Shown: positions 1-64,000 of the stretch, piece by piece | Numbering within the stretch: position 1 is the first letter of the stretch | Layout: every line of letters starts with the position of its first letter | Assembly (NCBI GenBank): GCA_026005175.1 | Contig: BPKO01000006.1 | Coordinates: forward strand, 174,906 to 238,905 | Length of the DNA stretch: 64,000 nt | From: Candidatus Tectimicrobiota bacterium | Lineage (GTDB): Bacteria; Tectomicrobia; Entotheonellia; Entotheonellales; Entotheonellaceae | Reading direction: 5' to 3' | Translations under genes and position numbers: made by a program | Notes under the pieces: model-generated | Told to the model about the DNA's origin: nothing | The model's database searches: none | What the model saw: the letters and a program-made list of their open reading frames with translations, nothing else

Positions 1-2
1 CC

Positions 3-656
3 ATGGCCCTCGCTATGCCCCGCCTGCAGGCCTGGGGCCTCCTGGAGCTGGTGCTGCTCGGGGTCATGTGGGCCGTCATGATGGTGGCCATGATGGTGCC
101 CACGGCGGCCCCCATGCTGCTGCTCTTTGCCACCATCAACCGCCGGCGTCGCGCCCAGCAGCGGCCCTACGTGCCCACGGCGATCTTTCTGGGGGGCTAT
201 CTCCTGGTCTGGACCGCGTTCAGCGCCGTGGCCACCCTGGCGCAGTGGGGGCTGCACGCGGCGGCGCTGCTCTCGCCAATGATGGCGAGCCGCAGCCCCC
301 TCCTGGGCGGCGGCTTGCTGCTGGCCGCGGGGATCTATCAGTGGACACCTCTCAAGTACACCTGCCTCCGGCACTGCCGCACGCCGCTGGGCTTTCTCAT
401 GACCGACTGGCGTGAAGGAGCAAAAGGGGCGCTGGCGATGGGCATTAAGCACGGCCTGTACTGCACGGGCTGCTGCTGGGTGCTCATGGCGCTGCTGTTT
501 GTCGCCGGCGTGATGAACCTGCTGTGGGTTGCGGCCATCACCGCGTTTGTGCTGGTCGAAAAAGTCGCGCCGCGTGGCGACTGGGTAGGGCGGCTGGCCG
601 GCAGCAGCCTCGTCGCCGCCGGCCTGGTGCTGCTCGGCCAGGCCCTGGCCAGGTAA
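3..656 (+). CDS. DUF2182 integral membrane protein, probably 5'-truncated by the window edge
   Basis: This reads as a DUF2182 family multi-pass membrane protein (described as predicted metal-binding). The visible 217 residues hold several hydrophobic segments. They carry the methionine-rich stretch VMMVAMMVP near residue 30 and the family's C-terminal block QWTPLKxxCLxHC near residues 113-122, followed by GIKHGLYCTGCCW around 148-160, with clustered cysteines. Family members are usually longer at the N terminus, and the first ATG lies at base 3, so the true start is probably outside the window. A DUF1326 gene follows on the same strand 71 bases later. DUF2182 and DUF1326 genes are often adjacent, which supports both calls. 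The molecular function is unknown. Confidence 0.8.
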   Translation: MALAMPRLQAWGLLELVLLGVMWAVMMVAMMVPTAAPMLLLFATINRRRRAQQRPYVPTAIFLGGYLLVWTAFSAVATLAQWGLHAAALLSPMMASRSPLLGGGLLLAAGIYQWTPLKYTCLRHCRTPLGFLMTDWREGAKGALAMGIKHGLYCTGCCWVLMALLFVAGVMNLLWVAAITAFVLVEKVAPRGDWVGRLAGSSLVAAGLVLLGQALAR

Positions 657-727
657 AGGGCATGGCCGGCAGGGGCAGGGGATCCGGTGGTCCCTTGCCG
701 ATTCACAACCTCTGACAGGAGAAAGAC

Positions 728-1360
728 ATGAGCGAGACCCCGACCCGGACACCCTGGCGGCTCAAAGTGCACAATCTGGAAGCGTGTAATTGCAGCAACG
801 GCTGCGGCTGCCAGTTCAACGGCTTTCCGGACTACGGTGGCTGCGAGGCCATCATCGGCTACGAAGTGATCGCCGGCCACTACGGCAACGTGGACCTCAG
901 CGGCGTGCGGGCGGTCTTTGCCGGCAAGTGGCCCGGGGCCATTCACGAAGGCCACGGCCAAGGCGTGCTCTTCATCGACGCGGCGGCGCGGCCCGAGCAG
1001 GTGGAAGGCCTGGCCAAGATCTTCTCCGGGCAGGCCGGGGGCATGCCCTGGGAAGCCCTGGCCGCTACCCTCGACACCGTCGAAGGCCCGCTGCTCAAGC
1101 CCATTGCCATGACCGTCGACGGCCGCCGCTCGCACTTTGCCATTGCCGGCGTCCTCGAAGTCGCCATGACCTCGCTCATCAACCCAGTGAGCGGGGAGGA
1201 GAGCGAAGTGCACATCGTCTACCCCAAAGGCGGCTTCCTCTGGAACGACGGCGATGTGGGCACCACCTCCACCATGCGCATCGACCACGGGGCGTTGCGC
1301 TTCCAGTATCCGGGCAAGTGGGCTGCCTATGCCGTCGCCGAGTGGAGCAATCAGGGATAA
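728..1360 (+). CDS. DUF1326 domain-containing protein
   Basis: The 210-residue product has the DUF1326 hallmark close to its N terminus: a cysteine cluster (EACNCSNGCGCQF, about residues 18-30) after a short tryptophan-containing strand. The family pattern of alternating strands with GVRAVFAGKWPGAIHEG follows. No signal peptide or membrane segment is visible, so it is probably cytoplasmic. The ATG is preceded by CAGGAGAAAGAC, a good ribosome binding site. It lies just downstream of the DUF2182 gene and is probably co-transcribed with it. The pair is recurrent in bacterial genomes, but its biochemical role is not established. The clustered cysteines suggest metal or redox chemistry, which is inference only. 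Confidence 0.82.
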   Translation: MSETPTRTPWRLKVHNLEACNCSNGCGCQFNGFPDYGGCEAIIGYEVIAGHYGNVDLSGVRAVFAGKWPGAIHEGHGQGVLFIDAAARPEQVEGLAKIFSGQAGGMPWEALAATLDTVEGPLLKPIAMTVDGRRSHFAIAGVLEVAMTSLINPVSGEESEVHIVYPKGGFLWNDGDVGTTSTMRIDHGALRFQYPGKWAAYAVAEWSNQG

Positions 1361-1460
1361 GGCCCGCCTGTACGCAATGGCCGGCGGCCATGCCGCTCCG
1401 TGGTGTGGCCGCCGGCAGTGGGCATGAGAGGCTGGACAGCCGCGGGAGCAGGAGCCAAGG

Positions 1461-4437
1461 ATGGGCGGCAAGCGGCGGAAGGCGTTCCGCAACCTCAGCA
1501 TCCACGGCAAGATGCTGGCCATCGTTGTGCCGCTGATCGCCATCCCCATGCTCACCCTGGCCACGGTCGGGTTTGTCGTCGCCAGCCGTGAGGCGGCCAA
1601 GACCAGCACGCGCTACCTCAAGCAGCGCGAAAACGACCTGCGCACCCTGGCCGAGCACCCGGCCATCCGCGACTACTACTACAACACCATGTACGGCCCT
1701 GACAGAAGAAGCAGAGGTCTACCGCCGCGAACTCGCCCGTTCCCTGCAGCGCTTTGCCGAGCGCAGCAACAGCATCGAGCGGATTTACACCCAGGTGCGC
1801 TACGTCGACCACCGTGGCTTCGAAGCCGTCAAGATTCTCTCCGCGCCGGAGAAAGCTGCCCACGCGCTTGAGGCGCAAACGGCTGCCGCCAGCCACAGCC
1901 GCCGCGAGCACACGCGGGTCGCTCCGTCGTTTTTTACCGCAATGCGCTCCCTTGCGCCACAGCAGCTCTACCGCTCGCCGCTTGGCCCCGCCATGCACTA
2001 CGCCATGCCGGTGTATCAACCTGGCAGTGAGGCACAGCCCCCGACTTTCCTGGGCGCGGTGGTGCTCGACTTCGTCTATCCCTTGCGGGAGTTCCAGCGC
2101 ACTGCCGGGGCGATCACCCTCTGGTTCGCCGTCCTGACCGCCCTCAGCCTGGGCGTGGCCCTGTGGCTCACCTTTAACCGGGTGCGGCGCCTGGCCGCTC
2201 CCATCCGCCGCCTGGCCGAGGCAGCCAACCGCATTGCCGCCGGTCAGCGCGCGGTCACCGTGACCTACGACGCCGAGGACGAGATCGGGCTGCTGGCGCG
2301 GTCTTTTAACGCCATGGCCCAGAGCCTGGACGCCCAGGAAGCGGCTTTGCACCGCAAAGTGGTCGAAATGACCGCGCTCTACGAGATCGGCAAGGAAATT
2401 GCTGCCCGGGTAGCCCTGGCACCAACGCTCGAGCTCATCGTAGCCCGCGCCCGGGCGCTTCTTCAGGCCGATGCCAGCCTGCTGGCCCTGCGCCAGGAGG
2501 AGAGCCACACGTTCGTCATCGAGGCCCACAGCGGCACCGTCCCGGACGCCATAATCGGCACCCGCTTTCGGCCTGGAGAGGGGCTCGGCGGACGCGTGGC
2601 CGCCACCGGCCACCCCCTCCTGGTGGGCGACTACGCGACGGAATGCGCCGATAGTCCGTTCCTCCAGACCATCCAAGAAGCCGGACTGCGCGCCTGGCTC
2701 GGCGTGCCGCTGCAGGCACGCCACACGGTGATCGGGGTCCTCTACGTCGTCAGCCGCACGCCGCAGCAGTTCCGTGACGCCGATCAACAGCTGCTGAGCG
2801 CCCTGGGCGACCAGGCCGCCATTGCCATCGAGAACGCCAGGCTCTACGAGCAGGTGCGGCAGTATACCGAAGCGCTCGAAGCCAAAGTGGCCGAGCGCAC
2901 GCAGGCGCTGCAAGAAACCAACCAGAAGCTGGAGGCGGCATCGCGGCACAAATCGGAGTTCCTGGCCAATATGTCGCACGAGCTGCGCACGCCCATGAAT
3001 GCCATCATCGGCTTCACCCGGCTGGTGATGCGGCGCTCCAAGGATGTCCTGGCACCGCGCCAGTACGAAAACTTAGAAAAGATTCTCATCAGCGCCGAGC
3101 ATCTGCTTTCCCTGATTAACAGCATTCTGGACCTGTCGAAAATCGAAGCCGGCAGGATCGAGGTCTACCCGGTTGAGTTTGCCCTGGCGCCTCTCATCGC
3201 CGAGTGCGTGCACACCGTCGAACCGGTGCGCAGGAGTGATGAGGTGCAGCTGGTACAGGACCTCGAAGCCGGCTTGCCGCCCCTGGTGACGGATCGGGAG
3301 AAAGTGAAGCAGATCCTGATGAATCTCCTAAGCAATGCGGTGAAATTTACCCCGGCCGGCACCATCACCGTCACCGCCCGCTGCCGCGGCGACACGCTCA
3401 CCATAGCGGTCGCCGACACCGGCATCGGCATTCCCGAGGCGGCACTGACACACATCTTTGAAGAATTTCGCCAGGTGGATAGCAGCACCACGCGGCAGTA
3501 CGGCGGCACTGGGCTGGGACTGGCGATCAGCCGCCGCCTGGCCCGCCTTCTGGGCGGGGAGATTACCGTGCAGAGTACGCTGGGAGAAGGCTCCACCTTC
3601 ACCGTGACGCTGCCGCTGCGCTACGGTGCCGGGCAGCCGCTGCCGCGCCCGGCAGAGGTGCCGGCGGCGCCCGCGCTCGGGGCAGAGGACAGGCAGGTGG
3701 TGCTGGTTATCGATGACGACCCCAACGCCATTTACCTCCTGCAAGAAAACCTTGGTGAGGCCGGCTATCGCGTCATTGGGGCCACCCACGCTGAGGAAGG
3801 ACTCCGCAAAGCGCGGCAGCTCAAGCCCTATGCCATTCTCCTCGACATCCTCATGCCCCACAAAGACGGATGGCAGGTGCTCCACGAGCTCAAAGCCGAC
3901 GCGGCCACCCGCGATATCCCGGTGGTGCTGCTCTCCATTGTGGACCAGAAGGCGCTGGGCTATCGCCTGGGCGCCTTCGACTACTTGTTGAAGCCCGTTG
4001 ATCGCGAGGCCATTCTTGTCACCTTGCGGCGTATCTCACCGCAGCGCCGCCGCCTCCTGGTAGTGGACGACGACCCCCAGGTGGCAGAGCTGGTGCGCCA
4101 GTGCCTCGAGGACGAGCCGTACCTTATTGAAGCCGCCAGCGACGGCCAGGCAGCCCTGGAAGCCATCGCCCGGCAGCAGCCGGACGTCATCCTGCTCGAT
4201 CTCCTCATGCCGCGGCTGGACGGCTTTGGCGTGCTGGCCCACTTACAGCGCCATCCCCGCCACCAGCAGATTCCGGTGATCGTTCTCACCGCCAAACCCT
4301 GCACCAGGGAAGAAGAGGCGCGGCTCCACGAGCGCGCCCGCACGATCATTTACAAGCAGGGGCTAGAGCCCGCGGCGCTCATCCGGGAGGTGCGCGCGGC
4401 GCTTCTGGCCTACCGTCCCGCGGGCGGGGAGTCGTAA
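1461..4437 (+). CDS. Hybrid sensor histidine kinase: HAMP-GAF-HisKA-HATPase-REC-REC (frameshifted)
   Basis: The product is a membrane sensor kinase of about 991 residues once one frameshift is closed. It has TM1 at residues 15-40, an extracytoplasmic sensor region, TM2 near 214-238, HAMP near 240-290 and GAF near 303-460. A coiled linker leads to HisKA with the phospho-acceptor His near 506 (NMSHELRTPMN), HATPase near 610-722 (DTGIGIP, GGTGLGLAI), and two receivers near 747-861 and 865-980. The N-terminal part, from ATG 1461, is in one frame and the rest is in the next. Removing one C from the CCC run at 1697-1699 joins YNTMYG to LTEEAEVYRREL. The ATG follows AGGAGCCAAGG. Two response-regulator genes follow within bases, suggesting a phosphorelay that ends in a receiver-cyclase. 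Confidence 0.85.
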
Positions 4438-4439
4438 GG

Positions 4440-4868
4440 ATGAAAAAAATCCTCATTGTGGAAGACGTCGCGTTCAATCGCGACTTGCTCGTGCAGCTGC
4501 TCGAAGACGACTACCACGTCCTCACCGCCACCGACGGCGCGGCCGGCCTTGCCCTGGCCGCGCACGAACGCCCCGATCTGATTCTCCTGGATCTGTCGCT
4601 ACCGGTCATCGACGGCTGGGAAGCCGCGCGGCGCCTCAAAGCCGACGCGGCGTTACGCCATATCCCGATTATCGCCCTCACGGCCCACGCCATGCAGGGT
4701 GACGAAGAGAAAGCGCGGCAAGCCGGCTGCGATGGCTACTTGAGCAAGCCGATCGACGAAGAGCTGTTGTTTGTCACCCTGCGGCGCTTCCTGGGGACGG
4801 ACGAAGAAGCGCGCCACGAGCGACGAGGAGGCAGCCATGCGCAGGCAGGCGAAGATCCTGATCGTTGA
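4440..4868 (+). CDS. Single-domain CheY/DivK-like response regulator
   Basis: This 142-residue protein is essentially one receiver domain. It opens with KKILIVEDVAFNRDLL, carries the phospho-acceptor Asp in LILLDLSLPVIDGWE (about residue 51), a Thr/Ser switch in IIALTAHA and the conserved Lys in GYLSKPID. This is the DivK/CheY-like pattern common next to hybrid kinases. The ATG lies two bases after the kinase stop, so the genes are translationally coupled. Its last about 20 residues overlap the start of the next gene and look non-conserved. It probably shuttles phosphate from the upstream kinase, since no output domain is present. Confidence 0.9.
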   Translation: MKKILIVEDVAFNRDLLVQLLEDDYHVLTATDGAAGLALAAHERPDLILLDLSLPVIDGWEAARRLKADAALRHIPIIALTAHAMQGDEEKARQAGCDGYLSKPIDEELLFVTLRRFLGTDEEARHERRGGSHAQAGEDPDR

Positions 4869-5898
4869 TGACGAGCCGTTTAACGTGGACTTGCTCGAGC
4901 AACTGCTCGAAGAGCTTGGCTACGAGACGGTAAGCGCCTGCAACGGGCAAGAGGCGCTGGAGAAAGTGGCCGCTGCTGCCCCCGACCTCCTTCTCCTCGA
5001 CGTGATGATGCCGGGGCTGGACGGCTTTGCGGTCTGCCGCCGGCTCAAAGACAACGAAGAGACCCGCCTCATCCCCATCGTCATGATGACCGCGCTGGGA
5101 AGTGTCGAAGACCGCATCAGAGGCATCGAAGCAGGCGCCGACGACTTCCTGACCAAGCCGGTGGACGAGCGCGAGCTCCTGGCGCGGATTCGCACCACCT
5201 TGCGGCTGAAAGAGACGGTGGAGCGCAAGCTCGGGGAGCTGCGCCGCATCAAAGACCACTTCGCCAAGTTCGTGCCGGAAGCGGTCAAACGCCTGGTGGC
5301 GGCCAATCCCGAGGCCCCTGAGCTGGAGAAGCACCCCCGCGACGTCACCGTATTGTTTCTCGATATCAGCGGCTATAGCCACCTGAGCCAGCGGCTGCCC
5401 CCTGCGGTGCTCAACGGCCTGGTGGAGCGCTATTTCTCTGCCTTCCTCGATTGCATCCACGCTGCCGGCGGCGATATCAACGAGACGGCCGGCGATGGCT
5501 TCATGGCCATCTTTCAAGACCCGCAGCACGCGCTCACCGCCGCAGACACCGCCCTGGCACTTCTGGCGGCCACTGAGGCCCTCAACGCCGAAAACGCGGC
5601 GCAGCCCCTCAGCGTGCACATGGGCCTCAACTCCGGCACCGCCCTGGTCGGTTCGACCCGCTTTGAGGGGCTGCGGGGGGCGCGCTGGACGTTTACCGCC
5701 AGCGGCCCAGTCACCAACCTGGCGGCGCGCCTGGCCGGCCTTGCCGCGCCCGGGCAGATTTGCCTCGGCCCGGAGGCGGCGCGCCGCCTTGGCGGCCGCT
5801 ACCGCCTGCGCCGCCTGGGCCAGGTGCATCTGAAGCATCTTGATGCCCCCGTGGAGGTCTATTGCCTCGTGGGTCCCGTCTCAAGAGGCGCGGCGTGA
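4837..5898 (+). CDS. Response regulator with class III adenylate/guanylate cyclase output domain
   Basis: The 353-residue protein has a receiver domain at residues 1-120 (KILIVDDEPFNVDLL; LLLLDVMMPGLDGF; FLTKPVDERELL), then a linker and a class III nucleotide cyclase homology domain near 165-345. The first metal Asp lies in VLFLDISGYSHLS and the second in ETAGDGFMAIF. The transition-state Asn/Arg pair is in NLAARL. The substrate-specifying Lys of adenylate cyclases is replaced by Glu (ETAGD), as in guanylate cyclases. Start 4837 was chosen because GAGGAGGCAGCC precedes it and the conserved receiver begins at once. It overlaps the previous gene by 32 bases. It is probably the output of the preceding kinase and regulator, making cAMP or cGMP. 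Confidence 0.87.
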   Translation: MRRQAKILIVDDEPFNVDLLEQLLEELGYETVSACNGQEALEKVAAAAPDLLLLDVMMPGLDGFAVCRRLKDNEETRLIPIVMMTALGSVEDRIRGIEAGADDFLTKPVDERELLARIRTTLRLKETVERKLGELRRIKDHFAKFVPEAVKRLVAANPEAPELEKHPRDVTVLFLDISGYSHLSQRLPPAVLNGLVERYFSAFLDCIHAAGGDINETAGDGFMAIFQDPQHALTAADTALALLAATEALNAENAAQPLSVHMGLNSGTALVGSTRFEGLRGARWTFTASGPVTNLAARLAGLAAPGQICLGPEAARRLGGRYRLRRLGQVHLKHLDAPVEVYCLVGPVSRGAA

Positions 5899-6794
5899 GC
5901 CGCTGTGCCGTGCCGGCCACACGGCCCGCTCCGCGCTTCTCGAAGGCTTCCAGGGTCCTGTCGCTTTTCCCGCGTCCTCCTGAAGGGCGCCTCTTCCGCC
6001 ACCACCCACCCGTCTTCAGAGGCCGCGCGGCGCAGGCAGCGGGCCAGAGCGGCCAGCGTCGAGGGCGAAAGCGCGCCGCTGCGGCGCAGCCGGGCCAGGA
6101 AGTCGTCGGGCTCCTGGTAGGCCAGGGCACTGATTTCGGCCGCCAGCTGGAACGTCTTGCGGACTTTCTTTGCCATCGCCTGGCTCAGGAGAGGGTGCAA
6201 GAGGCGGGCGACCAGCGCCAGCACGGGATGGTCGATGCGCACGTAGCCGGTAAGCCCGGCCTCGGCGTAGGTGTCCCCACCGTCGCGGTGGTGGCGATAG
6301 TCGAGGATCAGCACGGCGCGGGCACGGATGGTAAGGAGGGCCGTCTCGTAGCTGCCCCAGACGAAGATCACCCGCCGGCCTGCCGCGGCGTGCACCACCG
6401 CGAAGTGGCCTTTCATCCCCCGCGCCTGCCTGCCTTCCGCATCGGCGTAGTCCTGCGCCCGGTAAATCGCTCCTTGCCGCTCGATGCGGTATTGGCTCAG
6501 GCGCAGGGCGCGGGCGACCGCGGTGGCCACGTCGGGATGGTCGAGAAAGTACTCAAAAAGGGGAGGGTGGGAAAGAAAACGAACTCCGATGACGGTGTGG
6601 ACAAACGTTGGGTGGTCGACGACGGTGGCGAGGTCGGCGTGTTCTGCCGGCAGCAGGGGCTGCGGGGCCGAGCCGGCCCAGGCCGCAGCGGCCAGCCCCA
6701 GGCCGGCCCCCACTGCCCACGCGACAGCCCGGCGCAAGCGTCCGCCTGGGCTCTTTTCCCTGCCGCGTCTCGCCCTCCTTGCCTTGCCCGGCAT
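5859..6794 (-). CDS. Conserved-looking exported protein of unknown function
   Basis: I do not recognise the family. The 311-residue product begins with a basic stretch and a hydrophobic segment (AVAWAVGAGLGLAAAAWAGSA, near residues 23-43) that looks like an export signal. A soluble region follows (LSQYRIERQGAIYRAQDYADAEG). Codon use in residues 1-250 matches its neighbours. The last 50 or so residues are low-complexity, Arg/Gly-rich and overlap the convergent cyclase gene by 40 bases, so the true C terminus may differ, perhaps through a frameshift. It lies 33 bases downstream of the dehydratase gene on the same strand and may share its transcript. Confidence 0.55.
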   Translation of the reverse strand: MPGKARRARRGREKSPGGRLRRAVAWAVGAGLGLAAAAWAGSAPQPLLPAEHADLATVVDHPTFVHTVIGVRFLSHPPLFEYFLDHPDVATAVARALRLSQYRIERQGAIYRAQDYADAEGRQARGMKGHFAVVHAAAGRRVIFVWGSYETALLTIRARAVLILDYRHHRDGGDTYAEAGLTGYVRIDHPVLALVARLLHPLLSQAMAKKVRKTFQLAAEISALAYQEPDDFLARLRRSGALSPSTLAALARCLRRAASEDGWVVAEEAPFRRTREKRQDPGSLREARSGPCGRHGTAAHAAPLETGPTRQ

Positions 6795-6827
6795 AGCCAG
6801 CCCCTCCCCTTTACCGGCGCCCGCGCT

Positions 6828-7790
6828 TCAGGAGGCGGCCGCCAGGGCGGCGCGCAGGTGCTGTAGCGAGACGTTGCCGCCGCTCATCACCAGCACCACT
6901 TTCTTGCCGCGCAGGCGGTCGCGCAGCTTCAGCGCCGCCGCCAGGGAAGCAGCCCCGGCATGCTCGGTGAGGTTGTGGGTCTTTTCCAGGTGCAGCACGA
7001 TCGCCTGCTGCATTTCCGCTTCTGAGACCAGCACGAAGTCGTCGAGCAAGTCGCGCAGGATGCCCTGGGTGAGCTCGTAGCCGGTGGCCGTGGCCAGCCC
7101 CTCGGCCTCTGTCTCCATGGGCGCCTCGACAATGCGGCCTGCTTTCCACGACAAGTACGCTGCCGGGGCCTTTTCGGCCTGCACGCCGATCACCTGGAGG
7201 CGCGGATTGAGGCTCTTGCCGACGATGCAGGCGCCGCAGGCGCCGCTGCCACCGCCGATGGGGACGATGAGTACCTCGGCGTCGGGCAAGTCCTCGAGGA
7301 TCTCCAGGCTGTAGGTGGCCACGCCGGCGATGAGCAGGGGCTCGTTGACGGCGTGGATGTAGCGGTAGCCTTTTTCCTGGGCCAGCTTCTCGGCGTGCTG
7401 GCGCGCCACGTCAAAGTGGGGCCCGTAGAAGTGCACCTCGGCGCCCAGGTTGCGGATGGCCTCCACTTTGCCCGGGTTGGCGTTTTCCGGCACCACCACG
7501 AGGGCTGGCACGCCGAAGACCCCGGCGGCGTAGGCAATCGACTGGCCGTGGTTGCCCGAAGAGGCGGTGGTCACGCCGCGGAGCTTTTCCGTGGCCACCA
7601 GCTGCGCCATCAGGTTGATGCCGCCGCGGACTTTGAAGGCGCCGAGCTTCTGGTGGTTCTCGTGCTTGACGTAGACCTCGGCCTCCAGCAGGCGGTCGAG
7701 GGCCAGGTGGCGGTGCAGGGGGGTGCGCCACACGTAAGGCGCGATGCGCCGGCGCGCGGCGAGCACGTCGAGCAGCGTCGGTCGGTACAC
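6828..7790 (-). CDS. Threonine/serine dehydratase-like PLP enzyme
   Basis: The product is a 320-residue fold-type II PLP enzyme of the serine/threonine dehydratase family. The Schiff-base lysine is in KLGAFKVRGG (near residue 53). The Asn/Ser loop is SSGNHGQ (near 78), the glycine-rich phosphate loop is GGGSGACGA (near 178), and the C-terminal SGGN (near 303) contacts the PLP pyridine. The length suits the catalytic domain alone, without an ACT regulatory domain, as in biodegradative-type threonine dehydratases and serine racemase-like proteins. The start is GTG preceded by AAGGAGACGCGAACC. Deamination of Thr or Ser to a 2-oxo acid is likely, but racemase activity cannot be excluded from sequence. 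A peptide-type importer lies just upstream on the same strand. Confidence 0.85.
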   Translation of the reverse strand: MYRPTLLDVLAARRRIAPYVWRTPLHRHLALDRLLEAEVYVKHENHQKLGAFKVRGGINLMAQLVATEKLRGVTTASSGNHGQSIAYAAGVFGVPALVVVPENANPGKVEAIRNLGAEVHFYGPHFDVARQHAEKLAQEKGYRYIHAVNEPLLIAGVATYSLEILEDLPDAEVLIVPIGGGSGACGACIVGKSLNPRLQVIGVQAEKAPAAYLSWKAGRIVEAPMETEAEGLATATGYELTQGILRDLLDDFVLVSEAEMQQAIVLHLEKTHNLTEHAGAASLAAALKLRDRLRGKKVVLVMSGGNVSLQHLRAALAAAS

Positions 7791-7826
7791 GGTTCGCGTC
7801 TCCTTTTGCCAAAGCGGGGTGCCGCC

Positions 7827-7832
7827 AGTATA
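7827..7832 (-). promoter_or_regulatory. Candidate -10 box upstream of the dehydratase gene
   Basis: TATACT on the minus strand lies about 37 bases before the GTG start of the dehydratase gene. The -35 region is T-rich (TTTTCT at 17 bases) but not close to consensus, so this is a weak call. Confidence 0.35.
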
Positions 7833-7871
7833 GCGCAGCGGCCGGCAAAAGAAAATCGGAGCGGTTTTTGT

Positions 7872-8771
7872 TCAGGCAGCACGCGACACGCGCACATCCA
7901 GCGCATCGCGCAGGCCGTCGCCGATGCAGTTGATGCTCAGCACCGTAACCATGATCGCCAGCCCGGGGAAAATGGCCAGCCACCAGGCAAGCGTAAAAAA
8001 GCCGCGGGCACCGCTCAGAATAAGGCCCCAGGTGGGGGTGGTGATTTTCACCCCCAGCCCCAGGAAGGAAAGCGTCGACTCGGCGAGGATGGCGTAGGAG
8101 ACGCTCACCGTGGCCTGCACGATGAGGGGAGCCAGGCTGTTGGGCAGGAGGTGGCGCAGGATGAGGCGCAGGTCGGAAGCGCCGGTGGCGCGTGCTGCCA
8201 CCACGAACTCTTCCTCGCGCAGGGCCAGCACTTCGGCCCGCGCCAGGCGGGCAAAGTCGTCGATGTAAGCCAGCGCCACGGCCACGATGACGTTGCCCAG
8301 CCCCGGGCCAAGGATGGCCATGAGGCCGACGGCGATGATCAGCGCCGGGAAAGCCCACTGCAAGTCGATGTAGCGCATGATGAGCAAGTCGACCCAGCCC
8401 CCGTAGTAGCCTGCCACCAGCCCCAGGGGTACGGCGGCGAGCATGGCCAGGAGCACGGCAGCAAAGCCCACAGTGAGGGAAATGCGGGCCCCGGCGATGA
8501 GGCGGCTGAGCAAGTCGCGGCCAAACTCGTCGGTGCCCAGGGGGTGTTGCCACGAGGGCGGCGCCAGGAGGTCGAATGCCTGCGCGTTGGGGTCGTACGG
8601 CGACAGCAGCGGCCCCAGCAGCGCGGTGAGCACCAGTCCTCCCAGCACCAGGAAGCCGGCCACCACCTTGACGTCGCGGCGCAAGTAGCGCACCGCCCGC
8701 CGCCACTCGCTGACCGCCGGCGCCGGCGGAGCCGCTGCGGCAGAAACAGAAGACGACACAGCTGGCCTCAT
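7872..8771 (-). CDS. Peptide/nickel-type ABC transporter permease (DppC-like)
   Basis: This is a 299-residue inner-membrane permease of the DppC/OppC type. It has a cytoplasmic N terminus, TM1 near 35-57, the typical LGTDEFGRDLLSRLIAGARISL block near 90-110, and an EAA-type coupling loop (VAARATGASDLRLILRHLLPNSLAPLI). Start 8771 is the ATG that overlaps the stop of the upstream permease gene in an ATGA arrangement, so the two are translationally coupled. With its partner permease and binding protein it forms an importer for peptides or similar substrates. No DppD/DppF ATPase gene accompanies it here. Confidence 0.9.
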   Translation of the reverse strand: MRPAVSSSVSAAAAPPAPAVSEWRRAVRYLRRDVKVVAGFLVLGGLVLTALLGPLLSPYDPNAQAFDLLAPPSWQHPLGTDEFGRDLLSRLIAGARISLTVGFAAVLLAMLAAVPLGLVAGYYGGWVDLLIMRYIDLQWAFPALIIAVGLMAILGPGLGNVIVAVALAYIDDFARLARAEVLALREEEFVVAARATGASDLRLILRHLLPNSLAPLIVQATVSVSYAILAESTLSFLGLGVKITTPTWGLILSGARGFFTLAWWLAIFPGLAIMVTVLSINCIGDGLRDALDVRVSRAA

Positions 8772-9712
8772 TCGTAGCGAATCCGCGGGTTGATGTACGT
8801 GTAAAGGATGTCCACGAGCAGGTTCATGCCCACGAAAATGCCGGCAATGAGCAGGATGGCGCCCTGCACCACGGGGAAGTCGCGGTTGATGATGCTGCGC
8901 ACCAGGGTGCGCCCCAGCCCCTGGATGGCAAACACCTCCTCCACCACCACCGCCCCCACCAGCAGCAGGGAAAAAGCGATGCCGATCACCGTGATCACCG
9001 GGATGAGGGCGTTTTTCAGGGCGTGCTTGAGAATCACCACCCGCTCGCGCAGTCCCTTGGCGCGCGCCGTGCTGATATAGGGGGCGTGCAGCACCTCCAG
9101 CATAGCCGAGCGCGTCATGCGCATGATGATGGCGGCAAAGGCGGTGCCGGAAGTAAACGCCGGCAGCAGCAAGTGGCGCAGCCAGGGCCAAAAGCCTTCG
9201 CTGAGGGGCACGTAGCCCAGGGCGGGCAGCCAGCCCAGCTTCACGGCAAACACCAAGATGAGCACGATGCCCAGCCAGAAGTTGGGCATGCTCAACCCCA
9301 GAAAGGCCACCACGGTGGCCACGTGGTCGGGGAAAGTGTGCTTCTTGAGCGCCGAGACGATCCCCGCCGGGAGGGCCACTGCCAGGCTAATGGCCAGGGC
9401 CAGCACGGCAATGGCAAACGTGCGTGGCGCCGCCTGCCCCAGCAGCACCAGCACCCGCTCGCCGTTGACGATGGAGCGCCCCAGGTCGCCGCGCCCCAGG
9501 TTCCAGAGCCAGAAAACGTACTGCACGTAAAAGGGCCGATCCAGCCCCAGGTTGTGGCGCAGCTGCGCCACCGCCTCCGGGGTGGCCTCCGGGCCGAGCA
9601 TGACGCTCACCGGGTCACCGGGGATGGCGCGCAGCATGAAGAAAACGAGCGTCGCCACCCCCCACATGACGAGCACGGCATAGAGGAGGCGCTTGCAGAG
9701 GTAGCGGCGCAT
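8768..9712 (-). CDS. Peptide/nickel-type ABC transporter permease (DppB-like)
   Basis: The 314-residue product is a six-helix DppB-type permease. It opens with MRRYLCKRLLYAVLVMWGVA and has the family signature RAIPGDPVSVMLGPEATPEAV near residues 29-50. It contains a periplasmic loop with GRGDLGRSI and the coupling loop ARAKGLRERVVILKHALKNALIPVI, and ends in NPRIRYE. It starts 3 bases after the binding-protein gene stops and overlaps the DppC-like gene by 4 bases, so all three form one operon. The substrate is not evident from the permease. Confidence 0.92.
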   Translation of the reverse strand: MRRYLCKRLLYAVLVMWGVATLVFFMLRAIPGDPVSVMLGPEATPEAVAQLRHNLGLDRPFYVQYVFWLWNLGRGDLGRSIVNGERVLVLLGQAAPRTFAIAVLALAISLAVALPAGIVSALKKHTFPDHVATVVAFLGLSMPNFWLGIVLILVFAVKLGWLPALGYVPLSEGFWPWLRHLLLPAFTSGTAFAAIIMRMTRSAMLEVLHAPYISTARAKGLRERVVILKHALKNALIPVITVIGIAFSLLLVGAVVVEEVFAIQGLGRTLVRSIINRDFPVVQGAILLIAGIFVGMNLLVDILYTYINPRIRYE

Positions 9713-9715
9713 CGC

Positions 9716-11362
9716 TCAGGCCAGCCACACCTCACTCAGGTCCCAAGCCGGCGTCGGGGCAAAGACAAAGCCTTTGACTTCCTTGCGCATGGCCAGGTAC
9801 TCGATGAGGTGGTGGGTAAAGGCCATGGGGGCGTCGGCCATGATGAGGTCCTCGGCCCGGTGTACCAAGGCGATGCGCTTTTGCACGTCGAGCTCGCGGA
9901 ACTGCTGCTCGACGAGGGCGTCCACTTCCGGGTTGCTGTAGCCAAAGCTGTTGAACTTGGCCCCGGTTGGGAAAAAGTCGCGGATGGAGTCGTTGGGGTC
10001 GAGGTCGGCGCCGCTACCCCCTAGCAAAGTTTCGAAGTCGCCGGCCACCTGGCGCTTGAAGTAAACCGAAGGGTCGACTTGCTCGATGTCGAGCGTGATG
10101 GGCAGCACCTGCTCCAGCAGCGGCTTGAGCACCTGCGCGCCGCGCAGGTTGCCGCGTACCACCGAGGTGAGCAGTTTTACTTTCAAGGAGCCAACGCCGG
10201 CTTCCTGCCACAGCCGCTTGGCCGCTTCGGGGTCGTAGGCCTGCGGGCTGGTGGTGAGTTTTTCTGGCCGCCAGTAGAGCTTCTGCGCCGCCGGGATGGG
10301 TCCGGTGTCGGGCTGCACGCGGCCAAAGTAGCCGCGCTTGGCCAGCGTCTCGCGGTCGATGGCCTTGGCAATGGCCAGGCGCACCCGCCGGTCGCGAAAC
10401 GCCAGCACCGTCTTCTGGTTGAGGATCAAGGCCTGGAAGCCCGGGTCAGGGCCTTGCAGCACGGTGACGCCAGGGTCGGCTTCCAGCAGGGGCAAAAACT
10501 GCGCCTGCACGTTGTTGAGGAACTGCACCTCGCCGGTGCGCAGCGCCGCCACCGCCGTTTCTGCCTCCGGCACCGGCACGATGGTAACCATGTCCAGCTT
10601 GGGCTTGCCCTCAATGAAGTAGTCGGGGAAGCGCTCCAGCACCAGCCGCTGGCCGACGATGTGCTCTTTGACCCGGAAGGGGCCGGTGCCCACCGGCGTC
10701 ACCTTGTACTGCTGCGGCCCCATTTTCTCGAGCGCCGTGCGGCTGACGATGGTCATCGCCCGCGCCGGAAAGCGCGACAGGGTGGCGATGAGAAACGCCG
10801 CCGAAGGGCTTTTGAGGGTGAACTGTACTTCGTACGCCCCCAGCTTGGTCACCGCCTCGATGTTGGCCAGGCGCGGGCGGTGGATGGAGCCGACTTTGGG
10901 GTCGTTGGTGCGCTGGTACGTAAACAGCACGTCGTCGGCGCTAAACGGGGCGCCGTCGTGAAAGCGGACGCCGCGGCGCAGCTGGAACGTCCACTGGCGG
11001 CCGTCGGCCGAGACCTCCCAGCGCTCGGCCAACTCCGGCTGCGGGGTGAGGGCGGCGTCGATATGCACCAGGCCGCTAAAGATGTTGGCCGCTGCTTGCA
11101 TCTGCTCGGTGACGTTGATAAACGCCGGGTCGAGGATGGCAAACTGGTCGAGGTTCCAGCCTGCCTTGAGGTGGCCACCGCGGCCCGCCGCCGCCAGCGG
11201 TGGCGGCAGGGAGGCCGCCAGGCCCAGCAGGCCGGTGGCCGCCAGCAGGCGCAGCACCGCCCGCCGGCTCATCGGCGGGCCGCTGAGCTCGGCGGCAGTC
11301 AGCCCGAGCATGGGATCGCGCGGGTCAAAGTCCCAAAGGTCGACGAGGTGGTGCGGTGCCAT
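9716..11362 (-). CDS. Extracellular solute-binding protein, family 5 (peptide-type), Tat-exported
   Basis: A 548-residue family 5 binding protein for a peptide/nickel-type importer. A 30-residue leader precedes a twin-arginine motif (MSRRAVLRLLAATG, near residues 31-44), so export is probably by Tat as a folded protein. Mature-domain hallmarks are LAERWEVSADGRQWTFQLRRG, VRFHDGAPFSADDVLFTYQR and VGTGPFRV. Start 11362 was preferred over the internal ATG of MSRRAVL because a strong Shine-Dalgarno site (GGGAGGAAAGCTG) lies directly before it. Two permease genes follow in the same operon. The ligand cannot be read from sequence; small peptides or other amides are typical. Confidence 0.9.
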   Translation of the reverse strand: MAPHHLVDLWDFDPRDPMLGLTAAELSGPPMSRRAVLRLLAATGLLGLAASLPPPLAAAGRGGHLKAGWNLDQFAILDPAFINVTEQMQAAANIFSGLVHIDAALTPQPELAERWEVSADGRQWTFQLRRGVRFHDGAPFSADDVLFTYQRTNDPKVGSIHRPRLANIEAVTKLGAYEVQFTLKSPSAAFLIATLSRFPARAMTIVSRTALEKMGPQQYKVTPVGTGPFRVKEHIVGQRLVLERFPDYFIEGKPKLDMVTIVPVPEAETAVAALRTGEVQFLNNVQAQFLPLLEADPGVTVLQGPDPGFQALILNQKTVLAFRDRRVRLAIAKAIDRETLAKRGYFGRVQPDTGPIPAAQKLYWRPEKLTTSPQAYDPEAAKRLWQEAGVGSLKVKLLTSVVRGNLRGAQVLKPLLEQVLPITLDIEQVDPSVYFKRQVAGDFETLLGGSGADLDPNDSIRDFFPTGAKFNSFGYSNPEVDALVEQQFRELDVQKRIALVHRAEDLIMADAPMAFTHHLIEYLAMRKEVKGFVFAPTPAWDLSEVWLA

Positions 11363-11385
11363 CAGCTTTCCTCCCTTGTAACCGT

Positions 11386-11414
11386 AAACTACGTCAGCCC
11401 GGTAGCCAGATCAA
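11386..11414 (-). promoter_or_regulatory. Candidate sigma-70 promoter for the peptide-type importer operon
   Basis: On the minus strand TTGATC and TAGTTT are separated by 17 bases and end about 24 bases before the binding-protein start. The -10 match is modest. Confidence 0.4.
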
Positions 11415-11423
11415 GATCCTTCC

Positions 11424-11451
11424 TTGTGTTTTGGGAAGCGCCACGTATACT
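11424..11451 (+). promoter_or_regulatory. Candidate sigma-70 promoter for the OsmC-like gene
   Basis: TTGTGT and TATACT are separated by 16 bases, 55 bases before the ATG at 11507. The -10 box is close to consensus. Confidence 0.5.
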
Positions 11452-11506
11452 CGCGGCATCAGAGAAACCGGGCGCCGCGCGGCGGCGCCCTGCAGAGGAG
11501 CAGACC

Positions 11507-12007
11507 ATGGCAACGCCCCAGCCCGAGCCGCAGCCCATGCGGCGCGAGATCGTGTTTACCGCCGAAGTGCAGACGCTGACGCCCATGCTTAAAGTGGCCA
11601 CCGTGAGCCGCCAGGGGCAAGACCATTACACGTTTGCCTGCGACGAGGGTCCGGCCCTGGGCGGGCTGGGCTCGGCCCCCACGCCGCTGGCTTACTTTAC
11701 CGCCGCCGTGGCTTTTTGACTGCTGACGCAGGTGTCCCGGTACGGGCACATGCTCAACCTGCGCGTCGACAAGGCGCGCGTGCACGTGGAAGCCACCTTT
11801 CGCCTCAGCGGCTCGGTGCTCGCCGACACCGTGCAGGCCGAGGCGGTCGGCGTCACCACCCGCCTGGAGCTCGAGTCTCCCGAAGACCCGGCACGCCTGG
11901 CACGCCTGGTGCGGCTGGCCGAGCGCGGCTGCTTCGTCATGCAGGCCCTGCAGCGGCCGGTGCCGGTGACCACCGCCACCCTGGTCAACGGCACCCCTCT
12001 GGCCTGA
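11507..12007 (+). CDS. OsmC-like protein, candidate selenoprotein (Sec at codon 71)
   Basis: Read through one in-frame TGA (11717-11719), this is a 166-residue OsmC/Ohr-superfamily protein, a group of thiol-dependent peroxidases and related proteins. The two halves are in the same frame with no shift. The TGA sits in AVAF-U-LLTQVSRYGHML, where relatives carry the conserved redox cysteine. The second conserved cysteine is present at about residue 142 (AERGCFVMQAL). A hairpin with bacterial SECIS features follows the TGA at 11732-11749. The ATG has AGAGGAG upstream. I therefore read TGA as selenocysteine rather than a stop. The alternatives are a Cys-to-stop point error or a decayed gene. No selA, selB, selC or selD gene lies in the window, so they would have to be elsewhere. 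Confidence 0.75.
11732..11749 (+). promoter_or_regulatory. SECIS-like hairpin downstream of the in-frame UGA
   Basis: The RNA can fold as GUG-U-CCCG-GUA-CGGG-CAC. This is a 3-bp lower stem, one bulged U, a 4-bp upper stem and a loop beginning with GU. The order bulged U, four bases, then GU is the same as in the E. coli fdhF SECIS element recognised by SelB. The hairpin starts 12 bases after the UGA, within the usual distance. Confidence 0.7.
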
Positions 12008-12009
12008 GG

Positions 12010-13864
12010 CTAGGCCGGCACCTCCAGGCCGTAGGCGGCGATCTGCGCCTCGAAGGCCTCGAAGACGCGGCGGCGCAGCTCGGCCATAAACTCCGGGGTG
12101 ATAAAGTGCGGCAGCTGCACGTTGGGGTTGCGCTGGTAGGCGCGCGCCGGCAGGTCGTAGTCCTCGAGCGTCGTGCCTTGGCGGCGCTCCAGCAGCAAGC
12201 CGCGCAGGTAAGTGCGCTGCGTGGCGTGCCACAGGTCGTCGTGGGTAATGTCCAGGCCGTAGACCTCTTTGAAGACCGGCTCGATCACCCGGTCGGGGGT
12301 GCCGGCGAACTTGCACAGCCCCAGCAAGTCGTCGCGGGTGTAGTAAATGCCGCGGTTGACGATGGCATCCACCCAGTAGTCAAGGTCGGTCTTGCCTTCA
12401 AAGACCAGCAGCAAGAAGGTGCGCATCGACATGTGGCCGCCGGCAATAGCAAAGGGGTAGCCGGGGTTGGTTTCCGGCAAGTACGCGGGCAACTCCAGCC
12501 CCTTGCAGTGCATGGCATACGCCGTCTCGCCCAGAGACTCGGCCAGGCGCTTGACGCCGCGCCCGAGCTCTGGCAGCTCGCCAGCAGCAGCGCGGCGAAT
12601 GAGGCGGCAGGGCCCCCTGCGAAGTCGCCAAAGGTAACGCCCTCGAGGATGGGGCGCTCGGGGTGCTGGCGGTTGTAGTCCATGACGTAGCCCAGGGTGG
12701 CCCCCAGGCTGATGGCGTCAAAGCCCAGCTGGTCGACCAGCTCGATGATCTCCAGAGCCTGCTGCTGGTCGTAGATTCCCAGGTTGATGGCCAGCAGGTC
12801 GACAGGCTCGTAGTCGACTTTGGTGTAGAACTTGCCCGCCTTGCGCTGCCCGTTGACCGGCACCGCCTCGTAGACGTTCTTGTGGCAGGCGATGCCGCAC
12901 TTGAAGCACGACTCGTCTTTGATCACGTAATTTTGTTCGACCGAGCTGCGGTAAAGGGCCACCGGCTTGTCGTCGCCCTGCGGCCAGAAGTTTTTCTCGG
13001 GCAGCGCCCCCAGGGGGTGCAGGGCCGGCCACGTTGCGCCAGGTGCCGCCGGCGCCGCCGCCCTTGTCTGGATCGCGGTAGTTGCGCGAGCCTTCGCCGC
13101 GGCTGATTTCCCGATTGGCCGCCAGCAGCGAGGGGGCCAGCTTGCCGCGCTTGGGATCGGGGGGCCTGAGCAACGATGGCGATGAGGTTCTTCGAGCCCA
13201 TAAGACTGCCCATGCCACCGCGGCCGGCAAAGCGCGGCTTGCAGTCGCGGCTCTGCAGCTCGTTGACGGTGCTGCAGGCAATGGCGGCGTAGTAGTTCTG
13301 CGACCAGTGCTCGCCTGCCGGCCCCAGCACCGCCATGTGGGCATCGGGGTAGCGGTCGGCCAGCCACAGAATCTTCTCGTGGGTGGTCTTGCCCAGCAAT
13401 TCCGTGGCGTCTTCAAACGCCACCGTGGGCGTGCCGCCCTGGGAGCCGATGACCAGGTAGACGGGACGGGCGGCGCGGCCCGTAAAGATCACCTCGTCGG
13501 CGCCGGTGGCGGCGAGCTTGGTGCCGAACTTGCCCGAGGCCGCCGACCACATGGCCAGGGGGCGGCCGTTTTTGGCCACTTTGAGAGGGCTGTAGCCGGA
13601 GAAGAAAACGCGTAGGCCGGTCATCAGATCGGTGCCGGTAAACACGCCGGTGTTCATGATGAGCGGCACTTCAGGAGCAAAGGGGTCGCTGACCCGGTAA
13701 GCGCCCAAGAGCTTGAAGGCGCGGCCAATGCCGCCCAGAAAGTCCTCAAGGTCGGCACAGACCACCGTCTCCTGGCGCACGCGGGCCTGCGTCAAGTCGA
13801 TGGTGAGGCGCCGGAAGCGGTAGTCGCCGATTTGTTTGCGCGCGCTCGTGCTCTCTGTCCACAT
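12010..13864 (-). CDS. Aldehyde:ferredoxin oxidoreductase (tungsten-type), interrupted by three frameshifts
   Basis: Joined across three frame changes, this encodes about 617 residues, the normal length for the AOR family. AOR enzymes oxidise aldehydes to acids with a tungstopterin and one 4Fe-4S cluster. The N-terminal part contains GRGGMGSLMGSKNL, the middle part has SRNYRDPDKGGGAGGTW and the cluster motif CFKCGIAC, and the C-terminal part has the remaining ligand in LLGLCKFAG. Frame changes lie near 13165-13175, 13020-13035 and 12570-12610. The first two fit a +1 base and the third a -1 base. Start 13864 has GGGAG about 10 bases upstream. The gene is divergent from the aldolase. It is either a sequencing-damaged functional gene or a pseudogene; the smooth join favours the former. 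Confidence 0.82.
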
Positions 13865-13894
13865 AAGTGGGATGCTCCCTTGCAAGGTCCAGCC

Positions 13895-13935
13895 AAACCG
13901 TGGTAAAGGGGCTCTGTCGTAATGTTTACCGGTTT
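13895..13935. promoter_or_regulatory. Inverted repeat between the divergent AOR and aldolase genes
   Basis: Arms at 13895-13907 (AAACCGTGGTAAA) and 13925-13935 (TTTACCGGTTT) are complementary apart from a two-base insert in the left arm. They are separated by 17 bases and lie between two divergent starts, as an operator for a dimeric regulator would. No regulator gene lies next to them. Confidence 0.4.
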
Positions 13936-13979
13936 CCCCCGGGCGCGTCAATGCGCCGGAGTCTGCAGAGGAGAACGCG

Positions 13980-14771
13980 ATGCGCGCCAACACGCTGAAG
14001 GCCATCTGGCGCCAGGGCGGCGTGGTGCTCAACGGCTGGCTCTCCATCCCCAGCGCCTTTGCCGCCGAAGTCATGGCACACCAGGGCTTTGACTCGCTCA
14101 CCATCGACTTGCAGCACGGCGTCATCGACTACCAGACCGCGGTCAGCATGCTGCAGGCCATTGCCACCACGCCGGTGGTGCCGCTGGTGCGCGTGCCCTG
14201 GAACGAGCCGGCGCTGATCATGAAGCTGCTCGACGCCGGGGCTTACGGCGTCATCTGTCCCATGGTCAATAGCGCCGAGCAGGCCGAGGCGCTGGTGCAG
14301 GCCTGCAAGTACCCGCCGCGCGGCTACCGCAGCTGGGGGCCGGTGCGTGCCTTGCTTTATGCGGGCACCGACTACGCCGAGCACGCCAACGACGAGCTGC
14401 TGGTCATCCCCATGATCGAAACCGCCACCGCCCTGGCGCAGCTCGACGCCATTCTCAGCGTTCCCGGCATCGACGCCGTCTACGTGGGGCCCTCTGACCT
14501 CAGCCTGGCGCTGGGCCGCGCGCCGCGCCTCGACCAGAGCGACCCCGAGGTGGTGGCCGCCCAGCAGCAAATCGTCGCCGCCTGCCAGCGCCACGGCATC
14601 GTCGCCGGCATCCACAATGCCACCGTCGAGTACGCGCAGCAAATGATCGCCGCCGGCTATCGCTTCATCACCGTTGCCTCCGACAGCCGCTTTCTCGCCG
14701 CCAAGGCGGCCGAAGTGGTGGCCGCCCTGCGCCAGGCCAAAACCCCCGCGGGCAGGCAGCCGGCATACTGA
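13980..14771 (+). CDS. HpcH/HpaI family aldolase
   Basis: The 263-residue protein belongs to the HpcH/HpaI class II pyruvate aldolases, which cleave or form 2-oxo-3-deoxy acids. Visible hallmarks are the N-terminal LKAIWRQGGVVLNGWLSIPS, the DLQHG segment (near residue 40), an Arg in VRVPWNEPALIMKLLDAGAYGVICPMV, the metal-binding Glu in PMIETATALAQLD, and the metal-binding Asp in VYVGPSDLSLALG. The length is normal. The ATG follows CAGAGGAGAACGCG. It is divergent from the aldehyde oxidoreductase and might supply or consume an aldehyde for it, which is inference. The substrate (4-hydroxy-2-oxoheptanedioate, 2-keto-3-deoxyrhamnonate or other) is not determinable here. Confidence 0.9.
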   Translation: MRANTLKAIWRQGGVVLNGWLSIPSAFAAEVMAHQGFDSLTIDLQHGVIDYQTAVSMLQAIATTPVVPLVRVPWNEPALIMKLLDAGAYGVICPMVNSAEQAEALVQACKYPPRGYRSWGPVRALLYAGTDYAEHANDELLVIPMIETATALAQLDAILSVPGIDAVYVGPSDLSLALGRAPRLDQSDPEVVAAQQQIVAACQRHGIVAGIHNATVEYAQQMIAAGYRFITVASDSRFLAAKAAEVVAALRQAKTPAGRQPAY

Positions 14772-14781
14772 ACTTTTGCTT

Positions 14782-14854
14782 TTGTTCATCGTATGTCTCT
14801 GCTATACTGAGGTACCCCTAGCCGTAAAGGTGCCGTATGCCATGCATACCTCAG
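14782..14854 (+). promoter_or_regulatory. AT-richer control region with candidate promoter and inverted repeat before the kinase/kai locus
   Basis: Bases 14772-15008 hold no convincing gene and are A/T-richer than their surroundings. A TATACT box at 14803-14808 has TTGTTC 15 bases upstream, a short spacer. CTGAGGTA (14807-14814) and TACCTCAG (14847-14854) form a perfect 8-base inverted repeat that overlaps the -10 box. It could be an operator or a leader hairpin. Confidence 0.35.
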
Positions 14855-15008
14855 CGCCTGAAGAACAACCGTCACAAATCGATAACAATGACTCGTTCTG
14901 CTTTGCAGAGGTCTTTGCCGTGTCATAACTGGTAGGAAAAGTAGCACCATATATCGCAGACATGTCTAAAGCGTGCTCGATGCTGTTCATCCTTGGTGAG
15001 GATGAAGG

Positions 15009-17353
15009 ATGAAGCAGGAGAGGGAAGAGGTTAAGCCCTCTGCGAGTGACTGGGTAGCCCAGTTACAGCGGCGCGTGGTGGCCTTGGAAAAGGCGGCAGT
15101 AGCTCCGGAGGGGTCCGGCCTGTTGGAGACGATGGCGGCCCTGACCACGGCCCTCATCACCGAGCCGCGGCTGGCGGTGCTGCTGCAGCGGCTTGTCGAG
15201 CAAGCGGTGGGGCTGATTCCGGCAGCAGACACGGCGATGCTGTTTCTGTGGGACGCCGAGCGCGAGCGGCTGGTGCCGGAAGTTTGGTATGGTACCGACC
15301 TGCCCTTGCCCCGCATCCCCTTGCGGCTGGGCGAAGGGGTCACGGGCACGGTGGCCTTGCGGCGGCAGGGGTTGCTGGTCACTGACTACCTGCACTCGCC
15401 CTATGCGCTGCCGGTGTTTGCTGAGCATTTCGGGCCCCATGCGGTCCTTGCCGAGCCGCTGCTTCACGGGGCGCAGCTGGTGGGGGTGCTTGTGCTCAAC
15501 AACTTCCATCGCCAGGTACCCTTCACGCCGCGTGACCAGCAGCTGCTCGCGCTGCTGGCAACGCAGGCGGCGGCGGCGATTGCCACGGCACGCCTGCGCG
15601 AGGCCCGCCAGCGTCACCTAGAGCGCCTGCGGACCCTCACCCACCTCCTCCAGCACATCACCGCCTCGCTGTAGCTCGAGCAGGTGCTCAAAGAGATTGC
15701 CCAAGCCACCGCCCATCTGATGGCCGTCCCGGTGGTTTCAGTCTGGCTGGCCGACGAGGCGGAGCAAACCTTAACCCTGGGTGCCTTTTCCGATGAGCAC
15801 TTTGGCGCCGACTTCCCGGTGCAGCAGCTCCCCGTCAGCGAGGGAGGTATCGGCTGGGTGGCACGCCACCGGCGGCGACTTGAGGTTGCCGACGTTTTTG
15901 GCGATCCCCGCTTCGTGGCCCTGACCTGGTGGCGGGCGCGTGGCCTGCGCAGCTTCCTGGGTTTGCCCATCCTCTTTGCCGGACGCCTCCTGGGCGTCTT
16001 GTCCCTCAACGGCGACCGGCCGTTTCGCTTTGGTGAAGAAGACTACTGGCTCCTGGACACCCTGGTGGCCCAAGCCAGTATTGCCATCGAGCACGCGCAG
16101 CTCTTTGCCGCCATTGGCAAGCAGACGCAGCAACTGCTTACGGCCAATGCCCAGTTGCGGGCGGAAATCGCCGAGCGCCAGCGCACCGAAGCGGCGTTGC
16201 GCGAAAGCGAGCAGCGCTTCCGCAAGATCTTCGAAGAAGGTCCGCTGGGCATGGCCATCGTCGACCGGGCATACCGCTACACGCACGTCAACGCCACCCT
16301 GTGTCGCCTGCTGGGCTATGGCGAAGCCGAGCTGGTGGGCCGCTCTTTTCTCGACATCACCCATCCCGAAGAAGTCGAGCGGGACCGCCAGCAGGCGGCC
16401 CGGCTGCTTGGCGGTGAGCTGGCCGTCCTGCGGACGGAAAAGCGGTATCTACGCAAAAGCGGCGAGCCCTTGTGGGTCTCCCTGACGGCTTCGGTGATTC
16501 GTGACGAAGCCGACCAGCCCTGCTACGTCCTGACCATGGTCGAAGACATCAGCGAGCGCAAGCGCTGGGAGGCAGAGCAGCAGCGTATTCAAGCGGAGCT
16601 GGAGCGCCGGGTAAAGGAGCGCACCGCGGCACTGGCGCAGGTCAACGCCGAACTGGGCCCGCTCCAATGCCGAGCTGGAGCAGTTTGCTTACGTCGCCTC
16701 CCATGACCTGCAAGAGCCCCTGCGCATGGTGCGCAGCTTTTTGCAGCTTTTGGAGCGGCGCTACGCGGAGCGGCTGGACGTCGACGGCCGCACGTTCATT
16801 GCGTATGCCACGGACGGCGCCGCGCGGATGCAGCAGATGATCCAGGACCTCCTGGAGCTGGCGCGCCTGCAAGTGCAGGAGCCGGTGGTGACGCTGACGG
16901 ACTGCCAGGCGGTGCTAGAAGCCGCGTTGCGCGATCTGCAGCTGCGCGTGGCCGAAAGCGGCGCCGTGGTGCAGTACGGGGCCGCTGCCTACCGTGCGGG
17001 CCGATCCGCGCCAGCTCGAACGTCTGTGGTTCAACTTGCTGAGCAACGCCCTCAAGTTTCGGGGCGACGCCCCGCCCCGCGTGGAAATCCATGCCCAACG
17101 CCAGGAGGCGCAGTGGTGTTTTGCGGTGCGCGACAACGGCATCGGATTTGATCCCCAGTATGCCGAGCGCGTATTTGGCATTTTTCAGCGCTTGCACCCG
17201 CGTGAGCGTTACCCGGGCACCGGCATTGGCTTGGCCTTGTGCAAGCGCATCGTCGAAAAACACGGCGGGCGTATCTGGGTGGAAACGCAGCCTGGCAAGG
17301 GAACCACGTTTTACTTCACGCTACCGGACTCACCCGCAAGGAGCACGCCATGA
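15009..17353 (+). CDS. GAF-GAF-PAS sensor histidine kinase, interrupted by an amber codon and two frameshifts
   Basis: The assembled product is a soluble sensor kinase of about 780 residues. It has GAF1 near 30-195, GAF2 near 228-368 ([15 protein letters not shown]), PAS near 401-517 with a PAC-like end ([11 protein letters not shown]), and HisKA with His near 565 in [13 protein letters not shown], the phytochrome-kinase style. The HATPase near 660-775 carries [17 protein letters not shown] and [10 protein letters not shown]. Codon 222 is TAG at 15672-15674, in frame (ASL[12 protein letters not shown]). One extra G near 16650-16655 and one extra base near 16983-16990 shift the frame. Its stop overlaps the next gene in ATGA form. 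It heads the kai-containing cluster and probably phosphorylates the regulator behind it. Confidence 0.8.
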
Positions 17354-17823
17354 GCAGAGGGGACAAAGCAGCCACGCCGATCGAGGTCCTGCTGGTGGAA
17401 GACAACCCTGGCGACGTCTACCTGACCCAGGAGGCGCTGCGCGACAGCCGTGTGCAGGTGAACCTGCACGTGGTGGGCGATGGCATGGAAGCGATGGCCT
17501 TTCTACGCCGCGAGGCGGCCTACGCCAGTGCTGTGGCACCCGACCTGATCCTCCTCGACCTCAACCTGCCACGCAAAGACGGGCGCCAGGTGCTTGCCGA
17601 AGTGAAGCAAGACCCGCACTTGCGCCGCATTCCTGTGGTGGTGCTGAGCACTTCCAGTGCCGAGCGCGATATCGTCGAGAGCTATGACCTGCACGCCAAC
17701 TGCTACATTGTCAAGCCTGCCGACTTTGACCACTTCGCCGGGGTGGTGCGCACGATTGAGGACTTCTGGTTTGGCATTGTGCAGTTGCCCCGTCACGGAG
17801 CTGCTGCGGATGGCACCGGATAA
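17350..17823 (+). CDS. Rcp1-like single-domain response regulator
   Basis: The 157-residue protein is a receiver of the Rcp1 type that pairs with phytochrome-like kinases. It begins [20 protein letters not shown], has a long alpha2 region ([15 protein letters not shown]), the phospho-acceptor in [17 protein letters not shown], the Ser/Thr switch [13 protein letters not shown] and the Lys in [12 protein letters not shown]. Its ATG overlaps the kinase stop by 4 bases and its 3' end overlaps the next gene by 14 bases, so kinase, regulator and KaiA-like protein are translationally linked. It has no output domain. Confidence 0.92.
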
Positions 17824-18668
17824 AGTGCGCGTGCTGCTTGTTGAAGACAATCCAGGCGACGTGCGCCTGTTGCAGGAAACCCTGGCAGAGGCCAAAACGA
17901 GCCACTACGTGCTGTCCCCGGTGACCGACCTGCGCAGTGCCCTGCGGCGGCTGGCCGAAGAGGTCTTTGATGTCGTCCTTCTTGACTTGATGCTGCCTGA
18001 CAGCGTAGGGCCTCGACACCTTCCTGCGGCTGCGCGAGGCAGCCCCTTCGGTGCCTATCGTCGTCCTTTCCGCTCTGCCCGACGAGCACCTGGCCCTGCA
18101 GGCGGTACAGGCTGGTGCCCAGGACTACTTGGTTAAGGGGCAGACCGAGGCGCCGCTTCTCGAGCGTGCCTTGCGCTACGCCATTGAGCGCCACCGGCTG
18201 GCGCGGGCCTTGGAACAGGCGCGCCAGCGCCAGCAGCAGGAGCAGGAACTGCGCTCGCTGGATCGTCTCTCGCACACGGCGCCGGCGGCGGTGACGGCGC
18301 ATCTCTTTGGAGACGCGCCCTTGCGGCAGACCGCCCCCGAGGTCTTTCAGGCCTGGGTGGCGCGCTACGGCAGCCTTCTCGACATGGCCCTCGAGCAGCG
18401 CGCTTACAAAGTCGACCACCGTCTGTCGGCGCACCTGCGCACGCTGGCCGAGGAACTCGGCTTCATGCACGCCGGGCCGCGCGACGTCATCGACGTGCAT
18501 ACCCAGGCGCTACACCCCAAGCTCCGCGACGTGCTGCCAGAAAAAGCCCAGGCCTACCTGGAAGAAGGGCGAATGCTGGTTCTCGAACTGATGGGGCACC
18601 TGGTGGCCGTTTACCGCGTGTACGCGCTGGGGCGGCGCAGTGGGGGTGAATCCCGTCTCGCCCCCTAG
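17810..18668 (+). CDS. Receiver + KaiA/RsbU-type C-terminal domain protein; candidate KaiA equivalent (one frameshift)
   Basis: Closing a +1 frameshift near 18007-18010 (an extra G in GTAGGGCCTC) gives about 285 residues. Residues 1-120 are a receiver ([33 protein letters not shown]). A coiled segment follows ([15 protein letters not shown]), then a helical domain near 180-280. That domain has the pattern [14 protein letters not shown], then [20 protein letters not shown] and GHLVAVYR. It resembles the four-helix KaiA C-terminal domain (IHMELMD ... DVIAHLCEMYR) and equally the RsbU N-terminal domain (IISIHRKVLKEL ... LPE ... MAY), which share a fold superfamily. It sits immediately before kaiB and kaiC, as kaiA does in cyanobacteria, and has about the length of KaiA. 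KaiA-like stimulation of KaiC is a hypothesis; an RsbU-like switch role is the alternative. Confidence 0.7.
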
Positions 18669-18683
18669 CGGAAGGGGTTGCTC

Positions 18684-18965
18684 ATGTCTAAGTATCTCTT
18701 GAAGCTTTACATCACCGGAAGAACTCCTCGCTCTGAACTCGCTATTCGCAACCTACGTCGTCTGTGTGCCGAAGAGCTGCAAGGGCAGTACGAGCTGGTC
18801 ATCATCGACGTGCTGGAGCGGCCGGAGCTGGCCGAAGCGGCCAAGATCCTGGCCACTCCCACGCTCAGTAAAGAACTGCCGCCGCCGCTGCGGCGCATCA
18901 TCGGGGATCTGTCGGACCGCGAACGCGTGCTGCTGGGACTGGAGCTTTTGCCCTTTGCCGAATAA
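18684..18965 (+). CDS. kaiB: Circadian clock protein KaiB
   Basis: The 93-residue protein is a full-length KaiB, the metamorphic thioredoxin-like protein that binds the KaiC CI ring. Nearly every hallmark is present: [18 protein letters not shown], then [45 protein letters not shown]. The KaiB-specific cis-proline region and the RRIIGDLSD block are intact. ATG 18684 follows GGAAGGGG; a TTG two codons earlier is a less likely start. It lies 15 bases after the KaiA-like gene and 28 bases before kaiC, so the three are probably one transcript. Confidence 0.96.
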
Positions 18966-18993
18966 CCCCGTGCCAGAAGGAGAGCACCGCACC

Positions 18994-20533
18994 ATGGCCA
19001 TCCCTGAGCTGACGCCTGTGGAGAAGCTGGCCACGGGCATTCCTGGCTTTGATCTCATTGCGGCCGGGGGACTGCCCAAGGGCCGCACCACGTTGGTGTC
19101 CGGTACGGCAGGCAGTGCCAAGACGGTCTTTGCCGTGCAGTTTCTGGCCGAAGGCATCCGTCAGGCCCAGGAGCCCGGCGTCTTCGTAACCTTTGAGGAG
19201 CCTCCTGCCGATATTCGGCGCAACATGCTGGGCTTTGGCTGGGACATTGCCCGCTGGGAAGCCGAGGGCAAGTGGGCCTTTGTTGACGCCTCGCCGCAGC
19301 CCGGCAACGAAGACATCGTGGCCGGCAGCTTCGACCTCGGCGCCCTGCTGGGGCCCCGCATCGAGTACGCAGTGCAGCGCCTGGGGGCCAAGCGCGTCTC
19401 CATGGACTCTATCGGTTCGATTTTTTCCCGCTTGCCCGACGCAGCCCGCATTCGCAGCGAGCTGCTGCGCATTGCCGTCGCCCTCAAGGCGCTGGAGGTC
19501 ACGGCGGTGATGACCGCAGAGCGCACCGAAGAATACGGCGACATCGCCCGCTACGGCGTTGAGGAGTTCGTTGCCGATAATGTCATTATCCTGCGCAACG
19601 TGCTCGAAGAAGAAAAGCGCCGCCGCACCATCGAGATCCTGAAGTTCCGCGGCACCGTCCACCAGAAAGGAGAGTTTCCTTTCACCGTGGTGCCGCAGGT
19701 CGGGATCATGGTGATTCCGCTTTCGGCCATCGAGCTCAAGCAGAAGTCCTCTGACGTGCGTATTACCTCGGGCAACGCCGAACTGGATCGCATGTGCGGG
19801 GGAGGCTTCTTCCGCGATTCGATCATTCTCGTCTCGGGCGCCACCGGCACCGGCAAGACGCTGCTCACCACCGAGTTCATCGCCGGCGGCGTGCGGCAGG
19901 GCGAGCGCTGTCTTCTCTTTGCTTTTGAGGAAAGCCGCGATCAGCTCTACCGCAACGCCTCCGGCTGGGGCGTCGACTTCGCCCGCATGGTGGACGACGG
20001 CAAGCTGGTCATCGTCTGCGAGTACCCCGAAGCCGCCAGCCTCGAAGACCACCTCATCAACATGAAAGAGGCCATCCGGCAGGTCAACCCCGACCGCGTC
20101 GCCGTCGACAGCCTTTCGGCGCTGTTTCGCGTGTCGACGCCCAAGGGCTTTCGTGAGTTCGTCATTGGCCTGACCTCGTTCATCAAGGAGCGTGAAATTG
20201 CCGGCCTGTTTACCTCCACGACGCCCACCCTGCTGGGCAGCCCCCTCGGTCACCGAAGCCCACTTTTCTACCATTACCGACTCGATCATTTTGCTGCGCT
20301 ACGTCGAGATGTACGGCGAGATGCGCCGCGGCATCACCGTGCTGAAGATGCGTGGTTCGGCACACGACAAGGACATTCGCGAGTTTACGATCGACAACCG
20401 CGGCATGCACATTGGCCGTCCCTTCCGCAACGTTACCGGGATCCTCTCGGGAACCCTGCACCCGGTCATTGAGCAGGAAATGGAGCGCGTCGACGACCTC
20501 TTTCGCACTCGCTCACGCCCCCCAAACGGCTAG
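18994..20533 (+). CDS. kaiC: Circadian clock ATPase/autokinase KaiC (one frameshift)
   Basis: The gene encodes a double-RecA KaiC of about 512 residues once a +1 frameshift is closed. The shift is an extra C in the C run at 20241-20245, joining TSTTPTLLG to SVTEAH. CI has Walker A GTAGSAKT (37-44) and the Glu pair FEE (68-69). CII has Walker A GATGTGKT (about 282-289), FAFEESRDQL and the IDSLSAL-like strand VAVDSLSALF. The CII phosphorylation sites are all present: Thr420, Ser425 and Thr426, a constant offset of six from T426, S431 and T432 of the Synechococcus protein. The region EEYGDIARYGVEEFVADNV is typical of true KaiC rather than the generic RecA-like relatives. It follows kaiB. The ATG has AGAAGGAGAG upstream. 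Confidence 0.95.
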
Positions 20534-20564
20534 GCGCAGGGCCCGGCTGCCAGGAGTGGCGCAC

Positions 20565-22418
20565 ATGACGGCTATTTCGGTTCTCCACATCACCGACAAC
20601 GTTCCTGCGGCACAACGCGTGCGGCAGGTGTTGCGTCAGGCCTCCTGGCCGGGGAACTCCCTGGCCTTCCACCTCCTGGAGGCCACCACCCTAGCCGCCG
20701 GCCTGTGCCGTCTGGGACAAGGCGGCGTGGACGTGGTGCTGCTCGACCTCACCTTGCCTGACAGCCAAGGGCTCGCCACGCTGCACGCCGTGGTGTCGCG
20801 CTTTCCTGCCGTGCCGGTGGTGGTGCTGCTTGACGAAGGCGAAGCCCCCGAGCTGGCGCTCAAAGCCGTCCAGGAGGGCGCCCAGGACTGCCTGCGCCAG
20901 CGCGAGGTGGAGGATCGGCTTCTGGTGCACACGCTGCGCTACGCCCTGGAACGCCATCGCCTGTGGCGGGCGCAGCAGGCCAGTGAGGCGCAGCTGCGCC
21001 GTGTCATTTACAGCAACGTCGATGGCATTCTCGTCATCGACCGGCGCGGCATCATCCGCTTCCTCAACCCCGCGGCGGAAGCGCTCTTTGGCCGCCCGCG
21101 CGCCGAACTGCAAGACCGAGTGTTTGGCTATCCCCTGGTGGTCGACGACACGGCGGAGATCGAGATCCTCACCCCAGGCGGCCACCTGCGGCGAGTGGAG
21201 ATGCGCGTCGTTGACCTCGAGTGGGAGGGCGAGCGGGCATACCTGGCCTCGCTGCGCGATGTCACCGAGCGCCACTGTGCCGAAGAGGCCTTGCGCCGGG
21301 CGCAGAAGCTCGAAGCCCTCGGGCGCCTGGCCGGCGGCGTGGCCCACGACTTCAACAACCTCCTGACCGCCATTTTCGGCTACAGCGACCTGGTGCTGCG
21401 CCACCCCCGCTGCGATCCTGCTTTGCACCACTACGTACAGCAAATCATCAAGGTGGCCGAACGCGGCGCCGGGTTGGTGCGCCAGCTCCTCACTTTCAGC
21501 CGCAACCAGCCCGTCGAGCCGACGCTGCTTGACCTTAATGCCGTGGTCATTGACTTGAGCCGCATCTTGCGGCGGGTGCTGGGCGAGGATATCCTGCTGG
21601 ACACCCGCCTGGCCCCTGATCTGGGCCTTATCTGTGCCGACCGCAACCAGCTCGAACAAGTGCTCATGAACCTGGCGGTGAACGCCCGCGACGCCATGCC
21701 TGGTGACGGGACACTGCGCATCGAAACGGCCAACGTCGAGCTGGACGCCGCGACAGCGCAGCGGCAAGGGGCCGTGACAGGCCCCTACGTGTGCCTCACC
21801 GTCAGCGACACCGGCTGCGGCATGGACGAAGCCACGCAGGCGCGGATTTTTGAGCCCTTCTTCACCACCAAGGCGCCGGGGAAGGGCACAGGATTGGGCC
21901 TCGCCACCGTTTACGGCATCGTCAAGCAAAGCGGCGGCCACATCGAGGTGCGCAGCCAGGTGGGGAGCGGCTCGACGTTTACCATTTACTTACCCCGGGT
22001 GGCACCCGGACCGGCAAGGCCAGAGACGGCTGCCCCGGTGGCCCAGGCCCTGCACGGCACGGAAACCGTTCTCCTGGTGGAAGACAACGAGGCTATCCGG
22101 GCGGTGATGAGCGCTTCTCTGCGCGAGCACGGCTACCGCGTCCTGGTGGCGGGCGATGGAGCGTCGGCCCTGGCGCTGGTCGAGCAACACCAAGGGCCGC
22201 TGGACTTGCTGATCACCGACGTGGTCATGCCGCAGCTGGGCGGCCGCGAGCTGGCAGCACGGCTGCAAAGCTGGCACCCGGGGCTGCGGGTGCTGTACAT
22301 TTCGGGCTACAGCGGCACCAAGGGGCCATCCCCAGAGGCAGGAAGCGCTTTTCTGCCCAAGCCGTTTACCCCCGAAATGCTGGTGCGCAAAGTGCGCGAG
22401 CTCCTCGATGCCCCCTAG
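20565..22418 (+). CDS. Hybrid histidine kinase REC-PAS-HisKA-HATPase-REC
   Basis: The 617-residue soluble kinase begins with a receiver (residues 1-130) whose sequence style ([14 protein letters not shown] ... AVQEGAQD ... [10 protein letters not shown]) closely matches the receiver of the KaiA-like protein. Its conserved Lys is replaced (CLRQRE). A PAS domain (about 145-250) is followed by HisKA with the His in [19 protein letters not shown], the NtrB-like style. HATPase follows ([37 protein letters not shown]) and a C-terminal receiver ([38 protein letters not shown]). It starts 31 bases after kaiC and is probably in the same transcript, so it may read or report KaiC state. That link is inference. 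Confidence 0.9.
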
Positions 22419-22974
22419 CCTGCAGCCGCTCCTGTCGCCCCCGCAAATCGCCGAGGCCGTGGCGCGCCTTGCCGCCGCCATCCGCCAAGACTACGCCGGC
22501 CGCCAGCCGCTGCTGGTGGGCGTGCTCAAAGGGGCGTTTGTCTTCCTGGCCGACCTGGTACGCGCCCTGGACATGCCGCTGAGCGTGGGCTTCGTGCGCC
22601 TGGCCAGCTACCGCGGCACCGGCAGCAGCGGTGCGGTGCAGCTCCTGTGCGACCTGCAAGAGCCGGTGGCCAAGCGGGACGTGCTTCTCGTCGAAGGCGT
22701 CGTCGACAGCGGGCGCACCGCCGCCTGGCTGTGGCAGCACCTGGCGGCGCAGCAGCCGGCGTCGCTGCGGCTGTGTACGCTGCTCGACAAGCCGGCTCGC
22801 CGCCAGGTGCCGGTGCAAATCGACTACCGCGGCTTCACCCTTCCAGACGTCTTCGTGGTGGGCTACGGGCTCGACTGCAACGAGCAGTACCGCCACCTCC
22901 CCGGCCTCTACGTGCTGCAAGCGCCCGGCGACACAGCGTCCCCAAGGGGATTTGAACCCCTGTTACCGGATTGA
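22408..22974 (+). CDS. Hypoxanthine/purine phosphoribosyltransferase-like protein
   Basis: The 188-residue protein matches the Hpt family, which makes IMP/GMP from the base and PRPP. It has PLLVGVLKGAFVFLADLVRAL near residue 30, a flexible-loop region SYRGTGSSG, the PRPP loop VLLVEGVVDSGRT near 92-105, and the C-terminal DVFVVGYGLDCNEQYRHLPGLYVL. The usual ED pair of the PRPP loop is EG here; the catalytic Asp of VDSG is kept. The start overlaps the preceding kinase gene by 11 bases. Conserved sequence ends near 22925. The last about 15 residues run antisense into the tRNA-Glu gene and are unlikely to be functional. Confidence 0.85.
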   Translation: MPPSLQPLLSPPQIAEAVARLAAAIRQDYAGRQPLLVGVLKGAFVFLADLVRALDMPLSVGFVRLASYRGTGSSGAVQLLCDLQEPVAKRDVLLVEGVVDSGRTAAWLWQHLAAQQPASLRLCTLLDKPARRQVPVQIDYRGFTLPDVFVVGYGLDCNEQYRHLPGLYVLQAPGDTASPRGFEPLLPD

Positions 22975-23011
22975 AAGCCCGGTGTCCTAGGCCTGGCTAG
23001 ACGATGGGGAC
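22937..23011 (-). tRNA. tRNA-Glu (anticodon TTC)
   Basis: On the minus strand a complete cloverleaf can be drawn. The acceptor stem is GTCCCCA with TGGGGAC, the D-arm region is TCGTCTAG...CCTAGGAC, the anticodon loop CTTTCAA gives TTC, and the T-arm is CAGGGGTTCAAATCCCCT. CCA is not encoded. It lies 7 bases from tRNA-Lys and probably shares its promoter. Confidence 0.95.
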
Positions 23012-23018
23012 GCTCAGG

Positions 23019-23091
23019 TGAGCCGTGCTGGATTCGAACCAGCGACCCGCTGCTTAAAAGGCAGCTGCTCTGCCAGCTGAGCTAACGGCCC
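23019..23091 (-). tRNA. tRNA-Lys (anticodon TTT)
   Basis: On the minus strand the acceptor stem is GGGCCGT with ACGGCTC, the D-arm TAGCTCAGCTGGCAGAGC, the anticodon loop CTTTTAA (TTT) and the T-arm GCTGGTTCGAATCCAGC. The discriminator is A and CCA is not encoded. It is first in a two-tRNA unit with tRNA-Glu. Confidence 0.96.
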
Positions 23092-23132
23092 GCGGTCGGA
23101 GCGGGAAGCCGCACGGAAACAGTGTCGTGCAG

Positions 23133-23161
23133 ATGATAGCGAGGCTGAAGCGCCTTGTCAA
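23133..23161 (-). promoter_or_regulatory. Sigma-70 promoter for the tRNA-Lys/tRNA-Glu unit
   Basis: On the minus strand TTGACA and TATCAT are separated by 17 bases and end about 42 bases before tRNA-Lys. The -35 box is perfect and the -10 box has one mismatch. Confidence 0.75.
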
Positions 23162-23181
23162 CCGCGGGAGCCGAAAAAGGC

Positions 23182-23210
23182 TTGCGCCGGCGGCGGCGCT
23201 TTGCTAGAGT
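23182..23210 (+). promoter_or_regulatory. Weak candidate promoter for ilvE
   Basis: TTGCGC and TAGAGT are separated by 17 bases and lie 48 bases before the ilvE start. Both boxes have mismatches. Confidence 0.35.
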
Positions 23211-23257
23211 TGCGCCCAGGGGAGTAGGGGGTGGGACGCCCGGAGGAGAACCGCGAA

Positions 23258-24172
23258 ATGGTGCAGGCGACGCAAAAGATCTGGATGGATGGGAAGTTCG
23301 TCGATTGGGACAAGGCCCAAGTGCACGTCCTTAGCCACACGCTGCACTACGGCCTTGGCGTTTTCGAAGGCATCCGCTGCTACGAAACGGTGCACGGCCC
23401 GGCGATTTTTCGCCTCCCCGAGCACCTCGAGCGCCTCTTTCACTCCGCCCACATCGCCGGCTTGAAGGTCCCCTTTTCGCCCGAGGAGATCCGCCAGGCG
23501 ATCATCGACACGGTGAAAATCAACAACCTGCGCGCTTGCTATATTCGTCCCCTCATCTACCTTGGTTACGGGGAGATGGGCATCAACAACAGCCGCAACC
23601 CCGTCTGCGTCGCCATCGCCGTCTGGCCCTGGGGCGCCTACTTGGGAGAAAAAGCCCTCACCGAGGGCATCCGCGTGCGTATCTCCTCATTTACCCGCCA
23701 CCACGTCAACGTCATGATGACCAAAGCCAAAATCGTCGGCAACTACGCCAACTCGCAGCTGGCCAAAATGGAGGCGGTGGCTTCGGGGTACGACGAGGCC
23801 ATCATGCTCGACGTGCACGGCAACGTCGCCGAAGGCACCGGCGAGAACATCTTCATCGTGCGCCGCGGCGAACTCAAAACGCCCCCCCTGACGGCCATCC
23901 TCGAAGGCATCACCCGCAACTCGATCATCGACTTGGCCCGCCACCTCGGCTACACCGTGCACGAAACCGTCTTTTCCCGCGACGAACTCTACATCGCCGA
24001 CGAGGCCTTCTTCACCGGCACCGCCGCCGAGGTGACCCCGATTCGCGAGGTGGACAACCGCACCATCGGCAGCGGCCGCCCAGGACCGGTGACGCACCGG
24101 CTGCAGCAGGCTTTCTTCCGCATCGTGCAAGGCAAAGACGACACATTTAAAGCATGGCTGACTTACATCTAG
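23258..24172 (+). CDS. ilvE: Branched-chain amino acid aminotransferase
   Basis: The 304-residue protein is a fold-type IV PLP aminotransferase that interconverts Leu/Ile/Val and their 2-oxo acids. It opens with [37 protein letters not shown], the classic IlvE start. The PLP lysine region is [17 protein letters not shown], followed by [25 protein letters not shown] and [21 protein letters not shown]. The length is normal. ATG 23258 was chosen over an upstream in-frame GTG because GGAGGAGAACCGCGAA precedes it. A rho-independent terminator lies 48 bases after the stop, so the gene is probably monocistronic. It joins leuA and the liv importer as the branched-chain theme of this window. Confidence 0.95.
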
Positions 24173-24220
24173 CGCTGCCCCTCCCACCGCCCCCGTCCCC
24201 GGCGGACCACTTCCCACTGC

Positions 24221-24246
24221 CGCCTTGCCCCCGGCTGGCGTTTTTT
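24221..24246 (+). terminator. Rho-independent terminator after ilvE
   Basis: CGCC-TT-GCC-CCC-GGC-T-GGCG forms a G/C-rich hairpin with a small internal loop, immediately followed by six T residues. Confidence 0.8.
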
Positions 24247-24247
24247 C

Positions 24248-24276
24248 TTGACGCTGCCCGCAACTTCTGGTAGGAT
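24248..24276 (+). promoter_or_regulatory. Sigma-70 promoter directly after the ilvE terminator
   Basis: TTGACG and TAGGAT are separated by 17 bases. Transcription would start near 24283 and run through about 310 bases of non-coding, A/T-rich sequence before the Fis-type regulator gene. Confidence 0.6.
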
Positions 24277-24595
24277 GCTCGCAGTCAGGTACAACTTCCC
24301 GTCTCAACAAGATGGCCGGATTATTTCGCAGCGATCAAACATAAGCGTGCATTTTTCATGTGTTAGTGCAATGAGAACAACATCCATTTTACCAGTTCAG
24401 TTCCTACAAAAATCTTGCTCGAATGCCAACTTCATTGCCCAAAAAAGGCACATAATGGTTTTAATACTGACTAATTGACAAAATGGAGCTTGATTGGCAG
24501 GGAACGAGTGAGGGGGAGTGTGAGACGGAGGAGGGCGAGGGGTTGTCGGGTGGGGGAGGCGGACGCCTTAAGCCTTGGCAGCGGAGGGCGGGGAG
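24277..24595 (+). other. A/T-rich non-coding stretch, possible long 5' leader
   Basis: Between the promoter at 24248 and the regulator at 24596 there is no convincing gene. Bases of about 24290-24480 are far richer in A/T than the rest of the window. A 76-codon open frame that starts with TTG at 24248 overlaps the promoter and has no ribosome binding site, so I do not call it. The stretch could be a regulatory leader or a small RNA, or a remnant of transferred DNA. Confidence 0.4.
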
Positions 24596-25291
24596 ATGGC
24601 GTGTGCCAAGATTCTGGTGGTAGACCACGAGGAGGAAGGCTACGAGGCCCTCAAGCCGGGCCTGTTCCGCCACGGCTACGAAATGCACACCACGCGTACG
24701 GTGGCCGAGGCGCTGGCCCTGGCCGGGGCGCACGACTACAAGGCCGTGTTTGCCGCCTTAGCCCTGGTGGACGAGACGCCCCTGGTGGAGGGCCTGCACG
24801 CCGAGCGCCCCGACTTGCCGATTATCCTCGTGCTCTCGCCGGGCAATGCCCACCGCATTCCGCCCAAGGTGCTGCGCGTGGCCGACAACACCATCGGCAA
24901 GCCCCTGGCGCTTGAACCGGTGCGGCTGATGCTCGACCGCACCCTGGAGCTGGTGACGCTGCGGGCGCGGCAGCGGGCGCAGCGTCAGCTGTGGCAGCCC
25001 CTGCGCGACTTGCTCAGCGACCCTGCCACGCCGGCCGCCGAGGCGCCGCGCTCGCTGGAAGAGGTGCTGGCCAGCAAGTTGCGCGACATCGTGCCCGGGC
25101 TGGGGGCCTGGGGGCGCGGGGCGCTGTACCAGGCGGTGCTCTCTTACGTGGAGCGGCTGCTGCTCACCATCGTGCTGCGCGAGTGCCGCGGCAACCAGGT
25201 AAAGTCGGCAGAAATCCTGGGTATCAACCGCAACACGCTGCGCAAGAAGATCCGCGACCTCAACATCGCCGTACCGCGAGGTCAGCCCTAA
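24596..25291 (+). CDS. Response regulator with degenerate receiver and Fis-type DNA-binding domain
   Basis: The 231-residue protein has a receiver-like N-terminal half (KILVVDHEEEGYEALKPGLFRHGYE) and a C-terminal Fis-type helix-turn-helix near 185-225 (VERLLLTIVLRECRGNQVKSAEILGINRNTLRKKIRDL). The position of the phospho-acceptor Asp (YKAVFAALALVDETPL) holds no Asp, although a Lys is kept (NTIGKPLA). It is therefore probably a pseudo-receiver, controlled otherwise than by phosphorylation. No AAA+ sigma-54 domain separates the two halves. The ATG has GGCGGGGAG upstream. The glmU-like gene starts 4 bases after its stop, so they are co-transcribed. Confidence 0.85.
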   Translation: MACAKILVVDHEEEGYEALKPGLFRHGYEMHTTRTVAEALALAGAHDYKAVFAALALVDETPLVEGLHAERPDLPIILVLSPGNAHRIPPKVLRVADNTIGKPLALEPVRLMLDRTLELVTLRARQRAQRQLWQPLRDLLSDPATPAAEAPRSLEEVLASKLRDIVPGLGAWGRGALYQAVLSYVERLLLTIVLRECRGNQVKSAEILGINRNTLRKKIRDLNIAVPRGQP

Positions 25292-25294
25292 GCC

Positions 25295-26305
25295 ATGACG
25301 CCGCTTGCCGTCATTGTTCTTGCTGCCGGCAAAGGCACGCGCATGCGCTCTGCCCTGGCCAAAGTGCTGCACCCCCTGGCCGGCCGTCCTCTCGTCGCCC
25401 ACGTCCTGGAGCTGGCCCGGCAGCTGATGCCGCAGCACCTCCTCGTGGTGGTGGGCCACCAGGCGGAGGCGGTCGAGGCCGTATGCCGCCCCTACGGCGC
25501 ATGCTGCGTGGTGCAGCAGCCGCAGCTAGGCACCGGACACGCGGTGGCGCAGTGCGCGCCGCGGCTGGCCGGCTTTGCCGGGGAGGTGGTGGTGCTCAGC
25601 GGCGACGTGCCGCTGCTGCGGCCGGCCACGGTGCAGGCCCTGTGCGCCGAGCACCGCCGGCAGCAGGCGGCGGTGACGCTGCTGACCGCCACCCTGGCCG
25701 AGCCCCACGGCTACGGCCGCATCGTGCGCGACGCGCAAGGCCGCGTGGTGCGCATCGTCGAAGAGCGTGACGCCACCCCGGCAGAAAAGGCAATCGGCGA
25801 AGTCAACAGCGGCATTTACTGCTTCCACGCCCCTTTTCTCTTCGCCGCCCTGCGCCGCGTGGGCCGCAACAACGCCCAGGGCGAGCAGTACCTCACCGAC
25901 GTGGTGGCCCTGGCAGTGGCCGAGGGCCTGCCGGTGGCGGCGGTGGCCGCCACCGACCCCGAGGAAATCACCGGCGTCAACACCCGCCTCGACTTGGCCC
26001 GCCTGGAGGCGCGCCTGCGCCTGCAGCGCTGCCAGGAGCTCATGCTCGCCGGCGTTACCATCCAGGACCCGGCCTCGACGGTGATCGAGGCGCCGGTGCA
26101 GGTTGGTCCCGATACCGTGATTGCCCCCCACACCCACCTCTTGGGCCACAGCGTCCTGGGGCCTGGCTGCCACGTCGGCCCGCACGTGGTCATCCGCGAC
26201 AGCGTCCTGGGCGAGGGGGTGCGCGTTGAGCCCTTCTGCTTGCTTGAAGCCTGTCAGGTGGCCGCCCACACCACCGTGCCGCCTTTCTCTCACCTGCACC
26301 CGTGA
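25295..26305 (+). CDS. GlmU-like UDP-N-acetylglucosamine pyrophosphorylase, lacking the acetyltransferase end
   Basis: The 336-residue protein carries the GlmU uridylyltransferase domain: LAVIVLAAGKGTRMRSALAKVLHPLAGRPLV with the nucleotide-binding loop, QLGTGHAV, LSGDVPLL, GYGRIVRD and EVNSGIYCF. It would make UDP-GlcNAc from GlcNAc-1-phosphate and UTP. The left-handed beta-helix begins (VTIQDPASTVIEAPVQVGPDTVI) but stops after about five coils. Bifunctional GlmU is about 450-460 residues and has the acetyltransferase His and CoA site in the missing part. No continuation is possible because the helicase gene begins at once. An independent acetyltransferase elsewhere would be needed. Confidence 0.82.
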   Translation: MTPLAVIVLAAGKGTRMRSALAKVLHPLAGRPLVAHVLELARQLMPQHLLVVVGHQAEAVEAVCRPYGACCVVQQPQLGTGHAVAQCAPRLAGFAGEVVVLSGDVPLLRPATVQALCAEHRRQQAAVTLLTATLAEPHGYGRIVRDAQGRVVRIVEERDATPAEKAIGEVNSGIYCFHAPFLFAALRRVGRNNAQGEQYLTDVVALAVAEGLPVAAVAATDPEEITGVNTRLDLARLEARLRLQRCQELMLAGVTIQDPASTVIEAPVQVGPDTVIAPHTHLLGHSVLGPGCHVGPHVVIRDSVLGEGVRVEPFCLLEACQVAAHTTVPPFSHLHP

Positions 26306-26316
26306 GGCCTGCGGCC

Positions 26317-28500
26317 ATGGACGACTTGCTGCAGCCGCTCAACCCACCCCAGCGCCAGGCGGTGCAGTGCACCGAAGGGCCGCTGCTCATCCTGGCCGGC
26401 GCCGGCTCGGGCAAGACGCGGGTGATCACGTACCGCATCGCGTACCTGATTCGCGCCTGCCAGGTGCCGCCGGCGCAGATCCTCGCCGTGACGTTTACCA
26501 ACAAGGCCGCCGAGGAAATGCGCCAGCGCGTGCAGCAGCTCCTGGGCGTCACCGCCCTGCCGGTGTGGGTGGCTACTTTTCACGCCACCTGCGCCCAGAT
26601 CCTGCGGCGCGAGGCGGCCGTCCTGGGCCTGTCGCCCCACTTCGTCATTTACGACACCGCCGAGCAGCTCACCCTGCTAAAGCAGTGCCAGCGCGAGCTC
26701 GACATCGACCCGGAGCTCTACCCGCCGCAGAGCCTGCTGCGGCGCATCAGCACGCTGAAAAACGAGCTCATCGACCCCGAGGCCTTCGTGCGCGAGGCGG
26801 CCGACTTTGGCCTCGACGAGAAAGTGGCCCGCCTCTACCCCCTCTACCAGCGCCGGCTGCGCCAGCAGGCGGCCGTCGACTTCGACGACCTCCTCATGCT
26901 CACCGTCGCGCTGTGGCAGCGCCACCCCGAGGTGCTGGCCCGCTACCAGCAGCGCTGGCGCTACGTCATGGTCGACGAGTACCAGGATACCAACGTCGCC
27001 CAGTACCACCTGCTGCGCCTGCTGACGGCCGCCTCGCGCAACCTGTGCGTGGTGGGCGACGACGACCAGAGCGTCTACCGCTTCCGCGGCGCCAACGTGC
27101 GCAATATCCTCGAGTTCGAGCGCGACTTTCCCGACGCCACGGTGATCAAGCTGGAGCAGAACTACCGCTCCACGGCCACCATTTTGGAAGCGGCCAACGC
27201 CGTGATCGCCAAAAACCCCCACCGTAAGGCCAAAACCCTGTGGACCACCAACCCGCGCGGCGAGCCGCTGGGCTACTTCTGCGCCCAGGACGAGGTGCAC
27301 GAGGCCGAGGTGATCTGCCAGAACCTCGTCGGCTTGCACCACCGCGAAGGCCTGCCCTGGGGGGCAATGGCCGTCTTTTACCGCACCAACGCCCAGTCGC
27401 GGGTGCTGGAAGACAGCCTGCGCCGCGCCGGCGTACCCTATCAGATCGTGGGCGCCCTGCGCTTTTACGACCGGCAGGAGATCCGCGACGTGCTCGCTTA
27501 CCTGCGCCTGCTGGTCAACCCGCAGGACATGCTGAGCCTGCGCCGCATCATCAACGTGCCGCGGCGCGGCATCGGCCCCACCACCTGGGGGCGGCTAGAA
27601 GCCCTGGCCGAGGCGCAGCAGCGCTTCGGCCTCGATGCCCTGGAGGCGCTGCTGGCCAGCGGCACCCTGGGCAAGGCGGCGCAGGAGAAGCTGCGCGCGT
27701 TTGCCGAGCTCCTGCGCGGCTTGCAAGCCGAGGTGCCCTATCTGGGGGTGGCCGATCTGGTACGCGAGGTGCTGGCGCGCACCGGCTACGCAGCGCAGCT
27801 CGAAGCCGAGGGCACCGCCGAAGCGCAGGCCCGCCTCGACAACCTCGGCGAGCTGATCAGCGCCGCCGACGAGTTCGAACGCCGCAGCGGCGGCGCCGGC
27901 CTGCAGGCTTTCCTAGAGCAGCTGGCGCTGCTGTCGGACCAGGACAGCTTCGACGCGAGCGGCGGCGCGGTGGTGCTCATGACCCTGCACGCCGCCAAAG
28001 GGCTGGAGTTCCCCGTGGTGTTCATTGCCGGTATGGAAAACGGCCTGCTGCCCCACAGCCGCGCCTTTGACGACCCGGCGGAGCTGGAAGAAGAGCGGCG
28101 CCTGTGCTACGTAGGGATGACGCGTGCCCAGCAGCGCCTCTTCCTCACCAGCGCCGCGCGCCGGCGCGTCTACGGCGTGCAGCAGCAGCATACCCCCTCG
28201 CTGTTCCTCGCCGACATCCCCGCCGCCTGCGTGCAGGACTACTCCCCCCAGCCAGTGCTGGCGCAGCTGCGCCAGCCCTGGAGCGCCGCCGCCCACTTCC
28301 CTCCCGCGGCCGCCCCCGCGGCCCCCGACGGCTCCCCCTACGCGGTGGGCACCCGGGTGTGGCACGCCCACTTTGGCCGTGGCGTGGTGCAAAAGCGCGA
28401 GGGAGAAGGGGAGGACCTCAAGCTCACCGTGCGCTTTGACGAGCACGGGGTGAAGAAGCTGCTGGTTAGGTTCGCCCCCCTGCAGCCGCTGCCCTCCTGA
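26317..28500 (+). CDS. pcrA: ATP-dependent DNA helicase PcrA/UvrD family
   Basis: The 727-residue protein is a superfamily 1A 3'-5' DNA helicase for repair and replication restart. It has the Q-motif LNPPQRQAV, Walker A GAGSGKTRVI near residue 28, FTNKAAEEMRQR, Walker B VDEYQDTN, motif III DDDQSVYRFRGA, motif IV NYRSTATIL, motif V TLHAAKGLEFPVVFIAGMENGLLPH and motif VI VGMTRAQQRLFLTSA. A PcrA-like C terminus ends in GTRVWHAHFGRGVVQKREG. ATG 26317 has a GAGG site 9 bases upstream. A GTG at 26302 overlapping the previous stop is an alternative. UvrD and PcrA cannot be separated with certainty. Confidence 0.93.
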   Translation: MDDLLQPLNPPQRQAVQCTEGPLLILAGAGSGKTRVITYRIAYLIRACQVPPAQILAVTFTNKAAEEMRQRVQQLLGVTALPVWVATFHATCAQILRREAAVLGLSPHFVIYDTAEQLTLLKQCQRELDIDPELYPPQSLLRRISTLKNELIDPEAFVREAADFGLDEKVARLYPLYQRRLRQQAAVDFDDLLMLTVALWQRHPEVLARYQQRWRYVMVDEYQDTNVAQYHLLRLLTAASRNLCVVGDDDQSVYRFRGANVRNILEFERDFPDATVIKLEQNYRSTATILEAANAVIAKNPHRKAKTLWTTNPRGEPLGYFCAQDEVHEAEVICQNLVGLHHREGLPWGAMAVFYRTNAQSRVLEDSLRRAGVPYQIVGALRFYDRQEIRDVLAYLRLLVNPQDMLSLRRIINVPRRGIGPTTWGRLEALAEAQQRFGLDALEALLASGTLGKAAQEKLRAFAELLRGLQAEVPYLGVADLVREVLARTGYAAQLEAEGTAEAQARLDNLGELISAADEFERRSGGAGLQAFLEQLALLSDQDSFDASGGAVVLMTLHAAKGLEFPVVFIAGMENGLLPHSRAFDDPAELEEERRLCYVGMTRAQQRLFLTSAARRRVYGVQQQHTPSLFLADIPAACVQDYSPQPVLAQLRQPWSAAAHFPPAAAPAAPDGSPYAVGTRVWHAHFGRGVVQKREGEGEDLKLTVRFDEHGVKKLLVRFAPLQPLPS

Positions 28501-28525
28501 CAGGCAGGGCAGAACTTGCTATACT
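28497..28525 (+). promoter_or_regulatory. Sigma-70 promoter for the gatCAB-polA-rnr run
   Basis: CTGACA and TATACT are separated by 17 bases, each one mismatch from consensus. The -35 box overlaps the helicase stop codon, and gatC starts 26 bases after the -10 box. Confidence 0.7.
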
Positions 28526-28550
28526 TGCCGCTGCAAGGGGGAGAGCCGTC

Positions 28551-28835
28551 ATGATCAGCGAAGCCGACGTGGAACACGTGGCCAACTTGGCCCGCCTGGC
28601 CTTGAGCGCCGAGGAGAAGCGGCGCTTTGCCGCGCAGCTGGGCGCCATCCTCGGCTACATGCAGCAGCTTGGCAGCGTGCCTACCGCCGACGTGGAGCCA
28701 ACCTCGCACGTCCTCGACTTGGTCAACGTCTTTCGCGACGACACCGTGCAGCGGACCCTGACCCTGGCCGAAGCCCTGGCCAACGCGCCGGAGACCGCCC
28801 ACCACTACTTCGTCGTGCCGCGCGTCGTCGAGTAA
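28551..28835 (+). CDS. gatC: Asp-tRNA(Asn)/Glu-tRNA(Gln) amidotransferase subunit C
   Basis: The 94-residue protein is GatC, the small subunit that wraps GatA and GatB. The pattern is complete: ISEADVEHVANLARLALSAEEKRRFAAQLGAILGYM, then the Pro/Asp-rich PTADVEPTSHVLDLVNVFRDD and the C-terminal APETAHHYFVVPRVVE. The ATG follows a GGGGGAGAGCC site. gatA starts 6 bases after the stop. The complex makes Gln-tRNA(Gln) and/or Asn-tRNA(Asn) by transamidation. Confidence 0.96.
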   Translation: MISEADVEHVANLARLALSAEEKRRFAAQLGAILGYMQQLGSVPTADVEPTSHVLDLVNVFRDDTVQRTLTLAEALANAPETAHHYFVVPRVVE

Positions 28836-28841
28836 ACCGCC

Positions 28842-30302
28842 ATGGAACTGTGGCGCTACACCGTCCACGAGCTGCACGCCCGCCTGTGCCGCGGCGAGAT
28901 CACCGCCACGGCGCTTACCGAAGCGGTGCTTTCCCGCCTGCACGCGGTCGAAGACCGCATTCATGCCTACTTGACGGTGACCGCCGAGCTGGCGCAAGAA
29001 CAGGCGGCAGCTGCAGACGCGGCGTTTGCCCGCGGGGAAGTGCGCTCGCCGCTGCAGGGTATTCCCCTGGCCATCAAGGACAACATCTGCACCCGAGGGG
29101 TGCGGACGACCTGCGCCTCGCGTATGCTCGAGCACTTCGTGCCCCCCTACGACGCCACGGTGGTGGAGCGCCTGCGCGCCGCCGGGGCGGTGCTGGTGGG
29201 CAAGACCAACCTCGACGAGTTCGCCATGGGCTCCTCGACGGAGAACTCGGCCTTTGTGGCCACCCGCAACCCCTGGGACCTGGAGCGGGTGCCGGGCGGC
29301 TCGAGCGGCGGCTCGGCGGCGGCGGTGGCGGCCGATGCCTGCATCGCCGCCCTGGGCTCGGATACCGGCGGCTCGATTCGCCTGCCGGCGGCAATGACCG
29401 GCGTCGTGGGGCTCAAGCCCACTTACGGCCGCGTGTCGCGCTACGGCCTGGTGGCCTTTGCTTCCTCGCTTGACCAGATCGGACCGCTCACCAAGGACGT
29501 GCACGACGCCGCCCTGCTCTTGCAGGCCATTGCCGGCCACGACCCGCGAGATGCCACCTCGGCCCCCGTGCCGGTGCCGGACTATACGCAGGCGCTGGGG
29601 CGTGGCGTGCAAGGGCTGACCCTGGGGGTGCCGCGCGAGTACTTCGTGGCTGGCATGGACCCGGAAGTCGAGGCGGCGGTGCGTGCCGCGGTGGCGCAGC
29701 TCGAGCAGCTGGGCGCCAAGTGCCTTGACGTCTCGCTGCCCCACACCCCGTACGCGGTGGCCACGTACTACATCCTGGCCAACGCCGAGGCCAGCTCCAA
29801 CCTGGCCCGCTACGACGGGGTGCGCTACGGCCTGCGGGTGGAGGCGCCCGACGTGGTCGAAATGTACCGGCGCACCCGCGCTGCCGGCTTTGGCGCCGAG
29901 GTAAAGCGCCGCATCATGCTCGGCACCTACGTGCTGAGTGCCGGCTACTACGAGGCTTACTACCGCAAGGCGCAGCAGCTGCGCACCCTCTTTCGCCGCG
30001 ACTTCCAGGAGGCGTTCCGCCGCTGCGACGTGCTGGCCACCCCTGTCTCCCCGGTGCCGGCGTTTCGCCTCGGCGAGCGCCTCGCCGACCCGCTGCAGAT
30101 GTACCTGGCCGATATCTTCACCATTCCCGTCAACCTCGCCGGCTTGCCGGCCATCTCCCTGCCCTGTGGCTTTACCGCCCAGGGGTTGCCCATCGGCCTG
30201 CAACTTATCGCGCCGCCGTTTGGCGAGGAGACGCTCCTGCAGGTGGCAGCGGCGTACGAAGCGGCCACGCCTTTTCACCGGCGCCAGCCGGCCCTGGCAT
30301 GA
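28842..30302 (+). CDS. gatA: Asp-tRNA(Asn)/Glu-tRNA(Gln) amidotransferase subunit A
   Basis: The 486-residue protein is the amidase-signature glutaminase subunit that releases ammonia from Gln for GatB. The catalytic Lys is in [14 protein letters not shown] (near residue 79). The cis-Ser and nucleophilic Ser lie in [15 protein letters not shown] and [12 protein letters not shown] (about 150-180). The [17 protein letters not shown] block and C-terminal [15 protein letters not shown] are typical. The length is normal. It ends in an ATGA overlap with an upstream alternative start of gatB. Confidence 0.97.
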
Positions 30303-30316
30303 AAGAGGAGGGCAGG

Positions 30317-31761
30317 ATGGAGTACGAAAGCGTCATTGGCCTGGAAGTCCACGCCCAGCTCCTGACCCGCTCCAAGCTCTTCTGTGGCTGCTCGACCGCC
30401 TTTGAGGCCGATCCCAACGACAACACCTGCCCGGTGTGCCTGGGCATGCCGGGGGTGCTGCCGGTGCTCAACCGCCAGGCGGTGGAGCTGGCCATCCGCA
30501 CCGGCCTGGCCGTGCAGGGAACCATCGCCACGACGTGCCGCTTTGCGCGCAAGAACTACTTCTACCCCGACTTGCCCAAGGGCTACCAGATCTCGCAGTA
30601 CGAGGAGCCGATCATCCAGGGCGGCTGGCTGGACATCGAGGTCAACGGCCAGCGCAAGCGCGTGCGCCTCATCCGCATCCACCTCGAAGAAGACGCTGGC
30701 AAGTCGATCCACGGCGAGCATCTGGCCGACCCCACCAAGAGCTACATCGACCTCAACCGCTGCGGCATCCCCCTGCTCGAAATCGTCAGTGCCCCCGACT
30801 TGCGCTCGCCCGAAGAGGCCAAGGCTTACCTGCAGCAGCTCAAAACCCTGCTCGAATACCTCGAAGTCTGCGACGGCAACATGGAGGAGGGCAGCCTGCG
30901 CTGCGACGCCAACGTCTCGGTGCGCCCCAAAGGCGCCCAGCGGCTGGGGACGCGCACGGAAATCAAGAACCTCAACTCCTTTCGCTTCTTGCAGCGGGCC
31001 CTGGAGTACGAAATCGAGCGCCAGATCGAGGTGCTGCGCCAGGGCGGCACGGTGGTGCAGGAAACCCGCCTTTTTGACGCCCAGCGCGGCATCACCCTGC
31101 CCATGCGCACCAAGGAAGAGGCCCACGACTACCGCTACTTCCCGGAGCCAGACTTGGTGCCGCTGCGCGTCGACGAGGCCTGGATCGCCCGCGTGCAGGC
31201 CAGCCTGCCGGAGCTGCCGGCGGCGCGCCGGCAGCGCTTCGTTACCCAGTACGGCCTGCCGGCGTACGACGCCGAGGTGCTCACCGCCTCGCGCGCCCTG
31301 GCCGACTACTTCGAGGCCACGGTGCAGCGCTTCCCGCAGCCCAAGGTGGTAAGCAACTGGGTCATGGGCGAGCTGCTGCGCGCCCTCCATCGCTTCCAGC
31401 ACACCCCGCCGCAGGCGCCACTGACCCCGGAGTACCTGGCCGAGCTGCTCCAGCTCCTCGATAGCGGGGTAATCAGCGGCAAAATCGCCAAGGCGGTCTT
31501 CGACGAGGTCTACGAGACCGGCCGGCGGCCCCGCGAGGTGGTGGAAGCAAAAGGCCTGGTGCAGATCAGCGACGCCGCGGCGCTGGAAGCGGTGATCCGG
31601 CGCGTGCTGGCAGAAAACGCGGCGCAAGTGGAGGCTTACCGCGGTGGCAAGAAGCAGATCTTTGGCTACCTGGTGGGGCAGACGATGAAAGCCACCCAGG
31701 GCAAGGCCAACCCGCAGCTGGTCAACCAGCTGCTGCGCCGCCTGCTTGAGGAAGACGGCCC

Positions 31762-31765
<4 letters not shown>
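30317..31765 (+). CDS. gatB: Asp-tRNA(Asn)/Glu-tRNA(Gln) amidotransferase subunit B
   Basis: The 482-residue GatB phosphorylates the misacylated tRNA and transfers ammonia to it. It opens with [24 protein letters not shown], has the zinc-type cysteines of FCGCS...CPVCLGMPG, then [31 protein letters not shown] and [10 protein letters not shown]. The YqeY-like tail domain ends in [23 protein letters not shown] 30317 has AGAGGAGGGCAGG directly before it; the ATG at 30299 overlapping gatA has no site. Its stop overlaps polA by 4 bases. Confidence 0.97.
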
Positions 31766-34449
<2,684 letters not shown>

Positions 34450-34458
34450 GGTCCGGCC

Positions 34459-36582
34459 ATGCCCCGCCGCCGCGCTTTCTCTCTCCCGAGCGAGGCCCAG
34501 CTTCTGGCTCTACTGCAAGAACGGGCGCCCCAGGCAGCCAGCCTCCAGCAGCTGGCTGCCCATTTTCAGGTGCCGGAAGCGGCGCAGCCGGCCTTGCGCC
34601 GGCGCCTGCACGACTTGGTGCGGCGCGGGCGCGTGCAGCTCCGGGAGGGACGCTACTTCCTGCCGCCGCGGCCGCAGACCCTGGTGGGGGTTGTACAGCG
34701 GCACGAGGACGGCTACGGCTTCTTCGTGCCGGACGACCGCACCCAGGCCGACGTCTACTTGCCACGCCACGCCATGCGCGGCGTGCTGCACGGCGACCGG
34801 GTGCGGGTACGGGTGGAGACGGGGCGCGACGGGCGGCGCCGCGGCCGCGTTGTCCAGGTGCTGGCACGCGGCCAGAGCGACGTCATCGGGACAGTGCGCT
34901 ATGCAGGCCGGCGCTACTGGCTGGTGCCGCTTGAGCCACACCGCTGCCCCCAAGTTGCCCTCCCGGCGCGCACGCGGCAGGAGGCCAAACCGGGACAACT
35001 GGCGGTGGTCGAGCTCACCGGCTTCCGCGGCGCTCAGCCGCAAGGGCGCCTGCGCGAGCTGCTGGGGGAGGCCGGGGACCCCGGCATGGCGCTCGCGCTC
35101 GTGCTGCGCAAGTACGACCTGCCGCGCGCCTTTCCGCCGGAAGTAGAAGCCGAAGCCGAGGCCGTCGCCCGCCCTGTAGACGATGAGGGGCGCGGGCGGC
35201 GCGACCTGCGCTCGCTGCTCACGTTTACCATCGACGGCGAGACGGCACGCGACTTTGACGATGCGGTGTCGCTGGAAGAGCTGCCTAGTGGCCACTATCG
35301 CCTTGGCGTGCACATCGCCGATGTGAGCCACTACGTGCGCGAGGATTCGGCTCTCGACCGCGAGGCTTTCCGGCGGGGCACCAGCGTCTACTTTCCCGAT
35401 CGCGTCATTCCCATGCTGCCGGACCGCCTGTCGAGTGACCTCTGCTCCCTGCGGCCGGCGAGCGATCGGCTGACCATGAGTCTGCTTATCGAGCTGACGC
35501 CGGCCGGCGAGCCACGGGGCTACGAGCTCGTCGACGCGGTCATCCACAGCCGGGCGCGCCTCACCTACCGCCAGGTTGCCGCCTACTTGGAGGGCGACCG
35601 CCGCGCCCTCGCGGGAACACCTGCGGCCCTCGGCGAGGTGCTAGCGCGCATGGCGGCGTTGGCGCAACGGCTGCGGCAGCGGCGGCTGCGGGCAGGAAGC
35701 CTCGACTTTGACTTGCCGGCTTCAGACCTCGTCCTCGACCACGAGGGCAACATCGAGCGCATCCTGCGCGCCGAGCGCACCGCGGCGCACCTGCTCATCG
35801 AGGAATTCATGCTGCTGGCTAACCGCACGGTGGCCGCGCACCTGGCGCGGCGCCGCGTGCCGACGCTGTACCGCGTGCATGCCCCGCCCGAAGCCTCCAA
35901 GATCGCCCAGTTCAACGCCTTTGTGCAAGCCCTGGGCTACCGCGTCCACACCAAGGCAGGCGCCATCCGGCCGCGGGCGGTGCAGGCCGTGCTGCAGCAA
36001 GCCCAGGGCAAACCCGAAGAGCGCCTGATCAACCACTTGCTGCTGCGCACCCTGCAGCGGGCGTGCTACGCCACCGAGAACACCGGCCACTTTGCCCTGG
36101 CCTTTCCCCACTACACCCACTTTACTTCGCCCATCCGCCGCTATCCCGACCTGGTGGTGCACCGGCTGCTGCGCGAAGCCGCCCGGCCACGCGGCATGCC
36201 GGCCGCACGGCGGGCCTTTTGGGCGCAGCGCTTGCCCGAAATCGCCGCCCACGCCTCGCAACGCGAGCGCCTTGCCGAAGAAGCCGAGCGCGAGGTGGTG
36301 GAGCGCAAGAAAGTCGAATTCATGCGCGACAAAGTGGGGCAGGCCTTCACTGGCGTCATCACCGGGGTCACCGGCTTCGGGCTTTTCGTCGAGCTCGAAG
36401 ACCTGCTGGTAGAAGGGCTGGTGCCCCTCGCCCGCCTGCCCGGGGCCTTTGTCCACCACCCGCAGCGCCACTGCCTGCTCAACCCGAAGACAGGACAAGC
36501 CTATCGCCTCGGCGACCGCCTGCGCGTGCGCCTCGAGCGCGTCCATCGCGAGCGCGGCCGCCTCGACTTCTCCCTCTGCTAA
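34459..36582 (+). CDS. rnr: Ribonuclease R
   Basis: The 707-residue protein is an RNase II/R family 3'-5' exoribonuclease. It has an N-terminal winged-helix region (1-65), cold-shock domains (GVVQRHEDGYGFFVPDD; GDRVRVRVE), the RNB catalytic domain near 240-560 with the acidic site in ITIDGETARDFDDAVSLEE-type sequence (TFTIDGETARDFDDAVS), HIADVSHYVREDS and HYTHFTSPIRRYPDLVVHRLL, and a C-terminal S1 domain (GQAFTGVITGVTGFGLFVELED). It lacks a long basic tail. Its pairing with smpB and ssrA just downstream is functional, since RNase R degrades tmRNA-tagged messages. Confidence 0.95.
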   Translation: MPRRRAFSLPSEAQLLALLQERAPQAASLQQLAAHFQVPEAAQPALRRRLHDLVRRGRVQLREGRYFLPPRPQTLVGVVQRHEDGYGFFVPDDRTQADVYLPRHAMRGVLHGDRVRVRVETGRDGRRRGRVVQVLARGQSDVIGTVRYAGRRYWLVPLEPHRCPQVALPARTRQEAKPGQLAVVELTGFRGAQPQGRLRELLGEAGDPGMALALVLRKYDLPRAFPPEVEAEAEAVARPVDDEGRGRRDLRSLLTFTIDGETARDFDDAVSLEELPSGHYRLGVHIADVSHYVREDSALDREAFRRGTSVYFPDRVIPMLPDRLSSDLCSLRPASDRLTMSLLIELTPAGEPRGYELVDAVIHSRARLTYRQVAAYLEGDRRALAGTPAALGEVLARMAALAQRLRQRRLRAGSLDFDLPASDLVLDHEGNIERILRAERTAAHLLIEEFMLLANRTVAAHLARRRVPTLYRVHAPPEASKIAQFNAFVQALGYRVHTKAGAIRPRAVQAVLQQAQGKPEERLINHLLLRTLQRACYATENTGHFALAFPHYTHFTSPIRRYPDLVVHRLLREAARPRGMPAARRAFWAQRLPEIAAHASQRERLAEEAEREVVERKKVEFMRDKVGQAFTGVITGVTGFGLFVELEDLLVEGLVPLARLPGAFVHHPQRHCLLNPKTGQAYRLGDRLRVRLERVHRERGRLDFSLC

Positions 36583-36617
36583 AAAATGGGGTCAGAGTAC
36601 ATTTTCTGGTGGCCGCG

Positions 36618-36646
36618 TTGCCGAACGGCAGCCGGCGGGGTATATT
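36618..36646 (+). promoter_or_regulatory. Sigma-70 promoter for smpB
   Basis: TTGCCG and TATATT are separated by 17 bases and lie 35 bases before the smpB start. Confidence 0.6.
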
Positions 36647-36681
36647 CTAGAGTGCCTCCAGCGGGCGGCGAGGATTTCGGC

Positions 36682-37143
36682 ATGGCTGACAACGGCAAGA
36701 AAATTGTCTGTGTCAATCGTAGAGCGCGCTTCGACTACGAGATCCTCGAGACGTTGGAAGCCGGCTTGGTCTTGCAGGGAACCGAAGTCAAGTCCCTGCG
36801 CCAGGGCAAAGTGAGCCTCAAAGATGCCTACGCCGACATCGAAGACGGCGAGGTGTACTTGCGGCACGCCCACATTAGCCCCTACGAGGGGGGTGGCTAC
36901 GTCAACCACGACCCGGAGCGGCCGCGCAAGCTACTGCTGCACAAGCAGGAAATCAAGCGCCTCATCGGCAAAACGCAGGAGCGGGGCTTGACGCTGATTC
37001 CCACGCGCATTTACTTCACGCGTGGCAAGGCCAAAGTTGAGCTCGGTCTGGCGCGAGGCAAGAAGCAGTACGACAAGCGCGAAGAACTCAAGCGCCGCAG
37101 TGCCAAGCGTGACGTAGAGCGGGCCCTGCGGGGCGAAGAATAG
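36682..37143 (+). CDS. smpB: SsrA-binding protein SmpB
   Basis: The 153-residue protein is SmpB, the tmRNA partner in ribosome rescue. It has KKIVCVNRRARFDYEILETLEAGLVLQGTEVKSLRQGKVSL at the N terminus, AYADIEDGEVYLRHAHISPYE, the HDPERPRKLLLHKQEIKRLIGKTQERGLTLIPTRIYF core and a basic tail (GKKQYDKREELKRRSAKRDVERAL). ATG 36682 was chosen because the conserved region starts there and GAGG precedes it. Earlier in-frame codons lie in the promoter. The tmRNA gene begins right after the stop codon. Confidence 0.97.
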   Translation: MADNGKKIVCVNRRARFDYEILETLEAGLVLQGTEVKSLRQGKVSLKDAYADIEDGEVYLRHAHISPYEGGGYVNHDPERPRKLLLHKQEIKRLIGKTQERGLTLIPTRIYFTRGKAKVELGLARGKKQYDKREELKRRSAKRDVERALRGEE

Positions 37144-37144
37144 A

Positions 37145-37505
37145 GGGGGCGAACAGGGTTCGACGGAGGTACATGAGGTCACAGTTGCATGCCGAGGGCT
37201 CCGCTGGCCTCGTAAAAAAGCGGAACAACAACAACTGCCAACGATTACGAATTGGCACTGGCTGCGTAATCACCCAGCCAGCGTCCTCCCGTCAGGCGCC
37301 CACCTTGACGGATGAGGGCGTCAGAGCAGTGGGCTAGCCTTTTCCCTTCCGCGCCTGGGGAAGGGAAAGGCGAAGCGCCAACCGGGCTAGCCTTCTCCTT
37401 GCCCTGCCGGGGAGGTTGGGAGGAGGCGAAACGCACTCCCCGGATAAGCATGTAGAGACTGTGGCTGAAGGCTTCCGGACGTGGGTTCGATTCCCACCGC
37501 CTCCA
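37145..37505 (+). ncRNA. ssrA: Transfer-messenger RNA (tmRNA)
   Basis: The 5' end GGGGGCGAACAGGGTTCGAC and the 3' end GTGGGTTCGATTCCCACCGCCTCCA form the tRNA-like domain: acceptor GGGGGCG with CGCCTCC, a T-arm with GGTTCGATTCC. CCA is not encoded (A then CTG). The tag-coding region ends ANDYELALAA-TAA, a normal hydrophobic degron ending. Pseudoknot-forming G/C stems follow. It starts one base after the smpB stop and ends 3 bases before a strong terminator. Confidence 0.95.
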
Positions 37506-37508
37506 CTG

Positions 37509-37539
37509 GCGCCGCCACCTGCGGGTGGCGGCGCTTTTT
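37509..37539 (+). terminator. Rho-independent terminator of the smpB-ssrA unit
   Basis: GCGCCGCCACC pairs perfectly with GGTGGCGGCGC over 11 bp with a TGCG loop, followed by five T residues. Confidence 0.92.
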
Positions 37540-37652
37540 GTTTCTCCTTCCCAAAAGCCGTTCTGACCGCCTGCGGTGACTTGACTTTTTGCCCAGAAGC
37601 GAGAGAATAGGGCGGCCGCAAAAGCCGCTGACCCCGGGAGAGGAGAAGAGCG

Positions 37653-39215
37653 ATGCGCCGGATAGCTTGGGTGGCAGCCCTGCTGGTGGTATGGGCGGCA
37701 GGGGCCTGGGGCGTAACGCTGCGGGTGATTCCCCATGCCGACCTCAAAAACCTCGACCCCATCTGGACCACGGCGTACATTACCCGCAACCACGGCTACA
37801 TGATCTATGACACCCTCTTTGCCCTCGACGCCAACCTGCAGCCGCAGCCGCAGATGGTAGAGAGCTGGGAAGTAAGCGACGACGGGCTCACTTACACCTT
37901 CCGGCTGCGCCCGGGGCTCAAGTGGCACGACGGCACGCCGGTGCGGGCTGCCGACTGCGTGGCTTCCATCAAGCGCTGGGGCAAGCGCGACGGCATGGGG
38001 CAAAAGCTCATGGACTTTACCGCGGCGCTGGAAGTGGTGGACGAGCGCACCTTCGTGCTGCGGCTGAAAGAGCCTTACGGGCTGGTGCTGCACTCGCTGG
38101 GCAAAATCAGCAGCAACGTGCCCTTCATGATGCCCGAGCGCCTGGCGCAGACCGACGCCTTCACCCAAATCACCGAGCCCATTGGCTCGGGACCGTTCAT
38201 TTTCAAGAAAGACGAATGGGTTCCTGGCCACAAGGTGGTTTACGTCCGCAACCCGGCGTACGTGCCGCGCCCCGAACCTCCCAGCTTTGCGGCCGGAGGC
38301 AAGCGCGTTTACGTGGACCGCGTGGAGTGGCTCTACATTCCCGACCCGGCCACCGCGCAGGCGGCGCTGACGGCTGGGGAAGTGGACTACTACGAGCGGC
38401 CACCGGTGGACTTGCTGCCGCTGATGGAGAAGCATCCCGACATCGAAGTGGCGATCATCGACCCGCTGGGGACGCAGGGATGGCTGCGACCCAACCACCT
38501 GCACCCGCCCTTTAATCACAAAAAGGCGCGGCAGGCGCTGCTGTGGATGGTGAAGCAAGAAGACTACATGCGGGCTATCATCGGCGACCCCAAGTACTGG
38601 CGGGTGTGCGGGGCGTACTTCATGTGCGGCACGCCGCTGGAAACGGACGTGGGTGCCGAGCCGCTGCTGCAGCAGGACCTAGAAAAAGCACGGCAGCTGA
38701 TGCAAGAGGCGGGCTACGACGGGCGGCCCATCATCATCATGGACCCCACGGACATTCCCATCCTGCACGGCGCGACGCTGGTCACCGCGCGGCTGCTGCG
38801 CAAGATCGGCGTCAACGTGCAGGTGCAGGCCATGGACTGGAGCACCCTCACCTCGCGGCGGGCAGAAAAGAAGCCCCCTGAAGAGGGCGGCTGGCACATC
38901 TTCCACACCTGGGCCACCGGCGCCGATGTGGCTTCCCCGGTCGCCAACATCGGCATCTCGGGGGGCTGTGAGGAGCGGGCCTGGTTTGGCTGGCCCTGCG
39001 ACGAGCGCATCGAAAAGCTGCGCGACCAGTGGGCCCGCACCACCGATCCGCAAAAGCAGAAAGAACTCGTCATCGAGCTGCAGCGGGTGCTCTACGACGT
39101 GGTGCCTTACGTCAACTACGGGCAGTGGTTTTTGCCCACGGCGTACCGCAAGACCCTGCGCGGGGTGATCGTGTCGCCGGTGCCGTTTTTCTGGAATATC
39201 CGCAAAGTGGAGTGA
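37653..39215 (+). CDS. Extracellular solute-binding protein, family 5 (peptide-type)
   Basis: The 520-residue binding protein has a Sec signal peptide (MRRIAWVAALLVVWAAGAWG) and family 5 hallmarks: VESWEVSDDGLTYTFRLRPGLKWHDGTPVRAADCVASIKRW near residues 70-110, EPIGSGPFIFKKDEW and NPAYVPR. It is followed by two permease genes on the same strand. TTGACT at 37581 with GAGAAT 16 bases on may be its promoter. The ligand is not evident. It is not closely similar to the other family 5 protein at 9.7-11.4 kb. Confidence 0.92.
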   Translation: MRRIAWVAALLVVWAAGAWGVTLRVIPHADLKNLDPIWTTAYITRNHGYMIYDTLFALDANLQPQPQMVESWEVSDDGLTYTFRLRPGLKWHDGTPVRAADCVASIKRWGKRDGMGQKLMDFTAALEVVDERTFVLRLKEPYGLVLHSLGKISSNVPFMMPERLAQTDAFTQITEPIGSGPFIFKKDEWVPGHKVVYVRNPAYVPRPEPPSFAAGGKRVYVDRVEWLYIPDPATAQAALTAGEVDYYERPPVDLLPLMEKHPDIEVAIIDPLGTQGWLRPNHLHPPFNHKKARQALLWMVKQEDYMRAIIGDPKYWRVCGAYFMCGTPLETDVGAEPLLQQDLEKARQLMQEAGYDGRPIIIMDPTDIPILHGATLVTARLLRKIGVNVQVQAMDWSTLTSRRAEKKPPEEGGWHIFHTWATGADVASPVANIGISGGCEERAWFGWPCDERIEKLRDQWARTTDPQKQKELVIELQRVLYDVVPYVNYGQWFLPTAYRKTLRGVIVSPVPFFWNIRKVE

Positions 39216-39222
39216 GGCGGAA

Positions 39223-40164
39223 ATGGGCACCTACCTGCTGCGGCGGCTGCTTGCCACGATCCCCGTCATGGGGGTGGTGGCCCTTTTCGTCTTCGCGCTG
39301 CTCCACCTCACCCCGGGCGACCCGGCGGCGGTGATTGCCGGTGACTACGCCTCGCCGGCCGACGTGGAGCGCATCCGCCACCAGCTGGGGCTCGACAAAC
39401 CCCTCCATACGCAGCTGGGCATCTGGCTGTGGCACGTGGTGCGCGGCGACCTGGGCACGTCGATTTTCTCCGGCCTGCCGGTGACCAAGCTCATCGCCCA
39501 GCGCATGGAGCCCACCCTGGCCCTCACCGTGGCCACCATGACCATTGCCGTGGTGGTGGCCGTGCCGCTGGGCATCCTGGCCGCCTGGAAAGCAGGCACC
39601 TGGATCGACCGCCTGGTGATGGTCTTTGCTGTCTTGGGCTTCTCTATTCCGGTGTTCTGGCTGGGCTTTCTCTTCATTTACGGCTTTTCCATCCGCCTGG
39701 AGCTGCTGCCGGTGCAAGGCTACGTGAGCTTCAAGAAGGGGCTCCTCCCCTTCCTGAAGCACCTGGTGCTGCCCAGCCTGACGCTGGGCATGGTGTACAT
39801 GGCTCTCATCGCGCGCATGACGCGGGGCCAGCATGCTGGAGTGCTGCGCGAGGATTACGTGCGCACCGCCTATGCCAAGGGGCTGAAAGCCGGCGCCGTC
39901 TTGCTGCGGCACGCGCTGAAAAACGCCGCCTTGCCCATCGTGACCATCATCGGCATCGGCGTGGCCTTGCTCATTGGCGGCGTGGTGGTCACCGAAAGCG
40001 TGTTTGCCATCCCGGGCCTAGGGCGCCTCACCGTGGATGCCGTCCTGCACCGGGACTACCCGGTGATCCAGGGCATCATCCTGGTCTTTTCGGGGGTGTA
40101 CGTGCTGATCAACCTGGGGGTCGACATCGTCTACACGCTGCTTGATCCGCGCATCCGCTACTAG
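39223..40164 (+). CDS. Peptide/nickel-type ABC transporter permease (DppB-like)
   Basis: A 313-residue DppB-type permease. It begins MGTYLLRRLLATIPVMGVVALFVFALLHLTPGDPAAVIAGD. It has the GDLGTSIFSG periplasmic loop, the coupling loop VRTAYAKGLKAGAVLLRHALKNAALPIV and the end YTLLDPRIRY. It starts 7 bases after the binding-protein gene and is followed 14 bases later by the DppC-like partner. No ATPase gene is present in this operon. Confidence 0.93.
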   Translation: MGTYLLRRLLATIPVMGVVALFVFALLHLTPGDPAAVIAGDYASPADVERIRHQLGLDKPLHTQLGIWLWHVVRGDLGTSIFSGLPVTKLIAQRMEPTLALTVATMTIAVVVAVPLGILAAWKAGTWIDRLVMVFAVLGFSIPVFWLGFLFIYGFSIRLELLPVQGYVSFKKGLLPFLKHLVLPSLTLGMVYMALIARMTRGQHAGVLREDYVRTAYAKGLKAGAVLLRHALKNAALPIVTIIGIGVALLIGGVVVTESVFAIPGLGRLTVDAVLHRDYPVIQGIILVFSGVYVLINLGVDIVYTLLDPRIRY

Positions 40165-40178
40165 CAAGTGAGAGGCGT

Positions 40179-41060
40179 ATGCTGACAGCCGAACGCGAGA
40201 CCGCATCCCAGCCCCTGCGGCGGCGCCAGGCGCAGCTGTGGCGGCTGTGCCGGCGCCACCCCACCATGCTCTGCGGCCTGACGCTGCTGGCGGCCATGGT
40301 CTTCGTGGCCCTTGCCGCCCCTTACCTGGCCACGTCCGACCCCCTGGAGCTTAACCCCATCGACCGGCTGCGGCCGCCCTCGGCCAACCACTGGTTTGGC
40401 ACCGACATGCTCGGCCGCGACATTTACAGCCGCACCGTGTACGGCAGCCGCATCTCGCTCATCGTCGGGCTGTGCGTCGCGCTGCTCAGCCTGGCCGCTG
40501 GCCTGGTCATCGGCCTGATCAGCGGCTACAACCGCCACGTCGACGCCGTGGTCATGCGCATCATGGACGGCCTCATGGCCATCCCGGCCATTTTGCTGGC
40601 CATTGCCCTCATTGCCCTGGTCAGCGCCAGCGTCCACAACGTCATCATCGCCCTTACCATCCCTGAAATCCCGCGCGTGGTGCGCCTGGTGCGCTCGGTG
40701 GTCCTCAGCCTGCGCGAGCAGGCCTTTGTAGAGGCTTCGATTGCCACCGGCGCCAGCGTGCTGCGCGTGCTGGGACGCCACATCATGCCCAACACCCTGG
40801 CACCGCTCATCGTGCAGGGGACGTACATCTGTGCCTCGGCGGTGATTTTCGAAGCCTACCTGAGCTTTCTGGGAGCTGGCACGCCACCCGAGATCCCGAG
40901 CTGGGGCAACATCATGGCCGAGGGCCGGACATACATGCAGCTGGCTTTCTGGATTATCCTTTTCCCCGGCCTCTTCCTGGCCCTCACCGTGCTGGCCATC
41001 AACCTCGTCGGCGATGGCCTGCGCGACACCCTCGATCCCAAGCTGGCACGGCGCATGTGA
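40179..41060 (+). CDS. Peptide/nickel-type ABC transporter permease (DppC-like)
   Basis: A 293-residue DppC-type permease with a cytoplasmic N terminus, TM1 near 30-50, the signature FGTDMLGRDIYSRTVYGSRISL near 68-90 and the coupling loop VEASIATGASVLRVLGRHIMPNTLAPLIV. It ends in GDGLRDTLDPKLARRM. It completes the binding protein-DppB-DppC set. The EAL/HDOD gene that follows, after 78 bases, is functionally unrelated. Confidence 0.93.
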   Translation: MLTAERETASQPLRRRQAQLWRLCRRHPTMLCGLTLLAAMVFVALAAPYLATSDPLELNPIDRLRPPSANHWFGTDMLGRDIYSRTVYGSRISLIVGLCVALLSLAAGLVIGLISGYNRHVDAVVMRIMDGLMAIPAILLAIALIALVSASVHNVIIALTIPEIPRVVRLVRSVVLSLREQAFVEASIATGASVLRVLGRHIMPNTLAPLIVQGTYICASAVIFEAYLSFLGAGTPPEIPSWGNIMAEGRTYMQLAFWIILFPGLFLALTVLAINLVGDGLRDTLDPKLARRM

Positions 41061-41138
41061 CGTTGCCTTGCGCCGCCTCTGGCACGAGGGATAGAATTCC
41101 CCGTAGTGCGGGGGTGCTCCGGAGCGGGGTCGTCGAAC

Positions 41139-42344
41139 ATGCAAGACGTCTTTGTTGGCAGGCAACCCATTTACGACCGGCAGCTCGACGTCTTTGCCTA
41201 CGAACTCCTCTTTCGCAGCGGCGAGGCCAACCAGGCGCGCTTTGTCGACGGCGACCTGGCCACCTCGCAGGTGATCCTCAACACCTTTCTGGAAATCGGC
41301 CTCGACACCATCGTCGGGCAGAAGCGCGCGTTCATCAACCTGACGCGCGGCTTTCTCCTCCAGGATTGCTCGCACGTCTTCCCGGCCAAACGCGTGGTGC
41401 TGGAAGTGCTCGAGGACGTGCACGTCGACGCCGAGCTGCTCGCCGCGGTGCGGCGGCTGGCCGCGGCAGGCTATACCATTGCCCTGGACGACTTTGTTTA
41501 CCACGAGCGCCTGCGGCCCCTGGTGGAGCTGGCCGATATTGTCAAAGTCGACGTACTGGCTTTGGACCGCGAGACGCTGCGCGAGCACGTGGCCCGCCTG
41601 CGCCCCTACGGGGTGCGCTTGCTGGCCGAGAAAGTGGAGACGCAGGACGACTTTGCTTACTGCAAAGACCTGGGGTTCGACTACTTCCAGGGCTACTTTT
41701 TCTGCAAGCCCGACGTGGTGCGGGGCCAGCGCCGTCCGGCCAACCGCTTGACCCTTCTGCAGCTGCTGGCCAGGCTGCAAGACCCGGAAATGGAGTTTGG
41801 CGAGCTCGAAGCGCTGGTCAGCCGCGACGTGGTGCTTAGCTACAAACTGCTGCGGGTGGTCAATGCGGCCTTCTACGGCACGCGCAAAGTCGACTCCCTG
41901 CACCAGGCCCTTTTGCTGCTGGGCACCCGCGTCATTGCCAGCTGGGCGAGCATGATCCTGCTGGCCGGGATCGACGACAAGCCGCACGAGCTCATGCTCA
42001 CCGCCCTGGTGCGGGCCAAGATGTGCGAGCTGCTGGCGCTCGCCACAGCCCAGGCCAATCCGGCCACCTCTTTCACCGTGGGGCTCTTTTCTGCCCTCGA
42101 CGCTCTGCTCGACGCGCCCATGGCCGACATCCTGCGCTCGCTTCCCCTAACCGAGGAAGTCGCGCGCGCCTTACTGGCCCACGAAGGCCTTCTCGGCCAA
42201 ACGCTGCGCTGTGTGCTCGGGTACGAGCGCGGCGCCTGGGACGACATGCCCACCCTGGGGCTGCCTCCGCATCGCGTGCGCGACGCCTACCTGCAAGCCC
42301 TGCACTGGGCAACAGAGACCAGCAGCCTGCTGAGCCACCTCTGA
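41139..42344 (+). CDS. EAL and HDOD domain protein (YuxH-type), probably without diesterase activity
   Basis: The 401-residue protein has an EAL-like domain (residues 1-200) that opens MQDVFVGRQPIYDRQLDVFAYELLFRSG. The EAL signature reads ELLFR, and the metal-binding set is incomplete (IALDDFVY is kept, while LAEKVET replaces the usual pattern). Hydrolysis of cyclic di-GMP is therefore unlikely. An HDOD domain follows (about 205-395: LTLLQLLARLQDPEMEFGELEALVSRDVVLSYKLLRVVN). YuxH-type proteins are regulatory and often linked to cyclic di-GMP or chemotaxis, but the role here is unknown. A palindromic hairpin lies just after its stop. Confidence 0.88.
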   Translation: MQDVFVGRQPIYDRQLDVFAYELLFRSGEANQARFVDGDLATSQVILNTFLEIGLDTIVGQKRAFINLTRGFLLQDCSHVFPAKRVVLEVLEDVHVDAELLAAVRRLAAAGYTIALDDFVYHERLRPLVELADIVKVDVLALDRETLREHVARLRPYGVRLLAEKVETQDDFAYCKDLGFDYFQGYFFCKPDVVRGQRRPANRLTLLQLLARLQDPEMEFGELEALVSRDVVLSYKLLRVVNAAFYGTRKVDSLHQALLLLGTRVIASWASMILLAGIDDKPHELMLTALVRAKMCELLALATAQANPATSFTVGLFSALDALLDAPMADILRSLPLTEEVARALLAHEGLLGQTLRCVLGYERGAWDDMPTLGLPPHRVRDAYLQALHWATETSSLLSHL

Positions 42345-42354
42345 GGACGGGCAA

Positions 42355-42380
42355 CAGGGGCACGCGGCCGCGTGCCCCTG
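42355..42380. terminator. Perfect 26-base palindrome between convergent genes, likely bidirectional terminator
   Basis: CAGGGGCACGCGG and its complement CCGCGTGCCCCTG form a 13-bp perfect palindrome exactly between the converging EAL/HDOD and sugar-permease genes. There is no clear T tract, so the terminator role rests on position and stability. Confidence 0.65.
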
Positions 42381-42388
42381 CGTCGTCC

Positions 42389-43291
42389 CTATTTGATGGC
42401 GCCGGCCGTGAGGCCGGAGACATAGTAGTCCATGAAGAAGGCGTAGACGACGATGATGGGCAGGGTGCCGGTAATGCAGGCGGCCATCAGCGAGCCCCAG
42501 AAGTAGATGTCTCCCCGGATCAGCTCGGTGAAGACCCCCACGGAGAGCGTCTTCTGCAACTGATCCTGAATGAAGACCAGCGAGTAGAGGAACTCGTTCC
42601 AGCACAGGGTGAAGGCAAAGAGCACGGCGCAGACGATGCCCGGCAGGGCCATAGGCAGCACGATGCGCACCAGGGCCCGCAGGCGCGTACAGCCGTCGAT
42701 ATAAGCGCACTCTTCCACCTCAAACGGCACGGTGCGGAAGTAGCCCATCAGCAGCCAGGTGACAAATGGAATGAGAAACGTCGGGTAGGTAATCACCAGC
42801 GACCAGATGGTGTCGCGCACCGGGATGATCTTGTCAATCTGGTTGATCACCTCCATGAGGGGGAGAAAGAGCAGCGACGTCGGCACCAGGTAGGTGATAA
42901 ACACGGCGATGCCAAACGTCTCCACGCCGCGAAAGCGTAGCCGAGCCAGCGCGTAAGCGGCCAGGATGCCGATCACCACCGAAATGGTGGTGGCCAGCAC
43001 GGCCACGATGAGGGTGTTGACCAGCCAGTGATCGAAAAACGGCGTGCGCTCGGCCAGATACTTGTAGTTTTCCAGGGTGATGCCGGTGACCCAGAACGGC
43101 GAGCTGAAGGGGTCGTTGATTTCCTGCTTCGTTTTCAGCGAAGTCACCAGCATGAGGTAAAGGGGAAAGAGGGCAAAGGCCACGTAAGGGATCAGGGCCG
43201 TATAGGTGACAATCGCCTGGCGGATGCGCCAGCCCGGCGTTTTGGCCTTGACCCCTACCCCCACCGCCATCGTCGCTGCCCTAGACGCCAT
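42389..43291 (-). CDS. Carbohydrate-type ABC transporter permease (MalG-like)
   Basis: A 300-residue six-helix permease of the MalG/UgpE type. TM1 is near residues 28-50, with a periplasmic loop (ENYKYLAERTPFFDHWLVNTLIVA), the coupling loop EVEECAYIDGCTRLRALVRIVLPMALPGIV near 195-225 and a typical C terminus (FMDYYVSGLTAGAIK). It overlaps the MalF-like gene by 11 bases and has GGAAGGAGTCGAGCT before its ATG. It is the last gene of an operon beginning with the three binding proteins. No ATPase gene is present. Confidence 0.92.
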   Translation of the reverse strand: MASRAATMAVGVGVKAKTPGWRIRQAIVTYTALIPYVAFALFPLYLMLVTSLKTKQEINDPFSSPFWVTGITLENYKYLAERTPFFDHWLVNTLIVAVLATTISVVIGILAAYALARLRFRGVETFGIAVFITYLVPTSLLFLPLMEVINQIDKIIPVRDTIWSLVITYPTFLIPFVTWLLMGYFRTVPFEVEECAYIDGCTRLRALVRIVLPMALPGIVCAVLFAFTLCWNEFLYSLVFIQDQLQKTLSVGVFTELIRGDIYFWGSLMAACITGTLPIIVVYAFFMDYYVSGLTAGAIK

Positions 43292-44252
43292 AGCTCGACT
43301 CCTTCCGGATCATCTTGAGCTGGAAAATCACCACAAAGAGCAGAATCGGGAACAGGAAGAGCGAAATCGCCGCCCCCAAGCCGATCTCGTGGTTGAGGAT
43401 GCCTACGGTAAACGAGTAGGTGGCAAAGAGGTGGGTAGAGTTCATGGGGCCACCGCGGGTGAGCACGTAGACGATGTTGAAGTCCGCCAGGGTGAAAATC
43501 GTCGAGAAGAGAATGACGATGGCCAGCACCGGCCGCAGCAGCGGCAAGGTGATGTGCCAGAACTTGCGAAACGTCGTCGCCCCCTCGGTATCGGCGGCTT
43601 CGTAAAGCTCCTGCGGGATGGCCATCAGCCCGGCAAAGATGGTCACGGCGAAAAACGGCAGGCCGCGCCAGAAGTTGACAAAAATACAGGACGCCAGGGC
43701 CAGCGTCGGGTCGCCGAGCCAGTGGTAAGGCCCCAGCCCCAGCAGCTTGATCGGCCAGACGTTCTTCAGCACCCAGTTGATCTGGCTGTAGGTGGGGTCA
43801 AAAATCAGCCACCAGCCCAGCGTCGTCAGCCCCGTTGGCGCCACGAAGGGAATCAGCACCGAGCCGCGAATGAAGCGCTTGAACTTGGTGGCCCGCTGCA
43901 GCAAGAGGGCCAGGCCCAAGCCAAAGACGCTCTTCAGCGTCACCGAGGTGATGGCAAAAATCAGCGTGTTGCGCAGGGTGCGGCGGAAGATGTCATCCAT
44001 GGTCAGAATGTAGATGAAGTTCTCCAGCCCCACCCAGTGCCCCCGCTCGCCGATCACCGCGTCGCTCAGGCTAAACCACAGCGCGAGGCCAAAAGGGTAG
44101 ATGAGGAGGCAGACGATGATGATCAGCGCCGGCAGGATAAACCCGTAGCCGTCAATATCCGGACCAAAGGCGCGCTTGAGCTTCACCGCGACCGGCGTGG
44201 GCGCCGCCACGCCAACCAGAACCTCGCCTTTTGCTTCCTTGGTGATGGCCAT
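43281..44252 (-). CDS. Carbohydrate-type ABC transporter permease (MalF-like)
   Basis: A 323-residue permease of the MalF/UgpA type. A short cytoplasmic N terminus precedes TM1 (GYGFILPALIIIVCLLIYPFG), then comes a periplasmic loop with VGLENFIYILTMDDIFRRTLRNTLIFA. The coupling loop is ELYEAADTEGATTFRKFWHITLPLLRPVL near 215-240. It forms the inner-membrane channel with the MalG-like protein downstream and follows the frameshifted binding-protein copy by about 40 bases. Confidence 0.93.
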   Translation of the reverse strand: MAITKEAKGEVLVGVAAPTPVAVKLKRAFGPDIDGYGFILPALIIIVCLLIYPFGLALWFSLSDAVIGERGHWVGLENFIYILTMDDIFRRTLRNTLIFAITSVTLKSVFGLGLALLLQRATKFKRFIRGSVLIPFVAPTGLTTLGWWLIFDPTYSQINWVLKNVWPIKLLGLGPYHWLGDPTLALASCIFVNFWRGLPFFAVTIFAGLMAIPQELYEAADTEGATTFRKFWHITLPLLRPVLAIVILFSTIFTLADFNIVYVLTRGGPMNSTHLFATYSFTVGILNHEIGLGAAISLFLFPILLFVVIFQLKMIRKESSYGV

Positions 44253-44291
44253 CCTCGTCTACCCTCCTGTTCGCCGCACCGGTATCCCGCC

Positions 44292-45603
44292 TTAGGCGTA
44301 GCGCCGGTACACGCGCTTGATTTGGAACTCGGCTTTCTGCACCGCCTCCTCAGCACTCAGCTTGCCCGTGGCACACTCGGCCGCCGTGTCGGGAATGATG
44401 TAGCGATCCCACACCGCCTGCGTGGCCGCCGTGGGTGGCCCCGGCCAGCCCGGAGCGTGCGTGTACCAGCCAATGTAAGGCGCAAAGTAAAACTTGGGAT
44501 TGGAGGCGTAAATGGGATGCATGGCAAAGGCACGTAGCAGCGGCTGGTTGTAGCCCAGGCTCGCCGTGATGAACCGCTCCTGCTGCTCCCTCTGGAAGTG
44601 GTACTCGAGGAACTGCTTGGCCAAGTCCTGCACCGGCGAGAACTTCCAGATACCAATGGCGTTGTGTGCCGCCGACATGTGCCGCCCTGCCGGCCCCTTT
44701 GGGCGGCATGATGTGGTTGATCACAATGTGAATCGGGATGTTCGTCCCCGGAATCAGCGCGTTGTCCTTGCGCGCCGAGTTGTACGCACTGATGGGATTG
44801 AGAATCATCGAACACTTGCCCGAGTTGAGACACACGTTGTTGTTGCGATCATCCCACGCCAGCACCTCGGGCTCCATGCAATCTTCGTAAAGCGCTTTGA
44901 TAAACTTGTACGCCTCCACCGTCTCCTTGGAGTTGATGGCCACCGTCTTGCCGTCGGCTTCCACCAGCTTGCCACCCCAGCTCCAGATGATGCCGCGCAG
45001 AATGTGGTTGGAATCGGCAGAGTGGGCGAGCTGGATGCCCACGGGATGGCCTTTGGCTTTGAGCTTTTTGCCAATGCGGTGCACGTCTTCCCAGGTGTCG
45101 GGCAAGTCCTCGCCGATTTCCGCCACCAGGTCGGTGCGAATGGCAATGGGAAAGGAAATGAAGTACCAGGGAATCGCGTGATAATGGTTGTCGGGGCCTT
45201 TCCCCAGCTCCAGATTGGTCCAGCCCCCACCGCTGCGGCCGATTTTGTCGTGCAGGTCGTCGAGCACCACCAGGTGGTCGGCGTAGAGGTGCGGGTTCCC
45301 GCCCCCCGCAATGGTGATGTCGTGACCCTTTTGCCCCTGCACCTCGCTGGCCAGTACGGCCGGCAGCTGCAAGTGGGCCACGCGGTCCATGCGCACTTTG
45401 ATGCCGGCCATCTTGCCGAACTCTTCAAGCTGCCGCTGGAGCTCTTCGTCCGAGGAGGGCACAAAATGCGACCAGGTGAGCAGCTTGAGCTCGCGCTCCT
45501 GGGCCAGCACCGGCGCCTGCCGCGCCAGCAGTATCCCCGCCAGCCCCGCCGAGGTGCCCAGCGAAGCGCGCAGTAAGGCACGTCGCGAAAGCATGCCCTG
45601 CAT
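44292..45603 (-). CDS. Carbohydrate-type extracellular solute-binding protein, tandem copy 1 (one frameshift)
   Basis: One of three tandem paralogues, a family 1-type binding protein of about 436 residues. The Tat-type leader is LSRRALLRASLGTSAGLAG, followed by ERELKLLTWSHFVPSSDEELQ. An extra T in the TTT run at 44698-44700 shifts the frame. The other two copies read CCCCTTGGG at the same site, so the insertion is obvious. After it the frame continues through GRHMSAAHNAIGIWKF to KAEFQIKRVYRRYA. ATG 45603 has AGAAGGAGATCCAGC upstream. It has no promoter like those of copies 2 and 3, and probably depends on read-through from them. Confidence 0.9.
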
Positions 45604-45750
45604 GCTGGATCTCCTTCTTTTCAGAGTCCAGGCCACTCCCGCGGACCCCGTGCCGCTTAGGTCCGCAGCCTCCCCACTTCCGGGCTTCTCCGGCGGGCTC
45701 GCGCGCCCTGCCGGGAAAGCCCTTCCAGCGCCGCCTTCCTGGCCTTACGC

Positions 45751-47095
45751 TCAGGCGTAGCGGCGGTAAATACGCTTCATCTGAAACTCGGCTTTCTTCA
45801 CCGCCTCCTCTGGGGTCGCCTTGCCCGTGGCACACTCAGCCGCCGTGTCGGGAATAATGAACTGGTTCCACACCACTTCAGAAGCCGCATTGGGTGGCCC
45901 AGGCCAGCCGTCGGCATGCGAGTACCAGGCAATGTAAGGCGCAAAGTAAAACTTGGGATTCGAGGCGTAAATGGGATGCATGGTAAAGGCGTGCAACAAC
46001 GGCTGGTTGTAGCCCTGGCTGGCAGTCAGGAACTTTTCCTGCTGCTCTTTCTGGAAGTGCCAGTCAAGGAATTCTTTGGCCAAATCCTGCACCGGCGACC
46101 ACTTCCAGATGCCGATGTTGATGTACGACGCCGACATGTGCCGCCCTGCCGGCCCCTTGGGCGGCATGATGTGGTTGATCACAATGTGAATCGGGATGTC
46201 CGTCCCCGGAATCAGCGCGTTGTCCTTGCCGCGCCGAGTTGTACGCGCTGATGGGATTGAGAATCATCGAACACTTGCCCGAGTTGAGACACACGTTGTT
46301 GTTGCGATCATCCCACGCCAGCACCTCGGGCTCCATGCAGTCTTCGTAGAGCGCTTTGATAAACTTGTACGCCTCCACCGTCTCCTTGGAGTTTATGGCC
46401 ACCGTCTTGCCGTCGGCTTCTACCAGCTTGCCCCCCCAGCTCCAGATGATGCCGCGCAGGATGTGGTTGGAGTCGTTGGAGTGGGCGAGCTGGATGCCCA
46501 CGGGATGGCCTTTGGCTTTGAGCTTTTTGCCAATGCGGTGCACGTCTTCCCAGGTGTCGGGCAAGTCCTCGCCGATTTCCGCCACCAGGTCGGTGCGAAT
46601 GGCCACCGGGAAAGAAATAAAGTACCAAGGGATAGCCCGGTAGTGGCCGTCGGGCCCCTTGCCCACCACGTGGTCGGTCCAGCCCCCCGCACGGCGGCCG
46701 ATTTTGTCGTGCAAATCGTCGAGGTTCACCAGATGATCGGCATACAGATGGGGCGAGCCTACGCGCAAGTAAGTCAGATCGTGGCCTTTTTGTGCTTGTA
46801 CCTCACTGGCCTGCACCGCCGGAATTTGCAAGTGGGCCACGCGGTCCATGCGCACTTTGATGCCGGCCATCTTGCCGAATTCTTCGAGCTGCCGCTGGAG
46901 TTCTTCGTCCGCCGAGGGCACAAAGTGCGACCAGGTGAGCAGCTTGAGCTCGCGCTCCTGGGCCAGCACCGGCGCCTGCCGCGCCAGCAGCATCCCCGCC
47001 AGCCCCGCCGAAGTGCCCAGCGAAGCGCGCAGCAGCGCCCGGCGCGACAGCACCGGAGAGGAGAGAAGGGAACCCATCACCTGCCCTCTTTGCAT
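45751..47095 (-). CDS. Carbohydrate-type extracellular solute-binding protein, tandem copy 2 (one frameshift)
   Basis: The second tandem paralogue, about 447 residues when repaired. It has the same Tat leader (LSRRALLRASLGTSAGLAG) and mature start. A +1 frameshift near 46229 (TTGCCGCGCC against TTGCGCGCC in copies 1 and 3) interrupts it within ISAYNSARKDNALIPGT. Its C-terminal third differs more from the others (SASYINIGIWKWSP; WYSHADGWPGPPNAASEVVWNQF) than the middle, so ligand preference may differ. ATG 47095 has GGAGGAAGAAAG upstream, and a promoter lies at 47152-47179. Confidence 0.9.
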
Positions 47096-47151
47096 CTTTC
47101 TTCCTCCACTCAAGGCAAACACACCAGGCATGAGAGACGCGACACCCTGTC

Positions 47152-47179
47152 GATTAACACGGTGCATGCCCGAAGTCAA
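47152..47179 (-). promoter_or_regulatory. Sigma-70 promoter before binding-protein copy 2
   Basis: On the minus strand TTGACT and TTAATC are separated by 16 bases, about 57 bases before the ATG. The same boxes and spacing occur before copy 3, and part of the spacer is also conserved. Confidence 0.6.
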
Positions 47180-47229
47180 CCATAAACTTCGAGCGCAGCT
47201 CCGGCCGCGGGGAGCCGCACCGCCTGGCG

Positions 47230-48573
47230 TCAGGCACGCCGGCGGTACTCGCGTTTAATCTGGAACTCGGCTTTCTTCACCGCCTCTTCGGCACTCAGCT
47301 TGCCTGTGGCACACTCGGCCGCCGTGTCGGGAATGATGTACTTGTCCCACACCACCTGCGTGGCCGCCGTGGGCGTTCCCGGCCAGCCCGGAGCGTGCGT
47401 GTACCAGCCGATGTAAGGCGCAAAGTAAAACTTGGGATTCGAGGCATAGATGGGGTGCATGGTAAAGGCCTGCAAAAACGGCTGATTGTAGCCCTGGCTG
47501 GCGCGGATGAAGCGGTCTTGCTGCTCTTTCTGGAAGTGGTAGTCAAGGAATTCTTTGGCCAACTCCTGCACCGGCGACCACTTCCAGATGCCAATGACGT
47601 TGTATGCAGCGCACATGTGCCGCCCTGCCGGCCCCTTGGGCGGCATGATGTGGTTGATCACAATGTGAATGGGAATGTTCGTCCCCGGAATCAGCGCGTT
47701 GTCCTTGCGCGCCGAGTTGTACGCGCTGATGGGATTGAGAATCATCGAACACTTGCCCGAGTTGAGACACACGTTGTTGTTGCGATCATCCCACGCCAGC
47801 ACCTCGGGCTCCATGCAGTCTTCGTAGAGCGCTTTGATAAACTTGTACGCTTCCACCGTCTCCTTGGAGTTTATGGCCACCGTCTTGCCGTCGGCTTCTA
47901 CCAGCTTGCCCCCCCAGCTCCAGATGATGCCGCGCAAAATGGCGTTGGAGTCAAAAGAGTGGGCGAGCTGGATACCTACGGGGTGGCCTTTGGCTTTGAG
48001 CTTTTTGCCAATGCGGTGCACGTCTTCCCAGGTGTCGGGCAAGTCCTCGCCGATTTCCGCCACCAGGTCGGTGCGAATGGCCACCGGGAAGGAGATGAAG
48101 TACCAGGGAACAGCGCGGTAGCTGCCGTCTTCGCCCCGGCCCACCACCTGGTCGGTCCAGCCGCCGGCCCGCTGGCCAATCTTGTCAACCAGGTCGTCGA
48201 GGTTGATGAGGTGGTTGGAGTAAAGGTGAGGCTCGCCGATCCACATAAAAGTGATGTCGTGACCTTTCTGCCCTTGCACCTGGGTGGCATGCACCGCCGG
48301 AATTTGCAAGTGGGCCACGCGGTCCATGCGCACTTTGATGCCGGCCATCTTGCCGAACTCTTCGAGCTGCCGCTGGAGTTCTTCGTCCGAGGCCGGCACA
48401 AAGTGCGACCAGGTGAGCAGCTTGAGCTCGCGCTCCTGGGCCAACACCGGCGCCTGCCGCGCCAGCAGTATCCCCGCCAGCCCCGCCGAGGTGCCCAGCG
48501 AAGCGCGCAGCAGCGCCCGGCGCGACAGCATCGGGGAGGAGGGATGACCAACGAGGTCACACAGAGCACGCAT
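47230..48573 (-). CDS. Carbohydrate-type extracellular solute-binding protein, tandem copy 3 (intact)
   Basis: The only uninterrupted copy, 447 residues. A Tat-type leader (MLSRRALLRASLGTSAGLAG, near 15-34) leads to a mature protein that begins ERELKLLTWSHFVPASDEELQRQL. It has FGKMAGIKVRMDRVAHLQIPA, GEDLPDTWEDVHRIGKKLKAKGHPVGIQLAHS and SWGGKLVEADGKTVAINSKETVEAYKFIKALY, and closes with NPKFYFAPYIGWYTHAPGWPG. This is the family 1 sugar-type architecture. ATG 48573 has GGGAGGGTAAAGC upstream. It heads the operon (three binding proteins, then MalF- and MalG-like permeases). The sugar is unknown. Confidence 0.94.
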   Translation of the reverse strand: MRALCDLVGHPSSPMLSRRALLRASLGTSAGLAGILLARQAPVLAQERELKLLTWSHFVPASDEELQRQLEEFGKMAGIKVRMDRVAHLQIPAVHATQVQGQKGHDITFMWIGEPHLYSNHLINLDDLVDKIGQRAGGWTDQVVGRGEDGSYRAVPWYFISFPVAIRTDLVAEIGEDLPDTWEDVHRIGKKLKAKGHPVGIQLAHSFDSNAILRGIIWSWGGKLVEADGKTVAINSKETVEAYKFIKALYEDCMEPEVLAWDDRNNNVCLNSGKCSMILNPISAYNSARKDNALIPGTNIPIHIVINHIMPPKGPAGRHMCAAYNVIGIWKWSPVQELAKEFLDYHFQKEQQDRFIRASQGYNQPFLQAFTMHPIYASNPKFYFAPYIGWYTHAPGWPGTPTAATQVVWDKYIIPDTAAECATGKLSAEEAVKKAEFQIKREYRRRA

Positions 48574-48623
48574 GCTTTACCCTCCCTGAGAAGACCGCTT
48601 GATGAGCCAACCAGCGTCCTTTC

Positions 48624-48651
48624 GATTAACACAGCGCATCGTCCGAGTCAA
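48624..48651 (-). promoter_or_regulatory. Sigma-70 promoter before binding-protein copy 3
   Basis: On the minus strand TTGACT and TTAATC are separated by 16 bases, about 50 bases before the ATG. It matches the promoter of copy 2, showing that the duplicated unit included its control region. Confidence 0.62.
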
Positions 48652-48694
48652 CTGGAAAGCGCACGCCGGCGGCAAGCGGCGTGTACGGCGGGAG

Positions 48695-50131
48695 TTAGCG
48701 CGCAGGGATCAGTTGGCCGTTGCGGGCGAGGGACGTACAGCAAGCGGTCCGCTGCTTGGCGATATCGAGCGCCGCCACGCGGTAGGCTTCGGCAAGGGTA
48801 GGGAAGTTGAAGATGTGGTCGATGAAGGTATCCACTTCGCAGCCGGCCAGCAGCGCCATCTGCCCCAGGTGAATGAGCTCGGTGGCCCCTTCACCGATGA
48901 TTTGCACGCCCAGGAGGCGCCGCCCCTGGGCATCGGCCACCAGCTTGAGCAGGCCGTCGGTGATGCCGGCGATTTGCCCGCGGGCCAGTTCGTCAAAGCG
49001 CGCCCGGCCGACGAGGACTTGACCGTAGCGCTGGCGCGCCTGCTGCTCGCTGAAGCCGACACTGGCCAGCTCGGGAATGGTGTAAATGCCCACCGGGATC
49101 AACTCCGGCGGCTCTCCGAGCTCAAGGCCCAGGGCGTGGCGCACCGCCCGCCGCCCCTGTTCCATGGCGCAGGAGGCCAGCGCCGGGGGACCGATGACGT
49201 CGCCAACGGCATAGATGTGCGGCACCGCGGTACGGCAGTAGGCATCCACGGCGATGAAGCCGCGCTCGGTAAGGCGAAGGCCGGCGGCGGCAAGGTTGAG
49301 CCCTTCGACGTTGGCCACGCGGCCCAGGGCGCAAAGCGCCTTCTCGCTGCGCAGGGTCTCCCCGCTTTCCAGCGTGGTGACCACCGCCGCCAGCCCGTCC
49401 CAGGCCACGCGGGTCACCCGCTGCCCGCCAAGGAAGCGCCCGCCGCTGGCGGTAAAGCTCTGCACAAAGCGCTCGCTCAGCTCGGCATCGAGGAACCCCA
49501 GGGGTCGCGGGGCACGGTCGACCATCGTCACTTCTACCCCGAGGGCGGCAAAGATGGAAGCGTACTCGCTGGCAATGATGCCCGAGCCCAGCACCGTCAG
49601 GGAAGCGGGCAAGTAGAGCATGGAGAGCAGCGAGTCGCTGTCGAAAATGTGCTCGTGATCCACGGGGATCTCGGGAGGGGTGCGCGGCCGCGAGCCGGTG
49701 GCGATGACGATCACCTCGCCGGTGACCTGGCGGCGGGTGCCGTCAGGGGCCACCACTTCCAAGAGGGTAGGGGAGAGGAAGCGCGCCCGCCCGTGCCACT
49801 GCGCGACGCCGTTGCGCTGCAGCTGGTCGTGCATGAAGCGCTCGTGCGCCTGCACCACTTGGCGCAGGCGGCTGGTGAGCGTGGCCACCGCGATTTCCGG
49901 ATGCAGGCGCAGGTCGAAGAAGCCGGCACAGCGCTGCCGGAAGCCGGCCAGCGACACGGCCGTCTCCCGCAGGGTCTTGCTGGGAATGGTGCCGTAGTGC
50001 ACGCAGGCCCCCCCGACGCGGGAGCCCTGCTCGATGATCACCACCCGCCGCCCGGCCTTGGCTCCCTGGATGGCCGCCTTCTGGCCGGCAGGCCCGCTGC
50101 CGATTACCACCACGTCAAAGCGCTCGGGCAT
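48695..50131 (-). CDS. sthA: Soluble pyridine nucleotide transhydrogenase
   Basis: The 478-residue flavoprotein is of the SthA (Si-specific NAD(P)+ transhydrogenase) type, which re-oxidises NADPH with NAD+. The FAD motif is VVVIGSGPAGQKAA near residue 8. The segment that holds the redox disulfide in dihydrolipoamide dehydrogenases reads GGACVHYGTIPSKTLRE, with only one cysteine, the SthA signature. The NAD-binding motif is VLGSGIIASEYA near 190, and a dimerisation domain follows (YTIPELASVGFSEQQA). It has no His-Glu active site of lipoamide dehydrogenase. It shares one base with the stop of the HDOD gene upstream. Confidence 0.93.
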   Translation of the reverse strand: MPERFDVVVIGSGPAGQKAAIQGAKAGRRVVIIEQGSRVGGACVHYGTIPSKTLRETAVSLAGFRQRCAGFFDLRLHPEIAVATLTSRLRQVVQAHERFMHDQLQRNGVAQWHGRARFLSPTLLEVVAPDGTRRQVTGEVIVIATGSRPRTPPEIPVDHEHIFDSDSLLSMLYLPASLTVLGSGIIASEYASIFAALGVEVTMVDRAPRPLGFLDAELSERFVQSFTASGGRFLGGQRVTRVAWDGLAAVVTTLESGETLRSEKALCALGRVANVEGLNLAAAGLRLTERGFIAVDAYCRTAVPHIYAVGDVIGPPALASCAMEQGRRAVRHALGLELGEPPELIPVGIYTIPELASVGFSEQQARQRYGQVLVGRARFDELARGQIAGITDGLLKLVADAQGRRLLGVQIIGEGATELIHLGQMALLAGCEVDTFIDHIFNFPTLAEAYRVAALDIAKQRTACCTSLARNGQLIPAR

Positions 50132-50997
50132 CAGGCAAAGGCCTCCACCAGCTGCAGCATCGCCTCGCGCTTGGCGAGCAGACTCTCAACGTCTTCGGGA
50201 TAAAAGTCCAGCTCGGGCAGCACCGGGTGCTGCCGTACGCTTTCCACGTCAAAGACCTCGGGCTGCAGCAAGTGATAAGAGAGGACATCGGCGAGGCGGG
50301 TGATCATGACCGCCTCGTTGCACGCCGGCGTCACCAGGTACTCGTGGTGGTAGGCAATGCTCTCGATGACGTGCGGCGGCAGTTCCCAGCGGCGCGCCAG
50401 CCGCTCGCCCACCCGGGTGTGGTACGCCTCAAGAAGCGCCTCCACGATACCCGGCTCGAGGAAAGCGCCGCACGCTTTCTGCACGTCGACCAGCGCCTGC
50501 AAGATGACCGGCTTGCCCACGTCGTGCAGCAGGCCGCAGAGAAAGGCCCCTTCCACGTTGCTGCGCCGCATGCGGGCGATTTCCTTGGCATAGGCGGCAG
50601 CGCCCACGGCGTGCCGCCACAAGGCCCGCAGCTCGCACTCGTAGCCGGGGACGTCAAAAACGCGGCTCTGCAGGGCAACGGCAAAGACGATCTCGCAGAG
50701 CTGGGCAATCCCCAGGCGGCTCACCGCCTGCTGCAACGAGACGATGGGCATGCGCGGCAAATAAGCGGGCGAGTTGGCCACGCGCAGCACGTGTCCGGCC
50801 AGGGCCTGGTCGCGGTGAATCAGGGTGGCGAGCTTGCGCGCATCGGTCTCGTCGGCGGTGCTCAGCTCCAGCACTTCCCAGACCACGTCGGGCAAAAGCG
50901 GCAGCTCGAGCTCCTCGCCCTCTAGGCGGCGCAAGAGGGCGGTGCGCACCTCGGCGGGCAGGGCGGCCACTTCCTGAACAAGCGCGCTTTCGTGCAT
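50131..50997 (-). CDS. HDOD domain protein
   Basis: The 288-residue protein consists mainly of one HDOD domain (residues 25-220). It carries LPLLPDVVWEVLELSTADETDARKLATLIHRDQALAGHVLRVANSPAY, the conserved SLQQAVSRLGIAQL helix and the HD-derived HDVGKP segment. Such domains are usually regulatory, linked to signalling or cell-cycle control. The partly kept HD residues do not prove hydrolase activity. ATG 50997 has GAGGGAGAACC upstream. It lies just before sthA and may be co-transcribed, though no functional link is evident. Confidence 0.87.
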   Translation of the reverse strand: MHESALVQEVAALPAEVRTALLRRLEGEELELPLLPDVVWEVLELSTADETDARKLATLIHRDQALAGHVLRVANSPAYLPRMPIVSLQQAVSRLGIAQLCEIVFAVALQSRVFDVPGYECELRALWRHAVGAAAYAKEIARMRRSNVEGAFLCGLLHDVGKPVILQALVDVQKACGAFLEPGIVEALLEAYHTRVGERLARRWELPPHVIESIAYHHEYLVTPACNEAVMITRLADVLSYHLLQPEVFDVESVRQHPVLPELDFYPEDVESLLAKREAMLQLVEAFA

Positions 50998-51067
50998 GAT
51001 GGCGGTTCTCCCTCGACGGCGTGATGGCGGTCTCTGTCGTATGCATCGGCAGCGCAAGCGGAGAACT

Positions 51068-51089
51068 TGAGGAAGTGGCCGCTTCCTCA
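51068..51089. promoter_or_regulatory. 8-bp hairpin in the gap upstream of the HDOD gene
   Basis: TGAGGAAG and CTTCCTCA form a perfect inverted repeat with a 6-base loop. It lies between the nitrate/taurine-type operon and the HDOD gene and may end transcription of the former. There is no T tract. Confidence 0.3.
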
Positions 51090-51129
51090 GCGCCGGACGC
51101 GAAAGCGCTCCCCACAGGTTAAGCGCACC

Positions 51130-51297
51130 TCAGGCTCTTCCGGCGGCAGCGAGCCCCCGTATGACCTCTGCGGCCGGGGTTATCCAGCCAAACTTCATGG
51201 CGAAGTTCTTCAGCGTGGCCGCGTGCAGGTCGGGCGCAAACAACGACACGGCATCGGCGACGAGGGTGGTCAGGGAGCCGTGGTGGAAGGCTTCACT
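51130..51297 (-). pseudogene. Short coding-like remnant downstream of an ABC permease gene
   Basis: The 300 bases between the permease and HDOD genes hold no complete gene. On the minus strand, in frame with the permease but after its stop, 55 codons read like real protein (for example SLTTLVADAVSLFAPDLH and NFAMKFGWITPAAEVIRGL). There is no good start codon. I cannot identify the family; it may be the 3' remnant of a lost gene. Confidence 0.25.
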
Positions 51298-52071
51298 CTA
51301 CAGCTGGCGCACCTGCGTTTCCACGTGCCAGTGGAGCAGCAGGCGGCGCGTCCAGGCAACAACGCGCATGGTACCGTAGCCAAGCAGGGAGACGGTGACG
51401 ATGCCGGCAAAGACGCCGCGCGAATCGGCAAAGCGCTGCGCCAGCATCATGGCGTCGCCCAGACCGCCGCCGCCCAGCAGCATCTCCGTCACAAAGACGA
51501 CAATAAAGCAGATGGGCAGGGCGATCTGGGCGCCGTTGAGCACCTGGGGCAGGGCGGCGGGCAGCACCACTTTCCACAGCAGCCGCACCTCACCAGTGCC
51601 CAGGTTGCGGGCCGACCACAGCAGGGAGCGGTCGACCCCCAAGGCCCCAAGATAGGTGGCGCTCAGAATGGGGAAGATGCCTTCCAGGGTGGCCATGGCG
51701 ATCTTGGGCAGCTCGTGCAGGCCAAACCAGAGCATAAAGACCTGGACAAAGACGATTTTGGGGGCCGGAAAGCCCACCGCCAGCAGCGGCTCGCAGAACC
51801 AGCGCACGCCGCGCACCCGCCCCATGGCCAGCCCCAGGGGCACGGCGATGAGCAGGGCAAGGGCAAAGCTGACGAGCGTGCGGTAGAGGCTCAGCGCCAG
51901 GTGCCAGGCCAAGTCACCGGCCAGCAGCTGCTGCCCCAGGCGCCAGGCAATGGCCGAAGGGGCCGGCAGCAGAAAGGGGGTTACCAGCCCGGCGCGGCAC
52001 ACCCCTTCCCAAGCCAGCAGCAGCCCGTAGACGGTTGCCGCCGGCGAGAGCCCGCGCCACAGGCGCCTCAC
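51298..52071 (-). CDS. Nitrate/sulfonate/taurine-type ABC transporter permease (second copy)
   Basis: A 257-residue TauC/SsuC-type permease. It begins with GTG 52071, which overlaps the stop of the previous permease (GTGA). It has TM segments from residue 10, the block VPLGLAMGRVRGVRWFCEPLLAVGFPAPKIVFVQVFMLWFGLHELPKI and the coupling loop LWSARNLGTGEVRLLWKVVLPAALPQVLNGAQIAL. It is related to, but clearly diverged from, the permease at 52068-52823, so the transporter may use a heterodimeric channel, unusual for this class. Confidence 0.9.
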   Translation of the reverse strand: MRRLWRGLSPAATVYGLLLAWEGVCRAGLVTPFLLPAPSAIAWRLGQQLLAGDLAWHLALSLYRTLVSFALALLIAVPLGLAMGRVRGVRWFCEPLLAVGFPAPKIVFVQVFMLWFGLHELPKIAMATLEGIFPILSATYLGALGVDRSLLWSARNLGTGEVRLLWKVVLPAALPQVLNGAQIALPICFIVVFVTEMLLGGGGLGDAMMLAQRFADSRGVFAGIVTVSLLGYGTMRVVAWTRRLLLHWHVETQVRQL

Positions 52072-52823
52072 CGCCCTTCCTCCAGGTGCCAGACGAGCAG
52101 GCGGCGCATGCCCTGTACGTAGAGGCGATCGGCCCCAAAGCCCAGCAGCACCACGGTGAGCACCACGGCAAACATCTCCTCGTAAGCGCCGCTTTCCCCC
52201 AGAAAGAAGCACAAGTAGCCCAGCCCCGCCCGCGCCGCCAGGATCTCGGAAGTCACCAGCAAAATAAACGAAATGGAAAGTGCCATGCGGATACCGCCGA
52301 GGATGTCGGGCAGCGCCGCTGGCACAATGACCCGCCACAGCAAGCGGTGGCGCGGCGTGCCCAGGTTGGTGGCTGACCACAGCAGGTAGGGGTCGACGCC
52401 ACGGGCGCCGTTGAGGCTGCTGATGACCACGGGAATGAGGCAGCCCACGAAAATCACCGCGATTTTCGAGGCATGGCCGATGCCCAGCCAGAGCATGAAC
52501 ACCGGGATGAGGGCCTGCTTGGGCACGGGATAGCTGAGGGCCAGCAGCGGCTCGCAGGCGCGGCGCAGGCGGGGAACCCAGGCCATGCCGATGCCCAGCG
52601 GCACGCCCACGGCGACGCTGAGGGAAAATCCCGTGGCTTCACGCCACAGCGAGGTAACAAGGTGCGGCAGCAGATCGCCTCCCCACCAGAAGGCCGCCCA
52701 GCGTTCGAGCACGCGGTCAAGCGGCGGCAGCACTTCCGGAGGCAGCAGGCCGCCGCGGGTGAGCCCTTCCCACAGCAGCGCCAGGACGAGCAGCGGCACG
52801 CCGCGCCAGAGCCGCCCGCCCAC
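52068..52823 (-). CDS. Nitrate/sulfonate/taurine-type ABC transporter permease (first copy)
   Basis: A 251-residue TauC/SsuC-type permease that starts with GTG 52823, preceded by GGAGGCGGCGAA. It has VPLGIGMAWVPRLRRACEPLLALSYPVPKQALIPVFMLWLGIGHASKI and the coupling loop LWSATNLGTPRHRLLWRVIVPAALPDILGGIRMAL. It lies between the ATPase gene and the second permease gene in one operon. Confidence 0.91.
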   Translation of the reverse strand: MGGRLWRGVPLLVLALLWEGLTRGGLLPPEVLPPLDRVLERWAAFWWGGDLLPHLVTSLWREATGFSLSVAVGVPLGIGMAWVPRLRRACEPLLALSYPVPKQALIPVFMLWLGIGHASKIAVIFVGCLIPVVISSLNGARGVDPYLLWSATNLGTPRHRLLWRVIVPAALPDILGGIRMALSISFILLVTSEILAARAGLGYLCFFLGESGAYEEMFAVVLTVVLLGFGADRLYVQGMRRLLVWHLEEGR

Positions 52824-52835
52824 TTCGCCGCCTCC

Positions 52836-53627
52836 TTACTCACCCAGCGCCGCGCTTTTTTCCACTTCCTCGCGCACCAGCGCCCACACGGCGTTGGCTT
52901 TGGCCACCAGCTCTTCGGATTCGAGCAGCTCGTGGCGCCGCGCTGCTGCCGACAGGCGGGTGTCGACAATGGCCTTGATGCGGCCGGGCCGCGCCGTCAT
53001 CACCGCCACCCGGTCGGCCAGGTAGACCGCCTCGCGCACGTCGTGGGTCACAAAAACCACCGTCTTTTTCTTGCGCTCCCACAGCGCAAGCAGCTCTTCC
53101 TGCATCAGGCGACGCGTCTGGGCATCAAGGGCCCCAAAGGGCTCGTCCATGAGCAGCACCGCCGGGTCAAGGGCCAGGGTGCGGGCAATGGCCACGCGCT
53201 GCTTCATGCCGCCCGAGAGCTGGTGCGGGTAGCTGTTTTCGAAGCCGGTGAGCTTCATCTGCGCGATGTAGTGGCGGGCGAGGCGCTCACGTTCGGCTCG
53301 CGGTACCTTGCGCTCTTCCAGGCCGTAAAGGATGTTGCCTTTTACCGTCTTCCAGGGAAAGAGGGCAAAGTGCTGGAAGACGATGCCACAGTCGCGCTGC
53401 GGGCCGCGAATCGGCCGCCCGTCAAGAAGGAGCTCGCCGGCCGTGGCATCGAGAAAGCCGGCCATCAGGTAAAGCAGCGTGCTCTTGCCACAGCCGCTGG
53501 GGCCAACGATGGCCAGAAACTCGTTCTCGTAGACCTGCAAGTCGAGGCCGGCCAGGGCGGGCACCGCCTCCCCTTTATCCCGCGGGTAGACTTTGTACAG
53601 GCCGCGCGCCTCGATTTTGACCGCCAC
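52836..53627 (-). CDS. Nitrate/sulfonate/taurine-type ABC transporter ATP-binding protein
   Basis: The 263-residue ATPase has Walker [15 protein letters not shown] near residue 42, a Q-loop ([15 protein letters not shown]), the ABC signature [13 protein letters not shown] and Walker [17 protein letters not shown], followed by [16 protein letters not shown]. This is the TauB/SsuB pattern. It is the only importer other than the liv system in the window that has its own ATPase. It starts 9 bases after the binding-protein gene stops. Confidence 0.95.
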
Positions 53628-53636
53628 GCGCCCCCC

Positions 53637-54647
53637 TCACTGGCCGGCGAGCCGCTTTTTGGCCTCACGGACAAAGGAAAGGTCGAGGTAGGGCCGAAGG
53701 TCGAGCCGCCGCGGAATAAAGCCCATCTCGTAGAGCACGTCCACGTTGCCCTGCAGCATGGCGGCATCGACCAAGCCATCGGGATCCCGGTAGTAGTCCT
53801 CGGCGGTGAGGAACCAGTCGGCAAAGGCGGCTTCGGGGCGCTTGGTGAAGGCCGCGGCCAGCCGCACCGCTTCTTCGCGGTGGGCCGGGTCGAGCATCCA
53901 GCGCCAGAAAATGAGGAAGTCGGTAAAGAAGTCCTGCACCACCTCGCGGTGCTGCTGCAAGAACGCCGTGCGCCCCACAAGAAACACCAGCTGCGTGGGG
54001 CCCATGGCCTGCGCCACGTCGAAAATGGGGCGAATGCCGCCCTTGCGGCTGGCGATGCTCCAGAAGGGCTGCACCAGGCAGGCAGCGTCAATTTTGCCCT
54101 GGCGCAGCATGGCTTCCTGGTGGGGAAAGGCCACTTCCACGATGCGGTAGTCGCGCTTGTCGAGCAGGCCGTGCTTTTTTAGCATCACCCGCAAGGCAAG
54201 GTCGACGGCGGTGCCAAAGGCGTTGATGCCGATGGTTTTGCCGCGCAAGTCGGCGACGGTCTTGATGTCCGAGTCCTCGCGCACCGCCCACTTGTCGGCA
54301 AAGTGGCCAGGAACGCCCGACTTGAGATCCTCGGCGAGGATCCGGAGGTCAAGGCCGGCATTGAGCACCGCCAGGGCAAAGCTCGAGTAAGCGAGGTTGC
54401 CCAGGTCGAGCTGCCCGGCGGCAAAGGCGGTGATCATCGGCGAGGTGCCGCGGAAGCGAATCAGCTCTACCGTGTACGACTTGCCATAGTGCTTGAGGAT
54501 GTCGGTCTTCTGCCCGAACAGCGAAATGAGCTCGAGTGCCGGTACCGTGTACGAAATGCGGATGGGGAGGGGGTCGGCCGCGGCCGGCCGCAGCCCTGCC
54601 CACAGCAGGAAGCCAACAACGAGCCCGCAGATCCCGCGCCATGCCAT
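53637..54647 (-). CDS. Nitrate/sulfonate/taurine-type (NMT1/SsuA-like) substrate-binding protein
   Basis: A 336-residue periplasmic binding protein. The signal peptide is MAWRGICGLVVGFLLWAGLRPAAA. The mature protein has the class pattern IRISYTVPALELISLFGQKTDIL, SPMITAFAAGQLDLGNLAYSSFALAVLNAG and DLRGKTIGINAFGTAVDLALRVMLKKHGL. Start 54647 was chosen because GAGGAGGGACTGCC precedes it and the signal peptide begins there; a much longer open frame upstream is not coding-like. It heads a four-gene operon. The ligand could be a sulfonate, nitrate or a pyrimidine precursor. Confidence 0.92.
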   Translation of the reverse strand: MAWRGICGLVVGFLLWAGLRPAAADPLPIRISYTVPALELISLFGQKTDILKHYGKSYTVELIRFRGTSPMITAFAAGQLDLGNLAYSSFALAVLNAGLDLRILAEDLKSGVPGHFADKWAVREDSDIKTVADLRGKTIGINAFGTAVDLALRVMLKKHGLLDKRDYRIVEVAFPHQEAMLRQGKIDAACLVQPFWSIASRKGGIRPIFDVAQAMGPTQLVFLVGRTAFLQQHREVVQDFFTDFLIFWRWMLDPAHREEAVRLAAAFTKRPEAAFADWFLTAEDYYRDPDGLVDAAMLQGNVDVLYEMGFIPRRLDLRPYLDLSFVREAKKRLAGQ

Positions 54648-54696
54648 GGCAGTCCCTCCTCGCAGCGGGTGACCGGTTGCGCGCACGCGCCAGCCC

Positions 54697-54724
54697 AGTG
54701 TATACCACGCGGTGGCGATGTCAA
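54697..54724 (-). promoter_or_regulatory. Sigma-70 promoter of the nitrate/taurine-type importer operon
   Basis: On the minus strand TTGACA and TACACT are separated by 16 bases, 50 bases before the binding-protein ATG. Confidence 0.65.
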
Positions 54725-54752
54725 TGGGCGGGTCTTGCCCGGAGGCGGGCAC

Positions 54753-55565
54753 ATGCGCGATGCCGAGTGCGTGGCCTTTCTGCGCTGGGCGCTGCCGCAG
54801 CTGCACTTGCACTGGCCGGGGTTTCGCCGCGTGCGGCGCCAGGTGTGCAAGCGCCTCGCGCGGCGCCTGCGCGCCCTGGGGCTCGGCGAGGTGGCGCAGT
54901 ACCGGCAGTACTTGCTGGCGCAGCCGCAGGAGTGGGCGGTACTCGACCGCCTCTGCCACATCAGCATCTCGCGCTTTTACCGCGACGCCGAGGTCTTTGC
55001 GGCCCTCGCGTCGCCGCTGGCGGCGCTGGCCTGCCAGGCGCAGCAGCAAGGAGAACGCACGCTGTGGTGCTGGAGCGCCGGCTGCGCTTCCGGGGAAGAG
55101 GCGTACAGCCTGGTGCTGCTGTGGGCCTTTGTGCTGCAAGGGCGCTTCCCGGCGCTGCGCCTGCGGGTAGTGGCCACCGACGCCGACGTGGCGCTCTTGC
55201 GCCGCGCGCGCCGCGCTTGCTACCCGGCGAGCAGCGTGCGCGGCCTGCCGCCGGCGTGGCAAGCGCAGGCGTTTGCTCCCTGCCGCGGCGGCTTCTGCCT
55301 GCGCCCTGCTTACCGCGACCCGGTGCTGCTGTGCGCCCAGGACTTGCGCTGCGACGCACCGCAGCGGCGCTTCTGGCTCATCCTTTGCCGCAACGTGGCC
55401 TTTACGTACTTCGTGCCGGCGCTGCAGCGCGAGGTGCTGCGGCGCCTCGTCACGCACCTCTTTGCCGGCGGCCTGCTGCTCATCGGCGCCCGCGAGGCCC
55501 TGCCGGTGGCCTGCCCTGAGCTTGCCGCAGTGGAGGGGGTGCCGGGGCTTTTCCGCCGCCGCTGA
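54753..55565 (+). CDS. CheR-type protein-glutamate methyltransferase
   Basis: The 270-residue protein has the N-terminal helical domain of CheR (RRVRRQVCKRLARRLRALGLGEVAQYRQYL, near residues 20-50) and the SAM-binding domain with WCWSAGCASGEEAYSLVLL near 105-125 and LILCRNVAFTYF near 210-220. The length is that of a plain CheR. No chemoreceptor, CheB or CheA gene lies nearby, so its partner is unknown. The ATG follows GGAGGCGGGC. It is divergent from the importer operon and convergent with gdhA, with 5 bases between the stops. Confidence 0.88.
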   Translation: MRDAECVAFLRWALPQLHLHWPGFRRVRRQVCKRLARRLRALGLGEVAQYRQYLLAQPQEWAVLDRLCHISISRFYRDAEVFAALASPLAALACQAQQQGERTLWCWSAGCASGEEAYSLVLLWAFVLQGRFPALRLRVVATDADVALLRRARRACYPASSVRGLPPAWQAQAFAPCRGGFCLRPAYRDPVLLCAQDLRCDAPQRRFWLILCRNVAFTYFVPALQREVLRRLVTHLFAGGLLLIGAREALPVACPELAAVEGVPGLFRRR

Positions 55566-55570
55566 ACCCC

Positions 55571-57013
55571 TTACGGCCAGATGCCAAGCTGCTCATAAGC
55601 CACCACCACTTTCTGCAAGCCGCAAACAAAGGCAGCGGTGCGCATGTCCTCAATGCCGTGGCGCTCCATGGTGGCCAGGATCTGCTGCAGCCCCTGGCTC
55701 ATGGTTTCTTCGAGGCCCGAGTTGACCAGCTCCAGCTCGTCGATGCCGTGCAGCACTTCCTCGCGCAGCGCTGCGGGGAAGGTGCCGCCGGTGAGGGCTT
55801 CGATGCCGGCGATGAGGCGCCGCTGCGTCTGGATGCCGACGCGCTTGGCCATGCGGCCAAAGCGCATGTGGGAGAGGTTCTTCACCCACTCGAAGTAGCT
55901 CACCGTAACGCCGCCGGCGTTGGCAAAGACGTCGGGAATGATCACCTTGCCGCGGCGGCGCAGGATGAGGTCGGCTTCGGGGGTGGTGGGGCTGTTGGCC
56001 GCTTCAACGATGAGCGGCGCTTTGATGCGCGGCGCGTTGGCCGCCGTGAGCTGGTTTTCCACCGCCGCCGGCACCAGGATGTCGCAGTCAAGCTCCAGGC
56101 AAGCGCCGGGGCTGTCAAAGGTGGTGGCGTCGGGAAAGCCGCGGATGCTGCCGGTGTGCGCGCGCCAGGCCAGCACGTTGTCGACGTTGAGCCCCTCAGG
56201 GGCATAAAGACTGCCGTCGGACTCACCGATGCCCACGATGCGGGCCCCGGCCTGCTGGGCAAAGCGGGCGAAGTGGCTGCCCACGTTGCCTAGCCCCTGC
56301 ACCACGAGGCGCTTGCCTTCGAGGTCGCCGCTTAGCCCCGTGGACTGAAGCAGCTCCGGGTGGCGGAAGCACTCTTGCAGCACGTAGAGCACGCCGCGGC
56401 CCGTGGCTTCGCGGCGGCCGCGGATGCCGCCCAGGGTCACCGGCTTGCCGGTGACACAGGCCATGTTGTCGATGCCGGTGGGGTGCAGCATGTTGTAGGT
56501 ATCGGCAATCCAGGCCATCTCACGCTCGCCCGTGCCCAAATCGGGCGCCGGCACGTCGACGCCGGGGCCGATGAAGTTCTTGCGCACCAGTTCGGCGGTG
56601 TAGCGGCGCGTGATGCGCTCGAGTTCTTCGGCTTCGTAAGCGCGCGGGTCAAGCGCGATGCCCCCTTTGGCGCCGCCAAACGGCACGTCGACGATGGCGC
56701 ACTTGAGGGTCATGATCGCCGCCAGGGCAGCGACTTCGTCGGCGTCAAGCTGTGGGGCAAAGCGAATGCCACCTTTGGTAGGCAGGCGGTGCTGCGAGTG
56801 CTGGGCGCGAAAGCCCTGAAACAGCTGCACTTTGCCGCGAATGCGCACGGGAAACTGGAACGCGTAAAGATGGTGGCAGACGCGGATGTTCTCAAGCAGG
56901 TCGGGCGGCGCTTTGACGTAGCGTGCCGCCCGGGCGAAGGTGGTGTTAAAGCCTTCGAGCATGGAAGGGCCGTGCTTGCGCGACCCAGAACCGCCGCGGC
57001 GCCCGTTTGGCAT
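55571..57013 (-). CDS. gdhA: Glutamate dehydrogenase (Glu/Leu/Phe/Val dehydrogenase family)
   Basis: The 480-residue protein has QFPVRIRGKVQLFQGFRAQHS, the catalytic region TKGGIRFAPQLDADEVAALAAIMTLKCAIVDVPFGGAKGGI (the reactive Lys lies in GGAKGG, near residue 126), GPGVDVPAPDLGTGEREMAWI and the nucleotide fold VVQGLGNVGSHFARF. C-terminal NAGGVTVSYFEWVKNL is typical of bacterial and archaeal hexameric enzymes of NAD or dual specificity. About 40 residues precede the usual start of the family. ATG 57013 has AGAAGGAGTG upstream; the inner MLEGFN at codon 18 is an alternative. Confidence 0.94.
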   Translation of the reverse strand: MPNGRRGGSGSRKHGPSMLEGFNTTFARAARYVKAPPDLLENIRVCHHLYAFQFPVRIRGKVQLFQGFRAQHSQHRLPTKGGIRFAPQLDADEVAALAAIMTLKCAIVDVPFGGAKGGIALDPRAYEAEELERITRRYTAELVRKNFIGPGVDVPAPDLGTGEREMAWIADTYNMLHPTGIDNMACVTGKPVTLGGIRGRREATGRGVLYVLQECFRHPELLQSTGLSGDLEGKRLVVQGLGNVGSHFARFAQQAGARIVGIGESDGSLYAPEGLNVDNVLAWRAHTGSIRGFPDATTFDSPGACLELDCDILVPAAVENQLTAANAPRIKAPLIVEAANSPTTPEADLILRRRGKVIIPDVFANAGGVTVSYFEWVKNLSHMRFGRMAKRVGIQTQRRLIAGIEALTGGTFPAALREEVLHGIDELELVNSGLEETMSQGLQQILATMERHGIEDMRTAAFVCGLQKVVVAYEQLGIWP

Positions 57014-57052
57014 GGCGTGGCACTCCTTCTGCGCGGGACTGCGGTTTTGGCA

Positions 57053-57058
57053 ATTATA
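57053..57058 (-). promoter_or_regulatory. Perfect -10 box upstream of gdhA
   Basis: TATAAT on the minus strand lies 39 bases before the gdhA start. No good -35 box stands at 16-18 bases, so the promoter may need an activator. Confidence 0.45.
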
Positions 57059-57088
57059 GCCAGCCGCTCAGGCGCTTTGCCGCCCCGC

Positions 57089-57868
57089 TTAGTGCATGAC
57101 GAAGCCGCCGCAGACGGTAAAGCACTGCCCGGTCATGCCCGAGGACTCGTCGCTGGCGAGAAAGACGGCCACGCTGGCAATCTCTTCGGGCTGGATCACC
57201 CGTCCCAACGGAATCTGCTGCGTGTACCACCGCTCGGCTTCGGCATAGGAGGTGCCTTCGGCTTCGGCCTTGGCGGCAATGACGCGGCTGAGGCGCTCGC
57301 CGGCCGTGGTGCCCGGACACAGGCAGTTGACGCGGATATTGTAGCGGCCCACCTCGGCGGCCAGGGCGTGGTTGAGGCCGATCATCCCCCACTTGGAGGC
57401 GGCGTAAGGGGCACGGCGCGGGTAGCCAATGCGGCCGGCCACGGAGCCGATGTTGAGGATCACGCCCTGGCGCCGCTGCCGCATGTCCTGCAAGGCGTAC
57501 TTGGCGCAGAGAAAGGCGCCACGGAGGTTGACGTTGAGCGTCTCGTCCCACTCCGTTGCGCTCAGGTCCGCCACTTCTTTGGTAGGACCGGCAATGCCGG
57601 CATTGTTGACCAGGATGTCGACGCGGCCAAAGGCCGCGAGGCAGGCCTGGACCATGGCGCGCACCTCGTCTTCCTGCGACACGTCGGTGGGCTGCACCAG
57701 GGCGCGCCGCCCCAGGGCCTGCACTTCGCGGGCCGTTTCTTCCAAGCGCGAGCGGTTGCGAGCCGCCAGTACCAAGTCGGCCCCTTCGCGGGCAAAGGCC
57801 AGGGCAATGGCACGGCCGATGCCGTAGCCGCCGCCGGTGACGATGGCAATGCGATGTTGCAAGCGCAT
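57089..57868 (-). CDS. Short-chain dehydrogenase/reductase
   Basis: A 259-residue classical SDR. The cofactor motif is TGGGYGIGRAIA near residue 11, with NNAG near 90, the catalytic Ser in NIGSVAG near 142 and the catalytic YAASK near 155. The Arg in VLAARNRSR might favour NADP. C-terminal SSGMTGQCFTVCGGFVMH is normal. The substrate is unknown. It follows livF by 30 bases on the same strand and is likely the tail of the liv transcript, perhaps reducing an oxo compound imported or formed there. Confidence 0.88.
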   Translation of the reverse strand: MRLQHRIAIVTGGGYGIGRAIALAFAREGADLVLAARNRSRLEETAREVQALGRRALVQPTDVSQEDEVRAMVQACLAAFGRVDILVNNAGIAGPTKEVADLSATEWDETLNVNLRGAFLCAKYALQDMRQRRQGVILNIGSVAGRIGYPRRAPYAASKWGMIGLNHALAAEVGRYNIRVNCLCPGTTAGERLSRVIAAKAEAEGTSYAEAERWYTQQIPLGRVIQPEEIASVAVFLASDESSGMTGQCFTVCGGFVMH

Positions 57869-57898
57869 GGCGTGCTCCTTCGCGTTTGGCGCCGCAGC

Positions 57899-58600
57899 TT
57901 ACCGCCGGGCGCCAAGGTAAGGGATGAGCGCCTCCGGCCGCGGCACCTCCTGGCGGCTGCCGGCAAAGCAGAGGCGCCCCGCTTCCAGCACCAGCACGGT
58001 ATCGGCCACCGCCAGGGCAGCTTTGACTTTCTGCTCTACCAGCAAGAGGCCCATGCCTTCTCGTGCCAGGGAGCCAAGGGTGGCCAGGACGCGTTGCGCC
58101 ACCAGGGGCATCAGCCCCTCCAGCGGCTCGTCGAGCAGGAGAAAGCGCGGGTTGGTACACAGCGCCCGGGCGATGGCCACCATCTGCTGCTCGCCGCCCG
58201 AGAGCAGGCCGGCCGGCTGCCGCAGCCGCTCCCCGATGACTGGGAAGAGCTCGCACACCCGGGCCAGCGTCCACGGGCCACCCCGGCTCAAGCGCAGCCC
58301 GAGCCGCAGGTTCTCTTCGACGGTGAGCTCCGGAAAGAGGCGCCGGCCCTGTGGCACGTAGCCCAGCCCCAGCAAGGGAATGCGGTAAGGGGGCAGGCGG
58401 GTGAGCGCCTGCCCGTCGAGGGCGATCCGCCCGGTCACGGGACGCACCAGGCCCAGGATCGCTTTCAGGACGGTGGTCTTGCCCGCCCCGTTGCGGCCGA
58501 GCAGGCACACCACTTCGCCGCTGCGCACCTGTAAGGAAAGGTCGCGCAGCACCGGCGCGCCGCCGTACCCGCAGCTGACGCGCTCGAGGACGAGCCTCAT
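57899..58600 (-). CDS. livF: Branched-chain amino acid-type ABC transporter ATP-binding protein LivF
   Basis: The 233-residue ATPase has Walker A GRNGAGKTTVLKAILGL near residue 35, LGYVPQGRRLFPELTVEENL (typical of LivF), the signature LLSGGEQQMVAIARAL and Walker B FLLLDEPLEGLMP. It overlaps livG by 4 bases. The livJHMGF set imports branched-chain amino acids or related amides and acids. Confidence 0.93.
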   Translation of the reverse strand: MRLVLERVSCGYGGAPVLRDLSLQVRSGEVVCLLGRNGAGKTTVLKAILGLVRPVTGRIALDGQALTRLPPYRIPLLGLGYVPQGRRLFPELTVEENLRLGLRLSRGGPWTLARVCELFPVIGERLRQPAGLLSGGEQQMVAIARALCTNPRFLLLDEPLEGLMPLVAQRVLATLGSLAREGMGLLLVEQKVKAALAVADTVLVLEAGRLCFAGSRQEVPRPEALIPYLGARR

Positions 58601-59343
58601 GCCTCACCCACTCCCAGGTAGAGCTGCTGCACTGCCGGCGCGGCTTCCACTTCGGCCGGCGTGCCTTCAAAAACAACGCGGCCGCGGTCCAGGACGGTGA
58701 CGCGATGAGCCAGGGAGAGCACCACCGGCATGTTGTGCTCGATGAGCAGCACGGTGGCTTCCCGGGCCACCTCGCGCACCAGCCCCACGAACCCCTCGAT
58801 CTCCTCGGGCGTGAGCCCCTGCGTGGGCTCGTCCAGCACCAGCAGGGCCGGGCGCAAGGCCAGGGCCATGGCCAGCTCGAGCAGCCGCTGGTGGCCGTAA
58901 GCGAGGCTGCCGGCCGGCTGCTGCCAGGCCGCCTGCAAGCCCACCCGCGCCAGCACCTCGGCGACGGGACCGCTGAGATGCGAGGCGCGCAGACAGAAGA
59001 AGTCGCGCAGGCGGCGCAGCCGCAGGCGCTGCGCCGCCAAGGCCACGTTGTCAAACACCGTGAGATTGCGCAGCACCGCCGGTATCTGAAACGTGGCAAC
59101 GATGCCCAGCCGCACGCGGTCCTGGGCGCGCCAGCGGGTGATTTCCCGCCCGGCAAAGAAGAGGCGCCCGGCGCTAGGCGCCAGGCGGCCGGTGATCAGG
59201 TTGGCCAGGGTGGTCTTGCCCGCGCCGTTGGGGCCGATGAGGGCGCGGATCTCTCCGCGCGCAAGGCGCAGGTCGACGCCGCTTACGGCCACCAGCTCGC
59301 CAAAGCGCCGCTGCAGCCCCCTTGCTTCCAGCAGCGGCTTCAT
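58597..59343 (-). CDS. livG: Branched-chain amino acid-type ABC transporter ATP-binding protein LivG
   Basis: The 248-residue ATPase has Walker A GPNGAGKTTLANLITG near residue 37 and GIVATFQIPAVLRNLTVFDNVALAAQ. The signature region is SLAYGHQRLLELAMAL (LAYGHQR in place of LSGGQ, as often in LivG), and Walker B is LLVLDEPTQGLTPEE. ATG 59343 overlaps the livM stop by 4 bases. Upstream frames that extend it are not coding-like. Confidence 0.92.
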   Translation of the reverse strand: MKPLLEARGLQRRFGELVAVSGVDLRLARGEIRALIGPNGAGKTTLANLITGRLAPSAGRLFFAGREITRWRAQDRVRLGIVATFQIPAVLRNLTVFDNVALAAQRLRLRRLRDFFCLRASHLSGPVAEVLARVGLQAAWQQPAGSLAYGHQRLLELAMALALRPALLVLDEPTQGLTPEEIEGFVGLVREVAREATVLLIEHNMPVVLSLAHRVTVLDRGRVVFEGTPAEVEAAPAVQQLYLGVGEA

Positions 59344-60295
59344 GGCAGCCACCTCCAGCGGGCACGCACCCCGCCCAGAATGCCCTGGGGAAGGGCGCGC
59401 ATGACCACCACGATGGCCAGCCCTACCACCAGAAGATAGGCGCTGGTCAGGCGGCTGGCCAGCTCGATGGCGTACGTCATAAAGGCCACTCCGAGCAGCG
59501 GCCCCAGGGTGGTGCCCGCCCCTCCAAGGAGGACCCAGAGGAGGGGCAGCACCGAGTAAAGGATGGCGGCAAAGGCGCTCCCCACGTAGGAAAACAAAAG
59601 CGCGTACGCCGCCCCGGCAGCCCCTGCCATGCCCCCCGAGAGCACCAGCGCCAGCCACCGGTATGCCAGCGGGCTGTAGCCAAGCAGGCGGGTGCGCTCC
59701 TCGTGCTCGCGCAAGGCCACCAGCACCCGGCCAAAAGGGGAGCGCACCAGCCAGAGGGTGAGCCAGGAGGACGAGGGCAAACAGCCCCAGGGCCAGGGCG
59801 TAGCGCACCGCGGGGGCGTGCAGGGCCAGGTGCCAGGGCCCCAGGCGCAGCGGGGCAAGGCGGCCGGCAAGCACGAGGCCCTGGTCGCCCAGGGTGATGC
59901 GGTTGAAGTAAAGGGTCAGCAAGTAGCCAGCTTGCCCAAAGAGCATGGTGACAATGGCAAACGCCACCCCGCTGGTGCGCAGGCTCGGGCCGCCGATGAG
60001 CGCCGCCAGCAAGAGGCTTGCCCCCAGCCCGCAGAAAAAGGCCGGCGCCGGCGCCACCTCCCAAGTAGTAAACGGGCAGGCCGGCCCCGTAAAGCCCGGC
60101 GGCAAAGAACAGGGCGTGCCCCAGGCTCATCAGCCCGCTATAGCCCAGGAGCAGGTTGTAGCCCGCCGCGTACGTGGCAAAGATCAGCACGCGCGTCATC
60201 ATCCCCAAGTGGAAAGGGGACAAGACTAGCGGCAGAAACCCCAGGCCGGCAAGGACGCCCAGGTGTAGGGCGAGGATCCGCGCGGTGGCAGTCAT
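59340..60295 (-). CDS. livM: Branched-chain amino acid-type ABC transporter permease LivM (two frameshifts)
   Basis: Joined across two +1 frame changes (near 60065 and near 59765), this gives about 317 residues, the normal LivM length. Part 1 has LGMMTRVLIFATYAAGYNLLLGYSGLMSLGHALFFAAGLYGAG, part 2 has GGPSLRTSGVAFAIVTMLFGQAGYLLTLYFNRITLGDQG, and part 3 has WLVRSPFGRVLVALREHEERTRLLGYSPLAYRWLALVLSG. All three are standard LivM blocks in the right order. It overlaps livH and livG by 4 bases each. The interruptions are probably sequence errors. Confidence 0.87.
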
Positions 60296-61152
60296 GCCCG
60301 GGCCTCTCCGAACAGGCCGCCGCCGCGCACCACCAGGGCCAGGGCCACAAGCAGCGAGGCGAGGAGGCGGGCCAGGGTAGGGGTGAAGAAAATCGACACC
60401 CCGGCATCGAGATAGCCAATGACGAAGCTGGCCGCCAGGGTTCCCCGCAGGTTGCCAAGGCCGCCCAGGATCACCACCATGAACGAAAGGAGCAGGGCGT
60501 CGAGCCCCATGAGGTAGTGCGCCTGCTGCACCGGCACCACCAGGACGCCGGCCACCGCCGCCAGCGCTGCCCCCAGGGCAAACGCGCCGCGGTACACGCG
60601 GGGCACCGGCACGGCAAAGGCCTGGGCGATTTCGGCATCCTGCTGGGTGGCGCGCATGAGCAGCCCCAGGGTGGTGCCGCGCACCAGCCACCACACGCCG
60701 CCCAGGAGGCAGGCAGCCACCGCCGCCACCAGCAGCTTGTAGCGCGAGTAGCCAAACCAGGGAAGGGAGACCGTCCCGAGGAGCGGGGGCGCCACGGCGC
60801 GCGCCTCCGGCCCGTAGAGCAGCAGGGTGAGCTGCTGCAAGATGTAGAGCCACCCCAGGGTAATGACGATGGTGGCGTCGGGGGCATAGCGCACCGGGCG
60901 CAAGGCCAGGGCGTCGATAAGCACGGCCAGGCCGGCCACCCCCAGCGGCGCCACCACCACCGCCACCAGGAAGCTCCCCGTGGCGGCCGTGATGGCCCAG
61001 GCCAGCACCGCCCCCAGCATGAAGAACTCCCCGTGCGCGATGTTGACGATGCGCATGACGCCAAAGGTCAGCGACAGGCCCACCGCGGTGAGGGCCAGCA
61101 GGAGGCTAGACACCGTGCCTTCAAGCAGCGCCAGGGCAAGCTGGCCGGTCAT
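60292..61152 (-). CDS. livH: Branched-chain amino acid-type ABC transporter permease LivH
   Basis: A 286-residue permease. It has GTVSSLLLALTAVGLSLTFGVMRIVNIAHGEFFMLGAVLAW near the N terminus and LGLLMRATQQDAEIAQAFAVPVPRVYRGAFALGAALAAVAGVL near the coupling loop. C-terminal FMVVILGGLGNLRGTLAASFVIGYLDAGVS is typical of LivH. It starts 12 bases after the binding-protein stop. Confidence 0.93.
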   Translation of the reverse strand: MTGQLALALLEGTVSSLLLALTAVGLSLTFGVMRIVNIAHGEFFMLGAVLAWAITAATGSFLVAVVVAPLGVAGLAVLIDALALRPVRYAPDATIVITLGWLYILQQLTLLLYGPEARAVAPPLLGTVSLPWFGYSRYKLLVAAVAACLLGGVWWLVRGTTLGLLMRATQQDAEIAQAFAVPVPRVYRGAFALGAALAAVAGVLVVPVQQAHYLMGLDALLLSFMVVILGGLGNLRGTLAASFVIGYLDAGVSIFFTPTLARLLASLLVALALVVRGGGLFGEARA

Positions 61153-61164
61153 AAGGCATGGGCG

Positions 61165-62441
61165 CTAGAGCGGCTGGGTGGTGTAGTCGGCCTCGGGCGG
61201 GTACAGGCTCTCCTCGATGCGCGTCCGGTGCACCACTTCGAGCTTGCCGCCCACCACCCGGGAGATAAACTGCTGCGCAAAGACCTGGTGGATCTGCCCC
61301 ACGAAGCGCTTGGGCCCTTGCGGGTGGGCGAGGCCTTCCTCGAAGCGCTCGATTCCCTCTAGAGTCTCAATAAAAGCGCGGTAATCCTGGGGACCCCGGT
61401 AGCCGCTTTTTTCCACCACCTCCTTGATGACAAAAAGCGTCTCCCACACCCCGAACATGTGCGAGTACGTCGACACGTCGCGGGGGTCTTCGCGGCTTGC
61501 CCCGTTGGCGTCTACCCCCACCGCCTCGCGGTACTGCCGCTCCCAGGGGGTGTCGTACTGGCCGGCATAGCGCGGCAGCGCCTCCCACAGGTACGAGCCT
61601 TCCAAGTATTCGAGGCCCGGGCTGGCCAGGTCCACGCCTTCGAGCGAGTCGATAAAGCCAAAGAGCTGCGGCCGGCGCGAGCCAAAGTACTCTCCCAGCT
61701 CGCGCACAAAGGTGAGCACCCCCGGTCCCACCATCACGTGGTAAATCACGTCGACGTCGCGGGGAAGGCGCGGGAAGTACTTGGTGAAGGAAGTCTCGGT
61801 GGGCGGAATGGGCACTTGCGCGACGATCTCGGCACCCAGGCGCCGCGCCGCGGCCCCGAAGAAGTCGCGGTGGTCGTAGCCAAAGGCGTAGTCAGGGAAG
61901 ATCATGGCGATGCGCTTGCCCAGGTTCTCGACGATCCACGGCGCCACCGCCGTCACCTGGGCGCGCACGTCGGTGATGCCGGCCTGAAACGTCCAGCGGT
62001 TGAGCTTGCCCGAGGCCACGTGGTACCCCTCGCTGACCACCAGGTAGGGGATGCGCAGCTCGCCGGCCCGCGGCGCCGAAGCCAGGACGACATTAGAAAA
62101 GAGGGTGCCGAAGATAAAGTCTACCCGGTGCTGCAGGGCAAGCTTTTCCACCACCTCGATGCCGCGCCGGGGATCGGTGCCGTCGTCTTCGATGATGAGC
62201 GCTACCGGGCGGCCGGCGATGCCGCCGCCGGCATTGATCACTTGCACCGCGGCGCGTGCCGTGCGCTCGTACCACTTGCCGTAGACGGCGCCAATGCCCG
62301 TGCGGTGGGCCTGAAGCCCGACTTTGAGCGGCGCCTGGGGGCGTGCGCCGAGGGGATCAGGAACCGGCACCAGGCCCCAACACCGGCCAGGGCGCCCAGA
62401 GCCTTCAGCATTTCTCTGCGCGTGAGCCTTGCCGACGGCAT
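61165..62441 (-). CDS. Branched-chain amino acid-type (LivJ-like) substrate-binding protein (one frameshift)
   Basis: About 425 residues when the frame is joined near 62363. The N-terminal piece from ATG 62441 is a twin-arginine leader (LTRREMLKALGALAGVGAW). The rest begins VPDPLGARPQAPLKVGLQAHRTG and continues through AAVQVINAGGGIAGRPVALIIEDDGTDPRRGIEVVEKLA. It then has IFGTLFSNVVLASAPRAGELRIPYLVVSEG, the type I periplasmic fold of LivJ/amide-binding proteins. The break behaves as a missing base. AAGGAGGGCTGAG precedes the ATG and a clear promoter lies upstream. It heads the livJHMGF-SDR operon. The ligand could be branched-chain amino acids, urea or short-chain amides. Confidence 0.9.
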
Positions 62442-62477
62442 CTCAGCCCTCCTTCTTGGTCGTCGTGCCAGGCCTTC

Positions 62478-62506
62478 AGCCTAGCGAGGGCGCCTCCCCC
62501 TGTCAA
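62478..62506 (-). promoter_or_regulatory. Sigma-70 promoter of the liv operon
   Basis: On the minus strand TTGACA and TAGGCT are separated by 17 bases and end 37 bases before the binding-protein ATG. Confidence 0.72.
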
Positions 62507-62548
62507 GCGCCGCCAGGCCCGCCTGCCGGGCCTCGCCTCACCTGCGAT

Positions 62549-62689
62549 TTAGTCTGAGGGAACCACCTGATACTCGACGCGATAGGGCTGCCCCACCCGC
62601 TGTGAGGCGTCGACCGTGATCCCCCGTCGTGCCATCTCAAACCGAGCATGTTCTGTAAAGCCGTACGCCTTGAGGGGGTCGAGAGACAT
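62549..62689 (-). CDS. Small DUF4258-like protein, possibly truncated
   Basis: The 46-residue open frame reads YGFTEHARFEMARRGIT near its start, which resembles the opening of DUF4258 proteins (HAR-x-RM-x-x-RGI), a family often found near toxin-antitoxin genes. Full domains are about 70-80 residues and the second half here is not convincing, so it may be cut short or frameshifted. The start at 62689 is the ATG nearest to the conserved part; the frame stays open further upstream, into the leuA promoter. Confidence 0.3.
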   Translation of the reverse strand: MSLDPLKAYGFTEHARFEMARRGITVDASQRVGQPYRVEYQVVPSD

Positions 62690-62818
62690 ATGCGTTTTCC
62701 CGCTGTTGCCGCCAAACGGCCGGCAAGGCGGATGGGTTGATGCGGGGACGCGCACTGTCAGAACCATACCATAAGGAGGGGAAGCAAACCAGATGGCGTC
62801 AGGGTATTGCATCCCCCC

Positions 62819-62847
62819 TTGACAGACGGCCCGGCAGGGGGTATAAG
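62819..62847 (+). promoter_or_regulatory. Strong sigma-70 promoter of the leuA leader
   Basis: TTGACA and TATAAG are separated by 17 bases, with only one mismatch in total. Transcription would start near 62855, giving a leader of about 315 bases before leuA. Confidence 0.8.
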
Positions 62848-62903
62848 TGTAGGCACTGTACGAACGCACTCATGACTCCCCGCGACAGGTTTCAGGGAGG
62901 ACG

Positions 62904-63014
62904 ATGGATACCATGAGCAGTGAGGTCGGCAGCCGCCAGCGCACCCGAGGGTGCGGGCTGCGGTGCACGTCACGGCTCGTGGTGTCCGTGCTGCTCCTCC
63001 TCTCCCTTCGCTAG
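62904..63014 (+). CDS. Leucine-operon leader peptide (attenuator)
   Basis: A 36-codon open frame with its own ribosome binding site (CAGGGAGGACG) lies between a strong promoter and leuA. Its end reads LVVSVLLLLSLR, with four consecutive leucine codons (CTG CTC CTC CTC) and further Leu and Val codons just before the TAG. This arrangement is the classic sign of ribosome-mediated attenuation by leucine supply, as for leuL of enteric bacteria. A long hairpin begins at the stop codon. The reading frame shows no other homology. Confidence 0.72.
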   Translation: MDTMSSEVGSRQRTRGCGLRCTSRLVVSVLLLLSLR

Positions 63015-63067
63015 GGGGACCTCGTCGGCTTCCTGACGCCCGGCGGCGCGGGAAGCGAGAGGCCCCC
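63014..63067 (+). promoter_or_regulatory. Extended hairpin in the leuA leader
   Basis: GGGGG and CCTC (63014-63023, with a bulged A) pair with GAGG and CCCCC (63059-63067). Inside, GCTTCC pairs with GGAAGC and CGCC with GGCG. A ribosome stalled on the Leu codons would stay just upstream, and one reaching the stop codon would cover the base of the stem. No T tract follows. A second hairpin (63125-63152) ends directly before the leuA ribosome binding site, so control may be at translation. Confidence 0.55.
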
Positions 63068-63169
63068 CGGTCATCCCCGTCGTAGTTCCCGGATCGAGGT
63101 CTCTCGTCTTCCGTGCATGCCGTGGTGGCAAGCCCGCGGGGCTATGGGCCACAAGAGGAGGGTTATTCC

Positions 63170-64000
63170 ATGCGCAAGATTGACATCTTCGATACCACGC
63201 TGCGCGACGGCGAGCAGTCGCCCGGCTGTAGCCTGAACGCTGCCGAAAAGCTGGAAATTGCCCACCAGCTGGCGCGCCTGGGCGTGGACGTCATCGAGGC
63301 GGGCTTTGCCGCCTCTTCGCCCGGCGACTTTGCCGCCGTCAAGACCATTGCCGAGCAAGTCAAGGGGCCGATCATCACCGCCCTGGCCCGCGGCATCCGC
63401 GCCGACATCGACGCCGTGGCGGCGGCCGTCAAGCCGGCGGAGCGGCCGCGCATCCACATCGTGGTCAGCGCCTCCGACATCCACCTCGAGCGCAAGATGC
63501 GCAAGTCCAAGGAAGAGGTGCTGCAGATGGCCATCGACTCGGTGCGCTATGCCCGCAACTTCTGCGATGACGTGGAGTACTCCACCGAGGACGCCTCGCG
63601 GGGCCGACCTTGACTACCTGTGCCGCATGATCGAAGAAGTCATCAAGGCCGGCGCCACGGTGGTCAACATCCCCGACACCGTAGGCTATGCCGTGCCCGG
63701 GGAGTGGTTCGAGACGTTCCACGCCATCATGCAGCGCGTGCCCAACATCGACAAGGTGAAAATCAGCGTCCACTGCCACAACGACCTGGGTATGGCGGTG
63801 GCCAACTCCCTAGAGGCCATCCGCGCCGGCGTGCACCAGGTGGAGGGCTGCTTCTGCGGCGTGGGCGAGCGGGCCGGCAATGCGGCGCTGGAAGAGATCA
63901 TCATGGCCCTGCACATGCGGCCGGATTACTACAACGCTTACACCACCATCAACCTCAAAGAGCTCTACCGCACCTGCAAGCTCATCGCCAACCGCATGGG
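63170..64000 (+). CDS. leuA: 2-Isopropylmalate synthase, partial at the right edge (one frameshift)
   Basis: The product starts the leucine branch by condensing acetyl-CoA with 2-oxoisovalerate. It opens with [53 protein letters not shown], the LeuA signature. After one extra G in the G run at 63599-63602, the frame continues [31 protein letters not shown]. The metal-binding [14 protein letters not shown] and the [13 protein letters not shown] block follow. The gene runs beyond the window, so the regulatory domain is not seen. ATG 63170 follows AAGAGGAGGG. It is preceded by a leader-peptide attenuator. Confidence 0.93.

Follow-up and report, generated by a model that had tools for sequence, protein, structure and literature searches.

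An OsmC-fold gene with an in-frame UGA and a downstream SECIS hairpin in Candidatus Tectimicrobiota very probably encodes a selenium-containing redox protein

The window analysed here, 64,000 nucleotides of contig BPKO01000006.1 of a Candidatus Tectimicrobiota bacterium (assembly GCA_026005175.1), contains a gene at 11507-12007 (OsmC_like_Se) that very probably encodes a selenium-containing redox protein. We are highly confident that this is an OsmC-fold selenoprotein, in which the UGA at 11717 is decoded as selenocysteine 71 (Sec71) via SelB and a downstream hairpin, and we infer that Sec is inserted at this codon in cells. A gene that ordinary annotation would split in two is read here as an intact selenoprotein gene. 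The features of the locus are as follows:

8768-9712, opposite strand: ABC peptide transporter permease, upstream of OsmC_like_Se
9716-11362, opposite strand: ABC peptide transporter binding protein, upstream of OsmC_like_Se
11470-11490, strand not applicable: GC inverted repeat with perfect 9-bp arms, presumably within the 5' leader, immediately 5' of the Shine-Dalgarno-like sequence
11495-11500, + strand: Shine-Dalgarno-like GAGGAG, from the sequence, shortly 5' of the ATG
11507-12007, + strand: OsmC_like_Se gene, from translation, Pfam OsmC and NCBIfam NF041052
11639-11641, + strand: Cys45 in a CDEG motif, third conserved thiol, from alignment
11717-11719, + strand: in-frame UGA, Sec71 of the UxxT motif, from TGA at this codon across homologues
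11732-11749, + strand: bacterial SECIS hairpin, from its fold and compensatory pairs in relatives
11930-11932, + strand: Cys142 in a GCF motif, predicted resolving Cys, from alignment
12010-14125, - strand: aldehyde ferredoxin oxidoreductase (AOR) gene, downstream, tail to tail

The original prediction of an OsmC-like gene open in a single frame save for one TGA at a Cys site is borne out by translation: the sole in-frame stop in 11507-12007 on the + strand is the TGA at 11717-11719, and residue 71 falls where the OsmC fold has its conserved active-site Cys. With this TGA read as Sec, the product has 166 amino acids and contains AVAFULLTQVSRYGHML, in which U71-L-L-T74 forms the UxxT motif. The protein matches Pfam OsmC (PF02566; E 9e-16, 58.6 bits against a cut-off of 27.5) and, over model positions 2-144 of 144, the NCBIfam model NF041052, "OsmC-related (seleno)protein" (E 4.4e-51, 172.6 bits against a curated cut-off of 95 bits). 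A scan with the sigma-70 consensus found no promoter for the gene.

The UGA is kept throughout the close relatives of the gene. Homologues 46-49% identical to it were found in two of 98 sampled genomes, each having a single in-frame TGA, again at this codon, and all relatives at 45-50% identity, from Tectomicrobia and Binatia/Deltaproteobacteria bins, keep the TGA and conserve the frame 3' of it to the C-terminus. A contig scan returned 16 loci; the nine in Candidatus Tectomicrobia, Candidatus Binatia and Deltaproteobacteria bins all have TGA, and the remaining seven, alphaproteobacterial (Pseudovibrio, Maritimibacter, Filomicrobium), all have TGC. Among 386 genomes searched with NF041052, 10 of the 11 matches above the cut-off, in six genomes, carry one TGA. 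All six of these genomes have selA or selB: selA is present in five, and G035, an 86% complete bin in which selA was not found, has selB; selA occurs in 171 of the 386 genomes overall. Ranking by the A1 profile gives the same division, as homologues at or above 129 bits all have TGA and the next group, at or below 100 bits, has Cys. In the class of genome G141, the family is present in 18/18 genomes at 1-11 copies each, with one TGA in 73 of 73 matches. Neither the A1 ranking nor the G141-class survey turned up a close-clade member in which Cys replaces Sec, and a close clade that is all Sec suggests strong selection for selenium in the protein. A weak match in G039 (L029) was set aside, its in-frame TGA lying off the UxxT site.

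In four genomes (G278, G367, G101 and G065), UGA also takes the place of the corresponding Cys codon in other OsmC subfamilies. The loci L083, L086, L087 and L088 belong to such subfamilies, with the Sec-site motifs GAUTSMT, GSUMSMT and AGUGLYT, and apparently represent separate Cys/Sec exchanges. The most interesting by-product of the survey is the copy-number expansion of Sec-OsmC genes in G141-class genomes (for example, L077-L082 and L093-L120).

The machinery for selenocysteine is encoded in the genome that contains the window, an assembly of 14 contigs totalling 3.99 Mb with a completeness rating of 77%. The original prediction had been made to depend on selB and selC being present, and selA, selB, tRNA-Sec and selD were all found. 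The selA gene (637.8 bits) adjoins selB (391.5 bits) on contig C3 of the same assembly, and a tRNA-Sec lies ~7 kb from the pair (76.5 bits; gathering score 47), called by ARAGORN as tRNA-SeC with the anticodon tca (UCA). On contig C9, selD (L007 / L090) scores above its cut-off. A single TGA interrupts its frame within ACAGUASK, where SelD proteins are known to have Sec or Cys. This selD is a selenoprotein gene in its own right, to which OsmC_like_Se adds a second in the genome. A search for formate dehydrogenase returned no UGA-containing FdhF, only matches without an internal stop.

Two other explanations of the UGA were weighed. One is that the gene is a pseudogene, an ordinary Cys-type OsmC gene in which the TGA arose by nonsense mutation or by an error of sequencing. 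In its favour, the assembly is error-prone and incomplete, and the adjacent AOR gene is spread over three frames, the pattern that indel errors would give. The original prediction had described nearly all other interruptions in the window as indels, which fits the AOR gene, the one checked. Nevertheless, TGA stands at this codon in independently assembled genomes of Tectomicrobia, of Binatia/Deltaproteobacteria bins and of the G141 class, TGC and TGT never occur there among close members, and relatives diverged to 45-50% identity retain the frame beyond it. Because independent relatives keep the TGA, sequencing error is excluded as the explanation, in agreement with the earlier judgement that random error would hardly explain a lone TGA at a Cys site together with a matching hairpin, and we consider a pseudogene very improbable. 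We attach almost no weight to a reassigned UGA (for example, to Trp or Gly) or to simple read-through in this genome, with which a single frame open across the UGA would also be compatible: OsmC_like_Se itself terminates in TGA (12005-12007), so the UGA code is not reassigned; selA, selB, selD and tRNA-Sec are present; and homologues have Cys at the residue-71 site, not Trp or Gly. Decoding as Sec is the reading that we retain.

The hairpin starts 12 nt after the TGA. Its outer stem pairs GTG (11732-11734) with CAC (11747-11749), with U 11735 bulged, and its core stem pairs CCCG (11736-11739) with CGGG (11743-11746) around the loop GUA (11740-11742). Taken alone, the window hairpin is no better than chance against dinucleotide shuffles (z -0.8 to -1.4, on short stretches), and under synonymous recoding P is ~0.11 for four core pairs with the G-U loop and ~0.17 for the energy; it is significant only because of the comparison with relatives. 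The original prediction rested in part on resemblance to the fdhF element: the bulged U, four pairs, GU loop and 12-nt spacing all stand, but the likeness of a single hairpin is weak evidence. Among 24 distinct gap-free family sequences, a six-pair helix (columns 18-23 with 27-32) is paired in 94% of cells, and both sides have changed in 20 cells against 4.9 +/- 1.7 in shuffles. Pairs 20:30 (C-G, G-C, A-U) and 21:29 (G-C, C-G) change only on both sides together. The covariation score is 0.451 against 0.111 +/- 0.031 when shuffled, reached in 0 of 500 shuffles, counts that are not probabilities as the sequences are related; slid controls gave at most 0.22. The GU of the loop is fixed across the 24 sequences, and 43 of 44 Sec members use CGG as the Arg codon from which the first loop base comes. 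Of seven Cys homologues, six have at most one pair of the helix at the hairpin positions. The Maritimibacter locus L045 (near 5643-5945) has Cys (TGC), yet all six pairs are found at the SECIS position, perhaps as a relic of a Sec ancestor or by chance. Rfam searches near the gene gave chance matches only.

The AlphaFold2 model, built from a 14-sequence alignment, adopts the OsmC fold (mean pLDDT 84.8, pTM 0.79) and places Sec71 in a central helix (residues 60-82). Its best structural match is 3cje (Z 17.3, 133 residues, 2.7 Å), followed by OsmC/Ohr entries with Z of 10-12. We compared 44 distinct Sec members, chosen as having U followed by x-x-T/S/V. Sec71, Thr74 and Cys142 are kept in 44/44, which upholds the earlier observation that a second conserved Cys near residue 142 is retained; its equivalent is also present in Cys homologues and aligns with a Cys of 3cje and of 2onf. 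Cys45 is Cys in 41 of the 44 and Ser in three, and is invariant in alignment A4. In the proposed mechanism, SelB with Sec-tRNA(UCA) would dock on the hairpin starting 12 nt past the UGA, and the UGA at 11717 would be decoded as Sec71. Located in the central helix at the reactive-Cys site of OsmC/Ohr proteins, Sec71 would most likely attack an oxidised substrate as the nucleophile; Cys142 would then resolve it by way of a selenenylsulfide, possibly with help from Cys45. The selenenylsulfide pair had been suggested before as a possibility, and soundly; the Sec/Cys pair is kept in the family. Both the proposed redox cycle and the substrate type are read from the fold and conservation, and a peroxide is a possible substrate.

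In Ohr enzymes, the catalytic triad Arg-Glu-Cys corresponds to Arg19, Glu51 and Cys61 in XfOhr, where the Glu precedes the peroxidatic Cys by 10 residues, and for certain superfamily members, such as YhfA, no activity is known (PMC5962072). The Sec protein might work as a classical Ohr/OsmC organic-hydroperoxide peroxidase, which we hold as a tentative and somewhat doubtful possibility: the fold is that of OsmC/Ohr proteins, with Sec in the place of the reactive Cys and a second Cys at the resolving-Cys site, but at the equivalent of Glu51, 10 residues before Sec, 32 of the 44 Sec members have Leu and the other 12 have Met, and NCBIfam puts the protein in a separate OsmC-related family. As the family lacks the Glu of the Ohr triad, peroxidase activity should not be assumed. 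Sec may otherwise be used for something other than peroxide reduction, for example, in a protein that partners a catabolic oxidoreductase as a reductase or in thiol transfer. The expanded class points in this direction, as several of its genomes have the gene together with one or both of a TcuA-like FAD dehydrogenase gene and a 2-hydroxyacid dehydrogenase gene, but that class has no neighbour in common with the window or with the Tectomicrobia and Binatia loci, and we think this use unlikely. Bolder still, and quite improbable in our estimate, is the proposal that the Sec-fixed OsmC clade, with up to 11 copies per genome in one class, comprises selenium-dependent redox enzymes that work with catabolic dehydrogenases and are not peroxide scavengers, the window gene being an isolated single-copy member.

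A conserved gene neighbour was sought at the family loci and was not found outside the G141 class. Within that class, Sec-OsmC adjoins a TcuA-like FAD dehydrogenase and/or a D-2-hydroxyacid dehydrogenase at L080, L096, L101 and L077, and a functional link with these dehydrogenases is possible. A translational GTPase beside family member L110, which at first looked SelB-like, is TypA.

The SECIS of E. coli fdhF has a bulged U, an upper stem of four pairs and GU in the loop, and lies in the coding region right after the UGA. The window hairpin shares all of these features, being likewise coding and just past the UGA; unlike the fdhF element, it has a loop of three (GUA) and a C-G rich core, and the position of the bulge shifts among family members. 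In the case of the protein, the closest solved structure is 3cje (Jann_2040, an OsmC-like protein of Jannaschia), with 26% identity over 133 residues; the two active-site positions, both Cys in 3cje, and the Pro-Leu before the helix are kept, whereas 3cje has Cys in place of Sec and no Cys at the Cys45 position. Compared with Ohr/OsmC organic hydroperoxide peroxidases, the fold and the two active-site positions are the same, but Sec replaces Cys, Leu or Met stands where Ohr has its catalytic Glu, and the identity is only 12-21%. Our literature search found nothing uniting OsmC, peroxidatic cysteine and selenocysteine. The statement in the original prediction that OsmC-like selenoproteins had been described from other bacteria was correct: they were reported with a UxxT motif from the Sargasso Sea in 2005 (PMC1088965) and again in GOS metagenome data (PMC2398784), and reviews published in 2022 and 2026 include them (PMC9312934, PMC13188914). 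Like the Sargasso Sea and GOS proteins (PMC1088965, PMC2398784), the window protein belongs to the OsmC family and has Sec where the reactive Cys would be, a UxxT motif and a SECIS directly 3'; it differs in coming from another organism, here with a genome containing the whole Sec machinery. The window gene is a further member of the known OsmC-like selenoproteins, with no difference of kind.

Follow-up and report, generated by a model that had tools for sequence, protein, structure and literature searches.

Organization of the kai locus

The window, a stretch of 64,000 nucleotides from Candidatus Tectimicrobiota bacterium, contains a run of forward-strand genes in which kaiB and kaiC are preceded by a candidate kaiA3-type gene and flanked by two-component genes. 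The kaiA3-type gene lies at 17810–18668 on the plus strand, with an ATG at 17810, a TAG at 18666–18668, and one extra base, a surplus G at 18008–18010 within GTAGGGCC. Once this one-base frameshift is skipped, the window ORFs and their translation give a product of 285 aa. The gene kaiB (18684–18965, plus strand; 93 aa; PF07689, E 1.2e-27; PRK09301, 117 bits) follows after 15 bp, and kaiC (18994–20533, plus strand; circ_KaiC, 633 bits) follows kaiB after 28 bp and encodes 512 aa with one extra base passed over. KaiB and a full double-domain KaiC are identified beyond doubt by Pfam and NCBIfam, and the two gaps bear out a preliminary description of this DNA, which had placed both genes within tens of bases of a KaiA-like gene. 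The surplus base of kaiC, absent from that description, sits in a CCCCC run at 20241–20245. The GC content is 66.5% in kaiA3, 58.9% in kaiB, 62.7% in kaiC, and 66.2% in the whole window.

Upstream of these genes, a broken sensor histidine kinase gene of GAF-GAF-PAS-HATPase architecture occupies 15009–17353 (plus strand; Pfam GAF, PAS, and HATPase_c). It is interrupted by an in-frame TAG at 15672–15674, and its reading frame shifts at least twice, around 16650 and 16980; these breaks point to error-prone assembly or decay. A single-domain response regulator of the CheY/Rcp1-like kind comes next (17350–17823, plus strand; PF00072, E 1.4e-17), and its end is overlapped by the start of kaiA3 over 14 bp. 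Downstream of kaiC, an intact hybrid histidine kinase with the order receiver-PAS-HisKA-HATPase-receiver by Pfam (20565–22418, plus strand) is the probable input or output partner. A kinase occupies the equivalent upstream place in two Thermodesulfobacteriota loci (L002 and L003) and in many Pseudomonadota loci; the response regulators at the same position in L002, L003, and Pseudomonadota are 55–64% identical to that of the window, and a kinase 3' of kaiC is also found in L002 and most Pseudomonadota loci. Phytochrome input was considered and rejected, with a PHY domain found in 0 of 10 upstream kinases; the recognized sensors of these kinases are PAS, GAF, PocR, Cache-like, 4HB, or receiver domains.

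Domain architecture of the KaiA3-type protein

The product consists of a receiver (residues 8–119), a long linker helix (114–156), and a KaiA C-terminal-like domain (about 176–276). The receiver matches PF00072 over residues 8–119 with E 6.5e-21. E12, D13, D59, and K109 are all kept, so that phosphorylation of the receiver is probably feasible, in contrast to KaiA's pseudo-receiver. The C-terminal part is modeled by AlphaFold as four helices (176–199, 205–218, 223–238, and 243–276; mean pLDDT 82.9), and the chain stops about 10 residues past this helical domain, with no C-terminal PP2C-type phosphatase. The ORF, the PF00072 match, and the modeled helices agree with the preliminary description, which had read a gene of about 285 codons with one frameshift, a receiver, and a helical C-terminal domain.

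Searches with the window protein alone (Pfam, NCBIfam, and phmmer) gave the receiver as the only match of any weight, with no KaiA or RsbU. The Pfam KaiA model (PF07688) matched nothing in the host's own genome at E ≤ 10, the window protein included, and the RsbU_N model (PF08673) matched nothing in that genome at E ≤ 0.001 and not the window domain either. When folds were compared using the full model, the matches listed were receiver and kinase entries, KaiA not among them, the receiver having filled the list. The C-terminal domain predicted alone from its single sequence, with no alignment, reached a pLDDT of 48.8.

Family profiles were informative about the origin of the C-terminal domain. 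A profile of five non-cyanobacterial sequences (the window, L002 and L003 of Thermodesulfobacteriota, L004 of Granulosicoccus, and L006 of Magnetococcales) was run against the full set of PDB sequences and gave eight matches at E ≤ 10; every one was KaiA (best E 1.5e-4) and none was RsbU, so the likeness to KaiA exceeds chance. Direct similarity to canonical KaiA is weak: hhalign against 30 canonical KaiA C-domains gave 44% (E 2.4e-4, end to end over 92 columns), and one of 40 column-shuffled controls reached 23%. A broader profile of 30 rows was dropped, its PDB matches mixing KaiA with helical chance ones (SHERP, apolipoprotein A-I). For both reasons we relied on a ranked test on the 6913 ORFs of the collected loci, 84 of which bear the domain. 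The canonical KaiA profile ranked domain ORFs as 19 of its top 20 and 40 of its top 50, while B. subtilis RsbU_N, a single sequence standing for RsbU and differing from PDB 2j6y by one residue, ranked 7 of its top 20 and 9 of its top 50. No RsbU_N relatives for building a profile were found in 60 genomes.

Furthermore, in seven columns (Y, H, R, L, L, Y, and R) the commonest residue of the new domains is also that of KaiA and reaches at least 70% in each group, the window domain having M at the first L. RsbU keeps just the first two, Tyr and His; the C-terminal Arg and Tyr-Arg residues occur in 80–82 of the 82 domain members and in all 30 KaiA sequences and are absent in B. subtilis RsbU. The IDVHTQAL and GHLVAVYR blocks, singled out in the preliminary description, do align with KaiA sequences, for instance EIHVELMD and AHLCEMYR. 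Given the KaiA ranking and the seven shared columns, the domain belongs on sequence grounds, remotely, with KaiA rather than with RsbU, and its matches are not confined to RsbU-type proteins: in the PDB search and in the ranked ORF test it lies closer to KaiA. The KaiA relationship proposed earlier is thus favored by our own KaiA profile and by the PDB, but the Pfam KaiA and RsbU_N models match nothing in the window protein. A sub-threshold Pfam match to bDLD3 (bacterial death-like domain 3) was also seen in 3 of 30 members (best E 3e-4), including L178:5997-6920, and may reflect chance or a common helical fold.

Identity of the KaiA and KaiC proteins

A 2024 study described the KaiA3 type in cyanobacteria and in a small number of other bacteria (Koebler et al.; PMC11372060). 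A profile built without cyanobacteria finds 14 cyanobacterial proteins in 194 genomes at 118–133 bits, and kaiB is immediately 3' of all 14 genes. Counted from the probable start, these proteins are 288–299 aa long; the phospho-acceptor column falls at residue 65 in 12 of the 14, with Asp in 11, and two are exactly 299 aa long with Asp65 and have kaiB but no kaiC nearby. Because size, residue 65, and the cases of kaiB without kaiC fit the account in PMC11372060, the set was taken as KaiA3-type, an identification made from these features. The C-terminal domain of the window protein is closely homologous to these proteins over its whole length and, taken alone, aligns with their 14 domains at 100% in hhalign (E 2.8e-38). 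In the domain tree it groups with KaiA3, Thermodesulfobacteriota, and Chloroflexota sequences, with a modest support of 84 and no resolution within the group; its nearest relatives by sequence are from Chloroflexota (60% identity). By homology, the gene that precedes kaiB encodes a KaiA3-type fusion of a receiver with a KaiA domain.

In the window KaiC, both the catalytic Glu (FAFEES) and the Ser-Thr phosphosites (EAHFSTITDS) are conserved. Its tail, GILSGTLHPVIEQEMERVDDLFRTRSRPPNG, has the form GILSG...EMERVDDLF and matches the KaiA3-partnered KaiCs, not canonical KaiC. The protein has no C-terminal extension of the kind, about 50 residues long, that in Rhodobacter KaiC is associated with phosphorylation independent of KaiA (PMC10076222). 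In the KaiC tree, the window KaiC belongs to a clade of 48 that also holds cyanobacterial KaiC3-type and other KaiA3-partnered KaiCs (support 99), separate from 12 canonical KaiC1, and its nearest relatives by sequence are again from Chloroflexota (75% identity). Elsewhere in the same genome (contig C4, L296:3952-5508), another protein with two KaiC domains (519 aa) is encoded; it is very distant from the window KaiC and has YLFEER and GLSHLADT instead of the FAFEES and HFST motifs. The host is not a cyanobacterium, as the preliminary description had suspected: five genomes represent its phylum here, whereas the 194 cyanobacterial genomes come from a larger group. Collectively, it is very probable that this host has the complete set of three KaiABC timer components.

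Distribution and conservation of the gene order

At a domain match threshold of E ≤ 0.001, the KaiA-type domain was found in 32 of 400 Chloroflexota genomes, 22 of 398 Pseudomonadota genomes (two of the 22 being seed genomes), and 16 of 194 cyanobacterial genomes (two of the 16 being weak and without kaiB nearby). With the window counted in and the two weak cyanobacterial genes left out, kaiB lies just downstream of 66 of the 82 domain genes; the figure rises to 68 under a looser criterion of distance on either side. The order with kaiBC is therefore conserved across phyla, and the earlier view that KaiA is essentially cyanobacterial is out of date; nor does the survey support an exceptional status for this position. 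Dvornyk and Mei (2021) likewise described kaiA from other genomes outside cyanobacteria, and in cyanobacterial KaiA they noted N-terminal domains that vary, REC among them (PMC8113500). The order HK-RR-kaiA3-kaiB-kaiC-HK is found again in L002, in many Pseudomonadota, and, up to the end of the contig, in L003. An upstream response regulator accompanies 18 of 24 Pseudomonadota genes, none of 40 Chloroflexota genes, and none of 14 cyanobacterial genes. Among the five genomes of the host phylum that were covered, that of the window is the sole one with a KaiA-type domain and the sole one with KaiB; since the four others lack both, the Kai cluster is accessory in this phylum. The domain alone implies no clock, because genes without adjoining kaiBC exist (13 of the 40 in Chloroflexota, plus that of G020).

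Several other architectures were seen in the survey. In many Chloroflexota a PAS-PAS module takes the place of the receiver before the KaiA-type domain, giving proteins of about 400–440 aa encoded directly 5' of kaiB and kaiC (L192:6007-7221, L187:5927-7123, and L184:5041-6348). About a dozen Chloroflexota loci are similar, and L186:5969-8326 has extra sequence in front; a large PAS protein is often encoded next, with GGDEF-EAL in L192. We found no published report of this form before kaiBC in the part of the literature covered. Receiver-KaiA genes apart from kaiBC form another group (L178:5997-6920, L180, L181, L183, L185, L189–L191, L193, L200, L204, and L225:5447-6322). Those of Chloroflexota mostly have a histidine kinase downstream and form a clade of their own. 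Several of these genomes hold a further KaiA-type gene adjoining kaiBC. L225 reads kinase, response regulator, receiver-KaiA. In a second Pseudomonadota type, kaiB lies 5' of the receiver-KaiA gene (L006:5177-8619, L240, L244, L245, and L226:11457-14227), and several of these loci have a second, divergent kaiB downstream (41–46% identity). The KaiC of this type forms a separate clade (53–55% identical) with the tail NIILGIPSA.

Proposed function and alternative explanations

In Synechocystis, the only organism for which this is known, KaiA3 binds KaiC3 and increases KaiC3 phosphorylation. KaiB3 counteracts this, and together the three proteins yield a damped cycle of about 24 h in vitro as well as rhythmicity in cells (PMC11372060). 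By analogy with this system and from the sequences described above, we consider it highly probable that the locus encodes a KaiA3-KaiB3-KaiC3-type timer wired to two-component signaling. KaiA3 would stimulate KaiC phosphorylation, as in Synechocystis; KaiB would bind phosphorylated KaiC and then antagonize KaiA3, and KaiC phosphorylation would rise and fall as an hourglass or a damped oscillation. The idea of the preliminary description that the KaiA-like protein may supply the missing KaiC-stimulating function is in this way backed by the Synechocystis KaiA3 experiments (PMC11372060). A neighboring histidine kinase probably phosphorylates Asp59 of the receiver and would thereby gate the stimulation of KaiC, a control suggested by the receiver residues and the gene neighborhood, and the flanking response regulator and kinases may carry input and output.

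The same genes could instead form a two-component-gated, non-rhythmic stress or metabolic switch, in which the state of the receiver, not time, sets KaiC phosphorylation. This is a real though lesser possibility, consistent with the intact receiver, with the upstream kinase and response regulator in overlapping genes and the downstream kinase, an arrangement recurring in other phyla, and with the stress or hourglass roles reported for KaiB and KaiC homologs outside cyanobacteria (PMC11372060, PMC10076222); the cycles of about 24 h shown by Synechocystis KaiA3B3C3 in vitro and in cells argue against it (PMC11372060). Since the switch differs from the timer in rhythm alone, our confidence in the one overlaps with that in the other. 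It is unlikely that the cluster is decaying and the system no longer made, as real frameshifts in kaiA3 and kaiC and a real stop and shifts in the kinase would imply. Five disruptions do fall within about 5 kb (kaiA3, kaiC, and the upstream kinase), yet kaiB and the hybrid kinase are intact, and the kaiA3 and kaiC frameshifts are likely assembly errors because they are single extra bases in runs (GGG and CCCCC), the sequence on both sides of each is strongly conserved with relatives, and the genome is rated 77% complete yet in 14 contigs, as expected of indel-prone reads. Most improbable is an RsbU_N-type regulator of an RsbT-like or other partner, with kaiBC adjacency reflecting a stress pathway and not KaiC stimulation: RsbU_N and KaiA-C share a common fold (PMC11372060), and Pfam weakly matches RsbU_N in 6 of 30 members (best E 0.021) against 2 of 30 for KaiA (best E 0.16), but the ranked ORF test, the Arg and Tyr-Arg residues, the absence of a phosphatase domain, and kaiB next in most cases all argue for KaiA.

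With the timer as the preferred reading, the locus extends the KaiABC-type three-protein timer to a small phylum outside cyanobacteria. What is new is the host; the kind of system is already known, and KaiA3-B-C sets are fairly common in Chloroflexota and Pseudomonadota by our survey, of which the window locus is one more example. It makes testable whether non-cyanobacterial hosts run a KaiA-driven oscillator and whether that oscillator is gated by a KaiA receiver open to phosphorylation. More tentatively, the KaiA-type domain may be an interchangeable KaiC-activating module, switched by receiver phosphorylation in the HK-RR-kaiA3-kaiB-kaiC-HK unit and by PAS sensing in Chloroflexota; if so, environmental signals would feed directly into the clock at the step that stimulates KaiC.

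Comparison with known Kai systems

The closest counterpart is the KaiA3 system of Synechocystis sp. PCC 6803. KaiA3 (Sll0485) likewise combines a receiver bearing the phospho-acceptor Asp with a KaiA-like C-terminal domain (299 aa versus 285 aa in the window), its gene lies directly 5' of kaiB, and its KaiC is of the same clade. In the window, by contrast, kaiC comes directly next, and the kinase and single-domain response regulator 5' of kaiA3 form an arrangement that none of the 14 cyanobacterial genes shares. KaiA of Synechococcus elongatus shares the C-terminal domain homology, the seven conserved columns, and the order kaiA-kaiB-kaiC, whereas its N-terminus is a pseudo-receiver without the phospho-acceptor Asp where the window has a true receiver, its sequence similarity is remote, and its KaiC tail is of another type. 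The RsbU N-terminal domain (PF08673) resembles the window domain in its four-helix fold, according to the literature, and in the Tyr and His columns; it lacks the C-terminal Arg and Tyr-Arg, the window protein lacks the phosphatase domain, and the neighbors differ. KaiBC-only systems of the Rhodobacter sphaeroides type also have kaiB and kaiC in a non-cyanobacterium, whereas in the window a KaiA-type gene precedes them and KaiC does not carry the long coiled-coil extension at its C-terminus.
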